Source: Candidatus Saccharimonadota bacterium
GTDB taxonomy: Bacteria > Patescibacteriota > Saccharimonadia > Saccharimonadales > Saccharimonadaceae
Direction: 5' to 3'
DNA length: 64,000 nt
NCBI GenBank assembly: GCA_028286285.1
Contig: JAQBRV010000001.1
Location: 124,001 to 188,000, forward strand
The translations under genes were made by a program, and so were the position numbers. How positions within the stretch are numbered: position 1 is the first letter of the stretch; each line of letters starts with the position of its first letter. The notes below the pieces were generated by a model. It was not told the DNA's origin, ran no database searches, and was given only the letters and a program-made list of their open reading frames with translations. Positions 1 through 64,000 of this stretch are shown one piece after another.

Positions 1-425
1 AGTCTAGTGATATATCACAAAAAGAAACTCCTGAATCGATTGCAATCGGTGAACAAGAACTAAATAATTTGTTTGGTTCTGAAGACGTGCGCGATGAAAG
101 TAATCTACTATGGGAATGGATGACCGGAACACGCGAATATCTTACCGCAAATTTGGGATTTTTTAAAGTAGAGTACGGCTACCCAGAAGACGGAACTTTT
201 AATAGTAGTTTTGATATCCTCTCCGAGAAATCACTCTATGACGGTCAGGTAGAATTTTTAGTTCGTAACGATTGGACAAGCAACATGGCTGACCTCGATC
301 CGAGTATTGCAACTCAAGATACAGATGCTGATCATTTTAGTACAGATCGATATATTACAATCGGTGAATTTAACGGCCAATACCATATCACGAAAATTCA
401 GTCGCGTGCCGTTGTAGATCAATAA
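1..425 (+). CDS. C-terminal part of an unidentified protein (5' end outside the window)
   Basis: The reading frame is open from the left edge (first full codon at base 3) to a TAA at 423-425, so this is the last roughly 140 residues of a gene that begins upstream. An in-frame TTG at 69 could start a short protein, but nothing at it looks like a ribosome binding site and the frame continues further left. The peptide is soluble and acidic, has no cysteine and no membrane segment, and ends with a run of beta-type residues (ITIGEFNGQYHITKIQ). I do not recognise the family. It ends 60 bases before the secretion operon and may or may not belong to it. Confidence 0.6.
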   Translation, partial: SSDISQKETPESIAIGEQELNNLFGSEDVRDESNLLWEWMTGTREYLTANLGFFKVEYGYPEDGTFNSSFDILSEKSLYDGQVEFLVRNDWTSNMADLDPSIATQDTDADHFSTDRYITIGEFNGQYHITKIQSRAVVDQ

Positions 426-472
426 AATATCTACACAATTTAGTTTATCGATATACCGCTAATGTTTTGCTG

Positions 473-478
473 TATAAT
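473..478 (+). promoter_or_regulatory. -10 element (TATAAT) for the VirB6-like gene
   Basis: A perfect TATAAT ends 6 bases before the ATG at 485, so transcription would start at or next to the start codon and give a leaderless mRNA. No convincing -35 hexamer is seen. There is no Shine-Dalgarno sequence in the short gap. Confidence 0.6.
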
Positions 479-484
479 GTAGCC

Positions 485-3235
485 ATGACGCGGCACTTAC
501 GTAACTCTTTAAAATTGACTATATGTATTCTTGCTCTCAGTATCTTAGCGTCCTTATTCATAATAAAAACCGACGCATTTGCCGATAATCAGAATGGGCC
601 GTTCGTTTCTCAGCCTCGTCGCGATAGAGTGGTGGACTACCAACAGTTGACGTATACTCTGGCATGCTTGCCCACCACCACCATGGCCACCGCCCCCGAG
701 TTCGTACCCCCTGCAGACTACGGAAAACTTGGACAAGATATGGCACTAGCCTCAAACGGTCAACTTAAGAATAGGCACGTGATTGATCAGAGCGTGTTCG
801 GCGCCGTAACCTCGAGGGGCGCCATGTTTCCAAACGAAATATTGACATGCGATCAAGAAAAAAACTATGGTTTCAGGTGGGCATTCGATGAGTTTGGTAG
901 AGGTGATATGGTCGACTTTTTCTGTAGTCTACCTGGTGTATACAATATGACTACCGGGGGAAGAGGGAAGACGGTCGCCGGCGGGTCAAATAAGGATTCT
1001 TGCAAATCGGGGGGAAACTTTAGTGACAGTTACTACGTCGTTGCAAAGAACCACAATCTGCGCACAGAGGCTAAAGCTGAGTTTGCTAAGTCCGATCGTG
1101 GAAGAATCGCTGGCACGGCACTGACGAACCCCGATAAGTATCTCCAATACTGGCTCACTTTTAGTAACGTATGTAAGGCTCAACTAACGACAAAGTACCC
1201 CACTAACAGTGATCCAGCCGCAAGTGATGGTTCATTATATAAAGTAACTGTTGTTAACCAGAACGGCGATATCGTATACTACCTCGGCAATACAGGAGGT
1301 CAGCCTACAAAGAATCTCGGTGTAATCTTGGATGCGAATCACAGCACTCCAGACATTACGTGCGGGCAACTTGCCGATGGTCTGAAGCAGTATGCCCCAG
1401 CATACTCAGCATACTTAAAGGGTCCTGGAAAGAATGATCCCGGGGTAAGCGGAACTGGTATACCGGAAATAGCTATTGAAGACGAGAACAAGAGTGGTGG
1501 AACTACCGGGTGTGGCGTTGAGGGTGTAGGTTGGCTAGTTTGTCCAGTCATGAAATTTCTTGGTGAAATGAATGATGCAGCGTTTGGCTTCTTAGCGAAT
1601 AGTTTCCTGGAAACAAAAGTAGATTACTTAAAGGTTGGTGGCGACACCTATAACGCCTGGTCTCTAATGCGAAATATAGCAAACGTGGCATTTGTAATCG
1701 GGTTCTTAGTTCTAATCTATTCCCAGATAACTGGAGCAGGAATTTCCAACTACGGAATAAAAAAGCTGATACCCAAACTGATCATTTCTGCAATATTGGT
1801 CAACGTATCATTCTTTGTGTGTCAAATTGCGGTAGACCTAAGCAATATCCTTGGATATTCAATAAAGAGTCTTTTCGATTCATTCGGAGGAATGATACAG
1901 GTGGGAGCCACCACGGATGACGTTACTAATAATGGATTTCAGACGGCTGGACTGATCGCGATAATTATTGCGAGTGGAGCAATCTTACTCATGGCTTTAA
2001 GCATCCCCCTATTGCTGGCGTCACTGCTGGCATTAATAGTAATCTTGTTTATACTACTAGCTCGTACTGCACTAATAATTTTACTTATAGTAATATCTCC
2101 TTTAGCATTCGTCGCGTACCTCCTGCCAAACACCGAACAGTGGTTTCAGAAATGGCGGAAAACATTTACCACACTACTGCTGTTATTCCCAATCATAGGC
2201 GTTGTATTTGGAGCTTCAAGCTTTGCCGCGCAAATTGTTTTTGATGCTGGAACCGGAGGTGATACAAGTGAAATGCTACAGCTCACCGCCCTTGGTATAG
2301 CGACCCTTCCTCTTTTTGCCGTGCCGACCCTATTGAAGGGTGCTCTTGCGGCAGCGGGAAATATAGGAGCAAAGTTATCTTCGGCAAGCACGAAAGCAAA
2401 TTCGCGCATTAGCGGACAGGCAAAGGGGAATCTTCAAAAATCTCGTGCCGGTCAATATGTAAAGTATCGGGGTGCTCAACGGGAACGAAATCGTGCACTT
2501 ACCATGGCTGGCCAGGGAAGGGGTAGTAATAAGAACCCTCTTAACTGGAAGCGAAATGCGACCGCCGCAGTAAATAGGGGGTTGAATGAAAATCTACCAG
2601 GGAAATTTGGTGCTCGCTTGGCAGATACGGGTATCGACCTTGCGACAAAAGAGAGTCAGGATGAGGTGAATCGAGCTGCTCAGCGAATGGAATACGAACA
2701 AGATCCAAGAGAGCTAGTTTCCCATGCAGCCAGTCAACTGAGAAGTGCTATGGCCTCCGGAGATGTAGTACAGGCGCGCGCGGCACAAAAAATTCTTCTT
2801 GGGAAAGGTGCGCCTGGAATTTCGACACTTCATTCAGAGCTTGAAACAGCAGAGAAGACAGGCAGCCTCAATTCCGTCGTTTCTACTGTATTAAGGAGCG
2901 ATCTGTCAGAAGCAGGTCTTAAAGGCAAAGATAGCGTACTTGATAAATGGGCTACGGATGGAGAAGCTACTTCACTGGAACGCGTCGGATGGTCAGATGG
3001 CGCAGCAACCAGACTCAATGAAGCTGAGCTTGCTGGACAGACCAAGGCAGTCCTCGAACAGTGGGCTACAGATCAAGGTGGTGGCAGAACAGTTGTTAGT
3101 ACTCAGCAGGCTCAACGCGTTGTTGCAGCTCATGCAAGCGGTAATCTGAGTCTTGATGATGATAAGCTAAAGATATTTGAGACTCTCGCCAACCGGCCGC
3201 TTCCACCAACAACTCCTCCACCCACAGGACCTTAA
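485..3235 (+). CDS. VirB6/TrbL-like type IV secretion membrane protein
   Basis: Protein of 916 residues. I chose the ATG at 485 rather than the upstream in-frame TTG at 467 because a TATAAT box overlaps the region between them. The N-terminus is a signal peptide (basic MTRHLRNSLK, hydrophobic core, then ADNQ near residue 35). A secreted, cysteine-containing region of about 350 residues follows. Next comes a polytopic core with segments near 397-417, 428-455, 488-548 (a long hydrophobic stretch, probably two or three helices), 563-587 and 599-625. The last roughly 280 residues are hydrophilic and basic, then proline-rich (PPTTPPPTGP). This layout fits the channel subunit VirB6/TrbL of conjugation-type secretion systems, and the neighbouring PrgI and VirB4 genes support it. 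The large exported N-terminal domain is unlike classical VirB6 and could be a surface part. The family call is inferred from topology and context, not from a motif. Confidence 0.7.
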   Translation: MTRHLRNSLKLTICILALSILASLFIIKTDAFADNQNGPFVSQPRRDRVVDYQQLTYTLACLPTTTMATAPEFVPPADYGKLGQDMALASNGQLKNRHVIDQSVFGAVTSRGAMFPNEILTCDQEKNYGFRWAFDEFGRGDMVDFFCSLPGVYNMTTGGRGKTVAGGSNKDSCKSGGNFSDSYYVVAKNHNLRTEAKAEFAKSDRGRIAGTALTNPDKYLQYWLTFSNVCKAQLTTKYPTNSDPAASDGSLYKVTVVNQNGDIVYYLGNTGGQPTKNLGVILDANHSTPDITCGQLADGLKQYAPAYSAYLKGPGKNDPGVSGTGIPEIAIEDENKSGGTTGCGVEGVGWLVCPVMKFLGEMNDAAFGFLANSFLETKVDYLKVGGDTYNAWSLMRNIANVAFVIGFLVLIYSQITGAGISNYGIKKLIPKLIISAILVNVSFFVCQIAVDLSNILGYSIKSLFDSFGGMIQVGATTDDVTNNGFQTAGLIAIIIASGAILLMALSIPLLLASLLALIVILFILLARTALIILLIVISPLAFVAYLLPNTEQWFQKWRKTFTTLLLLFPIIGVVFGASSFAAQIVFDAGTGGDTSEMLQLTALGIATLPLFAVPTLLKGALAAAGNIGAKLSSASTKANSRISGQAKGNLQKSRAGQYVKYRGAQRERNRALTMAGQGRGSNKNPLNWKRNATAAVNRGLNENLPGKFGARLADTGIDLATKESQDEVNRAAQRMEYEQDPRELVSHAASQLRSAMASGDVVQARAAQKILLGKGAPGISTLHSELETAEKTGSLNSVVSTVLRSDLSEAGLKGKDSVLDKWATDGEATSLERVGWSDGAATRLNEAELAGQTKAVLEQWATDQGGGRTVVSTQQAQRVVAAHASGNLSLDDDKLKIFETLANRPLPPTTPPPTGP

Positions 3236-3241
3236 CTTTGT

Positions 3242-3247
3242 TATACT
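3242..3247 (+). promoter_or_regulatory. -10 element (TATACT) for the PrgI gene
   Basis: TATACT ends 9 bases before the ATG at 3257, just after the stop of the preceding gene. An overlapping TATAAG (3247-3252) is an alternative. It would give a leaderless or near-leaderless transcript inside the operon. Confidence 0.5.
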
Positions 3248-3256
3248 ATAAGCATA

Positions 3257-4207
3257 ATGGCCGTCTATAAAGTCCCTCAAGACGTAGAAGCAGATGACAA
3301 ACTCATCGGCCCGTTTAGTTTCCGCCAATTTATTTACCTCATTATCGTCGCTATATCTATTGCTCTTGCCTGGGGATTATCGCAATTATTTATCCCACTG
3401 GCTATTATTCCTTTGCCTCTCATTATTTTCTTCGGTGCGCTTGCGTTGCCACTCCGAAAAGACCAGCCGATGGAGGTGTATATGGCCGCGATTGTCTCGT
3501 TCTACCTAAAACCGAGGCGACGACTGTGGATAGCTGACGGTGTACAATCGCTGGTGGAAATTACCGCGCCGAAGATAGTGGAGTTTAGCCGGACAAAGGA
3601 CCTGTCGCAAGGTGAAGCAGAGCAAAGACTCTCGTACCTGGCGCAGATCGCCGATACACAGGGTTGGGCTGTGCGAGGTATCGCATCGGCACCCGTTCAA
3701 AATACCGCGCTTAGCGATGATCTGTATTTTGAAGCACAGCAAACGCCTGATGTATTCGATACCGCTACTGGTGTAGCTCAGGCGTTTGATACAAAGCTCG
3801 CCGAAGCTGACTCCGAGCGACGTGAAAAAATGATGCGTCAGATGCAGCAACCAGCTCCAGTGGCACAAGCCACGATTCAACCTATCTCCGCTGTTGCTCC
3901 AACCATACCAGATCAAGTAACCCCTCCGGCTCCTACGGCCGATGATCCAAGTGTGACGTTCAATCCATACCCGAACTCCATGCACCAGTCAGTTATTCAG
4001 CCGCTCGATGATGATCAAGCAAGCACACCAATACCCCCACCGACCGATACTCCAGTAAGCACTAGCGAAAAACAGGTCTCGCCTGATATAATAAGCCTTG
4101 CAAGTAACCCTGATTTATCAATTGAGACTATGGCGCATGAAGCCCAGCGAATTACCGATAAAGAAGCTGAGCTAAAGGACGATGAAGTTCTTATATCGCT
4201 ACGTTAG
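3257..4207 (+). CDS. PrgI-family type IV secretion protein
   Basis: Protein of 316 residues. The first roughly 90 residues match the PrgI family: MAVYKVPQDVEADDKLIGPF, then two close hydrophobic helices (about 25-45 and 48-65) and a charged turn (LRKDQPMEVY). PrgI is the small inner-membrane partner of VirB4, functionally like VirB3. After a region ending YLKPRRRLWIADG comes a long cytoplasmic tail, rich in proline, alanine and glutamine (about 195-275), with acidic patches near the end. Family PrgI proteins are often only about 100-130 residues, so the tail is an addition of unknown role. It sits between the VirB6-like gene and two VirB4/TraC-type genes, the order expected in this group of bacteria. 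Confidence 0.85.
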   Translation: MAVYKVPQDVEADDKLIGPFSFRQFIYLIIVAISIALAWGLSQLFIPLAIIPLPLIIFFGALALPLRKDQPMEVYMAAIVSFYLKPRRRLWIADGVQSLVEITAPKIVEFSRTKDLSQGEAEQRLSYLAQIADTQGWAVRGIASAPVQNTALSDDLYFEAQQTPDVFDTATGVAQAFDTKLAEADSERREKMMRQMQQPAPVAQATIQPISAVAPTIPDQVTPPAPTADDPSVTFNPYPNSMHQSVIQPLDDDQASTPIPPPTDTPVSTSEKQVSPDIISLASNPDLSIETMAHEAQRITDKEAELKDDEVLISLR

Positions 4208-4230
4208 TTTCAACTGATACATCAAACTAA
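4204..4230 (+). promoter_or_regulatory. Inverted repeat between the PrgI and TraC-like genes
   Basis: TTAGTTT (4204-4210) and AAACTAA (4224-4230) form a perfect 7-bp inverted repeat with a 13-base loop, overlapping the PrgI stop codon. It is not followed by a T-run, so it is not a classical terminator. It could limit transcription or stabilise mRNA ends. The following gene starts 20 bases later. Confidence 0.35.
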
Positions 4231-4249
4231 AAAGTGGGAAGAGTAGCGC

Positions 4250-5089
4250 GTGCCGCCAAACAACCAATTACCTCCAGAGCAACAACCTCCCCAAGGTGTG
4301 GTTGGAAGTGGATCAGCCCCAGCTGATCAGGTAAAAAACACCGCTTCAGAGCAGGCTAAAAAGCCGGCCAACCCCAACACTACCCAAAGCTCACTGCTGA
4401 TCTCTGAAATTCGTGACAACATGGTGATTATGAAAGATGGCAGTTTTCGAGCCGTCATCGCCTGTCAGTCGATTAACTTTGATCTTATGAGCTCACGAGA
4501 ACGTGAAGGGGTTGAATACAGCTACCAAAACTTCCTCAACTCCCTTTATTTTCCCGTTCAGATATTTATTCGTTCACAACGAGTTGATATCGGCCCCTAC
4601 CTCGACCGCCTGGTAGCTATTCGGAGAGGGCAGGACAATATGCTCCTCAATGTCCTGATGGACGATTACATCAATTTTATTGACGTCCTCGCCCAAGAAG
4701 CGAATATTATGGATAAAAGTTTCTTCATCGTCGTGCCGTATTTTCCAGCAGGGGACTTAAACAACCTCAAAGAACAGGCGACTGGGTTCTTTGGTCGTAT
4801 ATTCTCTAAGCCTCAAAACCAAACGATAAAAATTGATACGGTTGCTTTCACGAAGGCCAAAGATGAGATAAAGAACAGAACCGATGCCGTCATGAGTGGC
4901 CTGTTTCAGATGGGCGTCAAGAGTGTACCCTTGAACACAAAAGAGATTGGTGAACTCTACTATAATGTCTACAACCCCGACACCGCCGTGCGAGAACCAC
5001 TTGGTGATTTCGAGAACATCACCTCGACCTACGTCCGAAAAGGTGCCGGTAATGCCGTGCAACCAAACCTACCCGGAGGAGTGCTGTAA
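4250..5089 (+). CDS. TraC/VirB4 N-domain-like conjugation protein
   Basis: Protein of 279 residues starting at GTG, with a purine-rich GGGAAGAG about 10 bases upstream. The first roughly 45 residues are a proline- and glutamine-rich disordered leader. The body (about 45-265) resembles the N-terminal domain of TraC/VirB4 proteins (ISEIRDNMVIMKDGSFRAV, then FPVQIFIRSQRVDIGPYLDR). There is no Walker motif, so it is not an ATPase. Its TAA overlaps the ATG of the VirB4 ATPase by one base, which suggests translational coupling and equal amounts. A separate TraC-like partner encoded directly before VirB4 is typical for PrgI-containing systems. It likely sits at the cytoplasmic face of the secretion channel. 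Confidence 0.7.
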   Translation: MPPNNQLPPEQQPPQGVVGSGSAPADQVKNTASEQAKKPANPNTTQSSLLISEIRDNMVIMKDGSFRAVIACQSINFDLMSSREREGVEYSYQNFLNSLYFPVQIFIRSQRVDIGPYLDRLVAIRRGQDNMLLNVLMDDYINFIDVLAQEANIMDKSFFIVVPYFPAGDLNNLKEQATGFFGRIFSKPQNQTIKIDTVAFTKAKDEIKNRTDAVMSGLFQMGVKSVPLNTKEIGELYYNVYNPDTAVREPLGDFENITSTYVRKGAGNAVQPNLPGGVL

Positions 5090-6939
5090 TGGCCAAGAAA
5101 CTTGATCCGATCGATATTGCTGCCCAGCAACGTGCCCGTGAACAAGCTGAAGTCGAACAAGCCTTTTTAAAGGGTATGACGACCCTGCGCGACCTTATCG
5201 CCCCGAGTAGTCTCGAGATCCACTCCAGTCACTTTCGATTAGGAACAAAATATGGCCGAACGATTTACGTCTACGGCTATCCGCGCCAAATCTATACCGG
5301 CTGGCTAAGCACGATCATCAACATGGATGAAGTGCTCGACATGAGTATGTTTATTTACCCGGTTGAAAGTCAGGTCGTTCTCGATAATCTCCGTAAGAAG
5401 GTAACGCAGATGGAGGCCAGCCTCTCAATCAATACCGAAAAGGGTCGCACGCGTGATCCTGGTCTTCAGGCAGCCATCCAGGATGCCGAGGAACTACGTG
5501 ATCAAATTCAGGTTGGTTCAGAACGGTTCTTCCGTTATGGCCTCTATATTACACTGTACGCAGATAGTATGGACGAGCTAGGCTTTGTGCAGCACAAAGT
5601 TGAGACCATCTTCGGCCAACAACTTGTGTTTAGCAAGGTGGCAAGCTCACAACAAGAGCAGGGTCTCAATAGCACAATTCCGCAGATGAGCGACCAACTT
5701 CAGATTCGTCGAAACATGAATACTGGAGCGATCTCGACCAGTTTCCCGTTCACCAGTGCTGATCTTACCCAGGAAAAGGGAATCCTCTACGGCGTGAATA
5801 TGCACAACAATGGTTTGGTGATATTCGACCGCTTCAGCTTAGAGAACGCCAATATGGTCGTGTTCGCTAAATCTGGTGCAGGTAAATCATTCACCGTGAA
5901 GCTAGAAGCTCTGCGAAGTATGATGGTAGGTATCGACGTGGTCATCATCGACCCAGAGAACGAATATCAGAAACTGGCTGATGCGGTGGGAGGAAGTTAT
6001 ATTCGCCTCAGCCTCAGCTCTGACACTCGTATTAATCCGTTCGATCTTCCCCGGGTTATTGACTCTGACGAAGCCGATGATGCATTGCGGGCAAACCTCA
6101 TCACCCTCCATGGACTCCTGCGACTCATGCTTGGTGGTGCGCAGCAAACAGCTCAAGGTGTCATCATGGCCGCGCTCACCCCAGCTGAGGAAGCCGATCT
6201 CGACCAAGCGCTTATCGACACCTACGCCCGTGTGGGCATTACCAGTGACCCCCTGACTCACAATTCGACACCACCAACCATCTCCGATCTTTACGATACC
6301 CTTCTTCATATGGGTGGAACTGGCCCCGCACTGGCTCAACGGCTTCGCAAATACACCAGCGGAACCTTTGCTGGTATCTTTTCTCAGCAGAGTAATATCG
6401 ACATCAATAACAATATGGTTGTCTTTAATATTCGTGACCTTGAGGATGAGCTTCGTCCTGTGGCTATGTATATCGTCCTGTCGCACATCTGGAACATTAC
6501 TCGTACCGACCAAAAGAAACGCATGTTGATCGTTGACGAGGCCTGGCAGTTGATGAAATACGACGACTCGGCCAACTTCCTGTTTAGTCTCGCCAAACGA
6601 GCCCGTAAATATCAATTGGGGCTCACGACCATCACCCAAGACGTTGAAGACTTTATGGGTAGCAAAATGGGTCGCGCGATTGTTGCAAACTCCTCCATGC
6701 AACTTCTTTTGAAACAATCTTCAAGCGCCGTCGATGTCTTGTCTGACGTCTTCAAACTTACCGAGGAAGAGAAGAAACGCCTCGCGAACTTCCCGGTCGG
6801 CCAAGGGCTGTTCTTTGCGGGTCAAAACCATGTACATATGCAGATTATTGCAAGCCAGACGGAGCAGGGTCTGGTGACGACCGGGGCACCGCTACCAGTA
6901 GCGCCTCAGCCGCCTCAAACAGATAATTCAGGTGTATAA
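5089..6939 (+). CDS. virB4: VirB4-family secretion ATPase
   Basis: Protein of 616 residues. The start is clear: GGAGGA lies 8 bases upstream, and the ATG overlaps the previous stop. Residues 1-240 form the VirB4 N-domain. The P-loop KSGAGKS is at 261-267, and the Walker B motif MLIVDEAW places the acidic pair at D483-E484. RxxxYxxGLTTITQDVEDF near 510 is the usual downstream VirB4/TraC element. VirB4 powers assembly and substrate movement in type IV secretion and is the best marker gene of the cluster. No VirB11 or VirD4/coupling protein is in this window, so either these are elsewhere or the system works without them. The C-terminus is a short proline-rich tail. Confidence 0.93.
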   Translation: MAKKLDPIDIAAQQRAREQAEVEQAFLKGMTTLRDLIAPSSLEIHSSHFRLGTKYGRTIYVYGYPRQIYTGWLSTIINMDEVLDMSMFIYPVESQVVLDNLRKKVTQMEASLSINTEKGRTRDPGLQAAIQDAEELRDQIQVGSERFFRYGLYITLYADSMDELGFVQHKVETIFGQQLVFSKVASSQQEQGLNSTIPQMSDQLQIRRNMNTGAISTSFPFTSADLTQEKGILYGVNMHNNGLVIFDRFSLENANMVVFAKSGAGKSFTVKLEALRSMMVGIDVVIIDPENEYQKLADAVGGSYIRLSLSSDTRINPFDLPRVIDSDEADDALRANLITLHGLLRLMLGGAQQTAQGVIMAALTPAEEADLDQALIDTYARVGITSDPLTHNSTPPTISDLYDTLLHMGGTGPALAQRLRKYTSGTFAGIFSQQSNIDINNNMVVFNIRDLEDELRPVAMYIVLSHIWNITRTDQKKRMLIVDEAWQLMKYDDSANFLFSLAKRARKYQLGLTTITQDVEDFMGSKMGRAIVANSSMQLLLKQSSSAVDVLSDVFKLTEEEKKRLANFPVGQGLFFAGQNHVHMQIIASQTEQGLVTTGAPLPVAPQPPQTDNSGV

Positions 6940-6940
6940 T
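6935..6940 (+). promoter_or_regulatory. -10 element (TATAAT) overlapping the virB4 stop codon
   Basis: The virB4 stop codon TAA (6937-6939) lies inside a perfect TATAAT. The next gene starts with ATG at 6951, 10 bases after the box, with no Shine-Dalgarno sequence. This suggests a leaderless internal promoter for the large EEP-domain gene, separate from readthrough of the operon. Confidence 0.55.
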
Positions 6941-6950
6941 TTAGACAGAT

Positions 6951-9900
6951 ATGGCACTCTCATACAAAAATGATTCAGAGGAAGACGAGCGATTAAATCC
7001 AGCGACTCGTGCTAAAGACCTATTCAACCAAGAACAAGCTGGTTATGATCGTGAACTTTCTGATATAGAAAATGGTTTTGATAAAACAGCTGACTCGTCG
7101 AAAGAAGACGAGAACATCGAGAAGATGAAGAATATCGATGACGTCGGCCAACAGGAAGACCAGGCTGGAAGCTCATTTCCATACAACCAAACTGGTCGAC
7201 CCGAGAAAAGAAAGATCGATTTCAAAGGCATTCGGAAAAAGGTCGGGCCACTCGGCTTCTTCGGTGCAATTCTTTTTGGCGGTGGCGGGCTAGGGCTGTT
7301 CTTCTTTTCACCAGGCCTGCTCCTCGTTCAGATGAAAGAAATTTTCACCAACTACGGCTCTAGTGCATCACGAGCCGCGCCAGCCCGTTATAACAAAATG
7401 CTCAAATATACCGTCGGCAACCCAAAGGTGAAGGCAGCTTGTGCTAGCAACCCTGCTGGTAAAAAATGTACGCTCGGAACCATGAGCGAAGCACAAAAAT
7501 CAAATTACGAAAAAGCTGGTTTCAAGATGGTGGGGGACGATGTAAGTGGGCGCACGCGAATAACGAGTATTGAATTTCCAGACGGCACAAGAGTAGAGAC
7601 TGGTGATGAGTTCATCAGCCATACCCGGAAAAATGTCGCAGCGGCCAGCGCCGCCAATAAGGCTCATAACCCTGCAACAAAAGTATTTAATGGTGGACGC
7701 TTTACAGATCTTGTTTTAAAAAGATTTGGACAAACTAAATCTAAGGAAAAAGTATCCGGGAATGACGAAAAGGAAAGAAAGGATAGTATAAATAAACGAA
7801 CCGGGAATGACATATCTGATGAGGAGAGATTGAAGTCATTTTCGGATACATATGACGGTCGAATCAAGGCCTCGGCTAATAAAGTAAATCGGTTTACTGG
7901 CCCAATAGCTATTGCGTGTGCCACATATAACATTGGGAAGGCGACTATTGCCGCTGTAAAGGTTGCGAATGGTATACGGTTTGTGAGTTTTGCTATGTTA
8001 TTCTTGAAAGTCGCTGATCAAATAAAGAATCAGGGTGATGTCGATCCAGAGACTGCCTCAATGCTCGGTACTGTTCTTACGTCAACTGCTGTTTCGGGGG
8101 AAAAAGCGGGGCTTGCAGCCACTGATTCTCAAGGCTATAAGATTGCTGCTTACGGTGGTGAGGGCTTACTAAAGGAATTTACACGTGCTTTTCTACTAGG
8201 TGGAAATAAACTCCTGATCACAATCGATAAAACAATTAAACTACTTCAGGATAAGTTGGGTGGCAGGAATAATGTTAAGTTTATTTGCCGCAGTGCCAAC
8301 GACCCTAAATTAATTTTACTTCTTATACTTCTTATGTGTGGGGCTGGCGCCAGTACGGGAGCTGTGGCTGGGACGATTGTACCACTTGCCGGCAATTTCA
8401 TTGGTGCACTCGCGGGTACTGCTTTTTGCGTAGGGCTCATGTTGGCTGTGGCTGTAGGTATTGAGTTTGTAATTGGCATATTGGTACGTCTCGCTCTACC
8501 TTATGTGGTTGAAGCTTTAGCAAACTCAAACCTTGATGTCAACAAGATATCCGCTGTTGATGCAGGCAATGCTATGGCTGTTGGTTCGGGTGTAATGCTC
8601 GGCACGACGGCGCTCTCTCGAGGTTTAAAGGCTGGCAATAAGGGTGATGTGACGACGTTTCTCGCTGCGACCGCTGACGACAAAGCCCAAATGGATCGGA
8701 TTGCCATGTACGATTCGAAAGATGAGCCATTCAATGTATACAATGAGTACTCATTTCTAGGTTCCGCAGTTCGTAAAATGGGTGTAGCACTCCATACGCC
8801 GAATTATGGGAGCGAGGTTTTATCAAACCTTGGAACAATCATCAGCTCACCACTTAGGCTTCTCACGCCGAATGCTGGTGCAAGCCCCGCGTCGATGCCT
8901 GTTAATGTCTCGGCAACCGACCTGAGTGATTGCCCGGAATATACTATGACTGAAATCGGTATCGATTGTGACAAAATGGGTCAGCCGCAATTTGTTTTAT
9001 CACCTGAAGAGTTAGCTATGGAGGTGAGTGATAATCTTGACTACATGCTCGATGTAAACCGCGGTTTCCACGACGAAAACGAAGACGTTGTGGAGGGTAG
9101 TACTTATTCAAAATGGCTTGCGAATTGTACTGACCAGCGCGAGACACCTATGGGGGCGACATTCATGCCCATTGAGGATACTGACTACGATTGGTCAACG
9201 GGTGAAAATTGTGTTGGTGCTACCGGCGACGGTCACGCCTCGGAAGAAGACCTTAGTAACTTCCGCGTTTATTATAATAGTCTTGCCGAAAAGGAAGATG
9301 GTGATTATGTCCCGCCACAAAATACACCCAACCCCTCTGGAGGCTCTGCGTTCCGTATCGCTTCTTTCAACGTTCTCGGAAAAAGCCACACCGACGGACC
9401 AGGCGCCGACAAGCCAGGCTTTCCCACTTGGACAGAGCGTATAAAGACTTCGCTTAATGTTATCAAATCAAACAATCTCGACGTTGTAGCATTCCAAGAG
9501 TTTGAGCCAGAGCAGCGCGCATACCTGAAGGAAAATTTGCCAAACTACGGACAGTCGAGTCACGGAAAAACTTCCGATAGTATAATGTGGAATACTGACA
9601 GATTCACACTTGTGGATAAGGGCACCTGGAAGACAGTCTACTTCGAAGGGCCGATTGATGAACCGTGGGTTAAACTTAAAGACAATGATAGTCAACAGGA
9701 ATTCTACGTGCTTAGTGTGCACGACCCCATCAACAAAGGCCAAGGAAATGCTCAAACCCGTTACGAAAATGCCTTGGCTCACAAGGCGCTGGTCGAGAAG
9801 CTCCAAGCGCAAGCTCCAGTCTTACTCGTAGGTGACTTTAACTCAGCCTACACCAAAGACGGCGGCGCTGGGGCAGCATCAGATGAAAAACTGACCTACT

Positions 9901-11777
9901 GCGTGCTTGCGGTCAACGGCCCAATGAATGACGCGTACGATCTTTCAGTACCACGACCAGAAAAATGCCCAAACAAGCCAGATGGCGTGAGGAATTTTAT
10001 CGACCACATTTACGTTTCTCCTGAAATTCAAGTGGATTCATCCAAGGAGCCGTTCAAACAAATAGATAGTGGACCTACCAGCAACGGCTCAGACCACCCA
10101 ACCATCTTTTCCGATGTCATAATCCCTGGCTCGGGTGGCGGAGCAACATTCAACATCGCGTCATTCAATATCTGCTACGGTATAGCGACCGACGGTGGCA
10201 TGCCTCCTTGTGCAAAAGGTGTTGATTACATGACCCGCCTTAGTAAATCCGTGAAAGTTATAAAGGATAGTAATATCGAAGTAGCTGGACTTCAGGAAAT
10301 GAGACCAAATCAATATACAGCCATCTTGAGTCCGGATATGCTCGGAGATGCTTATGGAATATTTCCTAAGCCGTATGGAGATAGAGCATACCCTGGTCAG
10401 AATGCTGTTATTTGGAAAAATGATAAATTTGAGTTCATCGAGAATGGCAGTAAGTCGATAGCTGGCTATACAGTTCAGAATGGCGGGAATCCTGAGGCAA
10501 ACGTACAGGTTCATCTGCGCGACCGTGTAACGCAGCAGGATTTTTATATCATTAATATGCACGAACCCGTAGGTAGTGATGGGGATGCAAAAAGCCAACG
10601 GACGGTCAGCGCTAACGAACGAGCCGCGTACGTAAAAGAATTATCGAAAGAGGGTATACCAATCTTTCTAACGGGAGACTTTAACTCCGGCTATCCATCT
10701 AGTACACCTGCTTCTCATCCTTATTGTATATTAACGGACAATACTGATCTTTCAACTGACGAAACTGGTCTTTGGGATGCATGGGATTCTGAGAAAGATA
10801 AAACCGGAAAATGTCCCTCTAGAACAGGAAGTAATCCTGGGATAGTCGATCATATTTACATGAGTACAGACGTAAAGACCACTAAATATAGTACAGTAGC
10901 TCGTTTAACCAACGGGTCTGACCATAATACTCTTATAGCCGCAGTTGCCCTTCCGGGTGGCAGGTCTACTGGGAACGTGCCCAGCTGGACGGAACTTCCG
11001 AAAGTTGATGCGCCAATTGGGGGGCCGGTCGGAGGTATTGTCGACGTGGCAGTAGCAAACATTCAGAAAGGCAGCGGTGTTGCCTCGTCACTACAGAAAC
11101 TGTCTGCGAGTGGGCCGGACTTCATCACCCTTAACGAGGTTGGTGAGACCTCTTTGGGCGCGATGGAAGCGGGCGCGGCCGGCTATGGGGCGTACCGTGA
11201 ACCGAAGGTCGATGGCGGACCGGGTGGTGGTCAACGGTCGATGGACAATGCCATTATGTGGCGTAAGGACAAGTGGACTCTACTCAACGGCGGACGGATG
11301 AAGGTAACCGAGGACGATATGGGATTCAATGGTGGGCAGCCGTTCGTCTGGGATCGTTGGGCAGCTTGGGGTGTCTTTAAGCGCAACGACGGCGCCATTG
11401 TCTCGGTGATTTCCACCCATATGATGACGAACCCCCAGAAGTTCCCCAAACAACACGACAACCCGCCTATGACCCGTATAGAGCAGTATTCGCAGAGTAT
11501 GAATATCCTGTTGCAGCTTACCGCGGTGTTAGCTCAGCACGGCCCTGTGCTCGTGGGTGGCGACATGAACACCCAGCGCGATCAAGGCGGATGGTCAGCT
11601 GTTCCAAAGATGCAGGCGGCTGGCTTCGGTTACGCCAATGATGGTGCTGTCGTATACCTGTTTCACCCTATGGGAACAAAGCTACTTGGACAACGAAACG
11701 TCATTATTGAGTCTGATCACCCCGCTCTGCAAGCCAAGATAAATATGAACGGGGTTGGTCCGGGAGCAATCAAGTAA
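6951..11777 (+). CDS. Large membrane protein with three EEP (DNase I-like) domains
   Basis: Protein of 1608 residues. Residues 1-92 are acidic and cytoplasmic-looking. A hydrophobic segment follows at 95-128, more membrane-prone stretches near 325-355, and a long hydrophobic block at about 453-523. After a cysteine-containing linker come three tandem endonuclease/exonuclease/phosphatase domains at about 801-1058, 1066-1336 and 1364-1600. Each keeps the catalytic signature: domain 1 has SFNVLG, FQEF, SVHDP, GDFNSAY, SDHP; domain 2 has SFNICYG, LQEM, NMHEP, GDFNSGY, SDHN; domain 3 has VANIQKG, LNEVG, STHMM, GGDMNTQ, SDHP. The EEP superfamily includes DNase I, CdtB, sphingomyelinases and inositol phosphatases, so the substrate is open. 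The gene follows virB4, and its stop overlaps the next start. I infer a secretion-linked surface enzyme. The part around 7680-8560 and domain 2 look more AT-rich than domains 1 and 3. Confidence 0.85.
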   Translation: MALSYKNDSEEDERLNPATRAKDLFNQEQAGYDRELSDIENGFDKTADSSKEDENIEKMKNIDDVGQQEDQAGSSFPYNQTGRPEKRKIDFKGIRKKVGPLGFFGAILFGGGGLGLFFFSPGLLLVQMKEIFTNYGSSASRAAPARYNKMLKYTVGNPKVKAACASNPAGKKCTLGTMSEAQKSNYEKAGFKMVGDDVSGRTRITSIEFPDGTRVETGDEFISHTRKNVAAASAANKAHNPATKVFNGGRFTDLVLKRFGQTKSKEKVSGNDEKERKDSINKRTGNDISDEERLKSFSDTYDGRIKASANKVNRFTGPIAIACATYNIGKATIAAVKVANGIRFVSFAMLFLKVADQIKNQGDVDPETASMLGTVLTSTAVSGEKAGLAATDSQGYKIAAYGGEGLLKEFTRAFLLGGNKLLITIDKTIKLLQDKLGGRNNVKFICRSANDPKLILLLILLMCGAGASTGAVAGTIVPLAGNFIGALAGTAFCVGLMLAVAVGIEFVIGILVRLALPYVVEALANSNLDVNKISAVDAGNAMAVGSGVMLGTTALSRGLKAGNKGDVTTFLAATADDKAQMDRIAMYDSKDEPFNVYNEYSFLGSAVRKMGVALHTPNYGSEVLSNLGTIISSPLRLLTPNAGASPASMPVNVSATDLSDCPEYTMTEIGIDCDKMGQPQFVLSPEELAMEVSDNLDYMLDVNRGFHDENEDVVEGSTYSKWLANCTDQRETPMGATFMPIEDTDYDWSTGENCVGATGDGHASEEDLSNFRVYYNSLAEKEDGDYVPPQNTPNPSGGSAFRIASFNVLGKSHTDGPGADKPGFPTWTERIKTSLNVIKSNNLDVVAFQEFEPEQRAYLKENLPNYGQSSHGKTSDSIMWNTDRFTLVDKGTWKTVYFEGPIDEPWVKLKDNDSQQEFYVLSVHDPINKGQGNAQTRYENALAHKALVEKLQAQAPVLLVGDFNSAYTKDGGAGAASDEKLTYCVLAVNGPMNDAYDLSVPRPEKCPNKPDGVRNFIDHIYVSPEIQVDSSKEPFKQIDSGPTSNGSDHPTIFSDVIIPGSGGGATFNIASFNICYGIATDGGMPPCAKGVDYMTRLSKSVKVIKDSNIEVAGLQEMRPNQYTAILSPDMLGDAYGIFPKPYGDRAYPGQNAVIWKNDKFEFIENGSKSIAGYTVQNGGNPEANVQVHLRDRVTQQDFYIINMHEPVGSDGDAKSQRTVSANERAAYVKELSKEGIPIFLTGDFNSGYPSSTPASHPYCILTDNTDLSTDETGLWDAWDSEKDKTGKCPSRTGSNPGIVDHIYMSTDVKTTKYSTVARLTNGSDHNTLIAAVALPGGRSTGNVPSWTELPKVDAPIGGPVGGIVDVAVANIQKGSGVASSLQKLSASGPDFITLNEVGETSLGAMEAGAAGYGAYREPKVDGGPGGGQRSMDNAIMWRKDKWTLLNGGRMKVTEDDMGFNGGQPFVWDRWAAWGVFKRNDGAIVSVISTHMMTNPQKFPKQHDNPPMTRIEQYSQSMNILLQLTAVLAQHGPVLVGGDMNTQRDQGGWSAVPKMQAAGFGYANDGAVVYLFHPMGTKLLGQRNVIIESDHPALQAKINMNGVGPGAIK

Positions 11778-13090
11778 TGCTTCGCGTCACTACGTCCAGA
11801 ATGTTCGTCATCTCAACGATGATGAAAATGGTGGCTAGAGCAGGTGTATATTGTTTAATAGCCCTCTGTGTATTTATCGGATCAATCTCACTCGTTTCTG
11901 CAACCGACCAGCAGTTCCTTGACGAAAACGACATTATCTATTCCGGGCAAGAGCCAGTTATTGAATGTTCTGTGGATACGTCTCCTTCAGCTGCATTCGG
12001 AGGTCTTGACGGGTTCTTGAGAGCGCTCGCTGATCAAGAAAGTGGCGGCGACCCCAAGGCGGCGAATCCCACTTCGTCCGCTCGAGGCAAATATCAATAC
12101 ATAACCAGTACTTGGCAGGCGCGAGCAAGCTTATATCCTCCTTCTGGGGACTATTCGACAGCCGACAAAGCACCAGAAGAGGTTCAAGACGCTGTTGCAT
12201 ATATAGAATATGCTCAGATATGGAACAAATATAAGGGCAGTGTGTTCCATCTTGCAGTTAATCACTTCTATCCGGCTGCAAATGAGGATCCTTCTCTTCT
12301 TGATAAAAAGATCGGTTCAAACACCATAACCCCTCGAGAATATGCAGACAGTATCGTCAAAAAAGTAAAAGAGGGGGCTGGCTCAAATATACCACTCAAA
12401 TACAGTGAGGCGCCTGAGTTTGATAAATACCTAAGCAAAGCAACAAATGGTCAAGGGGTATTCTCTGGCGACACTAGTGATAGTGGAAATACTTTGCCCG
12501 GCTGCAATACAAGTGGTGATCTCGGGCCAATAGAAGAGGGTGGGCTGACGGAGGAACAGGCAAAACAGCTTATGATGAATTATGGAGAGAATAAGAGCGG
12601 CGATACCGAAAGAACGATCGGTGCAAGTTATTGGGCAGATTGCTCCCCGGGTGGTAATGGATCTAACTGTGTATCCTTTTCTCGATTCTTCCTTAATAAG
12701 TTTACGGGTTCACCGGCACCAACTCCTATGGGGAATGGGGTAGATGTTGTGAGTAATTTGGCCGCAAGTGGTGTACCGACCGGTAGTAGACCGAGGGTAT
12801 TTTCGGTCTTCAGTATGTCGAGTTCAAGCGCCGAGGGTCACACGGGTGTTGTACTTGGGATACATGGTAATACAGCAATTGTCGGGCATGCAAGTTGTAC
12901 TAGGGGTCAAAATGGCATTGGTGGTAAGGGTGATGGTACAATTAACGGTGATGGGTCAGGTTTTATCATGACAGGAACATTGAACCGGTCGGGTGGCGCA
13001 TGGTATGCAAGTGGTGTACCGGTCGACTTTGCTTATCCTAAGAATATCGACACTAACAAGATACAGGATTACATCAATGGCAATATCTAG
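11777..13090 (+). CDS. Transglycosylase-CHAP cell-wall hydrolase (VirB1-like)
   Basis: Protein of 437 residues. Its ATG overlaps the previous TAA by one base (a later start at the MMK near residue 18 is also possible). A signal peptide ends near ALVSA-like residues at about 45. Residues 70-150 are a lytic transglycosylase/lysozyme-like domain: DGFLRALADQESGGD with the likely catalytic Glu, then ARGKYQYITSTWQ. Residues about 285-400 are a CHAP amidase/peptidase domain with Cys in GSNCVSFSRF and His in EGHTGVV. It would cut both glycan strands and peptide links of peptidoglycan. In type IV secretion loci this is the VirB1-type role of opening the wall for the channel; attack on a host cell wall is an alternative. 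The next gene overlaps its end by 14 bases. Confidence 0.85.
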   Translation: MLRVTTSRMFVISTMMKMVARAGVYCLIALCVFIGSISLVSATDQQFLDENDIIYSGQEPVIECSVDTSPSAAFGGLDGFLRALADQESGGDPKAANPTSSARGKYQYITSTWQARASLYPPSGDYSTADKAPEEVQDAVAYIEYAQIWNKYKGSVFHLAVNHFYPAANEDPSLLDKKIGSNTITPREYADSIVKKVKEGAGSNIPLKYSEAPEFDKYLSKATNGQGVFSGDTSDSGNTLPGCNTSGDLGPIEEGGLTEEQAKQLMMNYGENKSGDTERTIGASYWADCSPGGNGSNCVSFSRFFLNKFTGSPAPTPMGNGVDVVSNLAASGVPTGSRPRVFSVFSMSSSSAEGHTGVVLGIHGNTAIVGHASCTRGQNGIGGKGDGTINGDGSGFIMTGTLNRSGGAWYASGVPVDFAYPKNIDTNKIQDYINGNI

Positions 13091-13826
13091 AACTAGGAAA
13101 ATTATAATTATCTTCGTATTAGCTGTTTTGGTTATCTTTGCTGTTTTTATATATTTTAGTTTAAGGAATCCATACGGCAACTACTTAGATATATCCAACT
13201 TAGATCAGCATACCTCGAATAAACCCTCCGATGAAGATAGAGTAAACTTTATAAAACATGAACTTTTTAACGCTGTAAGCGACAATATCGATCATCACCT
13301 TGACAGTAATTCCATCAAAGACATCGTTATAAGAAAAGGCTCTTTCAACCAGGATCTCGATAAGTATACGAATGTTAATACGGTAAGTTTTATAGTGGAT
13401 ATAGCAAGTATAAAACAATCCTACAGGGTGTCCTATCAATGGGATAACGACGGTAAGTATGGTAGTAAAGTAGAGCTAGATGAGTATGGTACAAAAGTTA
13501 ATTGTCTACCCATTGACGAACTTAAGTACGGAGACTTTGATTGCACCGATAAGAGTAGGGAGGAAACTGGCGAAGAAAATTACGATCCAGTTGGACTTGT
13601 GCTACCACACCGTGTCGGGTCAAAATATACGATTATTGACTATACTAAATCCACAAGTCCCAATGGGGGAGCGCCTATTATTACACTACTTGTAGACGTG
13701 TATTCTTCAAAACTATCGCCAGAAATAACGGATGCCGCTTTAGATAACTATAGTATTGAAATAGAGAAGTGGTTGAGTTCAAAGAAACTAGACCCTAAAA
13801 GATATATTGTTTATTATAGCTATTAA
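13077..13826 (+). CDS. Single-pass membrane protein of unknown function in the secretion operon
   Basis: Protein of 249 residues from the ATG at 13077, which overlaps the hydrolase gene by 14 bases; the frame is open further upstream but the peptide there is a shadow of the hydrolase. A basic start (MAISRTRK) and one hydrophobic helix (about 9-29) anchor it. The remaining roughly 215 residues are hydrophilic and probably outside the membrane. There is no cysteine pair or known motif that I recognise. Position and coupling suggest a structural or accessory part of the secretion apparatus, in the way VirB8-like proteins are single-pass with a periplasmic domain; this is only an analogy. Codon use is AT-richer than in virB4. 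Confidence 0.7.
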   Translation: MAISRTRKIIIIFVLAVLVIFAVFIYFSLRNPYGNYLDISNLDQHTSNKPSDEDRVNFIKHELFNAVSDNIDHHLDSNSIKDIVIRKGSFNQDLDKYTNVNTVSFIVDIASIKQSYRVSYQWDNDGKYGSKVELDEYGTKVNCLPIDELKYGDFDCTDKSREETGEENYDPVGLVLPHRVGSKYTIIDYTKSTSPNGGAPIITLLVDVYSSKLSPEITDAALDNYSIEIEKWLSSKKLDPKRYIVYYSY

Positions 13827-13857
13827 TGATTGTTAATTTAAAAGCGGGTGTTTAGGT

Positions 13858-14895
13858 TTAAAGGTTGATGTAATTACTAGGAAAAATAGTCTTAGTAGTG
13901 GATGTTGAGGTTATTAATGTCTGGTAGTTGTTTGTTGTAATATTTTCCTGACGAGCCTCATCGAGCTCACTAAATACATCGTCAAGTAGTATAACAGGGG
14001 TGAGATCGGTAATTTGATAGATAATATCTGCCTCTATTTGTTTTAGGGCGAGGATAATCGATCTATTTTCGCCTCGTGAGGCGCCGCTGGCGGCGAGAGA
14101 CTGGTTGTATGAAAAAATAATATCATCGCGGTGTGGTCCGACCGAAGTGTAGCCGAGTAATTTATCTTTGTCGGTATTTTTCGAAAGGTCTGACATTAGT
14201 TTCTGTTGGATATTGTCGACGAGGGTGTGAGAGTAGTGAATTGCGACTACGTCATCGGTTCGGGAAATCGACTGGTAGGTGTTGGTGAGTAGTTGGTTAA
14301 TTTTTTCAGCGAATAGCGTCCGCTCTGTCACGATATAGGCGCCGTATTCACTCATAGCTACATTCCATACAAAGAGCTCGTCTGGTGTGATGTGCGGCTG
14401 TTTGAGGAGATTATTGCGCTGTTTGAGGGCTCGGTCGTACTTTCGAAGTGATTGGCTATAGAGCGGGTTGATTTGGCTAATAAAATGATCGATGAAGAAG
14501 CGGCGGCGCACCGGGGAGCCATTAATAAGACGAAGATCTTCCGGTTCGAACAGTACAACGGGGTACTTATTAGTATTTGTGAGTCGGTAGGATATTTTTT
14601 CGTCGACCACGAACTGTTTTCGCCCGGTTTGCTTCATTGAATCAAACTTCACCGTTCTGACAGTTCCGTCATCCATTTCAATATCAATCCGGTACCAGGG
14701 GGAGTCTTTTTGAAGCACATCTGCGTCACTCCCGCGAAACGAAGTCCCTTGTAGTGCGATATAGAGTGCTTCGAGCAGGGAGGTTTTTCCAGTACCATTT
14801 TTTCCAGTAATAATTGTCGTAACCGGGGAAAGTTCGATTACTTTTTTCGTATGATTACGGACATGTTGCACGCCAATTTTCGTGATGTGTGACAT
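13858..14895 (-). CDS. recF: RecF, recombination/replication-gap repair ATPase
   Basis: Protein of 345 residues, slightly shorter than the usual 355-370. The P-loop GKNGTGKT is at 31-38, the central part has RRRFIDHFISQINPLYS, and the C-terminal ABC signature and Walker B region reads ASGASRGENR and LLDDVFSELD. RecF binds DNA at single-strand/double-strand junctions and helps load RecA at gaps. It lies 5 bases downstream of dnaN on the same strand, in the conserved dnaA-dnaN-recF order. It converges with the secretion operon, with only 31 bases between the two stop codons and no visible terminator. Confidence 0.95.
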   Translation of the reverse strand: MSHITKIGVQHVRNHTKKVIELSPVTTIITGKNGTGKTSLLEALYIALQGTSFRGSDADVLQKDSPWYRIDIEMDDGTVRTVKFDSMKQTGRKQFVVDEKISYRLTNTNKYPVVLFEPEDLRLINGSPVRRRFFIDHFISQINPLYSQSLRKYDRALKQRNNLLKQPHITPDELFVWNVAMSEYGAYIVTERTLFAEKINQLLTNTYQSISRTDDVVAIHYSHTLVDNIQQKLMSDLSKNTDKDKLLGYTSVGPHRDDIIFSYNQSLAASGASRGENRSIILALKQIEADIIYQITDLTPVILLDDVFSELDEARQENITTNNYQTLITSTSTTKTIFPSNYINL

Positions 14896-14900
14896 AGAAA

Positions 14901-16004
14901 TTAGCTCTTTAGGGGCATAATGATGTGTTTGTAGTTCGCCGACTTACTTCCGTCGGTTAGTACACAAGGTGACAGTTTTCCACTAAATCGGAAGGTGACT
15001 CTGTCGCCGTCGAGAACTGACAACGCTTCGTTAAGGTAGCGAGAGTTAAGGGTGACCGTTCCGTCCTGGGTGATTGTCTCAGCTTCAGCTTCAGAGGTAT
15101 TTTCGCCTAGTTCTGAGGCGATTGAGTGGATTGAGAGAGTCTTGGTTTCACTGACCGCACTAATAGTGACGCTGCCGCCAGATTCACGCGCAAATAAACT
15201 GGCGATTTTAGTAATTCGTACAAAATCATCTTTTTTGAGAATAATCTCTGTTTCCGATGTTTTCGGAATAAGTTGACGGTAGTCGGGGAAAATACCATCA
15301 ATCAGACGGCTGGTAATTTCGGTTTCATTGAGTTTGAAATGAACCTGTGTGTCGTTAAAGAGAAGTTCAATCTCCTCTACCTCATCATTAATCGTCCGTA
15401 GTACTTCCTGGAGAGTGCTGGCAGGAATGATAGCTGAGAGTTCGGTTTTAGTATCGATCAGGTACTTTTCTGATAGGCGATAGCCGTCAGTCGCCGCCAG
15501 GTATAATTTACCCTCAAACGAGTGCCAATACACTCCAGTGAGCACGGGTCGAGTTGAATCGGAGCTACTTGTTACCATCGTTTGAGATACGGCTTTTTTG
15601 AAATCTTCAGTGGTTACAATGTATTTGATCGATGTTTTCTTATCGATTACTGGGAGTTCTGGGAATTCGTCGGCCACCATGCCGTTGATAATAGAGCTGT
15701 AGTGACCACAAGTAATCTTCAGGTGATCGTTCTCAACCTTGAGGTTGATTTGTTCTTTTGGTAAGTTCGACACAAACTCTGTTATAAGCCGAGCAGGGAT
15801 GGTAATCGAACCTTCACGAACAACTTTTGCACCAACATAATTACTTGAGGCTACTTCGAGGTTTGTTGCTGCTACGAGGAGGCGATTGTTGTCAGTTCGA
15901 AGTAGGATATTTTCAAGAATTGGCAGTTGGGCCTTATTAGTCGCAACCCGGCTAACGTTCGAAAGTGCGCGGGTAAAGTTTTCTTGGGTGACTTGTAGTT
16001 CCAT
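14901..16004 (-). CDS. dnaN: DNA polymerase III sliding clamp (beta subunit)
   Basis: Protein of 367 residues, the normal length for three clamp domains. It opens MELQVTQENFTRALSNVSRV and ends with the conserved hydrophobic tail (KHIIMPLKS, matching the family ending M-P-hydrophobic). An AGGA ribosome binding site lies in the leader. The ring-shaped dimer tethers polymerase to DNA. It sits between dnaA and recF on the same strand, with a 261-base dnaA-dnaN spacer that carries repeated octamers. Confidence 0.97.
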   Translation of the reverse strand: MELQVTQENFTRALSNVSRVATNKAQLPILENILLRTDNNRLLVAATNLEVASSNYVGAKVVREGSITIPARLITEFVSNLPKEQINLKVENDHLKITCGHYSSIINGMVADEFPELPVIDKKTSIKYIVTTEDFKKAVSQTMVTSSSDSTRPVLTGVYWHSFEGKLYLAATDGYRLSEKYLIDTKTELSAIIPASTLQEVLRTINDEVEEIELLFNDTQVHFKLNETEITSRLIDGIFPDYRQLIPKTSETEIILKKDDFVRITKIASLFARESGGSVTISAVSETKTLSIHSIASELGENTSEAEAETITQDGTVTLNSRYLNEALSVLDGDRVTFRFSGKLSPCVLTDGSKSANYKHIIMPLKS

Positions 16005-16103
16005 AACTATTAAATCCTTTTTATCTTTTTGCTTAGTATTAATAGGCTCTGTGGATTGCGGGTATAACTATTTTCTAACAGAGATAATTGAGATAATTTG
16101 GCC

Positions 16104-16261
16104 GTGTACAACTGAGCGGAGAACTTTTGGTCTCGTGAGGGTATAACATGGAGTTGTCCGAGCTGTGAACTAATAAATGAAATAGGTCGCATAACTAATG
16201 TGTACAACCTCACACTCTTAACCCACTGCACCGTGAACAGGTTGTGGACATATTGTACACA
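16104..16261. promoter_or_regulatory. Repeated GTGTACAA octamers in the dnaA-dnaN spacer
   Basis: The 261-base spacer between dnaA and dnaN holds GTGTACAA at 16104-16111 and 16200-16207 and the inverted copy TTGTACAC at 16253-16260. The last two extend to a 9-bp inverted pair (TGTGTACAA and TTGTACACA). Weak DnaA-box-like words also occur (TGTGGATTG at 16050, TGTGGACAT near 16244). This is a likely binding region for a regulator of dnaN, or part of the origin. No protein can be assigned from the sequence. Confidence 0.45.
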
Positions 16262-16265
16262 CACC

Positions 16266-17621
16266 TTAAGCATAAAGTTTCTCCCGGATTTCAGCGACTT
16301 GTTCACGGATAAGGAAGTCGAGTTTGATCGCTTTTTCAATTTTTTCAACCGAATGAATCGCGGTAGTGTGGTCTTTTCGACCAAGTTCGGTCGCGATCTT
16401 TGGGAAACTCAAATGAAGCTCACTTCGAAGTAGATACATGGCAATTTGCCGCGGGGTGACGATATGTTTGTCGCGCTTCGGGCTACAGATCTCATCGGTC
16501 TTAATTTGGAAGTGACGAGCTGTTTTTTCGATGATCTGTTTTGAGGTGACATATTGTGGTCGGCTACGGCGAACGTTTCCAATCAACCCTTCAGCAGTTG
16601 AAATATCAGGTGTCACGCCACGCATCTCTGCATAGGCAAGGAGTTGGTTAAGTGCACCTTCAAGCTCACGGATATTTGTCTTAATATTGTTTGCGAGGTA
16701 CTCTACTGTCTCACGAGACAGTTCGATATTTGATTGAGCAGACTTTGCCTCGACGATCGCACAGCGAGTTTCAAAATCAGGCATTTGAATATCGATCGCC
16801 ATACCCCATTCAAAACGACTACGAAGACGCTCGGTGAGGGTAGGGATACTACGCGGTGGTTTATCACTACTAATAATAATCTGCTTGTTCGATTGATGAA
16901 GCGCATTAAAGGTGTGGAAGAATTCTTCCTGAGTCTTCTCTTTACCGGCGATAAACTGCATATCGTCGATAATAAGGACATCGACATTACGGTACTTATC
17001 GGAAAAGCCCTTTTTCTTAAAACGAATACTCTCCAAGAAATCTTTCACAAATGTTTCTGAACTAATATAAAGCACCTTAGCGCCCGGGTTATTGGTGACA
17101 ATTTCATTGCCAACCGCTTGCATAAGGTGGGTTTTACCCAGCCCCACACCGCCATAGAGGAAGAGTGGGTTGTATTTTACCCCTGGATTAGCCGCCACCG
17201 CCTGACAGGCGGTGTAGGCGAGGTCATTACTCGAGCCAACGATAAAATTCGCGAACGTATAACGCGGGTTAAGACCGTTAATAGGCATTGGTGAGGCCAT
17301 TAGAGAACTTGTCGCCACCGATGGGGAGGTGATTGCCTGCTCACTTTGAACTACTTCACGAGTAATAACTTTTTTATTTAACATCTTAACGGTATAACTA
17401 ATGCGTTCAGTCACGATACCATTTTTCTTCAAGACATCACGTACCTGGTCATTAAACTTCACTTCGAACTGACGCTTCGCGAAGATGTTAGGGACAGCGA
17501 TCACAATACCGTCATCGGAATTACTAAGGAGTTCAGTATTTTTAAACCACGTCATGTAGGTTGCACGCGAAACTGACAATTCAATTTCACCTAATACGCT
17601 TTGCCATAAGGCTTGGTGCAT
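16266..17621 (-). CDS. dnaA: Chromosomal replication initiator DnaA
   Basis: Protein of 451 residues with the four-domain layout. The N-terminal helicase-loading domain starts MHQALWQSVLGEIEL. A short linker (about 85-115) leads to the AAA+ core with Walker A GGVGLGKT at 157-164 and Walker B LIIDDMQF near 215, and then the C-terminal DNA-binding domain with KDHTTAIHSVEKI. A GGGAG ribosome binding site lies about 8 bases upstream of the ATG. It binds the DnaA boxes located directly upstream (17680-17793) and opens the origin. Transcription runs away from that origin, as do dnaN and recF. Confidence 0.98.
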   Translation of the reverse strand: MHQALWQSVLGEIELSVSRATYMTWFKNTELLSNSDDGIVIAVPNIFAKRQFEVKFNDQVRDVLKKNGIVTERISYTVKMLNKKVITREVVQSEQAITSPSVATSSLMASPMPINGLNPRYTFANFIVGSSNDLAYTACQAVAANPGVKYNPLFLYGGVGLGKTHLMQAVGNEIVTNNPGAKVLYISSETFVKDFLESIRFKKKGFSDKYRNVDVLIIDDMQFIAGKEKTQEEFFHTFNALHQSNKQIIISSDKPPRSIPTLTERLRSRFEWGMAIDIQMPDFETRCAIVEAKSAQSNIELSRETVEYLANNIKTNIRELEGALNQLLAYAEMRGVTPDISTAEGLIGNVRRSRPQYVTSKQIIEKTARHFQIKTDEICSPKRDKHIVTPRQIAMYLLRSELHLSFPKIATELGRKDHTTAIHSVEKIEKAIKLDFLIREQVAEIREKLYA

Positions 17622-17639
17622 TCCACAACTCCCTGTGTT

Positions 17640-17860
17640 TTATACTGTTACTACCCATAATTATACGGCAGTCGGGCAGTTTTCCACAACCTCAAAATAG
17701 AAATGAAACCAGGGTGTCACAGGAGTACGACTTATCCACAAATACCCACCAGCCCTGTTAATGTGTGGATAAAGACGGCGAAACTGTGGATAGATTTCTT
17801 TACTAAAAAACCATCCACCCAAAAACGCAACCGCTCACGCTTGAAAAAAACACCCTAAAA
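17640..17860. other. Probable replication origin (oriC) with DnaA boxes
   Basis: The dnaA-rpmH spacer contains two perfect DnaA boxes in opposite orientation, TTATCCACA at 17732-17740 and TGTGGATAA at 17764-17772. Single-mismatch copies are TTTTCCACA at 17680-17688 and TGTGGATAG at 17785-17793. Genes diverge from this point (dnaA leftward, rpmH rightward), the standard arrangement around a bacterial origin. An A/T-rich stretch (about 17793-17812) could be the unwinding element but is short. GC skew was not computed. Confidence 0.8.
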
Positions 17861-17863
17861 CGG

Positions 17864-17869
17864 TAGAAT
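17864..17869 (+). promoter_or_regulatory. -10 element (TAGAAT) for rpmH
   Basis: TAGAAT ends 9 bases before the rpmH ATG at 17879, with no ribosome binding site in the gap. This suggests leaderless or near-leaderless expression of rpmH, directed away from dnaA. Confidence 0.45.
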
Positions 17870-17878
17870 AACTAAGAT

Positions 17879-18016
17879 ATGCCAAAGAGAACACACCAAC
17901 CACACACCCGTCATCGTGCACGCACGCACGGCTTCCGGGCTCGTATTGCTACGAAAGCCGGCCGAGCTGTCATTAAGCGACGACGCATCAAAGGCCGATC
18001 TAAACTGACGGTCTAG
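17879..18016 (+). CDS. rpmH: 50S ribosomal protein L34
   Basis: A 45-residue very basic protein, [18 protein letters not shown] at the start and [12 protein letters not shown] at the end. This matches the L34 pattern (KRT-x-QP, HGFRARMAT-like, GRAVIKRRR-x-KGR). L34 is a small protein of the large ribosomal subunit. Its position just beside the origin and before rnpA is one of the most conserved orders in bacteria. A strong terminator follows the stop by 4 bases, so rpmH is probably its own transcript while rnpA has a separate promoter. Confidence 0.97.
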
Positions 18017-18020
18017 TAAA

Positions 18021-18049
18021 AAACTCCAGTGAACACCACTGGAGTTTTT
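18021..18049 (+). terminator. Rho-independent terminator after rpmH
   Basis: An 11-bp perfect stem (18021-18031 with 18037-18047, core ACTCCAGTG/CACTGGAGT), a 5-base AACAC loop and a T-run. It ends the rpmH transcript. Confidence 0.9.
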
Positions 18050-18067
18050 ATTTTGGCGTAGTCACCG

Positions 18068-18073
18068 TATAAT
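18068..18073 (+). promoter_or_regulatory. -10 element (TATAAT) for rnpA
   Basis: A perfect TATAAT ends 10 bases before the rnpA ATG at 18084, after the rpmH terminator. No Shine-Dalgarno sequence lies between, so the transcript would be nearly leaderless. Confidence 0.6.
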
Positions 18074-18083
18074 AACTACCACT

Positions 18084-18455
18084 ATGATTGCATTTAAATA
18101 CCGATTCCACGGCCACGGCAGTTTACGGTATGTCTATAAAAATGGCCAAGCCATTCGAACTCACCTAGTGACCGTTAAATATAGCCGCAATCCTCACCGG
18201 AAGAATCCACGTATCGGAGTTGTTGTGAGTAAGAAGGTATTAAAGAGTGCTGTCGGACGAAACCGCATTCGACGTCGGCTCTACGAAGCCCTGCGACCAC
18301 ACATCACCCCCGATCTCCCGAGTTATGACGTTGTGTTTATTGTCAGCTCTAGTGAAATTCTCGCCCAGTCACCAAGCGAGCTAAACGCGCTCGTCAGTGA
18401 CCTTATGGCGCAAGCAACCACCTACACTCCCGATCAAAAAAATGATATAATATAA
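18084..18455 (+). CDS. rnpA: Ribonuclease P protein component
   Basis: Protein of 123 residues with the RnpA hallmark RNR motif region: GVVVSKKVLKSAVGRNRIRRRLYEALR-type sequence at about residues 45-73, and an aromatic RFHGHGSLRYVYKNG start. It pairs with the RNase P RNA to mature tRNA 5' ends. The RNA gene itself is not in the window. It lies between rpmH and yidC as usual. The last codons contain a TATAAT that may drive yidC. Confidence 0.95.
   Translation: MIAFKYRFHGHGSLRYVYKNGQAIRTHLVTVKYSRNPHRKNPRIGVVVSKKVLKSAVGRNRIRRRLYEALRPHITPDLPSYDVVFIVSSSEILAQSPSELNALVSDLMAQATTYTPDQKNDII
18446..18451 (+). promoter_or_regulatory. -10 element (TATAAT) inside the end of rnpA, for yidC
   Basis: TATAAT overlaps the last codons of rnpA. 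It would give a leader of about 30 bases that carries the GGAG ribosome binding site at 18472-18475 before the yidC GTG at 18486. This is one of the minority of promoters here with a real leader. Confidence 0.4.
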
Positions 18456-18485
18456 CCTAAACGTATTATCTGGAGTATATAAAAA

Positions 18486-19427
18486 GTGAATATTTTCGAA
18501 CTGCTAATTGTGCAACCTATCTTCAACCTGCTAATTGCCCTCTATAGTATTATCCCCGGCAGTGACTTTGGTGTCTCTGTTATTCTTTTTACCATCCTGG
18601 TTCGATTCGCACTCTACCCACTTTTAAAGCGCCAACTACATCAAACAAAACTAATGCGCAAACTCCAGCCCGAGCTAAAACGGATCAAAAAAAGCACCAA
18701 AGGTAATCGTCAACTCGAGAGTGTGCAGATGCTCGAACTTTATAAGAAACATGGTGTCAGCCCATTCCGCTCAATTCTTATTCTCTTAATCCAATTGCCG
18801 ATTTTCCTCGCACTCTATAACGTTATCCAAATCTTCACTCTCCACCGTGACCAAATCGCGAAGTTTACCTACGATTTCCTCGAGGGTGTTCCGGCTATCT
18901 CTCACCTTATCAAGCACCCAGAACAATTCAACGAGAAACTACTCGGCATAGTCGATTTGACCAAACCAGCAATCGGTAGCCACGGGGTTGATATTATCCT
19001 CCTCGTTCTGGCTGTCGTCGCGGCCGGCACCCAATACATTATGAGTAAACAGACCATGCCGCATACCGATAGTAAAAAGCGCTTGCGTGACATTATGTCT
19101 GAAGCCGCTGCTGGCAAACAAGCCGACCAGTCGGACATGAACGCCGCCGTCATGGGGAAAATGATGAAATTCCTCCCAGTCTTCATGTTCTTTATAATGA
19201 TCAGTATCCCAGGGGCCATCGCCCTTTACTACGGCGTTTCAAACATTGTGGCCGTTTTACAACAGTCATACCTTCTCAGGCAGGACAGTGAAGAGATGGA
19301 TGAGATCGCCGACGAAGTTAAAGCTCCTGTAGCGAAAAAAGCCACTACTAAGGCACGAGAGAAAGCCGCCAAAGAAGCCACCGTTACACGTATTACCGCT
19401 AAACCATCAGCGAAGAGGAAAAAGTAA
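18486..19427 (+). CDS. yidC: YidC/OxaI-family membrane protein insertase
   Basis: Protein of 313 residues starting at GTG with GGAG 10 bases upstream. It is the short Gram-positive-type YidC without the large periplasmic domain. Conserved features are the first helix, the LVRFALYPLLKRQLHQTKLM segment whose arginine lies in the hydrophilic groove, the coiled cytoplasmic hairpin (LKRIKKSTKGNRQ), and further helices ending in FMFFIMISIPGAIALYYGVSN. The C-terminus is basic (KRKK), suited to ribosome contact. It inserts membrane proteins with or without SecYEG. The stop overlaps the ATG of the next gene. Confidence 0.96.
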   Translation: MNIFELLIVQPIFNLLIALYSIIPGSDFGVSVILFTILVRFALYPLLKRQLHQTKLMRKLQPELKRIKKSTKGNRQLESVQMLELYKKHGVSPFRSILILLIQLPIFLALYNVIQIFTLHRDQIAKFTYDFLEGVPAISHLIKHPEQFNEKLLGIVDLTKPAIGSHGVDIILLVLAVVAAGTQYIMSKQTMPHTDSKKRLRDIMSEAAAGKQADQSDMNAAVMGKMMKFLPVFMFFIMISIPGAIALYYGVSNIVAVLQQSYLLRQDSEEMDEIADEVKAPVAKKATTKAREKAAKEATVTRITAKPSAKRKK

Positions 19428-19888
19428 TGGATCAGCAAGCCTCGATTGACTACGCTAAGAAATATCTCGAAGACTTGCTGTCGTTTTTTGAAGTTAACTC
19501 TGAGGTTGAAGTGTCGGTTAATGATGACGTCCTGGAGCTGTCTGTGCCCGCCAGTGAGCTTAGTAGTATCCTCATTGGCCGCAACGCTGAGACACTGCGA
19601 TCGCTACAATATATTCTCTCGACCACCCTCAGAAACGACAATGCCGATATCCAGCGCGTCAACCTCGACATCGCTGACTACAAAAAGCAACGAGCAGAGA
19701 AACTAGCCGAACAAGCCAAGGGTTGGATCGAGCAAGTCCAGCGAACCGGCGATTCATACATCGCCAACCTCAACGCAGCTGATCGACGGATTGTGCACGG
19801 CGTGGCTGCTGACTACGAGGACATTCAGACATTCTCCGAAGGCGAAGGCCGTGAACGCCACCTTATCATCGCGCAAAAAAGCTCTTAA
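19427..19888 (+). CDS. khpB: KhpB/Jag-like RNA-binding protein (KH + R3H)
   Basis: Protein of 153 residues, coupled to yidC by a one-base overlap. Residues 1-75 form a KH-like fold with the motif SILIGRNAETLRSLQYIL. Residues about 85-150 are an R3H domain ending AADRRIVHGVAADYEDIQTFSEGEGRER-like, with the arginine-x-x-x-histidine element RRIVH. The N-terminal Jag domain present in many Firmicutes proteins is absent. KhpB binds many RNAs and affects cell elongation in Gram-positive bacteria. The rpmH-rnpA-yidC-jag order supports the name. Confidence 0.92.
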   Translation: MDQQASIDYAKKYLEDLLSFFEVNSEVEVSVNDDVLELSVPASELSSILIGRNAETLRSLQYILSTTLRNDNADIQRVNLDIADYKKQRAEKLAEQAKGWIEQVQRTGDSYIANLNAADRRIVHGVAADYEDIQTFSEGEGRERHLIIAQKSS

Positions 19889-19890
19889 AC

Positions 19891-20976
19891 TTATCGAAGT
19901 ATATTCATATACACAGCATGAGTTTGCTCGGCCATGCGTCGCCATGAATATTTTTTAAATTGCTTAGTACCTTTTGTGACGAGCTCACTGCGGAGCGTCT
20001 GGTCGGAGAGAACTTCGTCGATGGCACGGGTTATATCACCCACATCATATGGATCAAAATAGTGAGCAGCCTCGCCATAGACCTCCGGTAAGCAAGTAGT
20101 ATTACTACTGATGACTGGTGCACCGTACCCCATTGCCTCGAGTCCCGGCAGCCCAAACCCCTCCATAAGTGAAGGGAAGACATAGGCCTCACAGTGGGTA
20201 TAGAGCCAATCACGCTGACTATCCTCGATAAATCCAGTAAAATGAATGTTTCTGTAGTGTTTCGATGCAAAATACCTCTCGTTTATTAAAACCGACTCAT
20301 TTTTACGCCCCACCAAAATGAGCCCGAGGTCTGGATATTTTTCAAGCAGTTGCTGATGAGCGTCGCCTAGCCGTTTGATATTTTTATAATCACTTTGCTG
20401 ACCAACGTATAAAATAAACTTTTTGAACGGATGAGTGTATAGTTTTATGGTATCAATAGATACATCAGCCGCCTCGTAAGTAATGGTTATCTTATCTTCG
20501 GGGACGTGCGCAAACTCCGCGTACTCTTTTTTTGTAAACTCAGTCGGGGTAACAATGTGGCGGTTGGTTTTAGCAATGCGCTTAAAGACATATCGTCCAA
20601 CCAATTGCTTGACATGGAACATTAGCCAGTTCTTATCTGAATTATAGGTTTTTAAAAGGTTAAGATCATGCATAGTGGTAACAGTTTTACCTCTGTAAAG
20701 CACAGGTTGTTGGGGCATACAAAAATGAACCAAGTCCGGCTTGAGTTTATTAAGAAGTTTTAGTAACCCGATCTGCTCCGAAAACGAATAGTCAGCGAAG
20801 TCGGCCTCTACTACTGTGAAGTTACTATTTTTTGGAGTGAAATAGTGTATGTCTTTTTTTCGTACTAACACCGAATAATGGTTGTCGCTGTCGATATCTT
20901 GCAGGTAAAATAATAGTCGCTCAATGTAGCGGCCGGTTGAAGAATTAATAATTCGCGCATCAATGGCAATATGCAT
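19891..20976 (-). CDS. GT4 glycosyltransferase
   Basis: Protein of 361 residues with the two-domain GT-B fold. The N-terminus is MHIAIDARIINSSTGRYIER, the donor-binding C-half contains ILYVGQQSDYKNIKRL, and the GT4 E-x7-E motif is EGFGLPGLE. GT4 enzymes transfer sugars from activated donors with retention; the MHIAIDAR opening is common in mannosyl- and rhamnosyl-type transferases, but the donor cannot be read from sequence. Its start codon lies 6 bases from a TATACT box in a palindrome shared with the divergent isomerase gene. It converges with khpB. Confidence 0.88.
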   Translation of the reverse strand: MHIAIDARIINSSTGRYIERLLFYLQDIDSDNHYSVLVRKKDIHYFTPKNSNFTVVEADFADYSFSEQIGLLKLLNKLKPDLVHFCMPQQPVLYRGKTVTTMHDLNLLKTYNSDKNWLMFHVKQLVGRYVFKRIAKTNRHIVTPTEFTKKEYAEFAHVPEDKITITYEAADVSIDTIKLYTHPFKKFILYVGQQSDYKNIKRLGDAHQQLLEKYPDLGLILVGRKNESVLINERYFASKHYRNIHFTGFIEDSQRDWLYTHCEAYVFPSLMEGFGLPGLEAMGYGAPVISSNTTCLPEVYGEAAHYFDPYDVGDITRAIDEVLSDQTLRSELVTKGTKQFKKYSWRRMAEQTHAVYMNILR

Positions 20977-20980
20977 TATT

Positions 20981-20992
20981 CTAGTATACTAG
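20981..20992. promoter_or_regulatory. Palindromic bidirectional -10 element
   Basis: The perfect palindrome CTAGTATACTAG contains TATACT on both strands. Leftward (minus) it ends 6 bases before the GT4 start at 20976, giving a leaderless mRNA. Rightward it precedes a leader with AGGAG before the ATG at 21010. One site can therefore serve two divergent glycan genes. Confidence 0.6.
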
Positions 20993-21009
20993 TAAAAGGA
21001 GATAAGCTT

Positions 21010-21558
21010 ATGACAGATTTGCCAGAAAAACTTGGTACGTTGCGACCAAACCCAGTGTTGAATATTGCTGATGTAACCCGCGACATAGCGGAGTATATCA
21101 GACGCGCCAATTACATGATTGTTGAGATCAACGACAAAAAACCATGGGGTTCGTATATACGAATTAACAGTGGACAGGCAGACGAATTTGTTGGCGACTT
21201 CTTTAGTGATCTGAGTCCAGAAGCAGCTCGCCTGGGTAATCCAGATGCCGAACTCAGCCCCAAGATACTCATCGTCTCGCCAATGGAACGTCTTAGTCTT
21301 CAGACTCACGCCAGGCGGGCGGAGCGCTGGCGATTTCTCACCGATGGATTTTACTATAAAGGTACAACGTCAGAGGATACACAGATGTATAACGCGAAAG
21401 CTGGGGAGGTTGTACAATTTGAACGAGGTGAAATCCACCGCCTCTGCGGTGCTGAGAGAGGGTATGTTATTGTCGCTGAAATCTGGCAACATAGCGATCC
21501 AAATAGTCCATCCAGCGAGGATGATATCGATCGTCTCGAAGATGATTATTCGCGGTAG
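21010..21558 (+). CDS. Mannose-6-phosphate isomerase-like cupin
   Basis: Protein of 182 residues. The ATG at 21010 was chosen because AGGAG lies 8 bases upstream; upstream in-frame ATG 20971 falls before the promoter. It is a type II phosphomannose isomerase cupin: KPWGSYIRI, SPMERLSLQTHARRAERWRFL (metal-binding His and Gln region), and GEIHRLCG. In many bacteria this cupin is the C-terminal half of a bifunctional isomerase/guanylyltransferase; here it is free-standing, while ManC lies at 44227. It would convert fructose-6-phosphate to mannose-6-phosphate for GDP-mannose. A cupin of this type without isomerase activity is possible. Confidence 0.8.
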   Translation: MTDLPEKLGTLRPNPVLNIADVTRDIAEYIRRANYMIVEINDKKPWGSYIRINSGQADEFVGDFFSDLSPEAARLGNPDAELSPKILIVSPMERLSLQTHARRAERWRFLTDGFYYKGTTSEDTQMYNAKAGEVVQFERGEIHRLCGAERGYVIVAEIWQHSDPNSPSSEDDIDRLEDDYSR

Positions 21559-21595
21559 TGTTTCTCGATTGTATCAGTGGTGTATCTACACAGGC

Positions 21596-21620
21596 GCTAG
21601 TGTATAATTAGAACACTAGC
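21596..21620 (+). promoter_or_regulatory. gmd promoter -10 inside an 8-bp inverted repeat (candidate operator)
   Basis: GCTAGTGT (21596-21603) and ACACTAGC (21613-21620) are perfect inverted repeats. The 9 bases between them hold most of the TATAAT at 21603-21608. A dimeric repressor bound here would block the promoter. The leader to the gmd ATG is about 40 bases and includes CAGGGG as a possible ribosome binding site. Confidence 0.55.
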
Positions 21621-21653
21621 TAATAATTTAAATGTTCAGGGGATTATCACACA

Positions 21654-22706
21654 ATGGCTGAAACTACGAAGCGAGCTTTAATAACTGGTGTTGCTGGGCA
21701 AGATGGTGGTCATCTAGCAAAATTGTTACATGAAAAAGGGTATGAGGTGTACGGTACAATTAGGGGTCAAATGGAGGCCTCTCACCCCCGATACAGGCAA
21801 ATAAAGGAAGAGATGCCATACATTAACCTCGTCATGGCCGACCTTCTCGATCTGGCTGCTCTCACACGCGCAATGCAGGAGATTAAGCCAGACGAAGTCT
21901 ATAATCTTGCAGCGATTAGCCACGTTGGTTATTCATTCCGAGACCCTATTCTTACAGCTGACGTAACAGGTAAAGGTGTGCTTCATATGCTCGAAGCAAT
22001 TCGTCTTGCTGGTTTAGAGAAGACAATTCGATTTTACCAAGCCTCTACGTCAGAAATGTATGGCGGGCTTGAATATAATCGGCCAGAAACAGGCTATACC
22101 GAAGAGGCAGCCTTCCATCCACGTAGCCCATACGGCGTAGCTAAACTTTACGGGTACTGGATTACGAAAAACTATCGCGAAAATTATGGCATGTATGCCC
22201 TTTCTGGCATTCTGTTCAATCACGAGGGTGAACGACGCGGACCGGAATTTGTGACACGCAAGATCACTCAATCCGTTGCGCGTATCAAACTTGGTAAACA
22301 AGAACACATAGAGCTTGGCAATATGGATGCCAAACGCGACTGGGGCTATGCTGGTGACTACGTGGAGGGTATGTGGCGCATGCTACAGCAAGACCAGCCA
22401 AATGACTACGTCCTTGCAACTGGCGAAACCCACTCTATTCGTGAATTTTGCGAACTAGCCTTTAAAGAAATTGGTGTTGAACTTACCTGGCAAGGCAGTG
22501 GTGTAGATGAAACGGGCGTCGATGCCTCGACAGGCAAGACACTTCTCAAGATAAACCCCGAGTTTTTCCGCCCATCAGAAGTCGATCTTCTACTGGGAGA
22601 TCCAACAAAAGCAGAAACGGAACTTGGCTGGAAGCGAGCGGTTGATTTCCCTGGTCTCGTGAAGTTAATGGTTGAGCATGATCTGAAACTCGAAGCAGGA
22701 CAATAA
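21654..22706 (+). CDS. gmd: GDP-mannose 4,6-dehydratase
   Basis: Protein of 350 residues, an extended short-chain dehydrogenase. The NAD(P)-binding motif GVAGQDGGH is at 12-20, the catalytic triad region is S133-E134 (STSEMYG) with Y160-x3-K164 (SPYGVAK), and the GDP-mannose-specific NHEGERRGPEFV is at about 189-200. It makes GDP-4-keto-6-deoxy-D-mannose, the branch point to GDP-rhamnose, fucose and related sugars. The reductase at 23270 can use the product. A Nudix gene follows by 8 bases, so the two are probably cotranscribed. Confidence 0.95.
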   Translation: MAETTKRALITGVAGQDGGHLAKLLHEKGYEVYGTIRGQMEASHPRYRQIKEEMPYINLVMADLLDLAALTRAMQEIKPDEVYNLAAISHVGYSFRDPILTADVTGKGVLHMLEAIRLAGLEKTIRFYQASTSEMYGGLEYNRPETGYTEEAAFHPRSPYGVAKLYGYWITKNYRENYGMYALSGILFNHEGERRGPEFVTRKITQSVARIKLGKQEHIELGNMDAKRDWGYAGDYVEGMWRMLQQDQPNDYVLATGETHSIREFCELAFKEIGVELTWQGSGVDETGVDASTGKTLLKINPEFFRPSEVDLLLGDPTKAETELGWKRAVDFPGLVKLMVEHDLKLEAGQ

Positions 22707-22714
22707 GTCGAGGC

Positions 22715-23269
22715 ATGAGCAACGAGAAGAGTAGTTGGAAGAGATTGAATCGAAAAACCCTTTACGACTCGCGCTTTATGAAAATGTATGAAGATACAGT
22801 AGAACTGCCTTCCGGTCATCTAATGGATGATTATAGTGTTGTAGATCTACCAGATGGTGTCCTAGTAGTGGCGACAGACGAAGAAAATAATGTTCTTGTT
22901 ATCGATGAGTATAAATATGCTGCTGACGATACATTCCTTACGTTTGTAGCTGGTGGGATCGATGGATCAGAATCGGTTCTTGAGGCAGCTCGAAGGGAAT
23001 TAGTCGAGGAGACTGGTTATGATACGGATGACCTTGAACTTCTAGCCCAACTAGATGTCTACCCTTCCAAGGTTATTCATAAGTCGAGTATTGTCCGTGC
23101 TCGGAATATTAGAAAAGTCACAACCACTAATCACGAGGCTAGTGAGGGCATCGGAAATATTAGATTGATATCACCCGCTGAACTTAAAAGTAGTCTAAAA
23201 GGCGGTAAGATTAAAACAACGTATATGTTAGCGGCGATTGCACTTGCGTTTCCCGAGATCCTCGGCTAA
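22715..23269 (+). CDS. Nudix hydrolase, ADP-ribose/nucleotide-sugar pyrophosphatase type
   Basis: Protein of 184 residues with a complete Nudix box (GGIDGSE, then RELVEETGY: G-x5-E-x7-RE-hydrophobic-x-EE-x-G). The body resembles ADP-sugar pyrophosphatases (VDLPDGVLVVATDEENNVLV, QLDVYPSKV). Such enzymes split nucleoside diphosphate sugars to the sugar phosphate and NMP. Being right behind gmd, it may control the GDP-sugar pool, but ADP-ribose housekeeping is equally possible. GAGG 5-8 bases upstream supports the ATG. It converges with rmd; the two coding regions abut. Confidence 0.85.
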   Translation: MSNEKSSWKRLNRKTLYDSRFMKMYEDTVELPSGHLMDDYSVVDLPDGVLVVATDEENNVLVIDEYKYAADDTFLTFVAGGIDGSESVLEAARRELVEETGYDTDDLELLAQLDVYPSKVIHKSSIVRARNIRKVTTTNHEASEGIGNIRLISPAELKSSLKGGKIKTTYMLAAIALAFPEILG

Positions 23270-24187
23270 TCAAGACTTTTTTGAAGTGACAAAATCCGCG
23301 ATTGTTTGATCGATCGTATATTCGGGTTGCCACTGAAGTTCGTTCCGGAGTCGCGATGAATCACCGACAATCTCCTGTATGTCGGTGGGGCGCACAAGAG
23401 CAGGGTCAATTTCGAACGTAACCTCTGGTCGATCCATCGCAACCTTAAGCTTATCGAGTATATCAATTCCTGCAAGACTTTGGCCGGAACATATGTTATA
23501 GGTGTCGTATTGCAGTTCTGAGGCTAGGGCGAGCAGGGCATAGGCCTTTACGATATCACGCACGTCAGTGTAGTCACGCATTGTGCTGACGCTCCCTACT
23601 TTTATGACGGCGTCACCACTCTCAGACAATCGATCATAGAAATCGGGAAGAATAAAACCAGGGGCTTGACCAGACCCTATATGATTGAAGGGGCGGACGA
23701 CGACGCTATCGAGCCCACGTCCTCGGTAGTAGGTTGCCTGATTTTCGTTTAGAACCTTACTTACAGCGTAGGGCGAAGTTAGTCCAAGTTCTGATTCTTC
23801 AGTAATTGGCATGGGTTGATCCGGGCTGTAAATAGCACCACTACTCACAATGATAATTCGTGGCTTATCCTCTTGCTTCAAGTAATACTCACACAAATTT
23901 GTCACCATTGCGCTATTGGCATCAATGTATCGTTGAGGATTATCGAATGAAGGCCCTACTGCCGCCAGTCCGGCTAGATGAATAATACTTTTCACAGAAC
24001 CGGTATCAGGCCACCCTTCGATAAGGTCTTGCGGATAGTATTCATCCACGATATCTTTAATATCTGCTGCAATTTCGGGCTCGTGCCCTACCCCGACTAC
24101 AGAAAGCCCTCGTGACACGAGTGCTCGAGCGAGATGGTGACCGACAAAACCGTTAATTCCCGAAATGACAACCAACTCTTTATTCAT
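23270..24187 (-). CDS. rmd: GDP-4-keto-6-deoxy-D-mannose reductase (RMD-like)
   Basis: Protein of 305 residues, extended SDR fold. The motif GINGFVG is at 10-16 and the catalytic Y140-x3-K144 lies in SPYAVSK. It reads like RMD enzymes, which reduce the Gmd product to GDP-D-rhamnose, rather than the fucose synthase WcaG, which also epimerises. Another NAD-dependent sugar epimerase is the alternative. The start lies 7 bases from a TATACT box; the divergent ABC transporter genes begin 73 bases away. Confidence 0.75.
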   Translation of the reverse strand: MNKELVVISGINGFVGHHLARALVSRGLSVVGVGHEPEIAADIKDIVDEYYPQDLIEGWPDTGSVKSIIHLAGLAAVGPSFDNPQRYIDANSAMVTNLCEYYLKQEDKPRIIIVSSGAIYSPDQPMPITEESELGLTSPYAVSKVLNENQATYYRGRGLDSVVVRPFNHIGSGQAPGFILPDFYDRLSESGDAVIKVGSVSTMRDYTDVRDIVKAYALLALASELQYDTYNICSGQSLAGIDILDKLKVAMDRPEVTFEIDPALVRPTDIQEIVGDSSRLRNELQWQPEYTIDQTIADFVTSKKS

Positions 24188-24194
24188 GATACTA

Positions 24195-24200
24195 AGTATA
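24195..24200 (-). promoter_or_regulatory. -10 element (TATACT) for rmd
   Basis: On the minus strand TATACT ends 7 bases before the rmd ATG (24187), implying a leaderless mRNA. Confidence 0.55.
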
Positions 24201-24244
24201 CCAAGTTACCTACTGAAGCGATAGCGATTGTATCTGGAATAAGA

Positions 24245-24250
24245 TATAAT
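24245..24250 (+). promoter_or_regulatory. -10 element (TATAAT) for the wzm-like gene
   Basis: A perfect TATAAT ends 10 bases before the ATG at 24261 with no Shine-Dalgarno sequence in between. It likely drives the ABC exporter genes and the coupled glycosyltransferases. Confidence 0.6.
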
Positions 24251-24260
24251 GGAACCTTAG

Positions 24261-25085
24261 ATGAGAGATACGATCAAGAGACTGAAACAGAAGTACCATT
24301 ATTCAGTTATACTTTTGAAACAGTTAGTTGTTACGGATTTTAAACTTAGATATCAAGGCTCTGCACTAGGCTATATCTGGTCACTTTTACGACCACTTTT
24401 TCTATTCGTCATCCTTTATCTGGTGTTTGATAAAATATTCAATGCTGGAGCGTCAATACCACATTATCCGGTATACCTTTTACTTGGTATTGTATTATGG
24501 AACTATTTCGGAGAGGTGACGAATGGGGGTGTTACTGCGATTGTAGCGAAGGGTGACTTATTGAGAAAACTTAACTTTCCTAAGTATGTGATTGTGCTTA
24601 CGGGATCTTTTTCGGCCTTCATAAATTTACTGATAAACTTTATTGTAGTAGCAATTTTCATGGTAATAAATGGAGTTAGTCTCGAGTGGAGTGCACTTCT
24701 TCTGCCCCTGCCCCTAATTGAATTATTTGTATTCTCAATTGGCATTGCCTTCATGCTGGGTGCTCTGTTTGTGAAATTTAGAGACATCAACTATATTTGG
24801 GAAATTATAATGCAGGCGGCATTCTACGCCACACCAATTCTCTACTCACTTAGTTTTGTAATCGAAAAATCAGAATGGGCTGCAAAGTTATTAATGCTAA
24901 ATCCGGTTGCACAAATTATTCAGGATGCTAGATATGTATTGATAAGTCATCAAACTATTACTTATGAAAGTCTTTATGGTAGTGGTTGGTATAGGTTGAT
25001 TCCGTTAGCAATAGTTATTATATTCACAGTCTTAGCGGCTACGTATTTCAGAAGTAAATCGGCTGATTTTGCGGAGGAAATATAG
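24261..25085 (+). CDS. wzm: Polysaccharide ABC exporter permease (Wzm-like)
   Basis: Protein of 274 residues, ABC-2 type permease with six predicted helices. The cytoplasmic amphipathic start leads to DFKLRYQGSALGYIWSLLRP, the signature of O-antigen and teichoic acid exporters (the R-x-x-x-LG-x-x-W motif). It exports lipid-linked polysaccharide together with the ATPase encoded 2 bases downstream. Confidence 0.92.
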   Translation: MRDTIKRLKQKYHYSVILLKQLVVTDFKLRYQGSALGYIWSLLRPLFLFVILYLVFDKIFNAGASIPHYPVYLLLGIVLWNYFGEVTNGGVTAIVAKGDLLRKLNFPKYVIVLTGSFSAFINLLINFIVVAIFMVINGVSLEWSALLLPLPLIELFVFSIGIAFMLGALFVKFRDINYIWEIIMQAAFYATPILYSLSFVIEKSEWAAKLLMLNPVAQIIQDARYVLISHQTITYESLYGSGWYRLIPLAIVIIFTVLAATYFRSKSADFAEEI

Positions 25086-25087
25086 GA

Positions 25088-26293
25088 ATGATTCACAATA
25101 ATGAAGTAACTGTGTCCGTGCAGAATGTTTCGAAGAACTTCAAACTTCCGCATGAGAAAAATAACTCCATAAAAACAATCGTTACGGGTTTACTAAAAAA
25201 TAAAGAGAAATCCTTTGAGGTGCAACATGCTCTCAAAAATATATCGTTTGATATAAAAAAAGGAGAATTCTTTGGTATCGTAGGGCGCAACGGAAGTGGG
25301 AAAAGTACACTTTTGAAGATTCTTGCGGGCATCTATCAACCAACAACAGGCAGCGTAAAAACTGCAGGTAAGGTCGTTCCATTTATCGAGCTTGGAGTCG
25401 GCTTTAATCCTGAGTTAACAGGTCGTGAGAACATATTTTTAAACGGTGCACTTCTTGGGTTTACTAAAAAAGAGATGACAGACATGTATGACGATATTGT
25501 TGAGTTTGCTGAGATTGAGCGATTTATGGATCAGAAGCTTAAGAACTACTCGTCTGGTATGCAGGTTCGCTTAGCATTTGCTGTTGCGACAAGAGCAAAG
25601 GCAGGTGTATTGATTGTTGATGAGGTGTTAGCCGTCGGAGATAGCGATTTTCAAAAAAAGTGCTTCACTTATTTCAAGGGTATAAAACGTAGTGATACAA
25701 CAGTAGTCTTTGTTACCCACGATATGAATGCTGTACGTGAATATTGCGATAGAGCTGTATTGATTGAGAAGAATGAAATACAGAAAATTGGTGACCCGGA
25801 AGAAATATCAGTTGCTTACAGTAAGCTTTTTTCAGATTCAAGTTCGAATAAACAATCCGAAGCAGGTAAGGATCGATGGGGTAATAAGTCTGCTGAATTT
25901 ACAGAGGTTGAAGTGATTAGTCCAGTGGTGCGAGCGGATCAAAAGGATCTTACTATTAAAACAAGAGCCCACGTCAACAGAGATTTATCTGGAGCAGTGG
26001 TCGGATATAACGTAAAGAATGAATCCGGGACTATACTTATGGGCAATAATTCAACATTGCTTCATCAAAAAATACATGAATTGAATGTGGGTCAGGATGT
26101 TGAAATTGAATGGACGATACCAAATATTTTTAACGCTGGACGCTATTTTATTGATGTCTCCTTTACGCATGAAAATGGTGTTGATGTCTGCGACTGGTGG
26201 AAAGATGCTAGTAGTTTTGTCGTAGATAAAGAGCCAGGTAATCCATACAGTATTAACCCGGAAGTTAAGATGACCTATAAAAAAGTTGGTTAA
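25088..26293 (+). CDS. wzt: Polysaccharide ABC exporter ATPase (Wzt-like) with C-terminal sugar-binding domain
   Basis: Protein of 401 residues. The Walker A motif is VGRNGSGKST (near 75-84), the signature is YSSGMQVRLAFA, and Walker B is VLIVDEVLAVGD, followed by the H-loop VFVTHD. Residues about 255-400 form an extra beta-rich domain like the Wzt C-terminal domain, which in O9a-type systems recognises the cap of the finished chain. The FkbM methyltransferase downstream would fit a methyl-capped chain; this link is an inference. Confidence 0.92.
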   Translation: MIHNNEVTVSVQNVSKNFKLPHEKNNSIKTIVTGLLKNKEKSFEVQHALKNISFDIKKGEFFGIVGRNGSGKSTLLKILAGIYQPTTGSVKTAGKVVPFIELGVGFNPELTGRENIFLNGALLGFTKKEMTDMYDDIVEFAEIERFMDQKLKNYSSGMQVRLAFAVATRAKAGVLIVDEVLAVGDSDFQKKCFTYFKGIKRSDTTVVFVTHDMNAVREYCDRAVLIEKNEIQKIGDPEEISVAYSKLFSDSSSNKQSEAGKDRWGNKSAEFTEVEVISPVVRADQKDLTIKTRAHVNRDLSGAVVGYNVKNESGTILMGNNSTLLHQKIHELNVGQDVEIEWTIPNIFNAGRYFIDVSFTHENGVDVCDWWKDASSFVVDKEPGNPYSINPEVKMTYKKVG

Positions 26294-26297
26294 GTTC

Positions 26298-27428
26298 ATG
26301 AGAAAGAAAGTCTTCTTTGATGCACTTCCATTGGCCGCTACAAGACAAAGCGGTATCGGAAAAGTTACTGAAGAAACTATAAGAGCACTCTGTAGAAACG
26401 AATATTTTTTGGCAAAGCATGAATTAATAGGCTTTGTTCCACTTGGCAAGAGGAATATATTGGTTGAAAAATTCAAAGATCTACCTGTTAAGATCGTAAC
26501 GATACCCGTACCCAATAAAATACAAGAAATTTTCTTACGAACGAAGACGATGCCTCCCCTTGACTTGATATTGGGGAGAGGTACATATCTATTTTTTAAT
26601 TATCGTAATTTTCCATTATTAAAATCTCAATCGGTTACATATGTATACGACCTAGGATTTATTGACTTCCCGCAGTTTGCTGAGAAAAGAAACAGAAAGT
26701 ACCTAACAAAATATATTCAAAGATGGACAAACCGTACTGATATTATTGTAACGATATCGCAATATTCTAAGAGTCGCATACGCGAATTGCTAAATGTGGA
26801 GGCTGGTAAGATAGAGGTTATTTATTGTGGCGTAGACTCGGTAGTTGAGCCAGCTAAAAACATCACTGAAAATATACTTTTAAAATATGGGCTATCAAAA
26901 AACTATTTGTTATTTGTTGGCAATATCGAACCACGAAAGAATCTAACAGGCCTAGTCGAAGGTTTTAGTAAGACGTCACAAAAAATAAAAGAAGATTACC
27001 AGCTTGTCATTATTGGCGCCGACGGTTGGAGCAATGGTGAAATATATGATGCAATTGAGCTTGCACGAAAAAATGGTTGCCAAATTATTATTCCAGAGAG
27101 GTTTGTTACAGATAAAGAACTAGTTTCGATACGATCCCAGGCAAGCGCGGTAATTAGCACCTCATTTTATGAAGGTTTTAGTATTCCACCTCTAGAGGCG
27201 CTCGCCCAGCATGTACCAATTGCATTGTCGAATATTGCAGTTCACACGGAGCTTTATGAGGATAGAGCTGTGTTCTTCGATCCATACGATGCGAACGACA
27301 TTGCAAAAGGGATAACTACCATACTCGAGCAGAAGGATCGTCCAATTGAAAATGAATTTGTTACAAAGTATTCATGGGATTCTTCAGCAGATAAGCTCGC
27401 AGAAACTATTTATAAGCTTGAGGCGTAG
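26298..27428 (+). CDS. GT4 glycosyltransferase
   Basis: Protein of 376 residues from the ATG at 26298, 4 bases after the wzt stop. It opens MRKKVFFDALPLAATRQSGI, carries the donor-site stretch LLFVGNIEPRKNLTGLVEGF and the E-x7-E motif EGFSIPPLE. It belongs to the same mannosyltransferase-like GT4 group as its neighbours. It probably adds one sugar of the Wzm/Wzt-exported chain. Donor and acceptor cannot be read from the sequence. Confidence 0.87.
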   Translation: MRKKVFFDALPLAATRQSGIGKVTEETIRALCRNEYFLAKHELIGFVPLGKRNILVEKFKDLPVKIVTIPVPNKIQEIFLRTKTMPPLDLILGRGTYLFFNYRNFPLLKSQSVTYVYDLGFIDFPQFAEKRNRKYLTKYIQRWTNRTDIIVTISQYSKSRIRELLNVEAGKIEVIYCGVDSVVEPAKNITENILLKYGLSKNYLLFVGNIEPRKNLTGLVEGFSKTSQKIKEDYQLVIIGADGWSNGEIYDAIELARKNGCQIIIPERFVTDKELVSIRSQASAVISTSFYEGFSIPPLEALAQHVPIALSNIAVHTELYEDRAVFFDPYDANDIAKGITTILEQKDRPIENEFVTKYSWDSSADKLAETIYKLEA

Positions 27429-27485
27429 ATTGAAAAAGTTTGGTACTATAGTTGTATGTTAAATAAATTACCGAGTTTCGACTAA

Positions 27486-28577
27486 ATGGAACGCTCAGCT
27501 TTTGATATACTTGCTCGCGAGAATAACCCGTGGAATAAAGATGCCAAGGGTCGTGCCGACATGACGATTGCTTCTCGCGATGCAGATGGAATACCAAGAG
27601 TAAAAGATGCAGGGAAAGTAAAACAAAAAAATGGTGTAAAAGTGCAAGTTATGCACAATGGACTTGTTGTTGAAGAAAATGGTTATCAAGGCGGATGGCA
27701 AGCAGAAACCATCAGCGCACTAAAAGGCGTGCACGAGCCTCAAGAAGAAAAAGTCTTTTACGAAGTCTTGAAGCGAATAAAAAACCCTACAGCCATGATT
27801 GAACTTGGTGCCTGGTGGGCATATTACTCCATGTGGTATTTGAAATCATTTCCAAACGCACGTTCAATCTGTACCGAGCCAGATCCCGTAAATCTCGAAC
27901 TAGGTAAGCGAAATATGACTCTTAATGAGATTGATTACGACGCAAGGGTAAAATTTTATTCCGCCGCTTCAGGTTCGGGCAAAGTGAAGACTGCTCAGTT
28001 TACGACAGAGAGTGGTCAATTGATAAAGGTGCCAATAAAATCTGTCGATGCAATAATCACAGAACAAGAACTCAAAAAGGTAGATATCTTGCACATGGAC
28101 ATTCAGGGTGCGGAAGTCGATACTTTAGACGGGGCTATTAAGAGTATTGACTCTGGTGTAGTTAGATTTTTGTTTATTTCTACCCACCATTATGCCATAT
28201 CTGAAAATCCCAAAACTCATCAACTATGTAGGGAATTTATCGTAAAGCATGGCGGTCATATTATTGCCGAACATACAGTACTCGAATCTTGTAGTGGTGA
28301 CGGCTTAATTGTGGCTTCATTCGACAAGCAGGACAAAGATTTTTCTGTCCCTATCTCACTTCAGCCTACTCGAGATAGTCTGTTTCGCTCGAGCGACTAT
28401 GATGTGGCAATTCTTTGGAATGAATACGATAAATTAGCGAAGAGTAACCATGAACTACAGGAAGATATAAAGCGTCAACAAAAGCTTATTGAAGAAAAAG
28501 ATCAATTTATAAATGAAATAACACCCCTTAGAAGACATGTAAAGCGTCAGATACGACACAGAATTAATAAAACATGA
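27486..28577 (+). CDS. FkbM-family methyltransferase with coiled-coil tail
   Basis: Protein of 363 residues. An in-frame TAA directly before the ATG fixes the start, although no ribosome binding site is visible. The core (about 85-290) is FkbM-like: MIELGAWWAYYSMWYL as the S-adenosylmethionine loop, TEPDPVNLELGKRNM, and KVDILHMDIQGAE. A charged helical tail (about 310-355, NHELQEDIKRQQKLIEEK) looks like a coiled coil. FkbM enzymes O-methylate sugars or small molecules. In this locus it may methylate, and perhaps cap, the polysaccharide. Stop and next start overlap (ATGA). Confidence 0.85.
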   Translation: MERSAFDILARENNPWNKDAKGRADMTIASRDADGIPRVKDAGKVKQKNGVKVQVMHNGLVVEENGYQGGWQAETISALKGVHEPQEEKVFYEVLKRIKNPTAMIELGAWWAYYSMWYLKSFPNARSICTEPDPVNLELGKRNMTLNEIDYDARVKFYSAASGSGKVKTAQFTTESGQLIKVPIKSVDAIITEQELKKVDILHMDIQGAEVDTLDGAIKSIDSGVVRFLFISTHHYAISENPKTHQLCREFIVKHGGHIIAEHTVLESCSGDGLIVASFDKQDKDFSVPISLQPTRDSLFRSSDYDVAILWNEYDKLAKSNHELQEDIKRQQKLIEEKDQFINEITPLRRHVKRQIRHRINKT

Positions 28578-30196
28578 AGTCCACTGGTGCAAAAAGGACA
28601 TTATTGATAGATTGCCAAATACTACAAACACCAGCCTTTGATAGAGGTATGGGGAAGTACACGATTAGTATTTTAAAAACATTCATTGAGAAAAACAAAA
28701 TTGAGAAAAAATATGACAATATTCAACTCGTTCTTAGCAAGAATTTAGAAATAAGTGGGACGCGACTCGAGTATATCAAGAATCAGATAAATGTTGAACA
28801 GGTTTTGCTAGATCTTCCTGTAGATATATCACATCAATATAAAGAGAAACATGACCAATCGGTCAAAAAACTAACATTATACGTTGAATCGACGTATAAG
28901 AAGGCAGAAGATGTTGATTTTCTAATTATGGCGCCATTTTTTGTTGGATTTGCTTCGGCATTTCCGGAGAAATGCGGTAGCAAGTTTGTAATTGTCTACG
29001 ATCTAACACCACAAAAGATATGGCATAAGTTAAAGATATTTCCTGACGATATTTACTTTTCGCACTATAATCTATTTTTTGAAGCGAACCATCTCTTCAC
29101 TATATCTCATGCCGTAAGAGATGAAATGGTCTTGTATCTTGGCCTGCCTGAATCGAAACTTTCTGCAATTGACGGCGGTCCATTTATGCAGGAAGAAAAT
29201 AAAGTGAATGGTGTTAGTGAAACATCAAAGAAACTACTAGATAAGCCTTTTATTTTATTCCCAAGCGGTTCAATTGTACACAAAAACAATCATCGTGCAG
29301 TTGAAGGTTTTGCAAAATTCAATCGTCTACACGACGATAAATATCGACTATTAGTTACCTCGACTTTTAGCGAAGATGATCAGCGTAATTTGAAGCAGAT
29401 TTGCCCCGCGGTTTACTTTACTGGTAACATCTCCGACGAAGAGATTAATTATATGTACACGAAAGCAGATGCAGTGCTCTTTGCTTCCATTGCTGAGGGT
29501 CTTGGCATGCCGGTACTTGAAGCAAGTGTTAGTGAAACACCTGTGGCGTGTTCTAACATCCCCGTTTTACGAGAACTTTCTGGAGAAGCTTTTTATTTGT
29601 TTGATCCTTCTGATGTCCAAGACATAGCTGATAAGCTTACCAAGGCAGTAGCGAGAGAAAACTGGGTAAAGCACCTGAATGCTATCCGCATAGTCCAAAA
29701 GAAATATACTTGGGAACGTTCAGCAACACTACTATTTGAAAAGATGACTAGTGCCTCAACGCACAGTTCTAGGCCCAAGCCCTCTTGCATACTTGTAGTA
29801 AAAGTAAATAATCTCAATTCACCCGCTAGTTACCTTGCTGAACGAGCTTTAGGGCAACTAAGTGGTCAATATCAAGTAGAGTTGCTTCTGCACGAAAAAC
29901 GACATATAAGCGCGCCACTATTTCTTTCTTATTATAATAAACAAGCTAAGATGAATAATAAAAATAATACTACTACCATCACCATTAGTGATACAAGAAA
30001 TATCCTAAAGATAGGACGTGAATCATCAAGAGTTCATGTCGAAATTCGATGCTCTAAGGATCATAATACTAAATACACTAGCCGTAGAGTCACTTTGGAT
30101 AAGATGTTAGAATTAAAAGAGTGGCAATATAAGACAAATGCGCAACCATGGCAGTTAGCACATCGATTAGCGGAGGATATTGTAAGTAATTTATGA
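28574..30196 (+). CDS. GT4 glycosyltransferase with C-terminal extension
   Basis: Protein of 540 residues, longer than the usual 360-400. Residues 1-395 form a GT-B enzyme: LLIDCQILQTPAFDRGMGKY, then FILFPSGSIVHKNNHRAVEG, and E-x7-E as EGLGMPVLE. The last roughly 145 residues are an extension of unknown fold, rich in lysine, asparagine and threonine. It is coupled at both ends by ATGA overlaps. The composition is AT-rich like the rest of this sub-cluster. Confidence 0.83.
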   Translation: MKSTGAKRTLLIDCQILQTPAFDRGMGKYTISILKTFIEKNKIEKKYDNIQLVLSKNLEISGTRLEYIKNQINVEQVLLDLPVDISHQYKEKHDQSVKKLTLYVESTYKKAEDVDFLIMAPFFVGFASAFPEKCGSKFVIVYDLTPQKIWHKLKIFPDDIYFSHYNLFFEANHLFTISHAVRDEMVLYLGLPESKLSAIDGGPFMQEENKVNGVSETSKKLLDKPFILFPSGSIVHKNNHRAVEGFAKFNRLHDDKYRLLVTSTFSEDDQRNLKQICPAVYFTGNISDEEINYMYTKADAVLFASIAEGLGMPVLEASVSETPVACSNIPVLRELSGEAFYLFDPSDVQDIADKLTKAVARENWVKHLNAIRIVQKKYTWERSATLLFEKMTSASTHSSRPKPSCILVVKVNNLNSPASYLAERALGQLSGQYQVELLLHEKRHISAPLFLSYYNKQAKMNNKNNTTTITISDTRNILKIGRESSRVHVEIRCSKDHNTKYTSRRVTLDKMLELKEWQYKTNAQPWQLAHRLAEDIVSNL

Positions 30197-31410
30197 CAAA
30201 AAAAATACTGGTCTTATCAACATATCCTATTAAGAATCCCCAGCACGGCGGTCAAAAAAGATTAGCAGCCATTGTTAATGCTTATATCGATGTCGGCTAT
30301 ACAGTCAAAGCAGTTGGGATATTCGATAAAGCAGTCTATAAAGACCATACTGCTGATGATATTTCTCTAGGGATTAGTTCAGCTGTAGAGATTCGCAAGA
30401 ATCCTTGGACGGGTGATATCGTTTGCGGAAGAGCGATAATAGATGATCCACACGTAAAAGAAGCGATGAAGAAACATTTAATTGAGTTTGCGCCAAATGC
30501 CATTCATCTTGAACAGCCGTTTGTTTATTTAGGTTTGGAACCCCTACTTCTTGAGCTCGGTTTGTCACCGACTATTATCTATGGTTCACAGAATGTCGAG
30601 GCCCCTATGAAACGCGAGATTCTAGAGAGTCAGTATGAGCCCGAATCTGAAATTTATAACACAGTGAAGCTAATAGGTGAATGTGAACGTCGTTTAGTGA
30701 AACAATGTGATTTATTAACAGCTTGTACAAAAAGTGACCTAGAGACCTATTGGAAGATGGGGGCGGATAAGAAAAAAACAGTCTTATCGCAGAATGGAAT
30801 TGATCGCCTACACACAACGGAAGGCGACAAGCATCACTGGGAAAACATTTATAAAAAAAACGGAATAGTTACTAAAATATTATTCATTGCTTCGGCACAT
30901 CCTCCAAGTATAACTGGCTTCATTCAGATGATTGGTAAGGGACTTGGCTTTTTAGCGCCACATCAACGTATGATGATTGCAGGCAGTGTGTCTGATTATT
31001 TTAAAAATATATTCAATACGAAAAATCTTGATATAGGTGATGCTACATTTTGGATACGTGCTGTTCCATGTGGACGTTTGAGCGAAAGTTCTTTAGGTGC
31101 TTTAATAGAAAGTTGTGATGTCTTAGTGTTGCCAATTACCGAGGGTGGTGGCTCTAATTTGAAAACTGCCGAGGCAATTATGGCAAACAAGAAAGTGGTA
31201 GCTACATCACACGCACTTCGTTCATTTGAGTGGGCTGCTAAATTACCGAATATATGGATTGCGGATACTCAAGATGAGTTTGTTGCTGCTATTCGGCAGG
31301 CAATAGATACTGAGATTATTCCCCGAACTAAGCTCGAAGAAAAAAAAGCAGAACAAGTCTTATGGGTGAATCAACTTGCAGAATTTCGAGAAAGGATCAA
31401 GAAAATATGA
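30193..31410 (+). CDS. GT4-like glycosyltransferase
   Basis: Protein of 405 residues. The N-terminus KKILVLSTYPIKNPQHGGQK has the glycine-rich acceptor-side loop of GT4 enzymes. The C-half has LFIASAHPPSITGFIQMIGK and a nucleotide-sugar site ITEGGGSNLKTAEAIMANKK, in which the usual E-x7-E is replaced by a longer glutamate spacing. It overlaps both neighbours by 4 bases (ATGA). Confidence 0.82.
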   Translation: MTKKILVLSTYPIKNPQHGGQKRLAAIVNAYIDVGYTVKAVGIFDKAVYKDHTADDISLGISSAVEIRKNPWTGDIVCGRAIIDDPHVKEAMKKHLIEFAPNAIHLEQPFVYLGLEPLLLELGLSPTIIYGSQNVEAPMKREILESQYEPESEIYNTVKLIGECERRLVKQCDLLTACTKSDLETYWKMGADKKKTVLSQNGIDRLHTTEGDKHHWENIYKKNGIVTKILFIASAHPPSITGFIQMIGKGLGFLAPHQRMMIAGSVSDYFKNIFNTKNLDIGDATFWIRAVPCGRLSESSLGALIESCDVLVLPITEGGGSNLKTAEAIMANKKVVATSHALRSFEWAAKLPNIWIADTQDEFVAAIRQAIDTEIIPRTKLEEKKAEQVLWVNQLAEFRERIKKI

Positions 31411-32729
31411 CAAAGACAACTTGGATTGATATTACAGACATGATTGGTTGGACGGGACAATTTGGAGGTACCCAGCGAGTCGTGTACGGTATTGCTAATG
31501 AGTATGTGCAATACGCCAATAAGCACAAAAATACATCTGTGAAGTTTTGTTTTTTTAGTGAGAAAACTCGCAAATTCTACGAGACCTCATTCGACGTGAT
31601 AAAACCAATGAATGATATTGATGAAGTTTCTAAAAACGACAAAATGTCAAAAAATATTGACACAAAAGAGCGTGTAAAAATAATAATACAAACTTATGTA
31701 CCAAATCGAATACTATCAAATGCATATGTGAAGCGATACGGTAAAACGATTGGCAAACAAGTCTATGGGATTGCCAAGAAAGCAAAGAATGAACTAGGAC
31801 CCAAAAAAATCACTATAATCAACGAGCCAGAGGCTATATTCGAACACAATGATACTGTATTGTTGCTTGGTAAACCATGGGATACACCAATGATGATGCC
31901 CACCCTTCAGCTTCTAAAGGAGCAGAAGGGCTTTTTAATCGAAACTATTATATATGATTTAGTTATATCATTACAGCCGCAGCTCCACACTCCTGTGCTG
32001 TTTAAGGACTATACGCAATATCTTTTTTATGTTGCACAGTGTAGCGATAGAATACTGCCAATTTCAAAATCCAGTGAGCGAGATTTTTATGAATTTTGTG
32101 ACCGTATGCGACTTCCGAAACCGGAATCAAAAGTTATTCGTATTGGAGACATCATTCACAAGTCAAAGGAGCCAACGATTCCTCGTCAAATGGATCGACA
32201 AAAGAGCAAACAGTTTCTACTATGCGTGGGAACTATTGAGGTTCGCAAGAACCACGCTTTACTTTATTACGTTTATAAACTTGCACACGAACGTGGCATA
32301 AATCTACCTCAACTTGTCATCGTGGGTCGTGTGGGTTGGAATGCTAAAGATATATATACTATGTATAAAAATGACCCTCTAATAAAGGAGCAGACTATTA
32401 TATTAGACTCAGTGACTGACCCAGAGCTTTCTTGGCTGTACGAAAATTGCCTCTTTAGCGTTTATCCATCAATGTACGAGGGTTGGGGCTTACCTGTTGC
32501 CGAATCACTCCAATACGGTAAGGTAGTCGTGGCCTCCAATAGCTCTTCTATCCCCGAGATTGCTGGTGAGTTACTGGAGTACTTCTCGCCATACTCCGTA
32601 GATGAGTGTCTGCATCTCATACTGAAATATCTTGATGATGAACGGAGAACTGCGCTCGAGAAAAAGATTCATTCAAATTACTCACCTACAAACTGGCGAC
32701 ATACATTCATGCAGGTGAATACCTCATAA
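31407..32729 (+). CDS. GT4 glycosyltransferase
   Basis: Protein of 440 residues from the ATG at 31407, which overlaps the previous TGA. The N-terminus TWIDITDMIGWTGQFGGTQR resembles the start of bacterial mannosyltransferases, with the GGTQR acceptor loop. LLCVGTIEVRKNHALLYYVY and EGWGLPVAE (E-x7-E) mark the donor domain. It is the last gene of a run of five overlapping or closely packed genes begun at 26298. Confidence 0.87.
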   Translation: MTKTTWIDITDMIGWTGQFGGTQRVVYGIANEYVQYANKHKNTSVKFCFFSEKTRKFYETSFDVIKPMNDIDEVSKNDKMSKNIDTKERVKIIIQTYVPNRILSNAYVKRYGKTIGKQVYGIAKKAKNELGPKKITIINEPEAIFEHNDTVLLLGKPWDTPMMMPTLQLLKEQKGFLIETIIYDLVISLQPQLHTPVLFKDYTQYLFYVAQCSDRILPISKSSERDFYEFCDRMRLPKPESKVIRIGDIIHKSKEPTIPRQMDRQKSKQFLLCVGTIEVRKNHALLYYVYKLAHERGINLPQLVIVGRVGWNAKDIYTMYKNDPLIKEQTIILDSVTDPELSWLYENCLFSVYPSMYEGWGLPVAESLQYGKVVVASNSSSIPEIAGELLEYFSPYSVDECLHLILKYLDDERRTALEKKIHSNYSPTNWRHTFMQVNTS

Positions 32730-32811
32730 AGATGGATGCATCTCTTCTGCATACATGACTGGAGTATAGTGATACAATTGTCTTATGCCAAAAAGGGATC
32801 AGGGTCTCTAG

Positions 32812-34452
32812 ATGAAGATGATTTTATATAGAAGCAAGACAAAAAAGATAATCCTGGATAACAGCTACGTAATACATTTGCTGGCCTTAGCCTTTTTTAT
32901 GCTCGTCTCTGGTTTATTGGTACTTCGGCTAGGTCAAGATGTAAACTACGATCTCCTTAATTACCATTATAATAATCCACAGGCGTTTCTTAATGGTTCA
33001 ATTGATAGGAATGTGGGGGTTAGCGGCATACTATCGTACGAGAATCCGATAAGAGACATACCTGCGTATTTATTAATGTCAAACTTTAGTCCAAAGCACG
33101 CGGGATTTTTACTTGGAGCGATCCATGGTATCAATCTTTGGCTTGTATTTGAAATCCTCTATCTATTACTAAGACTCATGAAAATGCGGCGATTGACCAG
33201 CATAACACTCTCGTTTTTCACTGCTTGCTTAACTCTTTTTGGGACAGGCTTTAACTCAGAGATCGGTGGGACTATGGGGGATAACACAACAAGCATACTG
33301 GTACTATCAGCACTATTTTTACTGCTATATTCTAATAGGAGTAGTCGACTTGTGTATGGAGTTAGCCTATACAGGATTCTCGCTTTCGTACTTATAGGGT
33401 TTTCAACGGGCGTAAAACTTACAAATATGACCTATCTCCTAGGTCTGCTATTAGCGAGCCTAGCTCTCTACAATGGGCAAAGAATTAAGGAAAGAGCTAA
33501 GCAATTGTTTGTCGATGGAGTAGCCGCAGTGTTGGGAGTTGTGGCTGCTGCTGGTTTCTGGTATGTGAAAATGTGGTCATTGTTCGGCAGCCCTATATAT
33601 CCGTTTTATAACGGTGTATTTAAGTCTGAGTATTATCCCGTGAAGAACTTTGTCGATCCGAGATGGATTAATGATTCGCTCTGGAGTTCCATAACTGAAC
33701 CCTTTTCCTACTTCACCCACCAGATGATTTCATCTGAAGTAGCTTTTCAAGATCCCAGAATCCCGACGATGATTATTGCGATCCTGCTTATAGGAGGTTT
33801 TTTCATAGTCACAAAACTCAAAAACATAACTATAAAGTGGAATAGTGAACTCTGGGCACTAATGGTATTTGTAGTTGTTTCGTATCTAATCTGGGCGGTA
33901 CAGTTTTCTTACTATAGATATTTAATAGCAGTCGAGTTACTATCCTTGCCAATAATAGCAATTACAGTACTTATGATCATAAGAAAGTCCTGGCTTTCGT
34001 TTATAGTATTATTTGTTGTGGGTTTTCTTATCCTTACCAATACTACGCAGACAAGTTGGGGACGCATTCCCTGGCAGCCGACTAATTTTGGCGTTACGAC
34101 TAAAACTTTTGAACATCTAGAAGACTCTACCGTTCTAATCGCTGGGTATCAACCGTACGCATTTCTGGTACCTTACTTTCCAGATACTACCGAAGTCTTG
34201 AGAGTGCAGAGTGACCTAACGTCACCAGAAACAGGCACTCCACTTATGCAGAGTCTACTCGTAGAGCGTATAGAGAGTGCAAAACAAAAACACAAAACTT
34301 TTTTTGTCTTGCAAGCCGATGAAGAGGAGACGATGACAAGAAAAACAATTAATCACTTTGGTTTTGTAGAAGGAAATTGTAAAGAAATACCTGTTACAAT
34401 AAGAAATCACACACCCCAAAAATATCGTCTGTGTGAGCTAGATATAGATTAA
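32812..34452 (+). CDS. Multi-pass membrane protein, possible GT-C glycosyltransferase
   Basis: Protein of 546 residues with about ten to twelve hydrophobic segments and a soluble C-terminal domain of roughly 120 residues. The first extracytoplasmic loop contains acidic and aromatic residues (GQDVNYDLLNYHYNNPQ), which is the place where GT-C enzymes hold their catalytic Asp/Glu. That makes a polyprenyl-phosphate-sugar-dependent transferase likely, but no family motif is certain. It stands alone with a weak GATACAAT-like box upstream. The 106-base spacer after it, before the convergent methyltransferase, holds a 9-bp inverted repeat (34474-34482 with 34534-34542) and no clear terminator. Confidence 0.65.
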   Translation: MKMILYRSKTKKIILDNSYVIHLLALAFFMLVSGLLVLRLGQDVNYDLLNYHYNNPQAFLNGSIDRNVGVSGILSYENPIRDIPAYLLMSNFSPKHAGFLLGAIHGINLWLVFEILYLLLRLMKMRRLTSITLSFFTACLTLFGTGFNSEIGGTMGDNTTSILVLSALFLLLYSNRSSRLVYGVSLYRILAFVLIGFSTGVKLTNMTYLLGLLLASLALYNGQRIKERAKQLFVDGVAAVLGVVAAAGFWYVKMWSLFGSPIYPFYNGVFKSEYYPVKNFVDPRWINDSLWSSITEPFSYFTHQMISSEVAFQDPRIPTMIIAILLIGGFFIVTKLKNITIKWNSELWALMVFVVVSYLIWAVQFSYYRYLIAVELLSLPIIAITVLMIIRKSWLSFIVLFVVGFLILTNTTQTSWGRIPWQPTNFGVTTKTFEHLEDSTVLIAGYQPYAFLVPYFPDTTEVLRVQSDLTSPETGTPLMQSLLVERIESAKQKHKTFFVLQADEEETMTRKTINHFGFVEGNCKEIPVTIRNHTPQKYRLCELDID

Positions 34453-34558
34453 CGGGCGGTATATAAGTCTACAAGATCACAAAGATTTATAGCAGACATC
34501 TACCAAATGACCTAGATATGCAAAACGTAGAACTTGTGATCTAGCCAGAAACTAGGTG

Positions 34559-35506
34559 CTATTTTTGGCAAACAAGTAAAAGATTTTCAGGTATAGGGTT
34601 AGTCTTAGCGGATTTAATAGAGTTATCTTTTAGGATATCTTCAAAAGTAATTCCATGAGAGTTCATTTGGCGTTTTGCACCGATACGAGTAATCGTATCA
34701 AAGAGAGGGCGTGGCGCTTTGTCGCGGAATGTTCGATATGCGACATTAACCGACTTGCTTGCAATGCCTTTCTTAGGCTTAAACTTGTCAATGCTTGATT
34801 TAAAAACCTTGTAGAAAGTCGGGTTTACTAATGCATCAACCCGAGTATTGCCTTTTTTAAATACCCCTTCACCCAGAAGGTGTAATTCTTCGAGCGTGTA
34901 CTCATGTTCATGTGGGGGGACAAGTCGGCCCTTAGGCGCTTCAGTCGGGTTCTTGGAGTAGAGATTTTGACATTTACGTCGCTCGGGTGTGCCAATGAAT
35001 GCGTAGCCACCCTTTTTGAGCAATCGATGAGCTTCTTTCATGAAATTGACACCCTCTTCTTTGCTTACGTGCTCAATCACATGTGAAGAAATTACAAAAT
35101 CAAAAAAACCGTCCTTTAGAGAGGTGTCTTGTGCGGGAACATGCTTGAACTTTACGCCATACTTGCCATAAACCTGCTTCGCATACTTTATTCCACCTTC
35201 TGAGTAGTCGACTCCCCAGATTTCAAGGTCAGGAAATAGGTACTTTAAATAGGTTAGGGGACGACCAGAACCTGAGCCAAGTTCTATGAGACGGGCACCT
35301 TTCTTTGGCTTCAGTTCTTGAAGATAACGGGCTACAGACATGTATACTGGCATAACAACACCATAGTGCATGATGGGCGTTCGTATTTCAGAGCCTGCTC
35401 CTTCCTTGGCAACTGATGCCGGTACAGGAACGATTGGTGTTTCTTCTGCCCACTTCCAGTAAGCATCTGATTCTTTTTGCAATTTTGAATAACTAATTTT
35501 TTGCAT
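34559..35506 (-). CDS. SAM-dependent methyltransferase (class I)
   Basis: Protein of 315 residues with GGAGG about 4 bases upstream of the ATG. The binding loop is ARLIELGSGSGRPLTYL (near 96-112), followed by WGVDYSEGGIKYAK and, as motif IV, FDFVISSHVIEHVSKEE. This is the Methyltransf_11/25 type. The substrate is unknown; placement suggests a sugar or lipid-linked glycan. It lies 80 bases downstream of the epimerase gene start region and may be a separate transcript. Confidence 0.85.
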   Translation of the reverse strand: MQKISYSKLQKESDAYWKWAEETPIVPVPASVAKEGAGSEIRTPIMHYGVVMPVYMSVARYLQELKPKKGARLIELGSGSGRPLTYLKYLFPDLEIWGVDYSEGGIKYAKQVYGKYGVKFKHVPAQDTSLKDGFFDFVISSHVIEHVSKEEGVNFMKEAHRLLKKGGYAFIGTPERRKCQNLYSKNPTEAPKGRLVPPHEHEYTLEELHLLGEGVFKKGNTRVDALVNPTFYKVFKSSIDKFKPKKGIASKSVNVAYRTFRDKAPRPLFDTITRIGAKRQMNSHGITFEDILKDNSIKSAKTNPIPENLLLVCQK

Positions 35507-35586
35507 ACGCCTCCATTTAATAACAGTATGATAGATAGGTTTTTACACTGAGCTAACAAACCTTATCATACCAGATTTAGATACTT

Positions 35587-36447
35587 TTAGCCTAGCTTTA
35601 TTGTAGCAATATAATCTTCAATAGGCGGAAGATTAAGACCCAACTCTGTCATCTCTTTCGTAGTGTCACTACTCTGAAGATTTTTGAGACCAGCTAGGTT
35701 GTCGTGGCTGATCCCAATGCTAGGTAAACCTTGGCCAATCACCCAAAAAATAACGTACGCTAGCCAATATGGGAGGTGTAAAAATAATACTTGAATCTTT
35801 GCACGCTCAAACACGATTTTAAATAGTTTTTTATATGTGATTTGCGTAGGGTGCGCAACTGTTATTATTCTGCTTTTATCTGATATTATGATTTCTCCTA
35901 TGGCACTAACTAGGTCATCGAGCTTAATTAGCTGAACAGGCTGATTGCCCCCACTAATTATAGGTATAATATGGAAGCGTCCGGCTGTAGAAAGAATATT
36001 CCTAAATATCCCACCATTGCCAGCGATTAAACCCGGTCTGATACATAATCTACCTGATTCTAGAAACATCTTCTCAATAGCGTACTTTTGTCTTCCATAG
36101 ATCGAAGTAGCATTATTATGTGCAGACATACTAGATATAAATAACACTTGTTTTACTTGCGCCGCTCGGGCGGCATCTAAAAGTCTCTCAGCCGCTGCAA
36201 CATTGAGAGCAAGATTGTCTTTTGCATACGCTGCATGTATGAGGTAATCTACGCGTTCCAGCAACTTCGCATTGATATCGTTTCCAAGATCGTAGGGGAT
36301 ATCGGTTATATCATGTGAAAGGTCAGTGTGGTGTCCATTCCTTGTTAAAGTAACGATATTCCACCCCATAGTATAAAAGTGATTTACCAACGCTTTTCCC
36401 ACAAATCCGTTGGCTCCAGTTATGGCAATTGTGGGCTTATGCCTCAT
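35587..36447 (-). CDS. NAD-dependent epimerase/dehydratase family protein
   Basis: Protein of 286 residues, extended SDR fold: ITGANGFVGKALVNHFY with the G-x2-G-x2-G motif near 11-17, and a catalytic Y-x3-K in SIYGRQKYAIEK. Its length and the hydrophobic stretch near 205-225 (LFLHLPYWLAYVIFWVIG) resemble nucleoside-diphosphate-sugar epimerases of the WcaG/GalE group. It overlaps the oxidoreductase gene by 11 bases and is cotranscribed with it and the GT2-GtrA gene. Confidence 0.85.
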   Translation of the reverse strand: MRHKPTIAITGANGFVGKALVNHFYTMGWNIVTLTRNGHHTDLSHDITDIPYDLGNDINAKLLERVDYLIHAAYAKDNLALNVAAAERLLDAARAAQVKQVLFISSMSAHNNATSIYGRQKYAIEKMFLESGRLCIRPGLIAGNGGIFRNILSTAGRFHIIPIISGGNQPVQLIKLDDLVSAIGEIIISDKSRIITVAHPTQITYKKLFKIVFERAKIQVLFLHLPYWLAYVIFWVIGQGLPSIGISHDNLAGLKNLQSSDTTKEMTELGLNLPPIEDYIATIKLG

Positions 36448-38056
36448 CTCGAATCACATTCCCTGCAACTATGTGCGCATTTGCCATTAGTGAGAAAGTC
36501 AGACCCTTAGCGGGTAAGTACTTAAAACCAGAACCGTCAGCCACATAGACTGATGTTGTATTGTGTAGTCTGCCACTAGGACTGAGACGGTACTGCTGCT
36601 TTTTATCGCTAAAAGGAAGAGTACCTGCATAGTGGATGCTCGCACCATTACCTGGGTCTAGGATCTTTAGTCCATACGTTTTCATTCTCCTCATGGCCTT
36701 TAGGTATGCCTTTTCACGATGTCGGTACTCATTCTTCTCAGATTTAGACAGGCTATAGTGAGCGTGCAAATGATCACCTACAAGTGAGTTAGTGTCTTTG
36801 GTGAGCTGAAGGTATTTGTCTTTTGACTGCCTGTCAGGATGATGGATGCCCATAATCACAAGGCCTGACATTAAGTACTGAGTGATTGCCCGAGCATCTA
36901 CAAAATTAAGAGGGATATGACGGATCAGCCTAAATAACATGAGAGATTGGTAGCTATACAAAGATGAGACCGAGACATCTTCGTTTGCACCCTTGGGGTC
37001 GTAGAATAGAGATAGCTGAGTGAATCCTAGCTTGCGCTTCTCGGCTCTCTTACCTACATACTTTGGCTGTATACACGGTACGTAGCGGTAGGAGTTACAG
37101 AGCAGTGGGAGCTTAGTAGTGTAATTGTTATTTGAGCGCAGTGCTATACGTGCACTACCCAAAGCACCACAGGCAAGAACAAGGCGCTTACACTTGAGTA
37201 TCTTTTTCTCGTTTGAAGTTGTATCGATTGCATGCACCTCGGTGTAACTAGCCTTTTCAGCAAACTTTGTAATAAGCAGCCCAGGCATGTAGGTAAAGTT
37301 TTTACCTTGTCTTAGCTTATCCACGGTCATCCATGGTCGCCAGGCGCTTCTATCATTATCGGAGTAGAAGTCCATGTCACGGTATTGATAACCTTTACGC
37401 CCTTCGTAATCTTTGGTAATTAAAGCAAGGGGGGTTCTGCCCAAAATGAACCCTTTTTTTTGAAGTGAGCGTTGATTCTTATCGTAAAGCCATTGGATAT
37501 ACTGATGATTGCGGTCTAACTTAGGTGATGGCTGGTAGTTCTGTAGGCCGTTAATTGTATACTTGGCTGCTACATCATTAGTCGCACTTATGCCCACCCG
37601 ACTTGCTACCTTTTCATAAGCATCGTTCATCCGTGAAGCATCAAGCCCAGACTCACGAAGATCGTAATCTGAGAATTTCCAACATTGTAGACCCCAACCC
37701 GCGCCCAAGCCGCCATACGCCAGACTCTCTATTGGATTGAAAGTTTTGGATCTTATGGGTATAAGGTTTTCTGTACCAGAAAAAATATGACTACGAGGGG
37801 GAGTGATCTGTTCACCCTTACCAACGTCACCCCAGCTTATGCCCGAGGCATCCTTTCCTATCAAATAGAGGTGCTGATCTTTGTCGGTATTACGTAATGA
37901 CAGGAAATCTTTATCGGGTACTTGCTTGGTGCTGGGATCAGGGAGATATCCCACATCAACCATCACTACTTGCTTGCCGGCTTCTACCAGAGTTTGGGCA
38001 GCCATAGACGCTGAGCAGCCGGATCCCACTACTATAACTTCGATGACATCTTTCAT
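36437..38056 (-). CDS. GMC-type FAD-dependent oxidoreductase
   Basis: Protein of 539 residues. The FAD-binding motif is IVVGSGCSASMAAQTL (near 8-23), with the partner acidic stretch VVMVDVG. The C-terminal GMC signature is present: ASIHYAGTLPF (His-x-x-Gly-Thr) and YVADGSGFKYLPAKGLTFSL, followed by ANAH. There is no signal peptide or Tat motif, so it acts in the cytoplasm. GMC enzymes oxidise alcohols. Embedded between a GT2-GtrA and an SDR epimerase (overlaps of 4 and 11 bases), it may oxidise a lipid-linked or nucleotide-linked sugar alcohol. That job is an inference. Confidence 0.85.
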   Translation of the reverse strand: MKDVIEVIVVGSGCSASMAAQTLVEAGKQVVMVDVGYLPDPSTKQVPDKDFLSLRNTDKDQHLYLIGKDASGISWGDVGKGEQITPPRSHIFSGTENLIPIRSKTFNPIESLAYGGLGAGWGLQCWKFSDYDLRESGLDASRMNDAYEKVASRVGISATNDVAAKYTINGLQNYQPSPKLDRNHQYIQWLYDKNQRSLQKKGFILGRTPLALITKDYEGRKGYQYRDMDFYSDNDRSAWRPWMTVDKLRQGKNFTYMPGLLITKFAEKASYTEVHAIDTTSNEKKILKCKRLVLACGALGSARIALRSNNNYTTKLPLLCNSYRYVPCIQPKYVGKRAEKRKLGFTQLSLFYDPKGANEDVSVSSLYSYQSLMLFRLIRHIPLNFVDARAITQYLMSGLVIMGIHHPDRQSKDKYLQLTKDTNSLVGDHLHAHYSLSKSEKNEYRHREKAYLKAMRRMKTYGLKILDPGNGASIHYAGTLPFSDKKQQYRLSPSGRLHNTTSVYVADGSGFKYLPAKGLTFSLMANAHIVAGNVIRDEA

Positions 38057-39594
38057 ATAACAAGCATCAGCAGCAATCCCAAAAAGGCCTTCATGCTACC
38101 TTTCATTCCTGACCATATTATATAGATAAAGTAAAATCGCCCACGATTTTTAGGTAGGAATAACTCTGTGTTTGATGTACTAGCTTCTAGAATTGCTAGA
38201 AGAACGTATAAACGACGTCTTAGTTCGGAGTGCGGTAACAGTAGGCTGTTAATTGCGTCGATGTATTTAATTGACCAAGGGTGCCTAGTCGAGAAATGAA
38301 GTATTCTTTTATCTCTTGCTGATATCTTTACAGGTTGCTTTCTGATTGATTTAACATAGCGCTCGGCAATTACTGACTCAGCAGGTTTCCTGATTAGATA
38401 TCGAGTAAACAATTTGGCTTCTAAGTGTAACTGGATATCATCAAAGAAATCAAATGACTCCCTTTTTGCCCTATTCCAAACAAAGTAAAGGTTAGAGAAA
38501 TAGTTCCAGGTTGTAGCAAATACGGCACCTATGAGGAGTCCAACTAGGTAGTTTAGGCCAAAAGTGTTAACAGACAGGATTACAGTTCCTGTTGATATTG
38601 CTGCGCCACCCAACGCCGAAAAGTTAAACTCAATAAATCGCAAGAAAAGTGGCTTCTTGCCGTACCGTCTGTAGGTCCAATTATGGTGAATAATGAACCC
38701 AAAGATAATCGTTGCCTCTGAGCTCAAGAGTTGTGCTCTCAGGAGTTCCATACCTGCCACCCCATGAGCAAGGTAAAGCGCAAGAGTGTTAAACACTACT
38801 GCGCCTACGCCAACAATAAGGAATCGAACTAATTGTGATTCAAGTATAGATAGATTCTGTTTCTGAGCTCTCTTTAATGTCAGTAATTTTTTCTTCGGCA
38901 TGAAGCGGTATCGTATGAGACTTGTAAGACACTCTATACCATCGGCGACATCTATCTTTTTACCGTCTTTGACAGTACGACCCTCGAAGCTAATAGGAAC
39001 CTCGTGAATAGGGATACCTTTCCTTATAAGTTTTGCAATAACTTCTGGTGCGTATCCAAAACCCTCTGCTTGAACGTTAAGCTCTTTGAAGATATTTGTT
39101 TTCATCATCTTGTAGCAGGTATGCATATCAGTAATTTTTACGCCATACAAAACTCTTACCAGATAGTTATAGAATCTGTTGGCGTAGTAATTAGGTTTAG
39201 GCATGTCTTTTATAGTACCCAAAAACCTTGAACCATATACCACAGGGTAGTTGTGCTCGTGGGCTTGCGCTAAAATGTTCGGAATCTCGATCGGATTATA
39301 TTCTAGATCAGCATCCTGGACTACAAAGTATTCACCCTTTGCGATTTTGAGAGCAGACTTAATCCCAGCTCCTTTTCCCCGGTTTCTCTCATGGCTGATA
39401 AACACAACATCATGTGTCGTACGGCTTATCCATGCTTGAATAATCTCTAGGCTTCTGTCTTTAGAGCAATCATTAACTATGATTATTTCTGTATTTTTCA
39501 GCTTTGCATTATCAATCTTGGCAAGCATTGTTGGCAAAGATTTTTCTTCGTTGTAGACAGGTATAAGGATAGTAAGGTCGTAGTTTTTTTTCAC
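38053..39594 (-). CDS. GT2 glycosyltransferase fused to GtrA membrane domain
   Basis: Protein of 513 residues starting at GTG (GGGA 6-9 bases upstream). Residues 1-230 are a GT2 domain like polyprenyl-phosphate mannose/glucose synthases: ILIPVYNEEKSLPTMLAKI and the metal site VVQDADLEYNP. Residues about 250-375 are a GtrA-like four-helix domain, which in other systems moves polyprenyl-phosphate sugars across the membrane. About 135 further residues follow, basic and then ending in a hydrophobic helix (FLGLLLMLVI). It is the first gene of the minus-strand operon. Confidence 0.9.
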   Translation of the reverse strand: MKKNYDLTILIPVYNEEKSLPTMLAKIDNAKLKNTEIIIVNDCSKDRSLEIIQAWISRTTHDVVFISHERNRGKGAGIKSALKIAKGEYFVVQDADLEYNPIEIPNILAQAHEHNYPVVYGSRFLGTIKDMPKPNYYANRFYNYLVRVLYGVKITDMHTCYKMMKTNIFKELNVQAEGFGYAPEVIAKLIRKGIPIHEVPISFEGRTVKDGKKIDVADGIECLTSLIRYRFMPKKKLLTLKRAQKQNLSILESQLVRFLIVGVGAVVFNTLALYLAHGVAGMELLRAQLLSSEATIIFGFIIHHNWTYRRYGKKPLFLRFIEFNFSALGGAAISTGTVILSVNTFGLNYLVGLLIGAVFATTWNYFSNLYFVWNRAKRESFDFFDDIQLHLEAKLFTRYLIRKPAESVIAERYVKSIRKQPVKISARDKRILHFSTRHPWSIKYIDAINSLLLPHSELRRRLYVLLAILEASTSNTELFLPKNRGRFYFIYIIWSGMKGSMKAFLGLLLMLVI

Positions 39595-39632
39595 TGTTTC
39601 CCAGTTTACGTATAAGTTTCTATGTAAGCATC

Positions 39633-39638
39633 ATTATA
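39633..39638 (-). promoter_or_regulatory. -10 element (TATAAT) for the GT2-GtrA operon
   Basis: TATAAT on the minus strand gives a leader of about 30 bases before the GTG at 39594, which contains the GGGA ribosome binding site. Confidence 0.4.
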
Positions 39639-39699
39639 CCAGAATAATTGCCATCCGGTCCTAGATGCTAATGTATTATACTAACAAGGTGATGCAAGG

Positions 39700-39705
39700 T
39701 ATAAT
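39700..39705 (+). promoter_or_regulatory. -10 element (TATAAT) for the membrane protein gene at 39713
   Basis: A perfect TATAAT ends 7 bases before the ATG at 39713, implying a leaderless mRNA and favouring this start over the upstream in-frame ATG at 39665. Confidence 0.55.
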
Positions 39706-39712
39706 CAAGAAA

Positions 39713-41104
39713 ATGGCAAAGAGGGTCTTTAGAAAAGCAAACCTAGACATAGGCCTACTGCTGGGCTTCTTACTAGTATTGGTATTTTTAAGTCTCCATG
39801 TCGTTAGGCAGCATGTTAACCATCCCTTGAGTGGAGATGAGCCACACTATTTACTTATGGACTACAGCCTTAAGGTTGACCACGACCTAGACCTTAAGAA
39901 TAATTACATTAACTTGGACTACTTCAGGTACTACCCAGATTACATAAATAGTCACGTTAGTCCATTAAATCTTGAGCACAAGGGGAGCGGGTGGTATTCT
40001 TTCCACGGAGTCGGGCTGCCGCTAATGCTTTTCCCAGGGTTTCTAATCGATGAGCGGACTTTGCCTATGCTGTTAATGATCGGAGTGGCGGTTATCGTGC
40101 TGCTATTAACGGGTGTTTGGTGTTATAGACTTACTAGAAACCGAACCTATTCGATTCTTACAGCAGTTTTATTAGCATGCTGCTACTTCTTTAATGGGCT
40201 TGCTGGCTACATATATCCAGACCTAGTAATTGCCGCCATTATTCTTGCGCTTCTAATTCTCCTAACATCCGACTTGAGTAAACGATGGCCACAATTACTG
40301 TATGGTATGCTGCTTGGTCTCATGGTTACAGTACATCCCAAAACCTTGGCGCTGGTCATACCATTTATCATAGTGGGTGGCTTTGTGAGTTATCGCAAAG
40401 CAAAAACCTTACCTTGGTTCGTGATTCTCGGAGGGTTACCATTTGCAGTATTTTTCTTTCTAGCACTTTGGAGATGGTACGGAACCTTGAATCCCGCAGA
40501 GATATACCCTACTTACTTAGGGATTATATCTCCACTCAAGAGTATTCCCGCAAGTCTGTTTGACTCTCAAAGGGGTTTACTGGTGTACAATCCAATTCTT
40601 ATCCTTATTTTTTCTGGCGTGTTTGTATGGTGGAAGGTCTCGAAACAAACATTATTCGTAACACTTCTTATCATCGCGCCAGCTTATATAGTCACAATGT
40701 GTTTTAGTGAATGGTGGGGGGGGTATGCTCCGACCGGAAGATACTTGATGAACTATATTCCTGCTGTTATGCCCGCAATCACTTATTTGCTTATTTACAT
40801 TAAGAAATGGTACGAGCGTTGTTTGGTTATAACACTTGCTCTGATAACAGCCATATTCACACTACTCGCAACGTACATGAAGACACCTTATCCAAGTGGC
40901 CAGCTAAGGTCAGAGTTCTTTAAGGGGATTGAGGATCAGGTAGGCGTTGCATTCGATAAGGTGCTGCCACACTATAATTTAAAAACGGAACTGATTGGGC
41001 AATTTGGAATCTGGAAAGTGATGGTAGGACTAACACTCATTGCAATATTCGTCTATTTTGGCTATGTTGTAGCGTCAAGATTAAAGGGTAAATCCATAGT
41101 TTAA
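39713..41104 (+). CDS. Multi-pass membrane protein, GT-C-like
   Basis: Protein of 463 residues from the ATG at 39713. It has about ten hydrophobic segments. The first outer loop carries SGDEPHYLLMDYSLKVDHD, an Asp-Glu pair after the first helix as in GT39/ArnT-type GT-C enzymes (the pattern GDE-P-HY is typical of that group). This suggests transfer of a sugar from a polyprenyl phosphate to a lipid or protein outside the membrane. The gene diverges from the GT2-GtrA operon, whose product could make the polyprenyl-phosphate donor; this pairing is inferred. Confidence 0.75.
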   Translation: MAKRVFRKANLDIGLLLGFLLVLVFLSLHVVRQHVNHPLSGDEPHYLLMDYSLKVDHDLDLKNNYINLDYFRYYPDYINSHVSPLNLEHKGSGWYSFHGVGLPLMLFPGFLIDERTLPMLLMIGVAVIVLLLTGVWCYRLTRNRTYSILTAVLLACCYFFNGLAGYIYPDLVIAAIILALLILLTSDLSKRWPQLLYGMLLGLMVTVHPKTLALVIPFIIVGGFVSYRKAKTLPWFVILGGLPFAVFFFLALWRWYGTLNPAEIYPTYLGIISPLKSIPASLFDSQRGLLVYNPILILIFSGVFVWWKVSKQTLFVTLLIIAPAYIVTMCFSEWWGGYAPTGRYLMNYIPAVMPAITYLLIYIKKWYERCLVITLALITAIFTLLATYMKTPYPSGQLRSEFFKGIEDQVGVAFDKVLPHYNLKTELIGQFGIWKVMVGLTLIAIFVYFGYVVASRLKGKSIV

Positions 41105-41137
41105 GATTAAGGCACGAGTAGGGTCGTATTGTCTGAG

Positions 41138-41222
41138 GTTGGAAAACCAACAAATGTCTCTCCATGCAAAAGATCCGTCAGTACTAGACTGCTGCAAGCC
41201 CCTAGCAATCTGGGACATTGCT
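41138..41222. other. Gene-poor spacer with two small hairpins
   Basis: The 237-base gap between convergent genes (41105-41341) has two short hairpins: GTTGG-AAAA-CCAAC at 41138-41151 and AGCAAT-7 bases-ATTGCT at 41204-41222. No T-run follows either, and I see no match to a known RNA family. An open frame of 84 codons (41139-41393) runs across but overlaps the next gene and has no recognisable content. Confidence 0.25.
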
Positions 41223-41341
41223 TGTAGTCGCAGTTTGCCGAATGGCATGGAGCTATATCATGAACACATTCGTTATCTGGCGCTCAACTATGAATGCACG
41301 CTAGGGTACGCACACCACCACCCCTCTATGGTAAAGGGAGC

Positions 41342-43531
41342 TTACGGTATTGTTACCTGTAGCCAGGTTGCTATACCTGTATTCCAACCGTAGCCGGGTG
41401 CGCCTTCAACGATAGGCATAAATGATTCTCTATAGATTCCACTTTGTTGGGATGAGCTTGCTTTCAAGGTGAAGCTATATCTTGCCAGTTGTCCTGGTTG
41501 TACAATGTGCTGGTTTGATGCGAGGGTTTGACCATCAGATTCATATACTTGTGAGAATTGATAATTCGGGCGATTACCATTTGGCCAAGTGCTGTCAGCA
41601 AAGGCACTCAACCTATTAACCGGGTCATAGGTCGACAAATGAATTGGAGCAATGCCTGAGGTTGCAGATGTATCATCATACCATGCTACGTTACCTGAAT
41701 TTTTGAATATGAAGTGAGCTGGCGTACTTGATCCCTTTGTGATGGTTGGATAAGCACTCTGTGAGCTGTATGCTGCCGTAACGTTACTTTGCTTAACGGT
41801 AACATCCCAGTAGGCAGTTGCATTCTCAATACGCCAGTTGCGAGCGCCCTCACGAATGAAGCTAAAGTATTCACGATATGTCCCAGGAGATGTATCTAAC
41901 TTGGCAGTAAACGGAAAACTATATTCAGCTACTTGACCTGGCTGTACGGTGTGTTGATTGCTACTTAAGGTTGAACCATCTGCTTCGTACACGTGAGAAA
42001 AGACGGTTGCTGGTCGTACCTCATAAGGCCACCCGCTGCTGAATTTGCTTATCCGGTTTATGCTCCAGTCGGTTGCTAGTGTTGTAGGGTGTTGCCCTGT
42101 GGGGACTGAGGTGGTGTCAAACCATGGATAAAGTCCGGTATTTTTGAAACGAACATAAATGTTTGCTTTGTCATTTTGCTGGATAGTTGGATAATTGCTT
42201 TGTGAGACGTATGAACCGCTATATGCAGGCAAAACAGTGATATTCATAGAGACATAGTCGGCACCCATATACCAGGTATAGCCGGGCGCACCTTCACGGA
42301 TTGGTCCAAAGAACTCCTTAAATGTTCCAAGATAAAAGTCTCCCGGTACCGACATCGTAAAGTCATATCGAGCAATTTGACCAGACTGTACAACATGCTG
42401 ATTGGCCGCTAGAGTTACGCCATTAGACTCGTAGACTTTTGAGAAGAGACCAGTGGGACGATTGCAGTCATACCAGGTTGTTGCCCTAAAATCACTACAG
42501 CGATTTATAGGCATCATCGTCGCAAGCACTACCGGAGGCTGACCAGCTGCACCTGCGGACGCACTATCGTACCAAGGCTTATTGCCATTGTTTACATAAG
42601 ACAATGAGACAGAAGCGTCCTGGCCCTGATAGACAGTAGGATATGCGCTTTGTGATGAATAGTTTGCAGAGTAGTCGATTCCATACGTATTTCCGAACCA
42701 ATCTTTAAAATATTGATAAAAGTTTCGATTTCCATATGCACCACACGTTCCAGCACTACCATATCCTGCATCGAGTGAGGCCTGATTTGGCTGGTAGGGC
42801 GTATAGTTGTATAGTGCTTGGGTCGCGCGGTTTTGTATGTTTACAGTAGTACTACCACAATACTCAATGTCGCGTCGATCACCAAACCGTCCAAAGTACC
42901 TATTATTGGCATTGTCATACGGACCAGGGTTGAAATAGACAGTATTATTACCGAGGATATATGGGGTATACCAACTTGAACTATTATTCATAATGGCACG
43001 GAACATTGTGCCTGACCACTTTAGTTGGTTGGTGAGCCCGTAATACTGACTGTCGCACGGCGCAGTATCTGGGCAGCCGTAGCCTGTCGCAGTTCTATAC
43101 TGAGTATTAAGTGGCCATGTATCGGTAACGAGTCCTTGTTCTTTTTGGAGTAAGACGATAAGTACTTGGGGGTTGATTTGGTATTGCTGGGCTGTGTCGT
43201 ATATGATTTGCGCTGCGCTACGTCCATTTTCATTATAATCTTTCAAACAGATAAACGGAGGATTTTGACCATACCCAGCGGCATGCCATGTCTCACAAGT
43301 CGGCACCTTACTATTTAAGAAAGCCTGAATTTGTCCTGCATCCATAGAGTTTGCGTTTGTAAAAACCGAATCATCTATAATTCTGCCGGCGTTAAAGCCA
43401 ACAACCGGCGCAGCATGTGTAGGGGCGGAGTTAATAGAGTTCACTCCAACCAAAGTGACAACAAAGAATACGCCCGTTAGAACGAGTCGGTTCGGCTGCT
43501 TAAATTTTCGTATCGCTTGTTTTATTTTCAT
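41342..43531 (-). CDS. Secreted lysozyme-like protein with three Ig-like repeats
   Basis: Protein of 729 residues. A signal peptide (basic start, hydrophobic 16-31, cleavage near APTHA at 36-41) is followed by a domain (about 45-285) with YQINPQVLIVLLQKEQGLV, a lysozyme/glucosaminidase-like segment in which the Glu of KEQG could be catalytic. Six or more cysteines suggest disulfides. Three repeats of about 145 residues follow at 290-435, 436-585 and 586-729. Each starts with SSQS/SQSNYPT, has a WYD/WFD turn and SNQH/ANQHVVQ-GQ, and ends EGAPGY or a variant. They look like beta-sandwich adhesion modules. A TACAAT box 9 bases before the start suggests its own promoter. A surface hydrolase or adhesin is likely. 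Confidence 0.75.
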   Translation of the reverse strand: MKIKQAIRKFKQPNRLVLTGVFFVVTLVGVNSINSAPTHAAPVVGFNAGRIIDDSVFTNANSMDAGQIQAFLNSKVPTCETWHAAGYGQNPPFICLKDYNENGRSAAQIIYDTAQQYQINPQVLIVLLQKEQGLVTDTWPLNTQYRTATGYGCPDTAPCDSQYYGLTNQLKWSGTMFRAIMNNSSSWYTPYILGNNTVYFNPGPYDNANNRYFGRFGDRRDIEYCGSTTVNIQNRATQALYNYTPYQPNQASLDAGYGSAGTCGAYGNRNFYQYFKDWFGNTYGIDYSANYSSQSAYPTVYQGQDASVSLSYVNNGNKPWYDSASAGAAGQPPVVLATMMPINRCSDFRATTWYDCNRPTGLFSKVYESNGVTLAANQHVVQSGQIARYDFTMSVPGDFYLGTFKEFFGPIREGAPGYTWYMGADYVSMNITVLPAYSGSYVSQSNYPTIQQNDKANIYVRFKNTGLYPWFDTTSVPTGQHPTTLATDWSINRISKFSSGWPYEVRPATVFSHVYEADGSTLSSNQHTVQPGQVAEYSFPFTAKLDTSPGTYREYFSFIREGARNWRIENATAYWDVTVKQSNVTAAYSSQSAYPTITKGSSTPAHFIFKNSGNVAWYDDTSATSGIAPIHLSTYDPVNRLSAFADSTWPNGNRPNYQFSQVYESDGQTLASNQHIVQPGQLARYSFTLKASSSQQSGIYRESFMPIVEGAPGYGWNTGIATWLQVTIP

Positions 43532-43538
43532 CCTATTC

Positions 43539-44096
43539 CTATTGTATCGTTATTACCCTCGAAGTGGTACCTGACAGGGTGTCATTTTCATAAGTAAGAT
43601 TCGCGTTCCATGAGCCAGTTGATAGTTCGGAGACGGGAATATCAAAGCCTTTACATGTAGAAGTGCTCGCAAGACCTTGAGTGTCAGCAGTTTTGGTCAC
43701 TGTTTGGCCTGCTTTGGACATTGTTAGTATGCATTGCCCGATGCTCACAACACCAGAAATCTGCGCACGGACTTGTAGCATACCGCTATTTTGGTTTGCT
43801 GCCGTTATGATGACCTCTACACTTTGCTTACCGCTACCAGGTTGTGAAACTGGGTCGGACTTCGTACCTATACTCTCCTCTTTAATATCATTTCCGGCCT
43901 CGATCTGTTCATCAGTCGGCTTATCTAGGTTGGTTGAGGGTTTATCGTTTTGAGTAGTAGCAGTATGGTTATTCCAGCCAAGAATATCACCATCAAATAC
44001 ATAAACATAAGTAGCTGCGGCGACAACAAGCATGGCCATAAGAATAGCTGCTATTACAAAAGGTTTTTTTGATATCTTTTTTGATTGTATTCTCAT
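43539..44096 (-). CDS. Single-pass exported protein of unknown function
   Basis: Protein of 185 residues. The basic start (MRIQSKKISKKP) and one helix (about 13-32) anchor it. A low-complexity linker rich in Asn, Asp, Lys and Thr (40-85) leads to a beta-rich domain (about 88-185) with two cysteine residues (IGQCILTMSKAG and STSTCKGFD) placed to form a disulfide, like an Ig-type fold. It lies 7 bases upstream of the triple-repeat protein on the same strand, so the two may be expressed together at the surface. Confidence 0.7.
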   Translation of the reverse strand: MRIQSKKISKKPFVIAAILMAMLVVAAATYVYVFDGDILGWNNHTATTQNDKPSTNLDKPTDEQIEAGNDIKEESIGTKSDPVSQPGSGKQSVEVIITAANQNSGMLQVRAQISGVVSIGQCILTMSKAGQTVTKTADTQGLASTSTCKGFDIPVSELSTGSWNANLTYENDTLSGTTSRVITIQ

Positions 44097-44188
44097 TGTT
44101 TGTTTCTGCTTATACTTTCCTATATATCATACAACAGGCGGGGGCCGAGCGCAAATTTTTACATGAGCAAACAACTAAGCCAAGATGT

Positions 44189-44194
44189 TATAAT
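44189..44194 (+). promoter_or_regulatory. -10 element (TATAAT) for manC
   Basis: TATAAT lies 32 bases before the manC ATG. The leader carries CAGGAA as the ribosome binding site, so this is a normal leadered promoter, unlike most in the window. Confidence 0.5.
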
Positions 44195-44226
44195 AGTACA
44201 TAAGCTATAACAGACAGGAAAAACAC

Positions 44227-45264
44227 ATGATCACAGTAATTATTGCCGGAGGCTCGGGCACTCGCTTGTGGCCACTTTCGACTCCAAATAATCCGAAACA
44301 GCTCCTCTCACTCACTAACGAAAAAACCATGGTTCAAAATACCTATGCGCGAGCTAAGCTTCTTAGTGAAGATGTATACCTCATTCCTGACATTAGCCAT
44401 GCCGATGCCCTGAAGACACAGTTACCAGAAGTAGATGATGATTATTTTATTGTGGAGCCGGGTAGGCGAGGAACAGCTAACTGTATAGTCGCTGCGCTCG
44501 TGCATGTAGCGAAGCGTCATGATAAGGATGAGCCAATCGCCTTTATCCACGCCGATCATCATATACGCGACTCGCAAGGCTTTGCTCTCTCATTTGAAGA
44601 AGCCTCCGAGGCATCAACAAAGCGCGGCGAGATTGTACTTATTGGGATTGAGCCAACCTACCCAGCGACTGGGTTTGGCTACATTGAACGAAACGGAGAG
44701 CTTGAGGATATTGAAGGAGCTTTTAGGGTTAAAAGTTTCAAAGAGAAGCCCGACTTCAATACGGCCAATGAGTATATGGCAAGCGGTCGGTACTTATGGA
44801 ACTGCGGATATTTCGTCGGCTCTGTTAATACATTCCTTGGTCAGATGGAAACGTACGCACCTGAACTAAAGGAGAACTACGATACGCTGAGTGCTATTGA
44901 TGATGAACAGAAGTATGCCGAGACCTACCTCGCATTTGAGAATGAAGTGATTGACGTCGCGCTCATCGAAAAATCCCCATCGCTTATCGTTGTACCAGCT
45001 GGCTTCGACTGGATGGATGTAGGAAACTTTAGTGACCTACACGACGCTAATCAGTCTGACGAGAACAAGAATCACTTTAGGGGTGACAACATCCACGACA
45101 TAGAGGTAGAGAATGCATTTATTCGCAACGAAGAACCTGATAAACACGTAGCGGTTATAGGTCTCGACAACATCGTTGTTATCAATACAAAAGATGGCAT
45201 CTTGGTAGCACGTAAAGACATTAGTCTGCGAGTCGGTGAAATTGCTAAAAAAATTCAAAAGTAG
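44227..45264 (+). CDS. manC: Mannose-1-phosphate guanylyltransferase
   Basis: Protein of 345 residues with the nucleotidyltransferase signature IIAGGSGTRLWPLS (5-18), NPKQLL, and the metal/product-site motifs EKPDFNTA and FDWMDVGNF. It is the guanylyltransferase half only, without the C-terminal isomerase cupin, which is encoded separately at 21010. It makes GDP-mannose from mannose-1-phosphate and GTP for Gmd and mannosyltransferases. AGGA lies 8-11 bases upstream. The HAD gene begins 14 bases after its stop. Confidence 0.93.
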   Translation: MITVIIAGGSGTRLWPLSTPNNPKQLLSLTNEKTMVQNTYARAKLLSEDVYLIPDISHADALKTQLPEVDDDYFIVEPGRRGTANCIVAALVHVAKRHDKDEPIAFIHADHHIRDSQGFALSFEEASEASTKRGEIVLIGIEPTYPATGFGYIERNGELEDIEGAFRVKSFKEKPDFNTANEYMASGRYLWNCGYFVGSVNTFLGQMETYAPELKENYDTLSAIDDEQKYAETYLAFENEVIDVALIEKSPSLIVVPAGFDWMDVGNFSDLHDANQSDENKNHFRGDNIHDIEVENAFIRNEEPDKHVAVIGLDNIVVINTKDGILVARKDISLRVGEIAKKIQK

Positions 45265-45277
45265 ACAGGAAAATTAA

Positions 45278-46054
45278 ATGAAAAAAATTATTGCATTTGA
45301 TCTTGATGGGACACTGGCGCCTAGTAAATCGAACTTACCGGATAGGATCGCGAATCTACTTGATGATCTTCTGGATCACTATCAAGTGTGCGTCATGTCA
45401 GGGGGTAAATTTGGGCAGTTTGAAACGCAACTCATCGCAGGGCTGAAGCTGGAGCCGTCAAAGCTCGTAAAGCTCCACCTAATGCCTACATGTGGCACCC
45501 AGTATTACACCTACGACGTTAACAAGACTTCATGGCGGCAGGTCTACGCTGAGAACTTTAACCAACACGAAAAAGACCGAATCATAGCTACTCTCGAAGA
45601 GAACATAGATAAGCTTGGCTACCGCGAGAAGAAGGTCTATGGGGAAATTATTGAAGATCGAGGTAGTCAGATTACGTTTTCTGCGCTTGGTCAGGATGTG
45701 GTTTCCATACTCGGCGAAGACGGTGTCCGACTTAAAGAGGCATGGGATCCAACCACTGAGAAGAAAAACAGACTACGCGAAGCTGTAGCTGCACAGATAC
45801 CTGAATTTGAGGTGCGTGTAGGCGGCGGAACCTCCATAGACATCACAAAACCAGGGATTGATAAGGCATATGGTATGCATAAGCTGATGAGCATACTAGA
45901 GCTGGGTAAGGATGACATCCTATTCTTCGGTGATCGCTTAGCGGAGGGGGGCAACGATTACCCCGTTAAGGCTATGGGTATTGATAGTATCGAGGTGTCT
46001 CACTGGCAAGACACCGCGAAGGCACTCGAGGGAATTATCCATGTTAGTAAATAG
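45278..46054 (+). CDS. HAD-superfamily phosphomannomutase-like enzyme
   Basis: Protein of 258 residues. The motif I FDLDGT places the catalytic Asp pair at D8 and D10; motif II is MSGGKF; the C-terminal FFGDRLAEGGNDYP is the GGND variant seen in eukaryotic-type (alpha-) phosphomannomutases, where it follows the HAD motif IV Asp. Length and cap insertion fit the HAD-IIB class. Its place 14 bases after manC strongly suggests conversion of mannose-6-phosphate to mannose-1-phosphate. A sugar phosphatase of the same class is the alternative. AGGA precedes the ATG. Confidence 0.82.
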   Translation: MKKIIAFDLDGTLAPSKSNLPDRIANLLDDLLDHYQVCVMSGGKFGQFETQLIAGLKLEPSKLVKLHLMPTCGTQYYTYDVNKTSWRQVYAENFNQHEKDRIIATLEENIDKLGYREKKVYGEIIEDRGSQITFSALGQDVVSILGEDGVRLKEAWDPTTEKKNRLREAVAAQIPEFEVRVGGGTSIDITKPGIDKAYGMHKLMSILELGKDDILFFGDRLAEGGNDYPVKAMGIDSIEVSHWQDTAKALEGIIHVSK

Positions 46055-46088
46055 TGTAACTAAGTAATAATTGCGAGCCGATCTACGC

Positions 46089-46094
46089 TATAAT
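46089..46094 (+). promoter_or_regulatory. -10 element (TATAAT) for the AlbA_2 gene
   Basis: TATAAT ends 7 bases before the ATG at 46102, implying a leaderless transcript. Confidence 0.55.
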
Positions 46095-46101
46095 AACAGC
46101 T

Positions 46102-47694
46102 ATGGCACTACCGATAAATATTGCTGAACTACTGTCAGGAACGACCGTCGAGTGGGAGCGACTTGAGTTTAAAGAGGGTAACAATCCGCTTGATACCGTC
46201 CAGACAATTTGCGCTTTTGCGAACGACATCAATAACTGGGGTGGTGGGTACGTTATTATTGGGGTCGCCGAAAAGAATGGTCGACCTCTATTGCCCCCAA
46301 AGGGCTTGAATCTATCTGATATAGATGTAATCCAGAAAGAGATTATTAATCTCTGCCATCAGATTCAACCAGCATATTTCCCCGTCATTGAACCGGTAGA
46401 AGTAGAGGGAAAGACAATCCTCGTTATACAGGTTCCTGCTGGCGAAATACGACCGTACAAGGCGCCAACCAGCCGAGTCAAGGGTAACGGGAATCACCGA
46501 TATTTTATTCGGCACGGCTCTATCACAAAACCTGCCTCCCCCCATGAAGAGAGAGAACTTATTAATGCCTCTGCACACGTTCCGTATGATGATCGCGTAC
46601 GGCCTGACGCGGCTATCAATGACCTAAAGCTGCCCCTGATTCAGGCACATTTGTCAGTGGTGGGGAGCGCTTTATTGGCGCAATCTGCTTCGCTATCGTT
46701 CGAAGAGTTATGTCGAAAAATGAACATCGCAGCTGGACCGCCAGAATTCTTTCGACCGAAAAACATCGGCCTGTTACTGTTCAGCGACGATCCAGCACGT
46801 TTTTTCCCCTGTGCCCAGATTGACCTTGTTCGTTACCAGGACGAAACGGGTGATGATTTTAAAGAGAAGATATTCACCGGTCCCATCCAACAACAGCTGC
46901 AGGACGTCCTCGTATATGTCAAAAATATAGTTATCGCTGAAAGGGTTCAGAAGGTGTTTGGCGTTGCGGAAGCGGTGCGGAGTTTCAACTACCCATTCGA
47001 TGCTATTGAAGAGACATTAGCAAATACTATCTACCATCGAAGCTACGAAGATGATAGCCCGATAGAGATCAGAATTTGGCCTAACCGTATAGAGATTATC
47101 AGCTATCCGGGACCCCTGCCGCCACTTAATAAAGAAAAACTTCGTGCCGGTAATATTGTAGCGCGCAAATATCGTAATCGAAGAATCGGCGATTTTCTCA
47201 AAGAGCTTCATCTTACCGAGGGTCGAGGAACGGGTATATTGAAGATCAAGCGAGCGATGAAGGTTAATGGGTCACCTGAACCACTTTTTGACACCGACGA
47301 TGAGCTAAGCTATTTCTTAACAGTTCTTCCTATTCATCCTGACTGGGAGGTACAAGTTGGAGTACAAGTTGGAGTACAAGCTAACAGGGGTGATAACGCT
47401 CATGGAGTACAAGTTGGAGTACAAGTTGCAGACAAGTCGGTACAAGTTGAAAGGGATATCCTCAACTATTGCCGACGCCCTCAAAAACGACGTGATATAT
47501 TATCGCGAATTGGTTTATTGTCAAATCAATCGAACTATAATCGGTATATATATCCCCTGATAGAGCGTGAGTTCTTGACGCCGACCGTACCCGATAAGCC
47601 TAACAGCAAAAATCAGCAATATCGAATAACTCCAGAGGGTGAAGCATACTTCCTAACGCTTGACGTCCAAGAGCTCAATAGAGAGGGCAGCTAG
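46102..47694 (+). CDS. Schlafen/AlbA_2-domain putative DNA-binding protein
   Basis: Protein of 530 residues. Residues about 12-140 are an AlbA_2 (Schlafen-like) domain: WERLEFKEGNNPLDTVQTIC and GGGYVIIGVAEKNG. Residues about 300-400 are the accompanying HATPase_c_4-like part (AIEETLANTIYHRSYED, RGTGILKIKRAMK). A short low-complexity stretch of VQVG units (417-450) leads to a winged-helix C-terminus (QKRRDILSRIGLLSNQSNYN). Such proteins are widespread in bacteria, often annotated as transcriptional regulators, with uncertain function. It ends 2 bases before glmS, so the two share a transcript. Confidence 0.85.
   Translation: MALPINIAELLSGTTVEWERLEFKEGNNPLDTVQTICAFANDINNWGGGYVIIGVAEKNGRPLLPPKGLNLSDIDVIQKEIINLCHQIQPAYFPVIEPVEVEGKTILVIQVPAGEIRPYKAPTSRVKGNGNHRYFIRHGSITKPASPHEERELINASAHVPYDDRVRPDAAINDLKLPLIQAHLSVVGSALLAQSASLSFEELCRKMNIAAGPPEFFRPKNIGLLLFSDDPARFFPCAQIDLVRYQDETGDDFKEKIFTGPIQQQLQDVLVYVKNIVIAERVQKVFGVAEAVRSFNYPFDAIEETLANTIYHRSYEDDSPIEIRIWPNRIEIISYPGPLPPLNKEKLRAGNIVARKYRNRRIGDFLKELHLTEGRGTGILKIKRAMKVNGSPEPLFDTDDELSYFLTVLPIHPDWEVQVGVQVGVQANRGDNAHGVQVGVQVADKSVQVERDILNYCRRPQKRRDILSRIGLLSNQSNYNRYIYPLIEREFLTPTVPDKPNSKNQQYRITPEGEAYFLTLDVQELNREGS
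47350..47450 (+). repeat. GTACAAG-based 12-bp repeats inside the AlbA_2 gene
   Basis: Tandem GTACAAGTTGGA units begin at 47350 and 47362, with a further GTACAAG at 47374. After a 30-base interruption more copies follow, to GTACAAGTTGA at 47440-47450. They are in frame and encode VQVG repeats between the ATPase-like part and the winged helix. Unit number could vary by slippage. Confidence 0.85.
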
Positions 47695-47696
47695 AG

Positions 47697-49529
47697 ATGT
47701 GTGGAATCGTAGGCTATATTGGTGACCGTAATGCGCAGGAGATTTTAACTGGCGGATTGCGGCGACTAGAATACCGGGGCTATGACTCAGCGGGGATTGT
47801 AACAACGAATGATGCTGGCAAAGCAACACGTCTTCGAGCTAAGGGTAAGGTGGCCGAGCTCGATGAGAAAGTTCTGGCGCACAAGAAAACCGACCACGTA
47901 GGGATTGGCCATACTCGTTGGGCAACCCATGGCGTCCCCAGTGAGCGCAATGCCCACCCTCACCGGGTTGGTGCGATCTACCTGGTTCATAACGGCATTA
48001 TCGAGAACTATCGAGATATAAAAGAGCTACTGACCACTAAAGGATATGCGTTCAATAGCGACACTGATACTGAGGTGCTGACTGCATTAGTCGATTTGTT
48101 TTATAAGACTCAGTCGACCAAGAACCTTCTCGCGGCAGTGAGTGAAGCTCTCCAGATGGCAGTCGGTGCCTATGGGATTGCGGTTCTTGCGGCAGACTCG
48201 CCCGAGGAGCTGGTGGTCGCGCGCAAGGGCAGCCCACTGGTCATTGGTGTTAGTGAAGGCGAAGTCTATGTGGCCAGTGATCCATCGGCGCTAGTCGGGC
48301 ATACCGACCAAGTGATTTATCTGAAAGATGGAGAGATTGCAACTTGTCGCCGAGAGGGAGTGGAGCTGTATGATATCGCCACGAATGTGGTCGAAAAAGT
48401 GGTTGAGAAGCTCGAGCTTGACCTGCAGGCGATTCAGAAAAAAGGCTTTGACCACTTCTTGCTAAAGGAGATTTACGAACAGCCGGACACACTTCGGTCG
48501 ACACTGAGCGGACGAGTGCAGCTGGAAGGCATGTATGCCAAACTAGGCGGCCTCAATATGAGTGATAAAGAGCTAAGCGAAGTTGAGCATGTTTTGGTCG
48601 TAGGGTGTGGAACGGCATATTATGCCGGGCAACTCGCTTCGTACTATATAGAACAATGTAGTGACAAGGTGACTGTACAAGTTGCAATCGCGTCTGAGCT
48701 ACGTTACCGATCATTTAACCTGCCAAAGAATACGGTAGCACTCGTCGTGTCACAGTCTGGTGAAACCGCTGATACTCATGCTTGCCTACGCGAGCTACAA
48801 AAGCGCGGTATTCGCTGTCTCGGTATCGTCAATGCGGTCGGCTCGACAATTGCCCGCGAAGTGGATGGTGGTGTGTATGTGCACGTGGGAGCAGAGATAT
48901 CGGTTGCTTCCACTAAGGCCTTTACCTCACAGGTTGCCGCTATGTTACTGTTTGGTCTTGTCGTCGCTCAGGCGAAGGGAGCGGGCAAACAAGAGATCGG
49001 CGCATATCTACAAGAACTCGATGCACTGCCCGATGAAATCACCAGAATCATCGAGGAGCATGCAGAAGAAATGAAACAGCTGGCCAAAACCTACGCGAGT
49101 TACGAACACGCGTTGTTTATGGGTCGTGACACTATGTTCCCGGTGGCGCTCGAAGGGGCGCTGAAGCTGAAAGAGATCTCGTATATCCAAGCGGAAGGTT
49201 ATGCTGCTGGTGAGCTCAAACACGGCCCCATCGCTCTCGTGGATGACCGGTTCTTCGAAGTGGCACTCGTTGCGGACAATCTGCTATACGAAAAGAGTAT
49301 GAGCAACCTGATAGAAATAAATGCTCGTGGCGGTCACACCATTGTGCTGACCGACAGTGACAAGCCTATCGACGCCGAGGCGGTTGTTCGTATTTCCACC
49401 AAGCTCAAGCTCCTCAGCCCGCTGCTTTTCAATGTCCTACTGCAGCTATTTGCCTATCATATGGCTGTAGAGCGTGGCAACGATGTCGATCAGCCACGTA
49501 ATCTCGCTAAGAGTGTGACTGTAGAATGA
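47697..49529 (+). CDS. glmS: Glutamine-fructose-6-phosphate aminotransferase
   Basis: Protein of 610 residues, normal length. It starts MCGIVGYIG with the catalytic Cys2 after Met removal. The N-terminal glutaminase has RLEYRGYDSAG and HTRWATHG; two SIS domains follow (VVGCGTAYYAGQLASYYIE, VSQSGETADTHA), and the conserved end is DQPRNLAKSVTVE. It makes glucosamine-6-phosphate, the entry to UDP-GlcNAc for peptidoglycan and glycans. No glmS ribozyme is seen; the gene follows directly behind the AlbA_2 gene. The next gene overlaps its stop (ATGA). Confidence 0.97.
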   Translation: MCGIVGYIGDRNAQEILTGGLRRLEYRGYDSAGIVTTNDAGKATRLRAKGKVAELDEKVLAHKKTDHVGIGHTRWATHGVPSERNAHPHRVGAIYLVHNGIIENYRDIKELLTTKGYAFNSDTDTEVLTALVDLFYKTQSTKNLLAAVSEALQMAVGAYGIAVLAADSPEELVVARKGSPLVIGVSEGEVYVASDPSALVGHTDQVIYLKDGEIATCRREGVELYDIATNVVEKVVEKLELDLQAIQKKGFDHFLLKEIYEQPDTLRSTLSGRVQLEGMYAKLGGLNMSDKELSEVEHVLVVGCGTAYYAGQLASYYIEQCSDKVTVQVAIASELRYRSFNLPKNTVALVVSQSGETADTHACLRELQKRGIRCLGIVNAVGSTIAREVDGGVYVHVGAEISVASTKAFTSQVAAMLLFGLVVAQAKGAGKQEIGAYLQELDALPDEITRIIEEHAEEMKQLAKTYASYEHALFMGRDTMFPVALEGALKLKEISYIQAEGYAAGELKHGPIALVDDRFFEVALVADNLLYEKSMSNLIEINARGGHTIVLTDSDKPIDAEAVVRISTKLKLLSPLLFNVLLQLFAYHMAVERGNDVDQPRNLAKSVTVE

Positions 49530-50623
49530 ACAAGAAGATGAAAGTACTATTTATTGCCCGTCGTTTCCCACCATCAGTGGGTGGAATGGAACGGTTCGCC
49601 TTTGATATATCTGAAGAACTTGATGACCAGGTTGATCTACGGAAAATTACCTGGGGGGGTTCAAACAAATGGCTGCCACTGGTTCTGCCGTGGTTCTTTC
49701 TGCGCGCGGCATGGCGACTGCTTACCGACCGCGACATCGCTATTATCCATACCCACGATGCGCTCCAGGCGCCTGTCGGCTGGTTACTCCATATACTCTT
49801 TCGACGACCCTACGTTATTGTGGCGCATGGACTCGATATTACGTATAAGAATAGGTTTTATCAGGCATGTGTCATTCCATTTGTACGGCGAGCGGATGCG
49901 GTGATATCTATTAGCAAGGCGACTCAGGCTGAGGTGCTCAAGCGAGGAGTCGCTGCTGGTAAGAGTCATATTATACCACTGGGAACTCACGACGATTATG
50001 GCAAGGTAGTTCCAAATCGAGCTGCACTCGAAAAGGAGATTGGCGTACCACTCGGTGACAGCATACTTCTGCTCACAACAGGCCGACTCGTAAAAAGAAA
50101 GGGTGTAGCGTGGTTTACGGCTCACGTACTCCCTGCGCTCATTAAGCATAATAGAAAGATCATATACCTTATCGCAGGCGAAGGCTCAGAACGGGAAGCA
50201 ATTGAAGCACAGATCACCAAGCATGGGTTAAGCGAACATGCCTTCCTGCTCGGGAGGGTGCCAGACGCGACACGATCGCTACTATACCAGTCGAGCGATA
50301 TATTTGTCATGCCAAACATAGTGGTACCTGGAGATATGGAAGGCTTTGGGATTGTGGTTCATGAGGCGGCAACCGCCGCGCTACCCGTTGTGGCGAGTAA
50401 TATCGAAGGGATCGTTGATGCACTGGCGGACGGAGAGAACGGCATTATGGTACCGACGCGAGATAGTCTACAATTCATTGAGAAAATCGAGGGTCTAGTG
50501 GACGATCCACAAGCTCGTAAACGCTTTGGAAAAAAAGCTCGTACCTACACACTCGAAAACTATAGGTGGAAGCAAATCGCCAATCGCTACGTTGAGCTAT
50601 ACCAGCAAATCGATCGCCGGTAG
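49526..50623 (+). CDS. GT4 glycosyltransferase
   Basis: Protein of 365 residues overlapping the glmS stop by 4 bases. KVLFIARRFPPSVGGMERFA has the acceptor-side glycine loop; LLTTGRLVKRKGVAWFTAHV and EGFGIVVHE (E-x7-E) are the donor site. It resembles PimB/PimC-type mannosyltransferases, but the sugar is unknown. It converges with the flippase-like gene, with one base between the stop codons. Confidence 0.88.
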   Translation: MNKKMKVLFIARRFPPSVGGMERFAFDISEELDDQVDLRKITWGGSNKWLPLVLPWFFLRAAWRLLTDRDIAIIHTHDALQAPVGWLLHILFRRPYVIVAHGLDITYKNRFYQACVIPFVRRADAVISISKATQAEVLKRGVAAGKSHIIPLGTHDDYGKVVPNRAALEKEIGVPLGDSILLLTTGRLVKRKGVAWFTAHVLPALIKHNRKIIYLIAGEGSEREAIEAQITKHGLSEHAFLLGRVPDATRSLLYQSSDIFVMPNIVVPGDMEGFGIVVHEAATAALPVVASNIEGIVDALADGENGIMVPTRDSLQFIEKIEGLVDDPQARKRFGKKARTYTLENYRWKQIANRYVELYQQIDRR

Positions 50624-50624
50624 C

Positions 50625-51530
50625 CTAACTATCAGCGGGTTTTGCGCCAATCCGTCGCCGCATTCCAATGGCGAGTGGGGCAAAGAGAGCTAGGGTAACA
50701 AAATAGACTAAACGATCTATTGTAGAGGCAACGATGATTGTTTCGGTCGTTAAGCTCATTTGATGCTGCACAAGGAGTAAGATCGTTTCGCGAATTCCAA
50801 TCGCCCCCGGCGTCAGGGCAATGATGATGGCAAACTGCGAGACGCCCGTGTAGATGAGCAGGCTCCCGATAGATATATCTGCACCAACGGCGTGAAGCTC
50901 AACGGCATTCGCAAGCATCGAGCCACTGAGCTGAAAGAGCGTCGCGGCGGCAATGCCGAGCAGTGGGCGCACCTGGATAACGGTGCGAATCTTTGCGAGA
51001 CGCTCTCGCGTCTTCATGTACGCGGCGGACTTTAGTTTGCTGAACACGAGTACACAGAGCGCAAGACCGATAATAATGAGTATCAGCAGTAGTACAGCCC
51101 GGTGGATGCCCGTCGTTAGCCATAGACCGGTGACGAGAAGGATGCCGGCAATGCCAAAGAAGATACAATATTGAACGAGCGTGAGAAGAGAATATTTCTT
51201 CAGCGACATATCGTAGTGTTTTTTGAGATAGATGCCACGAAAACCAACACCACCCTGAAGAAATCCGAAGAAGTTAATAAGTGATGAGTAAGCTGTCAGT
51301 CGCGCCGCGTCGACAAAGCTCATCCGTCTAGTAATAAAACGCACCACGATGATGAGAATAAAGATGTTACTCACGATAACTATAGCTTGACCAACGATGA
51401 TGAGGAGAATCTCCCAGACGGTAAGATTGCCTATCTTGGAGAATTGATCTTGGTTGGACATGAAATAAAGAACGAATGCAGCGATCACTATCACAAGGAG
51501 GAAGACTCGAAGAACCTGCTTACTTTTCAT
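50625..51530 (-). CDS. Lysylphosphatidylglycerol synthase transmembrane-like protein (UPF0104)
   Basis: Protein of 301 residues with about seven or eight helices and no cytoplasmic lysyl-transferase domain. Conserved points include the FFGFLQGGVGFRGIYLKKHY segment and TPGAIGIRETILL, typical of the UPF0104/LPG synthase flippase family. These proteins are thought to move lipids or glycolipids across the membrane. It overlaps the GT2 gene by 11 bases, so a lipid-linked sugar is the likely cargo. Confidence 0.83.
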   Translation of the reverse strand: MKSKQVLRVFLLVIVIAAFVLYFMSNQDQFSKIGNLTVWEILLIIVGQAIVIVSNIFILIIVVRFITRRMSFVDAARLTAYSSLINFFGFLQGGVGFRGIYLKKHYDMSLKKYSLLTLVQYCIFFGIAGILLVTGLWLTTGIHRAVLLLILIIIGLALCVLVFSKLKSAAYMKTRERLAKIRTVIQVRPLLGIAAATLFQLSGSMLANAVELHAVGADISIGSLLIYTGVSQFAIIIALTPGAIGIRETILLLVQHQMSLTTETIIVASTIDRLVYFVTLALFAPLAIGMRRRIGAKPADS

Positions 51531-52476
51531 GGTTTTTTTTCGTGTATTGAAGCTCTTTCACTCGTTCAAGCTGGTCTTCTAGGAGAATACGGTTGATACG
51601 GAGGAGATCCGAGATAACAAGGAGTGCGAAAGACAGGAGGGCGCCAACTATCATGGCAGACCCAAAGACAAGCGACTGAAGGTGGCCGTCGCTTTCTCCT
51701 CGAAGAAGGAAATACCCGAAACGCGCAAAAGGGATTAGTCCGAGAATAGCGAAGATGCTACCGAGGCTCAAGAAAACGACATATGGCTTGAACATGATGT
51801 AGCTACGAAGAATGGCTTTGCCTGATTGCACCATGTGCTGCCCGATGTTCTTAAACAGGCGCGATTCACGAGTTTTTTTGTTGGTTTCAATCGGGATACT
51901 GACAATGCGAAGGCGCTTATTGCCCGCTTGGATAATTGTTTCCATGCAGTAGCTGAATTGTGTCACGATGTTGATCTTGTAGAGCGAACCACGCGAATAG
52001 GCACGGAAACCGCTGGCGGCATCAGGCAGGTCAGTGTCGGCTACCTTATTGACAACCCAGCTGCCAAAGCGTTGCATGAATTTTTTGAAACCAGAAAAGT
52101 GAGCAATCTTGCTGGTTTGCCGATCACCAATGACGATATCTGCCTCGCCGGCAATAATCGGCTGGACGAGATCGGCAATACGTTCCTGGGGATATTGATT
52201 GTCGCCATCGGTGTTGACGACGATATCTGCTCCATGACTCAGGGCGTAGTCGATACCATCGCGAAATGACCGCGCCAGACCCATGTTGCGAGTGTGGTGC
52301 ACGAAGTGTTTGACTCCATGTTTTTTAGCGACTTCAATCGTTTTGTCTGACGAGCCGTCGTCGATAATAAGTATTTCGAGCTCATCGACATTCGGGATAA
52401 TCTTGGGGATGGACGCCAGGACAAGAGGTAGGGTCGCCTCTTCGTTAAGACAGGGTACCTGAACAAAAACTTTCAT
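51520..52476 (-). CDS. GT2 glycosyltransferase, polyprenyl-phosphate sugar synthase type
   Basis: Protein of 318 residues. VFVQVPCLNEEATLPLVLAS opens the GT2 domain, the metal-binding site is VVNTDGDNQYP, and two C-terminal helices (about 230-250 and 265-285) anchor it. This is the DPM1/ArnC layout: transfer of a sugar to a polyprenyl phosphate. Its start lies 6 bases from a TACAAT box (leaderless). The GT-C gene downstream of its promoter region could use the product. Confidence 0.88.
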   Translation of the reverse strand: MKVFVQVPCLNEEATLPLVLASIPKIIPNVDELEILIIDDGSSDKTIEVAKKHGVKHFVHHTRNMGLARSFRDGIDYALSHGADIVVNTDGDNQYPQERIADLVQPIIAGEADIVIGDRQTSKIAHFSGFKKFMQRFGSWVVNKVADTDLPDAASGFRAYSRGSLYKINIVTQFSYCMETIIQAGNKRLRIVSIPIETNKKTRESRLFKNIGQHMVQSGKAILRSYIMFKPYVVFLSLGSIFAILGLIPFARFGYFLLRGESDGHLQSLVFGSAMIVGALLSFALLVISDLLRINRILLEDQLERVKELQYTKKNHEK

Positions 52477-52482
52477 TACCTT

Positions 52483-52488
52483 ATTGTA
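52483..52488 (-). promoter_or_regulatory. -10 element (TACAAT) for the GT2 gene
   Basis: On the minus strand TACAAT ends 6 bases before the ATG at 52476, implying a leaderless mRNA. Confidence 0.5.
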
Positions 52489-52518
52489 TCAGTAAATCAA
52501 GCGTCGGTGCACCAAGAC

Positions 52519-54012
52519 CTAACGAATAATAAAAGGGGAAATGATATTTTGGACTGCCTGGTTGATAGCTATCACCGTCGAGTTGTTCCAGTACCAGCCT
52601 GTATCACTCAGGACAAGGAATGTTAGTAGCCCCCCGCCCTGAAGAGCGATAAGTAGCAGAAGCACTGCAAGCACTGATTTTACTTGGGCGCTATAGTTTC
52701 TGAAACTATCGTTAATAAGACGATTCAAGCAGAGGCCGACCAGAACAAAAATAATGGGCAAGAACGGGATGAAGTAGCGCCCATTAATAGCGACGCGTTC
52801 CCCGTATGCTAAGTAATCAAGGTAGTTCTTGTAAAACAAGGAGCCGGCATACAGGACAGTAGCTCCAAGAGGGAGCAAAAGTTTTGGGTAGCGCCGCAAG
52901 ACGGATATCCCCCACGCAACTACCGAGACAAGACCAGCGATGGTCACGACACGCGCCAGCATAAAGGGAATAGGCAGGGGCGCTTTTGTGCTGTAGTCGT
53001 AGTTAATGGCAAAATAAAGCCGATACAAAAGGTCATACACCCAGGCGCTAGCAAATGACAGGATGTTGGCATCAACTAGTGTAGGGGAGGTTTTCATACC
53101 CTCAGATAACAGTTGGTTTCGTGCCCATGGTCCGTATTGCTGGCAATGTTCGACTGTTTCGAGCCTCGAACATTCAGGCACGATCTCTCGATAGACGACA
53201 AGATTGATGCCGTATCGTTCAATAAAAAGTCCGCCGCTGACAAAAAGGCCTGTAATTAGGATAATTTTTAGAGAAAGACTCAGTGCTCGAAACGAGGTAG
53301 CAATTTGATGAAATAATTTTTTCTTATGGGGCTGTTGGAACAATATTACTATGAGGTAAATGACGATAGCTGCCGCAACCGGCAAAAAGACATATTTTAC
53401 AAGCGATGCAAGAGACAGCAGGATAATCAGGAGACTGAGTTTTACAACCGGAAATGACGAAGTTGAACGGAGTGCTTGACTGCAGCTAAGACCCAGCGAA
53501 AGGGTAATCGGAATAAGGAGGAATAGCAGATTGTCGTAGTTAATATGGGCAGCTAAAAACGGAACTGCCGGAATGAGTACGAACATGAGCAAAGAAAAAT
53601 GAATGAGCTTTTTGGGTATCGCCAATTGCTGCAGAAGTCGCCTGAACGCGACTAAGCCTGCACCAAATAGGGCGATATTCATGAGGCGCAACAAGATGAT
53701 TTGCTGGGTTTCGCTATGAATGAATACCGCGATCAGTCGGTAGGGGAAACTCATGAGGTAGTGGTAAAGGTATGAGGGCTCTCTCGTGAGGGCGCCAAAA
53801 GCGCCCGAATTATCGGGGGTTGAGGAAAAGAAAGGTTCCCATTGATGTGAGAATAATTTGATGATTCCAAAATGAAAGTTTTCATCAAAGGCCAGAGGAT
53901 ATCGAGCCGAAAGAGCTATCCATAGTGCCTGTATGACGAGAAGTCCCACGATGCAGGTGAAGAATCTGTTTGAGAGCAAGATGGCATTGATTATTTTAAA
54001 GAATTTTTGCAT
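52519..54012 (-). CDS. GT-C-like multi-pass glycosyltransferase
   Basis: Protein of 497 residues with about eleven to twelve hydrophobic helices. The first outer loop has PLAFDENFHFGIIKLFSHQW, an Asp-Glu pair after helix 1 as in GT39/ArnT/PMT-type GT-C enzymes, and a later loop has AAHINYDNLLFLL. It would use polyprenyl-phosphate sugars outside the membrane. It starts directly after the dehydrogenase stop and is 42 bases from the GT2 gene, whose product may be its donor. Confidence 0.78.
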   Translation of the reverse strand: MQKFFKIINAILLSNRFFTCIVGLLVIQALWIALSARYPLAFDENFHFGIIKLFSHQWEPFFSSTPDNSGAFGALTREPSYLYHYLMSFPYRLIAVFIHSETQQIILLRLMNIALFGAGLVAFRRLLQQLAIPKKLIHFSLLMFVLIPAVPFLAAHINYDNLLFLLIPITLSLGLSCSQALRSTSSFPVVKLSLLIILLSLASLVKYVFLPVAAAIVIYLIVILFQQPHKKKLFHQIATSFRALSLSLKIILITGLFVSGGLFIERYGINLVVYREIVPECSRLETVEHCQQYGPWARNQLLSEGMKTSPTLVDANILSFASAWVYDLLYRLYFAINYDYSTKAPLPIPFMLARVVTIAGLVSVVAWGISVLRRYPKLLLPLGATVLYAGSLFYKNYLDYLAYGERVAINGRYFIPFLPIIFVLVGLCLNRLINDSFRNYSAQVKSVLAVLLLLIALQGGGLLTFLVLSDTGWYWNNSTVIAINQAVQNIISPFIIR

Positions 54013-55365
54013 CTAACGTCCTACGCCAACATACGTTAGACCGGCGGCCTGCACGCTCGGAATATCGAGGCAATTGACAGCATCAAATAGTAGAGAGCCT
54101 TTCATGAGCTTCGCATAATTGGCGGCGTGATAGGTGGTAAATTCGAGCCATTCGGTGGTGATTACCACGATGTCGGCGCCCTTGATGGCTGCTTCGAGAG
54201 ATGTTTGCTGCATAATTCCATCAACATAATCATCTGCTGCCTCATCCTGTACCTGGGGATCATATGTTCGTACGATCGCTCCGGTTCGTTGCAGTGCGTT
54301 GGCGATTGCTACTCCTGGAGAGCGACGGACATCACTGGTGCCTGCTTTAAATGCGAGACCCAGAACCGTAATCTGTTTATTCTTTAGACTGTCACCCAAT
54401 TTGTTCTGGAGTTTCTTAATAATATAACCCGGCATCGAGTCATTGACTGCTCTCGCGGCCGTCATAATCTCAAGCTCTACTCCGTGTTGATGACCGCTGG
54501 CGATAAGCCCACTGACATCTTTTGGAAAACATCCCCCACCGTATCCTCGACCAGCATGAAGGAATGATGAGCCGATGCGTTCGTCGGCTCCAACGGCATT
54601 CATGACGTCAACAACATCAGCCCCCACCGTATCGGCAAGCTTTGCAATCGAGTTCGCGAATGATATTTTGAGAGCGAGAAAGGCGTTCGCCGTCACTTTT
54701 ATAAGCTCTGCGCTATTGAGGCTTGTCGTGATATATTCTCCCTTGCGAGAGCCGCTGGTTACATCGGCTTTAGTCGCAATCGTTTCGCGACATGCTTCCA
54801 GATTCCGGTAGATGGATAGAACCGTATCAGTAGCTTGTTTATTATTACCCCCTACGACAATACGGTCAAAGAAAAGAGTGTCTTGTAGGGCGGTGCCTTC
54901 GCGTAAGAATTCAGGGTTGGATACGTAGTCAATCTGCTTATTGAGTTTCGTGAATAATTTTTCAATATCCGCACCAGTGCCAACCGGAACTGTACTTTTT
55001 TGAATATAGATTGATCCAGGCTTGAGGTAGCGAGCAGCTTCCTTGGCAGCATTAAATACATACGTAAGATTTGAACTGCCGTCAGGATTATCCGGTGTAC
55101 CGACACACGAAAAGATAACATCGCTCTTAGGAATACCCATTTCGTATGAGTCAGTTGGAATGAGTGTGCCACTATCAAGCGCCGATTCAATAATTGGATC
55201 GAGACCTTTTTCGTAGAAGAATGATTTGCCCCGTTTAATAGCATTAAGACGACTCGCGTTTGGTTCGACGGCATACACAGTGTAACCCGAATGAGCAAGC
55301 AGTGCAGCCGTTGTCAGTCCGACATAGCCAGCTCCAAGGACGGTAATGACGGGATTTTCGTACAT
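54013..55365 (-). CDS. ugd: UDP-glucose/GDP-mannose dehydrogenase family
   Basis: Protein of 450 residues. The NAD site is GAGYVG (11-16), the catalytic Lys is K223 in LIKVTANAFLALKISFAN, and the nucleophilic Cys is C279 in GYGGGCFPKD. It oxidises a nucleotide hexose at C6 to the uronic acid in two steps. UDP-glucose is the commonest substrate for this sequence type; GDP-mannose is an option because GDP-mannose is made here. The start lies 7 bases from a TATAAT box. Confidence 0.9.
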   Translation of the reverse strand: MYENPVITVLGAGYVGLTTAALLAHSGYTVYAVEPNASRLNAIKRGKSFFYEKGLDPIIESALDSGTLIPTDSYEMGIPKSDVIFSCVGTPDNPDGSSNLTYVFNAAKEAARYLKPGSIYIQKSTVPVGTGADIEKLFTKLNKQIDYVSNPEFLREGTALQDTLFFDRIVVGGNNKQATDTVLSIYRNLEACRETIATKADVTSGSRKGEYITTSLNSAELIKVTANAFLALKISFANSIAKLADTVGADVVDVMNAVGADERIGSSFLHAGRGYGGGCFPKDVSGLIASGHQHGVELEIMTAARAVNDSMPGYIIKKLQNKLGDSLKNKQITVLGLAFKAGTSDVRRSPGVAIANALQRTGAIVRTYDPQVQDEAADDYVDGIMQQTSLEAAIKGADIVVITTEWLEFTTYHAANYAKLMKGSLLFDAVNCLDIPSVQAAGLTYVGVGR

Positions 55366-55372
55366 ACCGAAT

Positions 55373-55378
55373 ATTATA
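55373..55378 (-). promoter_or_regulatory. -10 element (TATAAT) for the nucleotide-sugar dehydrogenase
   Basis: TATAAT on the minus strand ends 7 bases before the ATG at 55365. It sits in the short gap behind the GT4 stop (55381), adding an internal leaderless promoter to the cluster. Confidence 0.55.
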
Positions 55379-55380
55379 CG

Positions 55381-56496
55381 CTATTGACCACTATAATCGC
55401 TGATGACTTTGCGCATCTTGGTGGCAAATAGGCCTTTATCGAATCGACGTGCTTTACGATGAAGTGTAGCAGGTAGGAATGAGAGCGCCTGAGTTTTCTT
55501 GATAGCTTCGATGAGCGAGTCGGTCGTCTGTTCATTAAATAAGACACCGGTTTGGCCCTCCTGCACAATATCGAGCGAGCCACCCTTAGCGTAGGCGATG
55601 ACGGGGGTGCCAGCGGCCATCGCTTCGACGGCCGACATACCAAAGTCTTCTTCGTTAGGGAATAGGAAAGCCTCGGCATGCTGGGCACGCGTGACGAGCT
55701 CTTCGTCGCTAACGCGCCCGGTAAACGTGATGGTTGGGCCAGCGAGTTTTTTAAGCCGCGGAGTATCCGGACCACTTCCGATAACGGTCAAATCCAACCC
55801 AAGCTCATTGCATGCCTGAATCGCGAGATCGAAACGTTTGTAGGGTACATGCCTGCCCCATACAACGTAGCCGTGGCGTGTAGTGCGCGGCGGTGGAGTA
55901 AAACGATCAACCTCGATCGGAGGGTGCACTACGGTGCTTGGACGGCTGTAGTACTGTTTAATACGCGCTTGAGTGACGGTAGAGTTGGCAATGAAGACGT
56001 CGATGCCCTTAATCGACTCGAGGTCTAGTTTGCGCATCCAGCGGACGAACGCCGGGATAAACGGACGAATCAAAAACGTCAACATGCCAAAGTTGAATTC
56101 ACGACGGAATTCGTCGTAGTGACTCCAGTAATAACGGGTTGGAGTATGGATGTAGGCGATATGAACTTGGTCTGGACGGGTCTTTCGCACCGCTTTGGCC
56201 TCGGCGCTACTGGTGCTAATAATAATGTCGTAATCCGAAAGATCAAGCTTGCGAAACGCAAACGCGCGCAGTACCGGCCACAAGGTATGTTTATATCGAA
56301 GAAATCGCGGTAAGACTCGTTGTAGATAGGTAGTTTTGACACTGCAGTCACGAAAAGCCGGCATTGTCTTTTTATTATAGACAGACGTATAAATAGGCGC
56401 CCCAGGATAGAGCTTGTGGAGTTCAAGCAGCAGTGGCTCTGCGCCACCCATAGTTGTCAGCCAATCAGTAACGAAGGCAATCTTCTTTGCGGCCAT
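55381..56496 (-). CDS. GT4 glycosyltransferase
   Basis: Protein of 371 residues, KKIAFVTDWLTTMGGAEPLL at the start (acceptor loop), then HVPYKRFDLAIQACNELGLD and EDFGMSAVE (E-x7-E) in the donor domain. It looks like the WbaZ/mannosyltransferase group found with polyprenyl sugar transferases. The ATG overlaps the stop of the sugar transferase gene by one base, so the two are coupled and this enzyme may add the second sugar. Confidence 0.9.
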   Translation of the reverse strand: MAAKKIAFVTDWLTTMGGAEPLLLELHKLYPGAPIYTSVYNKKTMPAFRDCSVKTTYLQRVLPRFLRYKHTLWPVLRAFAFRKLDLSDYDIIISTSSAEAKAVRKTRPDQVHIAYIHTPTRYYWSHYDEFRREFNFGMLTFLIRPFIPAFVRWMRKLDLESIKGIDVFIANSTVTQARIKQYYSRPSTVVHPPIEVDRFTPPPRTTRHGYVVWGRHVPYKRFDLAIQACNELGLDLTVIGSGPDTPRLKKLAGPTITFTGRVSDEELVTRAQHAEAFLFPNEEDFGMSAVEAMAAGTPVIAYAKGGSLDIVQEGQTGVLFNEQTTDSLIEAIKKTQALSFLPATLHRKARRFDKGLFATKMRKVISDYSGQ

Positions 56497-57932
56497 TACT
56501 TTGCTCCAGTTTTGCGAAGCACTACGCCGATCGTTTTAAATAGGATCTTAATGTCGAGCCAGAAGCTCCAGTTTTGCGCATAGAATAACTCGAGCTCGAT
56601 TCGCTCTTCGAAACTGAGACTACTGCGGCCGGACACTTGCCAGAGGCCTGTGACGCCGGATTTGACGCTGTGAAGCAGGGCGGTGCGAACTGGTGAGAAG
56701 TTGGCTTCTTGGGGCAGGATTGGACGCGGGCCGACGAGGCTGAGGTCACCCTTGAGGACATTCAATAGCTGGGGCAACTCGTCCAATGAAGTCACGCGCA
56801 AGAAGTTCCCAAAGCGGGTAATGCGCGGGTCGTTAGCGACCTTGCGGTTGGTTTCGTATTCACGAGCCAGGTCGTCGCGACCCATGGCGCGGAACTCGTC
56901 CGCCGCATCTTTTTTGCCGTAGCGGTGATCCATGCTGCGGAACTTAATCAGTCTGACAGGTTTTGAAAATTGGCTCAGGCGGTGGCTAATATAAAAAGCT
57001 GGGCCGGGGTTGAATAGCTTTTGAAGTATAAAGAGGAGCAGAAATAGTGGAGACAAAATAATCACAAGCAGTAGCGACGCGATCGCATCAAAGATTTGTT
57101 TGGCGATGGCTCCCCAGCCAATTAGCGGTGTTTGCGAGACAGAGATCATGGGGTAGCCGAGGAATACATCAACCGTATTTTTACCAGCGTAGAATTCGGC
57201 TTCACCAGGGATGAAGTTGTAACTAATGTGATGGGTCTGCGCTGCACCAAGAATTCGCTGATTGCGTTCAGCCGAAGCGTAAAGGTCTGTTTGGATGATA
57301 GTGGTGATCCCGAGTGTCTTGATATTTTTTAAAGCTGCTTCAACCGAAGAAAAGTGTATGACTTCCAGTCCTGCAGGGATCAGTTTCTTTGGTCCGGCGA
57401 TCGCTACTACTTGGTAGCCACTCTTGTGTGTCTCAGCCAGCTCACTCGCGATATCTTTCGTCGCCAGGCTGTCACCAATAATGAGTAGCCGGCTGGTGCC
57501 TTTGCCAAAATAAAATAGAAAGCTACGAGCAATCCGTAGAATCTCGCGCTCCAAGACGATCAGCAGAAACGAGCCGAGTAGCGCATAGGCGGCGACCAGG
57601 CGGGCGGGGAAAAGGTGCGAGCCGCTAATATATTCGTAGCCAATGACCAGTAGGATACCGACGAACGAACCAAGCGCGATCTTCCCCCACTCAACCAAGC
57701 GGCGATTGTAGGTACTGGGGCGATAAAGCCCCAGAGCGGCAAAGACGCCTATCCAGACAGGCACGATAAACAAGAAACTCAGGAAGTACTCGCGGGCATA
57801 GACCTCACTGACGAGTGGCCGAGGATCGTATTGTACACGGAGCACGTAGGCGACGACGAAAGCTAGGAACAGAATGATAGCATCGATGAGAATCAAGATA
57901 AGGCTATAGAACTTAGTGTTTTTCGTCGGCAT
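56496..57932 (-). CDS. Polyprenyl-phosphate glycosyl-1-phosphate transferase (WbaP/WcaJ-like)
   Basis: Protein of 478 residues. About five N-terminal helices and a CoA-binding-like middle domain (about 145-265) precede the catalytic C-terminal PF02397-type domain: LFNPGPAFYISHR, IKFRSMDHRYG, VTSLDELPQLLNVLKGDLS, LVGPRPILPQE and GLWQVSGRSSLSFEERIEL. It starts a repeat unit by placing a sugar-1-phosphate on undecaprenyl phosphate. It is first in its operon. The promoter lies within a palindrome. Confidence 0.95.
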   Translation of the reverse strand: MPTKNTKFYSLILILIDAIILFLAFVVAYVLRVQYDPRPLVSEVYAREYFLSFLFIVPVWIGVFAALGLYRPSTYNRRLVEWGKIALGSFVGILLVIGYEYISGSHLFPARLVAAYALLGSFLLIVLEREILRIARSFLFYFGKGTSRLLIIGDSLATKDIASELAETHKSGYQVVAIAGPKKLIPAGLEVIHFSSVEAALKNIKTLGITTIIQTDLYASAERNQRILGAAQTHHISYNFIPGEAEFYAGKNTVDVFLGYPMISVSQTPLIGWGAIAKQIFDAIASLLLVIILSPLFLLLFILQKLFNPGPAFYISHRLSQFSKPVRLIKFRSMDHRYGKKDAADEFRAMGRDDLAREYETNRKVANDPRITRFGNFLRVTSLDELPQLLNVLKGDLSLVGPRPILPQEANFSPVRTALLHSVKSGVTGLWQVSGRSSLSFEERIELELFYAQNWSFWLDIKILFKTIGVVLRKTGAK

Positions 57933-57937
57933 AGGTG

Positions 57938-57952
57938 GTGTTATTATAACAC
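57938..57952 (-). promoter_or_regulatory. -10 element within a perfect palindrome upstream of the sugar transferase
   Basis: GTGTTAT-T-ATAACAC is a perfect 7-bp palindrome around one base. It contains the minus-strand TATAAT (57943-57948), which ends 10 bases before the ATG at 57932. A dimeric repressor here would control the glycan operon. The rest of the 121-base divergent gap (57933-58053) contains a weak hairpin near 57968-57990 and the opposite promoter. Confidence 0.5.
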
Positions 57953-58039
57953 GACGATACGAGAGAAATATGTGCTTGCATATATTTCCGAGTGAGGAAA
58001 TGTTTCATTGTTCTCGTGGCAATATAGCATTTTTTTCGC

Positions 58040-58045
58040 TACACT
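58040..58045 (+). promoter_or_regulatory. -10 element (TACACT) for the O-antigen ligase-like gene
   Basis: TACACT ends 8 bases before the ATG at 58054, with GGGG in the gap. The transcript would be leaderless or nearly so. Confidence 0.4.
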
Positions 58046-58053
58046 AGGGGTAT

Positions 58054-59355
58054 ATGAAGTCATCGATGCTTGAGCGGGTCTATGCGGGAATACTCCTAGT
58101 TATTCTAGCGGGCGTTGTGGTGCATGCCCCACTGGCGGTCTGGCTCGGCACACTGGCACCAGGCTATGAGCTACTGATAAAGTCCTGGAAAGAGATACTA
58201 CTGCTAGCGGCGACACCGCTCGGCATAGTTGCCGTCTCACGTCGTCATTTGTGGCCGGAACTCCGGCGGGATTGGCTATTTCGGCTGATCGTCGCATTCG
58301 CTGTGCTTCACATTGTGATGTTAATCTTCCTATGGAATGGAATAAATGCAAGCCTGGCTGGTTTGTCGATTGATCTGCGTGGGCTGCTCTATTTTGGGCT
58401 GGTCTATGTAGCGATTCGACTTCATCCATCGTACAGACGTCTGTTTCTAAAGGTTGGCATATCAGGGGCGTTGGTGGTGGGCGTCTTCGCTCTACTACAA
58501 GTATTCGTCCTACCCCGTGACGTGTTGGCGGGGATTGGCTACGACAAAGATACGACAATCGCGCCGTATCTGACGGTCGACAAAAACCCTGACTACGTTC
58601 GCATTAATAGCACCCTGCGCGGACCAAATCCACTGGGTGCGTACGCTGTCATTATACTGAGCATTCTGATCGCCGCTGTCATTCTAGAATCGAAGCGACT
58701 GAAGCAATACAAGATAGTGAGCCTGGTGGCGGCGCTCGGTCTGGCTACGGCGTTGTGGGCTAGCTATTCACGCAGTGCGCTCGGAGCCTTTGTGGCGAGT
58801 AGTGCCGTGATCGCAGGGACGCTAGGGCGAAGTGTTTCGCGAAAATGGTGGATCGCATCGGTGATATTAGCGTGTGCGGTGATTGGCGCACTGGTGGTAG
58901 GGCAAGGCGGCGCATTTGTGTCGAATGTCATCTTGCACGAGAACCTCAACGGCGGAAGTGATATCTCTTCGAATGAAGGTCATGTCAGCTCACTCTCCGA
59001 CGGTCTGAGTCGCCTCCTTCACCAGCCATTCGGGGCAGGGATTGGCAGTACTGGCTCGGCATCATTATATGGCGACGAACCACTGATCATTGAGAACCAA
59101 TACTTATTGATCGCGCATGAAGTGGGCTGGCTCGGACTACTGCTATTCGTAGCTATCTTTGGGTTTGTTTTACGGCGACTGTGGCTCCGCCGCCGCGACT
59201 ATCTGGCGCTAGGGTTATTTGCCAGCGGGATCGGGCTGGCGTTAATTGGTTTATTACTTCCCGTCTGGGTTGACGATACAGTAGCAATTATATGGTGGGG
59301 ATTGGCGGCAGCCGCCCTTGGAGGAAATCATGGAAAAAAACGCACGAGCAACTAA
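58054..59355 (+). CDS. O-antigen ligase/polymerase-like membrane protein (Wzy/WaaL)
   Basis: Protein of 433 residues with about eleven helices. A large outer loop near 265-345 contains NEGHVSSLSDGLSRLLHQPF, followed by GAGIGSTGS and IENQYLLIAHEVG. This matches the O-antigen ligase family (PF04932), where a Wzy/WaaL-type loop with Arg and His residues is active. It would polymerise repeat units or join them to a surface lipid or protein. It diverges from the operon headed by the sugar transferase and completes that cluster; no Wzx flippase of the MATE type is visible in the window. Confidence 0.85.
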   Translation: MKSSMLERVYAGILLVILAGVVVHAPLAVWLGTLAPGYELLIKSWKEILLLAATPLGIVAVSRRHLWPELRRDWLFRLIVAFAVLHIVMLIFLWNGINASLAGLSIDLRGLLYFGLVYVAIRLHPSYRRLFLKVGISGALVVGVFALLQVFVLPRDVLAGIGYDKDTTIAPYLTVDKNPDYVRINSTLRGPNPLGAYAVIILSILIAAVILESKRLKQYKIVSLVAALGLATALWASYSRSALGAFVASSAVIAGTLGRSVSRKWWIASVILACAVIGALVVGQGGAFVSNVILHENLNGGSDISSNEGHVSSLSDGLSRLLHQPFGAGIGSTGSASLYGDEPLIIENQYLLIAHEVGWLGLLLFVAIFGFVLRRLWLRRRDYLALGLFASGIGLALIGLLLPVWVDDTVAIIWWGLAAAALGGNHGKKRTSN

Positions 59356-59686
59356 GAAACAACAAGAACTGCTGCAATTTATCGATGGATTCATTAAAGG
59401 CCACGGCTATGGGCCGAGTTACCGCGAAGTGATGCGAGCGCTGGGCTATAAATCGGTGTCGACCGTCGCGACCCATGTCGACCAGCTCATTATCAAAGGC
59501 TACGTCGAGAAAAAAGATAATTCGGCGCGCTCCCTGCAAGTCATAGCCCTAAGGCCTGTACGCGAAACTAAGCAGGATGATCAAGTCATAAAAACTATCA
59601 CTCAGCGCATGCATCAATTGCAAGATGAAGGCAACATCGAGGCGGCTGACAGCCTCCAAAAGACCATCGACATTTTGCAGATGTAG
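59330..59686 (+). CDS. LexA-like DNA-binding protein lacking the peptidase domain
   Basis: Protein of 118 residues; the ATG at 59330 has GGAGG 6 bases upstream, and the gene overlaps the ligase gene by 26 bases. Residues about 8-75 match the LexA N-terminal winged helix: TKKQQELLQFIDGFIKGHGY, then PSYREVMRALGYKS and VDQLIIKGYVEKK. The S24 autoprotease half of LexA, about 120 residues with a Ser-Lys dyad, is absent; instead there is a short helical tail (MHQLQDEGNIEAADSLQKT). Such a protein cannot be cleaved by the usual RecA-driven route. Confidence 0.85.
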   Translation: MEKNARATKKQQELLQFIDGFIKGHGYGPSYREVMRALGYKSVSTVATHVDQLIIKGYVEKKDNSARSLQVIALRPVRETKQDDQVIKTITQRMHQLQDEGNIEAADSLQKTIDILQM

Positions 59687-59695
59687 CCGTGAGCG

Positions 59696-59701
59696 TATAA
59701 T
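59696..59701 (+). promoter_or_regulatory. -10 element (TATAAT) for the beta-lactamase-like gene
   Basis: TATAAT ends 8 bases before the ATG at 59710, shortly after the LexA-like stop. It implies a leaderless transcript. Confidence 0.55.
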
Positions 59702-59709
59702 AGACACAG

Positions 59710-61446
59710 ATGAACGTCATGCGGAAGTGGTTCCAGCGGTTAAAACGTTGGGTGGGGAGATATAGGCGTCAGCTCAGGATAGCTGGCGGCGTTGTTGTTG
59801 GCGTGCTGATGACGATGCAGTTATTCTATCCGACAGATCAGATGTTGCCCTTTGCGACCGTCGATAATCTCGCCGTGAGTGGCTGGCAAAAGCAGGACAC
59901 CGCTTGGCAGCTCGACCAGGCCTACAAACAGCAGCCGATCCAGCTTTATTTTGGTAGCAACACCGATACGAAGTATGTTTTGAAACCGGCTGACATTGGC
60001 CTAATGAGTCGTAACGGCAATCGGGTGGAAGCGATAAGCTACCCCTGGTATATGCGGCTCATTCCTACCTCGGTGTTCTGGTATGGGCGCCTGCAGTCGG
60101 ATGGTGCGCCGACGTACAGTCGTCAGGCGAGTGTCCTCGATACCTACATGAAAAAGCAGCTCGGCGAATCGTGTAGTATTGCGCCTGTCGATGCTTCACT
60201 CAAGGCAAAAGAATCAAATTTAGTGGTGGTGTCGGGAAGCAATGGTGGTACCTGTAAACCGAGTGATGTATCGGCGGAGCTTAAGAAGCTGACGCCGATG
60301 ATCACCAAGAAGACGCAGGTACGGATCGCGATGAAAGAAACGCCGCCGACGATTGGTGACAAAGAAGCGAATGCATTGGCTGACTTAATTAATAGACAAC
60401 TGAAAGCTGGCGTGGTGATCATGGCCGGAACCCTGGCAGTAAAACCAGACAGCAAGCTGGTGGCGGGCTGGCTTGACGCTAAGGTAGTGGGCAGTAAGCT
60501 AACGGTAGAAATGAATGCGACGAGGGCAGGTGAGTATCTCGGTAAAGAAGTAGCTCCGAAGGTCGCGGTCGCGGCTGGCGTTACAAAAGTAGCCACAGTT
60601 GATTTCCAGGAAGTCTCGCGTCAAACAGGTGCGAATGGCCAGGCGCTCGATGTGGTCGGTACGGGTACTGCACTCATTAACTATCTAACCGCCAAAGACA
60701 AAACGGTGACGGCTGTCGTGGGCTCCGTGGCGCCACGGGTAGAATATACTCGGTCGTATAGCCCGACTGACACTGGCCTGTCGGCGTTAATGACCAATTA
60801 CGCCAAAGATCATCCCGGTACGTTCGGGATGCAGTTGATTGAACTCTCGGGTAAACGCCGTCGCGCCGCCTACAATGAATCAAAACAATTTGTCACAGCC
60901 AGTACGTACAAGTTATTTGTGGCGTATGGCACGCTCAAGAAAATCGAAGCGGGTGAATGGCAGTGGTCAAATCCGTCAGCTGGGGGAAGAGATACGGCTG
61001 CTTGTTTCGACGACATGATCGTTAAGTCTGACAATGCCTGCGCCGAGGCGCTGCTGGAACGCTATGGCTACAACAACCTCACGCGCGACATCCGAGCGCT
61101 CGGCCTCAGTAGCGACTCGGGCTTCATTGGCGATACACCCAAGTCTACCGCGGCTGACCTGGCTCTCTTTATGGCGATGCTTGAGTCGGGGCAAATGCCC
61201 ATCCAGCCAGCTAATCGTGATCGTTTCCTCGGTGCTCTAAAACGAAATATATATCGCCAAGGGATCCCGGCTGGTGCTAGTGGGGCAGTCGCCGACAAAG
61301 TCGGCTTCTTGAATGGACTCTTCCACGATGCGGCCATTGTGTACAGCCCGAGCGGAACCTATGTGTTAGTGATCATGACCGACGGGAGTAGCTGGGCGAA
61401 TATTGCCGAGCTAACCAAGCAAATCGAAGCCTTGCGCAGCCAGTAA
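59710..61446 (+). CDS. Membrane-anchored class A beta-lactamase-like serine hydrolase
   Basis: Protein of 578 residues. A basic N-terminus (KWFQRLKRWVGRYRRQ) and one helix (about 24-42) anchor it. Residues about 50-340 hold two copies of a YoaR/PG-binding-like module (ALADLINRQLKAGVVIMAG in the second). Residues about 355-578 are the beta-lactamase2/transpeptidase-like domain: S398-T-Y-K401, S440-D-N442, and K530-V-G in place of the KTG triad. This may be a D,D-carboxypeptidase acting on peptidoglycan or a true beta-lactamase; sequence alone does not decide. It is oriented outward and could protect or trim the wall. Confidence 0.85.
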   Translation: MNVMRKWFQRLKRWVGRYRRQLRIAGGVVVGVLMTMQLFYPTDQMLPFATVDNLAVSGWQKQDTAWQLDQAYKQQPIQLYFGSNTDTKYVLKPADIGLMSRNGNRVEAISYPWYMRLIPTSVFWYGRLQSDGAPTYSRQASVLDTYMKKQLGESCSIAPVDASLKAKESNLVVVSGSNGGTCKPSDVSAELKKLTPMITKKTQVRIAMKETPPTIGDKEANALADLINRQLKAGVVIMAGTLAVKPDSKLVAGWLDAKVVGSKLTVEMNATRAGEYLGKEVAPKVAVAAGVTKVATVDFQEVSRQTGANGQALDVVGTGTALINYLTAKDKTVTAVVGSVAPRVEYTRSYSPTDTGLSALMTNYAKDHPGTFGMQLIELSGKRRRAAYNESKQFVTASTYKLFVAYGTLKKIEAGEWQWSNPSAGGRDTAACFDDMIVKSDNACAEALLERYGYNNLTRDIRALGLSSDSGFIGDTPKSTAADLALFMAMLESGQMPIQPANRDRFLGALKRNIYRQGIPAGASGAVADKVGFLNGLFHDAAIVYSPSGTYVLVIMTDGSSWANIAELTKQIEALRSQ

Positions 61447-61454
61447 CCTATTGC

Positions 61455-61483
61455 TTGACGACCTCTATAGTTACCGCTATAAT
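61455..61483 (+). promoter_or_regulatory. Consensus promoter of tRNA-Asn
   Basis: A -35 TTGACG (61455-61460) and a -10 TATAAT (61478-61483) are separated by 17 bases, an almost perfect sigma-70 promoter 11 bases before the tRNA. It is the clearest two-box promoter in the window. Confidence 0.85.
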
Positions 61484-61494
61484 ACGTTGAGTAT

Positions 61495-61569
61495 TCCGGC
61501 ATAGCTCAGTGGTAGAGCGGATCGCTGTTAACGATTAGGTCGCTGGTTCGAGCCCAGCTGCCGGAGCCA
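61495..61569 (+). tRNA. tRNA-Asn (anticodon GTT)
   Basis: A complete cloverleaf: acceptor TCCGGCA/TGCCGGA (61495-61501 with 61559-61565), D arm GCTC/GAGC, anticodon stem GATCG/CGATT with loop CTGTTAA and anticodon GTT at 61527-61529, variable AGGTC, T arm GCTGG/CCAGC with loop TTCGAGC, discriminator G and encoded CCA at 61567-61569. A near-consensus promoter precedes it and a terminator follows. Confidence 0.97.
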
Positions 61570-61577
61570 TGAAAAAT

Positions 61578-61603
61578 GATTCACCATTTGGTGGATCTTT
61601 TTT
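61578..61603 (+). terminator. Terminator after tRNA-Asn
   Basis: An 8-bp stem, GATTCACC with GGTGGATC (one G-T pair), an ATTT loop and a following T6 run, 8 bases after the tRNA CCA. Confidence 0.8.
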
Positions 61604-61624
61604 CATATTTCGGGATTTGGATTT

Positions 61625-61710
61625 GAATCAGCGACTCATCAGCTTGCCTGATGGTAGTCGCTGGTTCGGTGAGTGCAGCGAAATTCTGGAAAAGTTTACT
61701 TTTACCAGAA
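61625..61710 (+). repeat. Two strong hairpins between the tRNA and its 3' duplication
   Basis: Hairpin one: GAATCAGCGACT and CATCAG (61625-61642) pair with CTGATG and AGTCGCTGGTTC (61648-61667), an 18-bp stem with a 2-base bulge and a 5-base loop. Hairpin two: TTCTGGAAAAG (61684-61694) pairs with CTTTT-A-CCAGAA (61699-61710), with a TTTA loop. The right arm of hairpin one includes 12 bases identical to the tRNA T-arm region (61539-61550). No coding content is seen. Confidence 0.65.
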
Positions 61711-61752
61711 TGAGCCAGCGGAGGAGTAGAGCGACCCAGCTGCCGGAGCCAT
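61711..61752 (+). repeat. tRNA-Asn-derived remnant with duplicated 3' end
   Basis: CCCAGCTGCCGGAGCCAT at 61735-61752 exactly repeats the last 17 bases of the tRNA plus one (61553-61570), 182 bases away. The preceding 24 bases resemble the tRNA D-arm (TAGAGCG shared). The piece cannot fold into a tRNA because the anticodon arm is missing. It may be an attachment-site copy or a decayed duplicate. Confidence 0.75.
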
Positions 61753-61763
61753 AAGCATTCTCA

Positions 61764-61787
61764 CCTCTGTTAATTCAGAGGTTTTTT
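61764..61787 (+). terminator. Terminator after the tRNA remnant
   Basis: A 6-bp stem, CCTCTG/CAGAGG, loop TTAATT and T6. It would end any transcript that runs through the structured segment between the tRNA and the remnant. Confidence 0.8.
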
Positions 61788-61805
61788 GTATGGCAGGGTA
61801 TAGAG

Positions 61806-61811
61806 TATACT
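61806..61811 (+). promoter_or_regulatory. -10 element (TATACT) for the pilin gene
   Basis: TATACT ends 10 bases before the pilin ATG at 61822, with no ribosome binding site between. Confidence 0.5.
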
Positions 61812-61821
61812 TGTAAGTGAT

Positions 61822-62403
61822 ATGTGGGCTAAACACAAACAATCCGACAAACAATCCGGCTTTACGATCGTCGAACTTCTTATTGTTATTGTGGTGATCG
61901 GTATTCTTGCTGCTATAGTCATTGTGGCGTACAACGGAATACAAGGCAGGGCACGAGACTCACGGCGTACAAATGATGCAGCAAGTATTATAAAAGCCCT
62001 AGAGTTATATAGGATTGACTATGGTCAATACCCCGCATCTAACGGAAGTAGTACCCCGGGTGTCAATGTTCCTCCAGGATATCCTGGCGTAAGCTCGTTA
62101 TATAGTTATAGCTATGCAACAGACAGCTCGTGGTTGTATTATCTGGTTGCAGCGGGGTATCTTAAGACGGCTCCCAAGGATCCTGTCAACAGTCCGACAC
62201 AATATTATATATACCGAGCTTTTAATACTGGAATTGGTGTGGAATGTCCGGATCCGGCGTATGCGCTGCGTATGACAGCCTATGACTTGGCAGCAGATGT
62301 ACCGACAAACCTTACGACAGCGAACTTACAGACAACTTGTCCCAGCGCCCCGGGTTGGACGACTAGCGGTGTGGCAGCAGTCTTCTCCAGTATCAAGAAC
62401 TAG
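61822..62403 (+). CDS. Type IV pilin-like protein
   Basis: Protein of 193 residues. A short leader (MWAKHKQSDKQSG) is followed by FTIVELLIVIVVIGILAAIV, the prepilin cleavage and N-methylation signature with Glu at position 5 after the cut between Gly and Phe. The globular C-domain (about 40-193) has two cysteines (VECPDP, QTTCPSA) that could form a disulfide loop. The protein needs a prepilin peptidase and a PilB/PilC-type assembly machine, none of which is in the window. It could serve twitching, attachment or DNA uptake. A strong terminator follows it. Confidence 0.92.
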   Translation: MWAKHKQSDKQSGFTIVELLIVIVVIGILAAIVIVAYNGIQGRARDSRRTNDAASIIKALELYRIDYGQYPASNGSSTPGVNVPPGYPGVSSLYSYSYATDSSWLYYLVAAGYLKTAPKDPVNSPTQYYIYRAFNTGIGVECPDPAYALRMTAYDLAADVPTNLTTANLQTTCPSAPGWTTSGVAAVFSSIKN

Positions 62404-62486
62404 CTATAGGAATAGTTTGTTGCGAAGTACGCACACTAAGGAAGCCAAAATGATTATACTTAAAGACTTCTAGAACAAATCAAAAA

Positions 62487-62509
62487 CCGTCCAAAAGGAC
62501 GGCTTTTTT
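62487..62509 (+). terminator. Terminator after the pilin gene
   Basis: CCGTCC-AAAA-GGACGG stem with a T6 run; an A-run before the stem could extend it or serve the opposite strand. Confidence 0.85.
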
Positions 62510-62551
62510 GTTATCATATGACCATGACTATAATCAATCTGGTACAAATCA

Positions 62552-63145
62552 ATGCGAATTTCAAATAAGCTGCTGACTAACCGACGAAATTTCGTATCGT
62601 GGAATCGTCGATACGTGACATTCCGACGGCATTTGCCTGTTGTGTTAAGGCCGCTCTTTTTGGCATTAATTGGGACGCTGCTATGGAAATTCCTACTATA
62701 TGATAATCATTTTTCATTTGGCGAAGCGGCCGAAAACCCGCTATTGTTTATCATTCTCCCCCTTGTCAGTTTCGTGTACGTGATTTTTGCAAGCATCGCG
62801 ATTGGCTCGGTGTTTGACGAATATAAAATCATCTCACGGGCGGTGGTGAAAAGAGACTTGGAAACTTTTTTGCTACATCGGGATGAACAGCTACCGATTT
62901 TACTGCATATTTTAGTCGCCATCCCATCACTATTGCTCGTCGCTCTGTCGATGGCCTTTCATTATAGCGAGTGGGGAGTCGGGGCGGTGGCCGTTTTCTC
63001 GGTGATTTTTATTGTAGTAACTGCCTGGATCGTGGCCACTGAACTAGATGATTTTCAGCGAAGTATTTGGTTTCGCGAGAGTACCCCAGAAGAGTGGCAT
63101 GAAATCGATGTCGCCAAATATTTTGATGAGAAACGGTCAAAGTAA
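62552..63145 (+). CDS. Four-helix membrane protein of unknown function
   Basis: Protein of 197 residues. A basic N-terminus (about ten Arg/Lys in the first 30 residues), helices near 30-50, 65-88, 112-135 and 140-165, and a short acidic-basic C-terminal tail (about 170-197) with TPEEWHEIDVAKYFDEK. It superficially resembles the bestrophin/UPF0187 type in layout, but I cannot assign a family. A TATAAT at 62529-62534 lies 17 bases upstream of the ATG. Confidence 0.65.
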   Translation: MRISNKLLTNRRNFVSWNRRYVTFRRHLPVVLRPLFLALIGTLLWKFLLYDNHFSFGEAAENPLLFIILPLVSFVYVIFASIAIGSVFDEYKIISRAVVKRDLETFLLHRDEQLPILLHILVAIPSLLLVALSMAFHYSEWGVGAVAVFSVIFIVVTAWIVATELDDFQRSIWFRESTPEEWHEIDVAKYFDEKRSK

Positions 63146-63149
63146 ACTA

Positions 63150-63271
63150 ATGACAGAAGTAGAAAAGAATACCTGGATCGAGTCGTTATCGCCGTTGTGC
63201 TCACGATAGCTCTCCTGTTCGTTTGGGCAGGGCTTGCTGTTGGTGTTTTTGGGTCATCGTTCAGCGGGTAG
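63150..63271 (+). pseudogene. Possible frameshifted small membrane protein
   Basis: An ATG at 63150 opens MTEVEKN and then meets a stop after 19 codons. In the frame two bases on (equivalent to a -1 shift) the sequence from about 63167 reads EYLDRVVIAVVLTIALLFV and ends in a Gly-rich tail at TAG 63269-63271, an obvious membrane helix. Joining the two near the A-rich GAAAAGAA would give a protein of about 40 residues. The second frame also follows directly, in frame, after the TAA of the upstream gene. It is either a broken gene, a sequencing error or a programmed shift. Confidence 0.35.
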
Positions 63272-63280
63272 TAGAGGTTT

Positions 63281-63547
63281 TTATTTACCATTTCTTTCGC
63301 GGTGGAAACAGCCAGCCCAGCAACACGGCCTGCGCTTACCTTCGGCTAACTCTGTATGCGCTCGCTCGATTCGACGTTCTCTCGTTTCGATGAGCTTGGC
63401 ACCCTCAACCCAGCAAATCCACTCATTGCGCGCTAGGGGGGTGATGTCATTCCAGGCGACCAGTGCCGTAGCGTCAGCAGCCAGTGCCTTGCGTAAATCG
63501 GCAGGTAGTTGGTGCACTGTGCCACCAGAAAGTTTAAGTTTATTCAT
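63281..63547 (-). CDS. YdeI/OmpD-associated family protein
   Basis: Protein of 88 residues from the second ATG (63547); the first ATG at 63553 touches the TATACT box and would lie upstream of the expected transcript start. LPADLRKALAADATALVAWN and LARNEWICWVEGAKLIETR, then RRIERAHTELAEGKRRPCCW, match the OmdA/YdeI family, which in some bacteria is linked to bacteriocin resistance. Its biochemical role is unknown. It converges with the small gene remnant. Confidence 0.82.
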   Translation of the reverse strand: MNKLKLSGGTVHQLPADLRKALAADATALVAWNDITPLARNEWICWVEGAKLIETRERRIERAHTELAEGKRRPCCWAGCFHRERNGK

Positions 63548-63553
63548 ACGCAT

Positions 63554-63559
63554 AGTATA
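63554..63559 (-). promoter_or_regulatory. -10 element (TATACT) for the YdeI-like gene
   Basis: On the minus strand TATACT ends 6 bases before the second ATG (63547), which therefore would be the first codon of a leaderless mRNA. This is the reason for preferring that start. Confidence 0.5.
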
Positions 63560-63596
63560 TCAGCAGCCAGCAGTATAACGCGCCGCCTTTATTTGC

Positions 63597-63602
63597 TATA
63601 CT
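63597..63602 (+). promoter_or_regulatory. -10 element (TATACT) for the small membrane protein
   Basis: TATACT ends 6 bases before the ATG at 63609, again leaderless. Confidence 0.5.
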
Positions 63603-63608
63603 AGAACT

Positions 63609-63818
63609 ATGCAAAAAATAGCCACAAGAGTATTTACGTATGCGTCGATTGCCTTTGGTATTCTGGGGATTTTAGTCGTTCTGACGGCCTCAGGTCCGGA
63701 CAAGCAAGACTCTGCCCTTAGCCAAACGCTCATAAGACTTTTATTCGTAACCGTTTTTATCATACTGCCTTCATTCGCGCTGAGTGTTGCAGGCAAATAC
63801 TTAAACAGTAAATCTTAG
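63609..63818 (+). CDS. Small two-helix membrane protein
   Basis: Protein of 69 residues with two helices (about 9-26 and 40-62) joined by a polar loop (SGPDKQDSALSQT), ending KYLNSKS. There is no recognisable motif. It diverges from the YdeI-like gene and lies 27 bases before the VOC gene. Confidence 0.6.
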   Translation: MQKIATRVFTYASIAFGILGILVVLTASGPDKQDSALSQTLIRLLFVTVFIILPSFALSVAGKYLNSKS

Positions 63819-63845
63819 AACGTAACTACCATAAAGGAGAACGAA

Positions 63846-64000
63846 ATGTTGAAAAGAATTACACCTAATCTATGGTTTGACGGTAATGCTAAAGAAGCAG
63901 TCGAGTTTTATACGTCGGTATTTCCAGACAGCAAAGTTGTTACAACAGTCTACTATCCTAATGAAGGTCTACTCGATTTCCAAAAGGATCTTGCCGGCAA
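63846..64000 (+). CDS. VOC-superfamily protein, PhnB-like (3' end outside the window)
   Basis: The first 51 codons only. MLKRITPNLWFDGNAKEAVE and FYTSVFPDSKVVTTVYYPNE are the typical opening of PhnB/3-demethylubiquinone-methyltransferase-like proteins of the vicinal oxygen chelate fold. GGAG lies 9 bases upstream of the ATG. These proteins are metal-binding or degenerate glyoxalase-fold proteins, and their exact role cannot be judged here. Confidence 0.85.
   Translation, partial: MLKRITPNLWFDGNAKEAVEFYTSVFPDSKVVTTVYYPNEGLLDFQKDLAG

Follow-up and report, generated by a model that had tools for sequence, protein, structure and literature searches.

The tRNA-Asn Locus

The window is a stretch of 64,000 nucleotides from a Candidatus Saccharimonadota bacterium (genome G000); unless another source is named, all coordinates refer to it. 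An intact tRNA-Asn gene is followed by a terminator, a hairpin-rich segment, a second terminator, and a gene for a type IV prepilin-like protein (Table 1). Between a LexA-like gene and the tRNA lies a gene for a beta-lactamase-family serine hydrolase (59710-61446), which is apparently missing from this position in a syntenic genome (G029).

Table 1. Features of the tRNA-Asn locus and the basis of their assignment.
Feature	Position	Strand	Basis
tRNA-Asn(GUU), intact, CCA encoded	61495-61569	+	ARAGORN; Rfam RF00005, 69.6 bits
tRNA 3' end, first copy (3' side of T-stem, acceptor, CCA)	61553-61570	+	Exact 18-bp direct repeat
Terminator adjoining the tRNA (stem 61578-61597)	61571-61605	+	
Degenerate inverted copy of the tRNA 3' half; best-preserved stretch GAATCAGCGAC at 61625-61635	61609-61636	-	Sequence
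hp0, small palindrome separating the inverted from the direct T-stem copy	61637-61653	+	
GTCGCTGGTTCG, direct copy of variable loop, 5' side of T-stem, and TTCG	61657-61668	+	Exact 12-bp repeat
Conserved core in the place of the T-loop: left linker, hairpin hp1, linker GAGCCAGCGGAGGAGT, end GCGA	61669-61734	+	Covariance model R1
hp1: 12-bp stem, one bulge, loop TTTA; covariation strongest here	61683-61711	+	
Displaced tRNA 3' end (3' side of T-stem, acceptor, CCA)	61735-61752	+	Exact 18-bp repeat; empty-site comparison at tRNA-Asp
Second terminator, start of the neighboring gene cassette (TAAGCATTCTCACCTCTG..)	61763-61782	+	
Type IV prepilin-like gene; cassette cargo, outside the hairpin unit	61822-62403	+	Pfam N_methyl, E 3.3e-8

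The 18-bp direct repeat, CCCAGCTGCCGGAGCCAT, encloses a 164-bp segment, as an earlier note on this DNA had stated. Its two copies are exact, no further copy was present on the + strand of the window, and the displaced copy comprises the last 17 bases of tRNA-Asn plus one. A 12-mer from the T-arm region of the tRNA (61539-61550) reappears in one arm of the first hairpin. This hairpin (61624-61668) had a folding energy of -26.1 kcal/mol (z -4.8), and the second (hp1) had one of -11.4 kcal/mol (z -4.4); the z-score for the whole 220-nt segment was -5.8. The folding and repeats of the segment are far beyond chance. Both hairpins, the copied arm, and the two terminator-like sites had been described in the earlier note and were recovered here. 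What it had taken for a D-arm-like remnant (GGAGGAGTAGAGCGA) turned out to be a linker and to belong to a conserved core (GAGCMARCGGAGGAGY..GCGA) that is also present behind unrelated tRNAs. Read as a tRNA, 61657-61752 is the 3' half of tRNA-Asn in which the core replaces most of the T-loop.

The Core Family

A BLAST search with the segment returned relatives in the window's own genome, behind tRNA-His, and in other genomes, behind tRNA-Gln, tRNA-Lys, and tRNA-Arg. A covariance model (R1) of the ca. 66-nt core was built from six long cores only, because MAFFT aligned long cores poorly with short ones. The window's core scored 85.9 bits with R1 (E 2.3e-18 in its own genome). Matches were found in 80 of 245 genomes of the family (26 of 61 genera); at the level of the order the figure was 33 of 295, and among 333 genomes from across the phylum it was 9, five of these nine being members of the same order and four being weak matches further away. 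A pattern scan of GTDB genomes gave six records, four of which are named Saccharibacteria or Saccharimonadia. The richer genomes carried 2-11 R1 matches each. Several matches lay in single-contig genomes (G081, G095, G015, G094, and G035) and are therefore no assembly artefact.

Fifty-nine distinct cores were collected. Of these, 45 begin at a distance of 80-237 nt (median 93) downstream of a same-strand tRNA; the tRNAs concerned are those for Asp, Ser, Arg, Asn, Met, Gln, Lys, Leu, His, Trp, Val, and Tyr. Four cores lie upstream of a tRNA-Ser whose 5' half is present in an additional copy, the core being in the D-loop of that copy. For the other ten, ARAGORN recognized no tRNA, in some cases because the contig ends or the tRNA is a remnant. 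Judged by eye, the window's genome has whole or decayed extragenic palindromic units at about a dozen tRNA loci. Copies decay, and tandem or inverted arrangements were encountered at two loci (L031 and L144). At another (L096, 1290-1640), a core, a promoter, and the 5' half of tRNA-Ser are tandemly repeated upstream of tRNA-Ser(cga). The segment belongs to a family of cores in Saccharimonadia that is found at most kinds of tRNA; the earlier note's proposal to look for the same unit at other tRNA genes was borne out at many isotypes and genera.

Relation of Flanks and Core to the Local tRNA

The 5' side of the T-stem precedes the core, and the 3' side with the acceptor follows it; both copy the local tRNA. 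Among 45 units, the flank after the core matched the T-stem 3' side and acceptor of the adjacent tRNA at 0.8 or better in 56%, compared with 0.2% for other tRNAs as controls. The flank before the core matched the variable loop and T-stem 5' side at this level in 49% (control, 1.5%), and the inverted arm matched the reverse complement of that sequence in 29% (control, 1.8%). All three contrasts had p < 1e-9. In a survey of 34 distinct tRNAs of the window's genome with their flanks, 38% were followed within 500 nt by a copy of their own 3' half, a few of these being matches into a neighboring tRNA; the rates were 2.2% in the downstream regions of other tRNAs and 3% upstream.

The core behaves differently from its flanks. 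Its identity between genera was 0.603 at the same tRNA and 0.602 at different tRNAs, and the nearest core in another genome was located at the tRNA of a different amino acid in 34 of 45 cases; tRNA-specific core lineages are not supported by these values. The remaining 11 cases are a mild excess over the 5.3 expected (p 0.025), which shows that some copies are inherited at one tRNA. The core tracks tRNA identity only weakly. One tRNA-Ser (L077) has a core in an upstream D-loop copy and another in a downstream T-loop copy. These two 79-nt cores are identical at 69 of 79 positions, and both end in GCGATA; the upstream one is flanked by D-arm sequence, the downstream one by T-arm sequence. Such near-alike cores in copies of different loops are the clearest sign that the moving piece would be the core and not a part of the tRNA.

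Occupied and Empty Sites

The tRNA-Asp locus was compared in 24 genomes of one genus, in which the unit was present, absent, or replaced by genes. It was carried by G124, G197, G232, G185, G203, G209, and G147; in G103 and G250 the locus consists of the tRNA, a terminator, and the next gene only. The comparison of empty sites called for in the earlier note was afforded by G163 (empty) and G185 (occupied), which share the same downstream gene. When the unit is removed from G185, its flanks align with G163 without a gap, from the tRNA through the displaced 3' end and into the native terminator. The two tRNA-end copies of G185 are 177 bp apart; the displaced one has retained the original terminator and gene, and the tRNA-proximal terminator resembles the native one.

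The G029 genome has the same gene order as the window upstream of the tRNA-Asn (sugar transferase, O-antigen gene, LexA-like gene), a near-identical terminator behind that tRNA, and no hairpin unit there. That this is a direct empty site of the window's locus is suggestive only. The segment is not conserved everywhere beside its tRNA, the outcome that the earlier note had set against its own reading; presence varies, and empty sites exist.

Of the three readings offered in that note, a tiny tRNA-targeting mobile unit is the best supported, given the many isotypes and genera, the presence and absence at the level of species, and the empty/occupied pair. An attachment site left by a lost element fares less well, the core being a conserved, covarying structure and not a scar. 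A structured RNA made from a collapsed tRNA duplicate is right in part: duplicated tRNA halves are present, yet the core that they enclose has no tRNA origin.

Covariation and Folding of the Core

All 12 of the 12 pairs in hp1 vary on both sides, i.e. they covary. Paired states filled 98.5% of the alignment cells, versus 70% after shuffling and 43-52% in slid controls. The 59 cores contained 27 G-U pairs and one A-C pair. Because a duplex binding site would treat these two kinds of pair alike, the excess of G-U indicates that a single strand, that of tRNA sense, folds. The substitutions point firmly to selection on this fold, with which RNA and single-stranded DNA are alike compatible. We lean toward single-stranded DNA as the folding molecule, since a terminator stands between the tRNA and the core and no promoter-like site was found inside the segment. 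A second short hairpin (stem of at least 4) follows hp1 in 28 of the 59 units and is not an inverted copy of hp1. The inverted arm fitted the direct copy no better than it fitted the tRNA, and that helix had no sign of selection; conserved pairing of arm and copy after divergence from the tRNA is thus not supported.

A structured RNA in the tRNA 3' trailer would also call for such a fold. Readthrough transcripts would form it, and the tRNA copies would serve as decoy or antisense sequences that tune the maturation or decay of the neighboring tRNA. The covariation, the G-U bias, the constant distance of ca. 93 nt from the tRNA, and the sequences complementary to the local tRNA are all consistent with this role. 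It accords poorly with the terminator ahead of the core, the lack of an internal promoter-like site, the many species without the unit at the same tRNA, the decayed, tandem, or inverted copies, and the copies located upstream of tRNAs. A trailer RNA is accordingly considered an unlikely explanation.

Searches for Enzymes and Known Families

The hairpin unit has no gene inside. The window's genome encodes one tyrosine recombinase, which is Xer-like and lies 150 kb from the unit; no other integrase was found in this genome, which disfavors an extra tyrosine integrase as a helper, and none was detected in the unit-rich genome G018 (85% complete). Y1 transposases (PF01797) gave no match in either genome, and the palindromes flanking ten Y1 loci examined in relatives differ from the unit; mobilization by a RAYT/Y1 enzyme was rejected on these grounds. 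A resident reverse transcriptase was likewise dismissed as a helper, as none was present in G000, G016, or G018. Xer, replication and repair functions, and the enzyme of a visiting element are left as candidate helpers. No circular or excised form of the unit was seen.

The Y1 transposases of Saccharimonadales (L100-L109) are RAYT-sized (ca. 200 aa), and most are flanked on both sides by short palindromes of their own, e.g. CTTGCAAGGAGCCTCCTTGCAA.

Searches with Rfam 15 covariance models returned only the tRNA itself above the gathering score, and a known RNA family was rejected accordingly. Phage, plasmid, and viral searches gave no match, and an origin from these sources was set aside. Searches of the open-access literature gave nothing fitting on tRNA-associated repeats or cassettes in Saccharibacteria.

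Neighboring Single-Gene Cassettes

The prepilin gene looks like the cargo of a single-gene cassette, whose left end is the second terminator (TAAGCATT..ACCTCTG..). Together with the copy of the tRNA-Asn 3' end, this terminator forms the left border of a region (61735-62447) whose right end, GTTGCGAAGTACGCACACTAAGGAAGCCA, is a weak att-like sequence; it scored 14 with one of six att sequences (shuffle maximum, 11), the other five being within the shuffle range. The same left end occurs at a second prepilin locus of this genome (L003, G000:C1:91175).

The same terminator repeat and an att-like motif, GTTCGAANTTCRTCCACTA, punctuate single-gene arrays elsewhere in the window's genome (contig C4) and behind the tRNA-Asn of G042, and a related repeat was found behind a tmRNA-like 3' end in G054. 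These arrays (L027, G000:C4:81,100-83,800; L024, G042:C10; L025, G054:C5) resemble integrons, with single genes in one orientation separated by an att-like repeat and a terminator. They are anchored at tRNA-Asn in G042 and at the tmRNA-like 3' end in G054, and they may represent a cassette system of Saccharibacteria that is anchored at tRNAs. In the tRNA-Asn array of G042, the first cassette is followed by a hairpin unit (L024, 5748-5960); at the tRNA-Asp of G155, a small gene has a unit scar on one side and a full unit on the other (L141, 660-1440). Units and cassettes thus share landing sites.

It is conceivable, but doubtful, that the unit is itself an integrase-type mini-island or a non-coding member of these integron-like cassettes, a tyrosine recombinase (Xer or one acting in trans) having joined an element with a spare tRNA 3' end to the tRNA gene. 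The restored tRNA with its displaced 3' end would be expected of such an island, as would the use of the same tRNA ends by cassettes with att-like repeats and the joint array in G042. However, a mini-island should be bound to one tRNA, yet the cores cross isotypes while the flanks stay local; the inverted copy would be left unexplained, and the integrase searches described above yielded nothing beyond Xer.

Interpretation

We consider it probable, if not firmly so, that the segment is a member of a family of non-autonomous mobile elements, miniature and without genes, that live in the tRNA genes of Saccharimonadia. The unit of ca. 180 bases looks like an undescribed tiny mobile element specialized on tRNA genes; its mobility, target, and architecture are well supported. 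The mobile part would be the core, of ca. 65-80 nt in intact copies, whose hairpin on the tRNA-sense strand is strongly folded. Its place is within a tRNA loop, at the conserved motif GGTTCRA of the T-loop (here TTCG, core, CGA) or, less often, at GGTTGA of the D-loop. An insertion would leave an intact tRNA and terminator, then the 3' half of the tRNA twice, first inverted and degenerate and then in direct orientation; the core would end up in the loop of the direct copy, and the old 3' end would be shifted downstream. The core probably moves as a folded single strand, more likely of DNA than of RNA, and the enzyme may act in trans. Insertion may itself duplicate the tRNA, e.g. through a template switch at hairpins, and thereby keep the tRNA intact.

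Because the terminator adjoining a tRNA may look like the native one, the tRNA end could also have been duplicated locally, without any transposition. Replication debris, in which template switching at the terminator and other hairpins produced the inverted and direct copies of the tRNA end and no mobile element was involved, would fit the direct-inverted-direct order, the palindromes at both turning points, and the native-like proximal terminator of G185, but it is very unlikely in view of a conserved, covarying core that has no tRNA origin, is common to 26 of the 61 genera of the family, and is almost identical in the D-loop and T-loop copies of one gene.

If real, miniature tRNA-gene elements would form a family of selfish or regulatory DNA whose repeated invasions of essential tRNA genes, in highly reduced epibionts, leave the function of these genes intact. 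It would offer a testable case in which the core of an element ignores tRNA identity and its borders always copy the tRNA. It would also make tRNA ends growth points for gene acquisition in Saccharibacteria, for which few mobile systems have been described. That such elements form a categorically new class, in which a folded core targets by means of tRNA-arm copies re-copied at each new tRNA gene and there is no dedicated host transposase, seems improbable; the flanks would then be guides rewritten at every move.

Comparison with Known Systems

Integrons and their attC sites share with the present system folded single-strand recombination sites and the stepwise growth of arrays, and single-gene cassettes are found here at the same tRNA ends. 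They differ in that no integron integrase was found in the window's genome, the sites of the unit are tRNA-like, and the unit has no gene; by eye, no RYYYAAC/GTTRRRY boxes were seen in the T-arm flanks.

Islander-type islands in tRNA and tmRNA genes restore the target tRNA and leave a displaced 3' fragment at the distal end (PMC4383910). The hairpin unit has both features, as seen in the repeats of the window and in the G163/G185 pair. Unlike these islands, it is shorter than 250 bp, has no integrase, and is not tied to one tRNA; it also has an inverted copy, and its displaced T-loop holds a hairpin core.

REPs, and REPINs as inverted doublets of them, are short, palindromic, non-coding, dispersed sequences that are moved by RAYT (Y1) transposases, and they are thought to move as folded single-stranded DNA with the enzyme acting in trans (PMC3116915). 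The hairpin unit is also short, palindromic, non-coding, and dispersed, and it is an extragenic palindromic repeat with many copies per genome. Its end, GGAG..hairpin..GCGATA, presumably resembles the REPs of Pseudomonas. No RAYT lies near the unit, and PF01797 is missing from the two genomes searched (G000 and G018). The hairpin unit further differs from REPs and REPINs in that it sits at tRNA genes and carries copies of the local tRNA.
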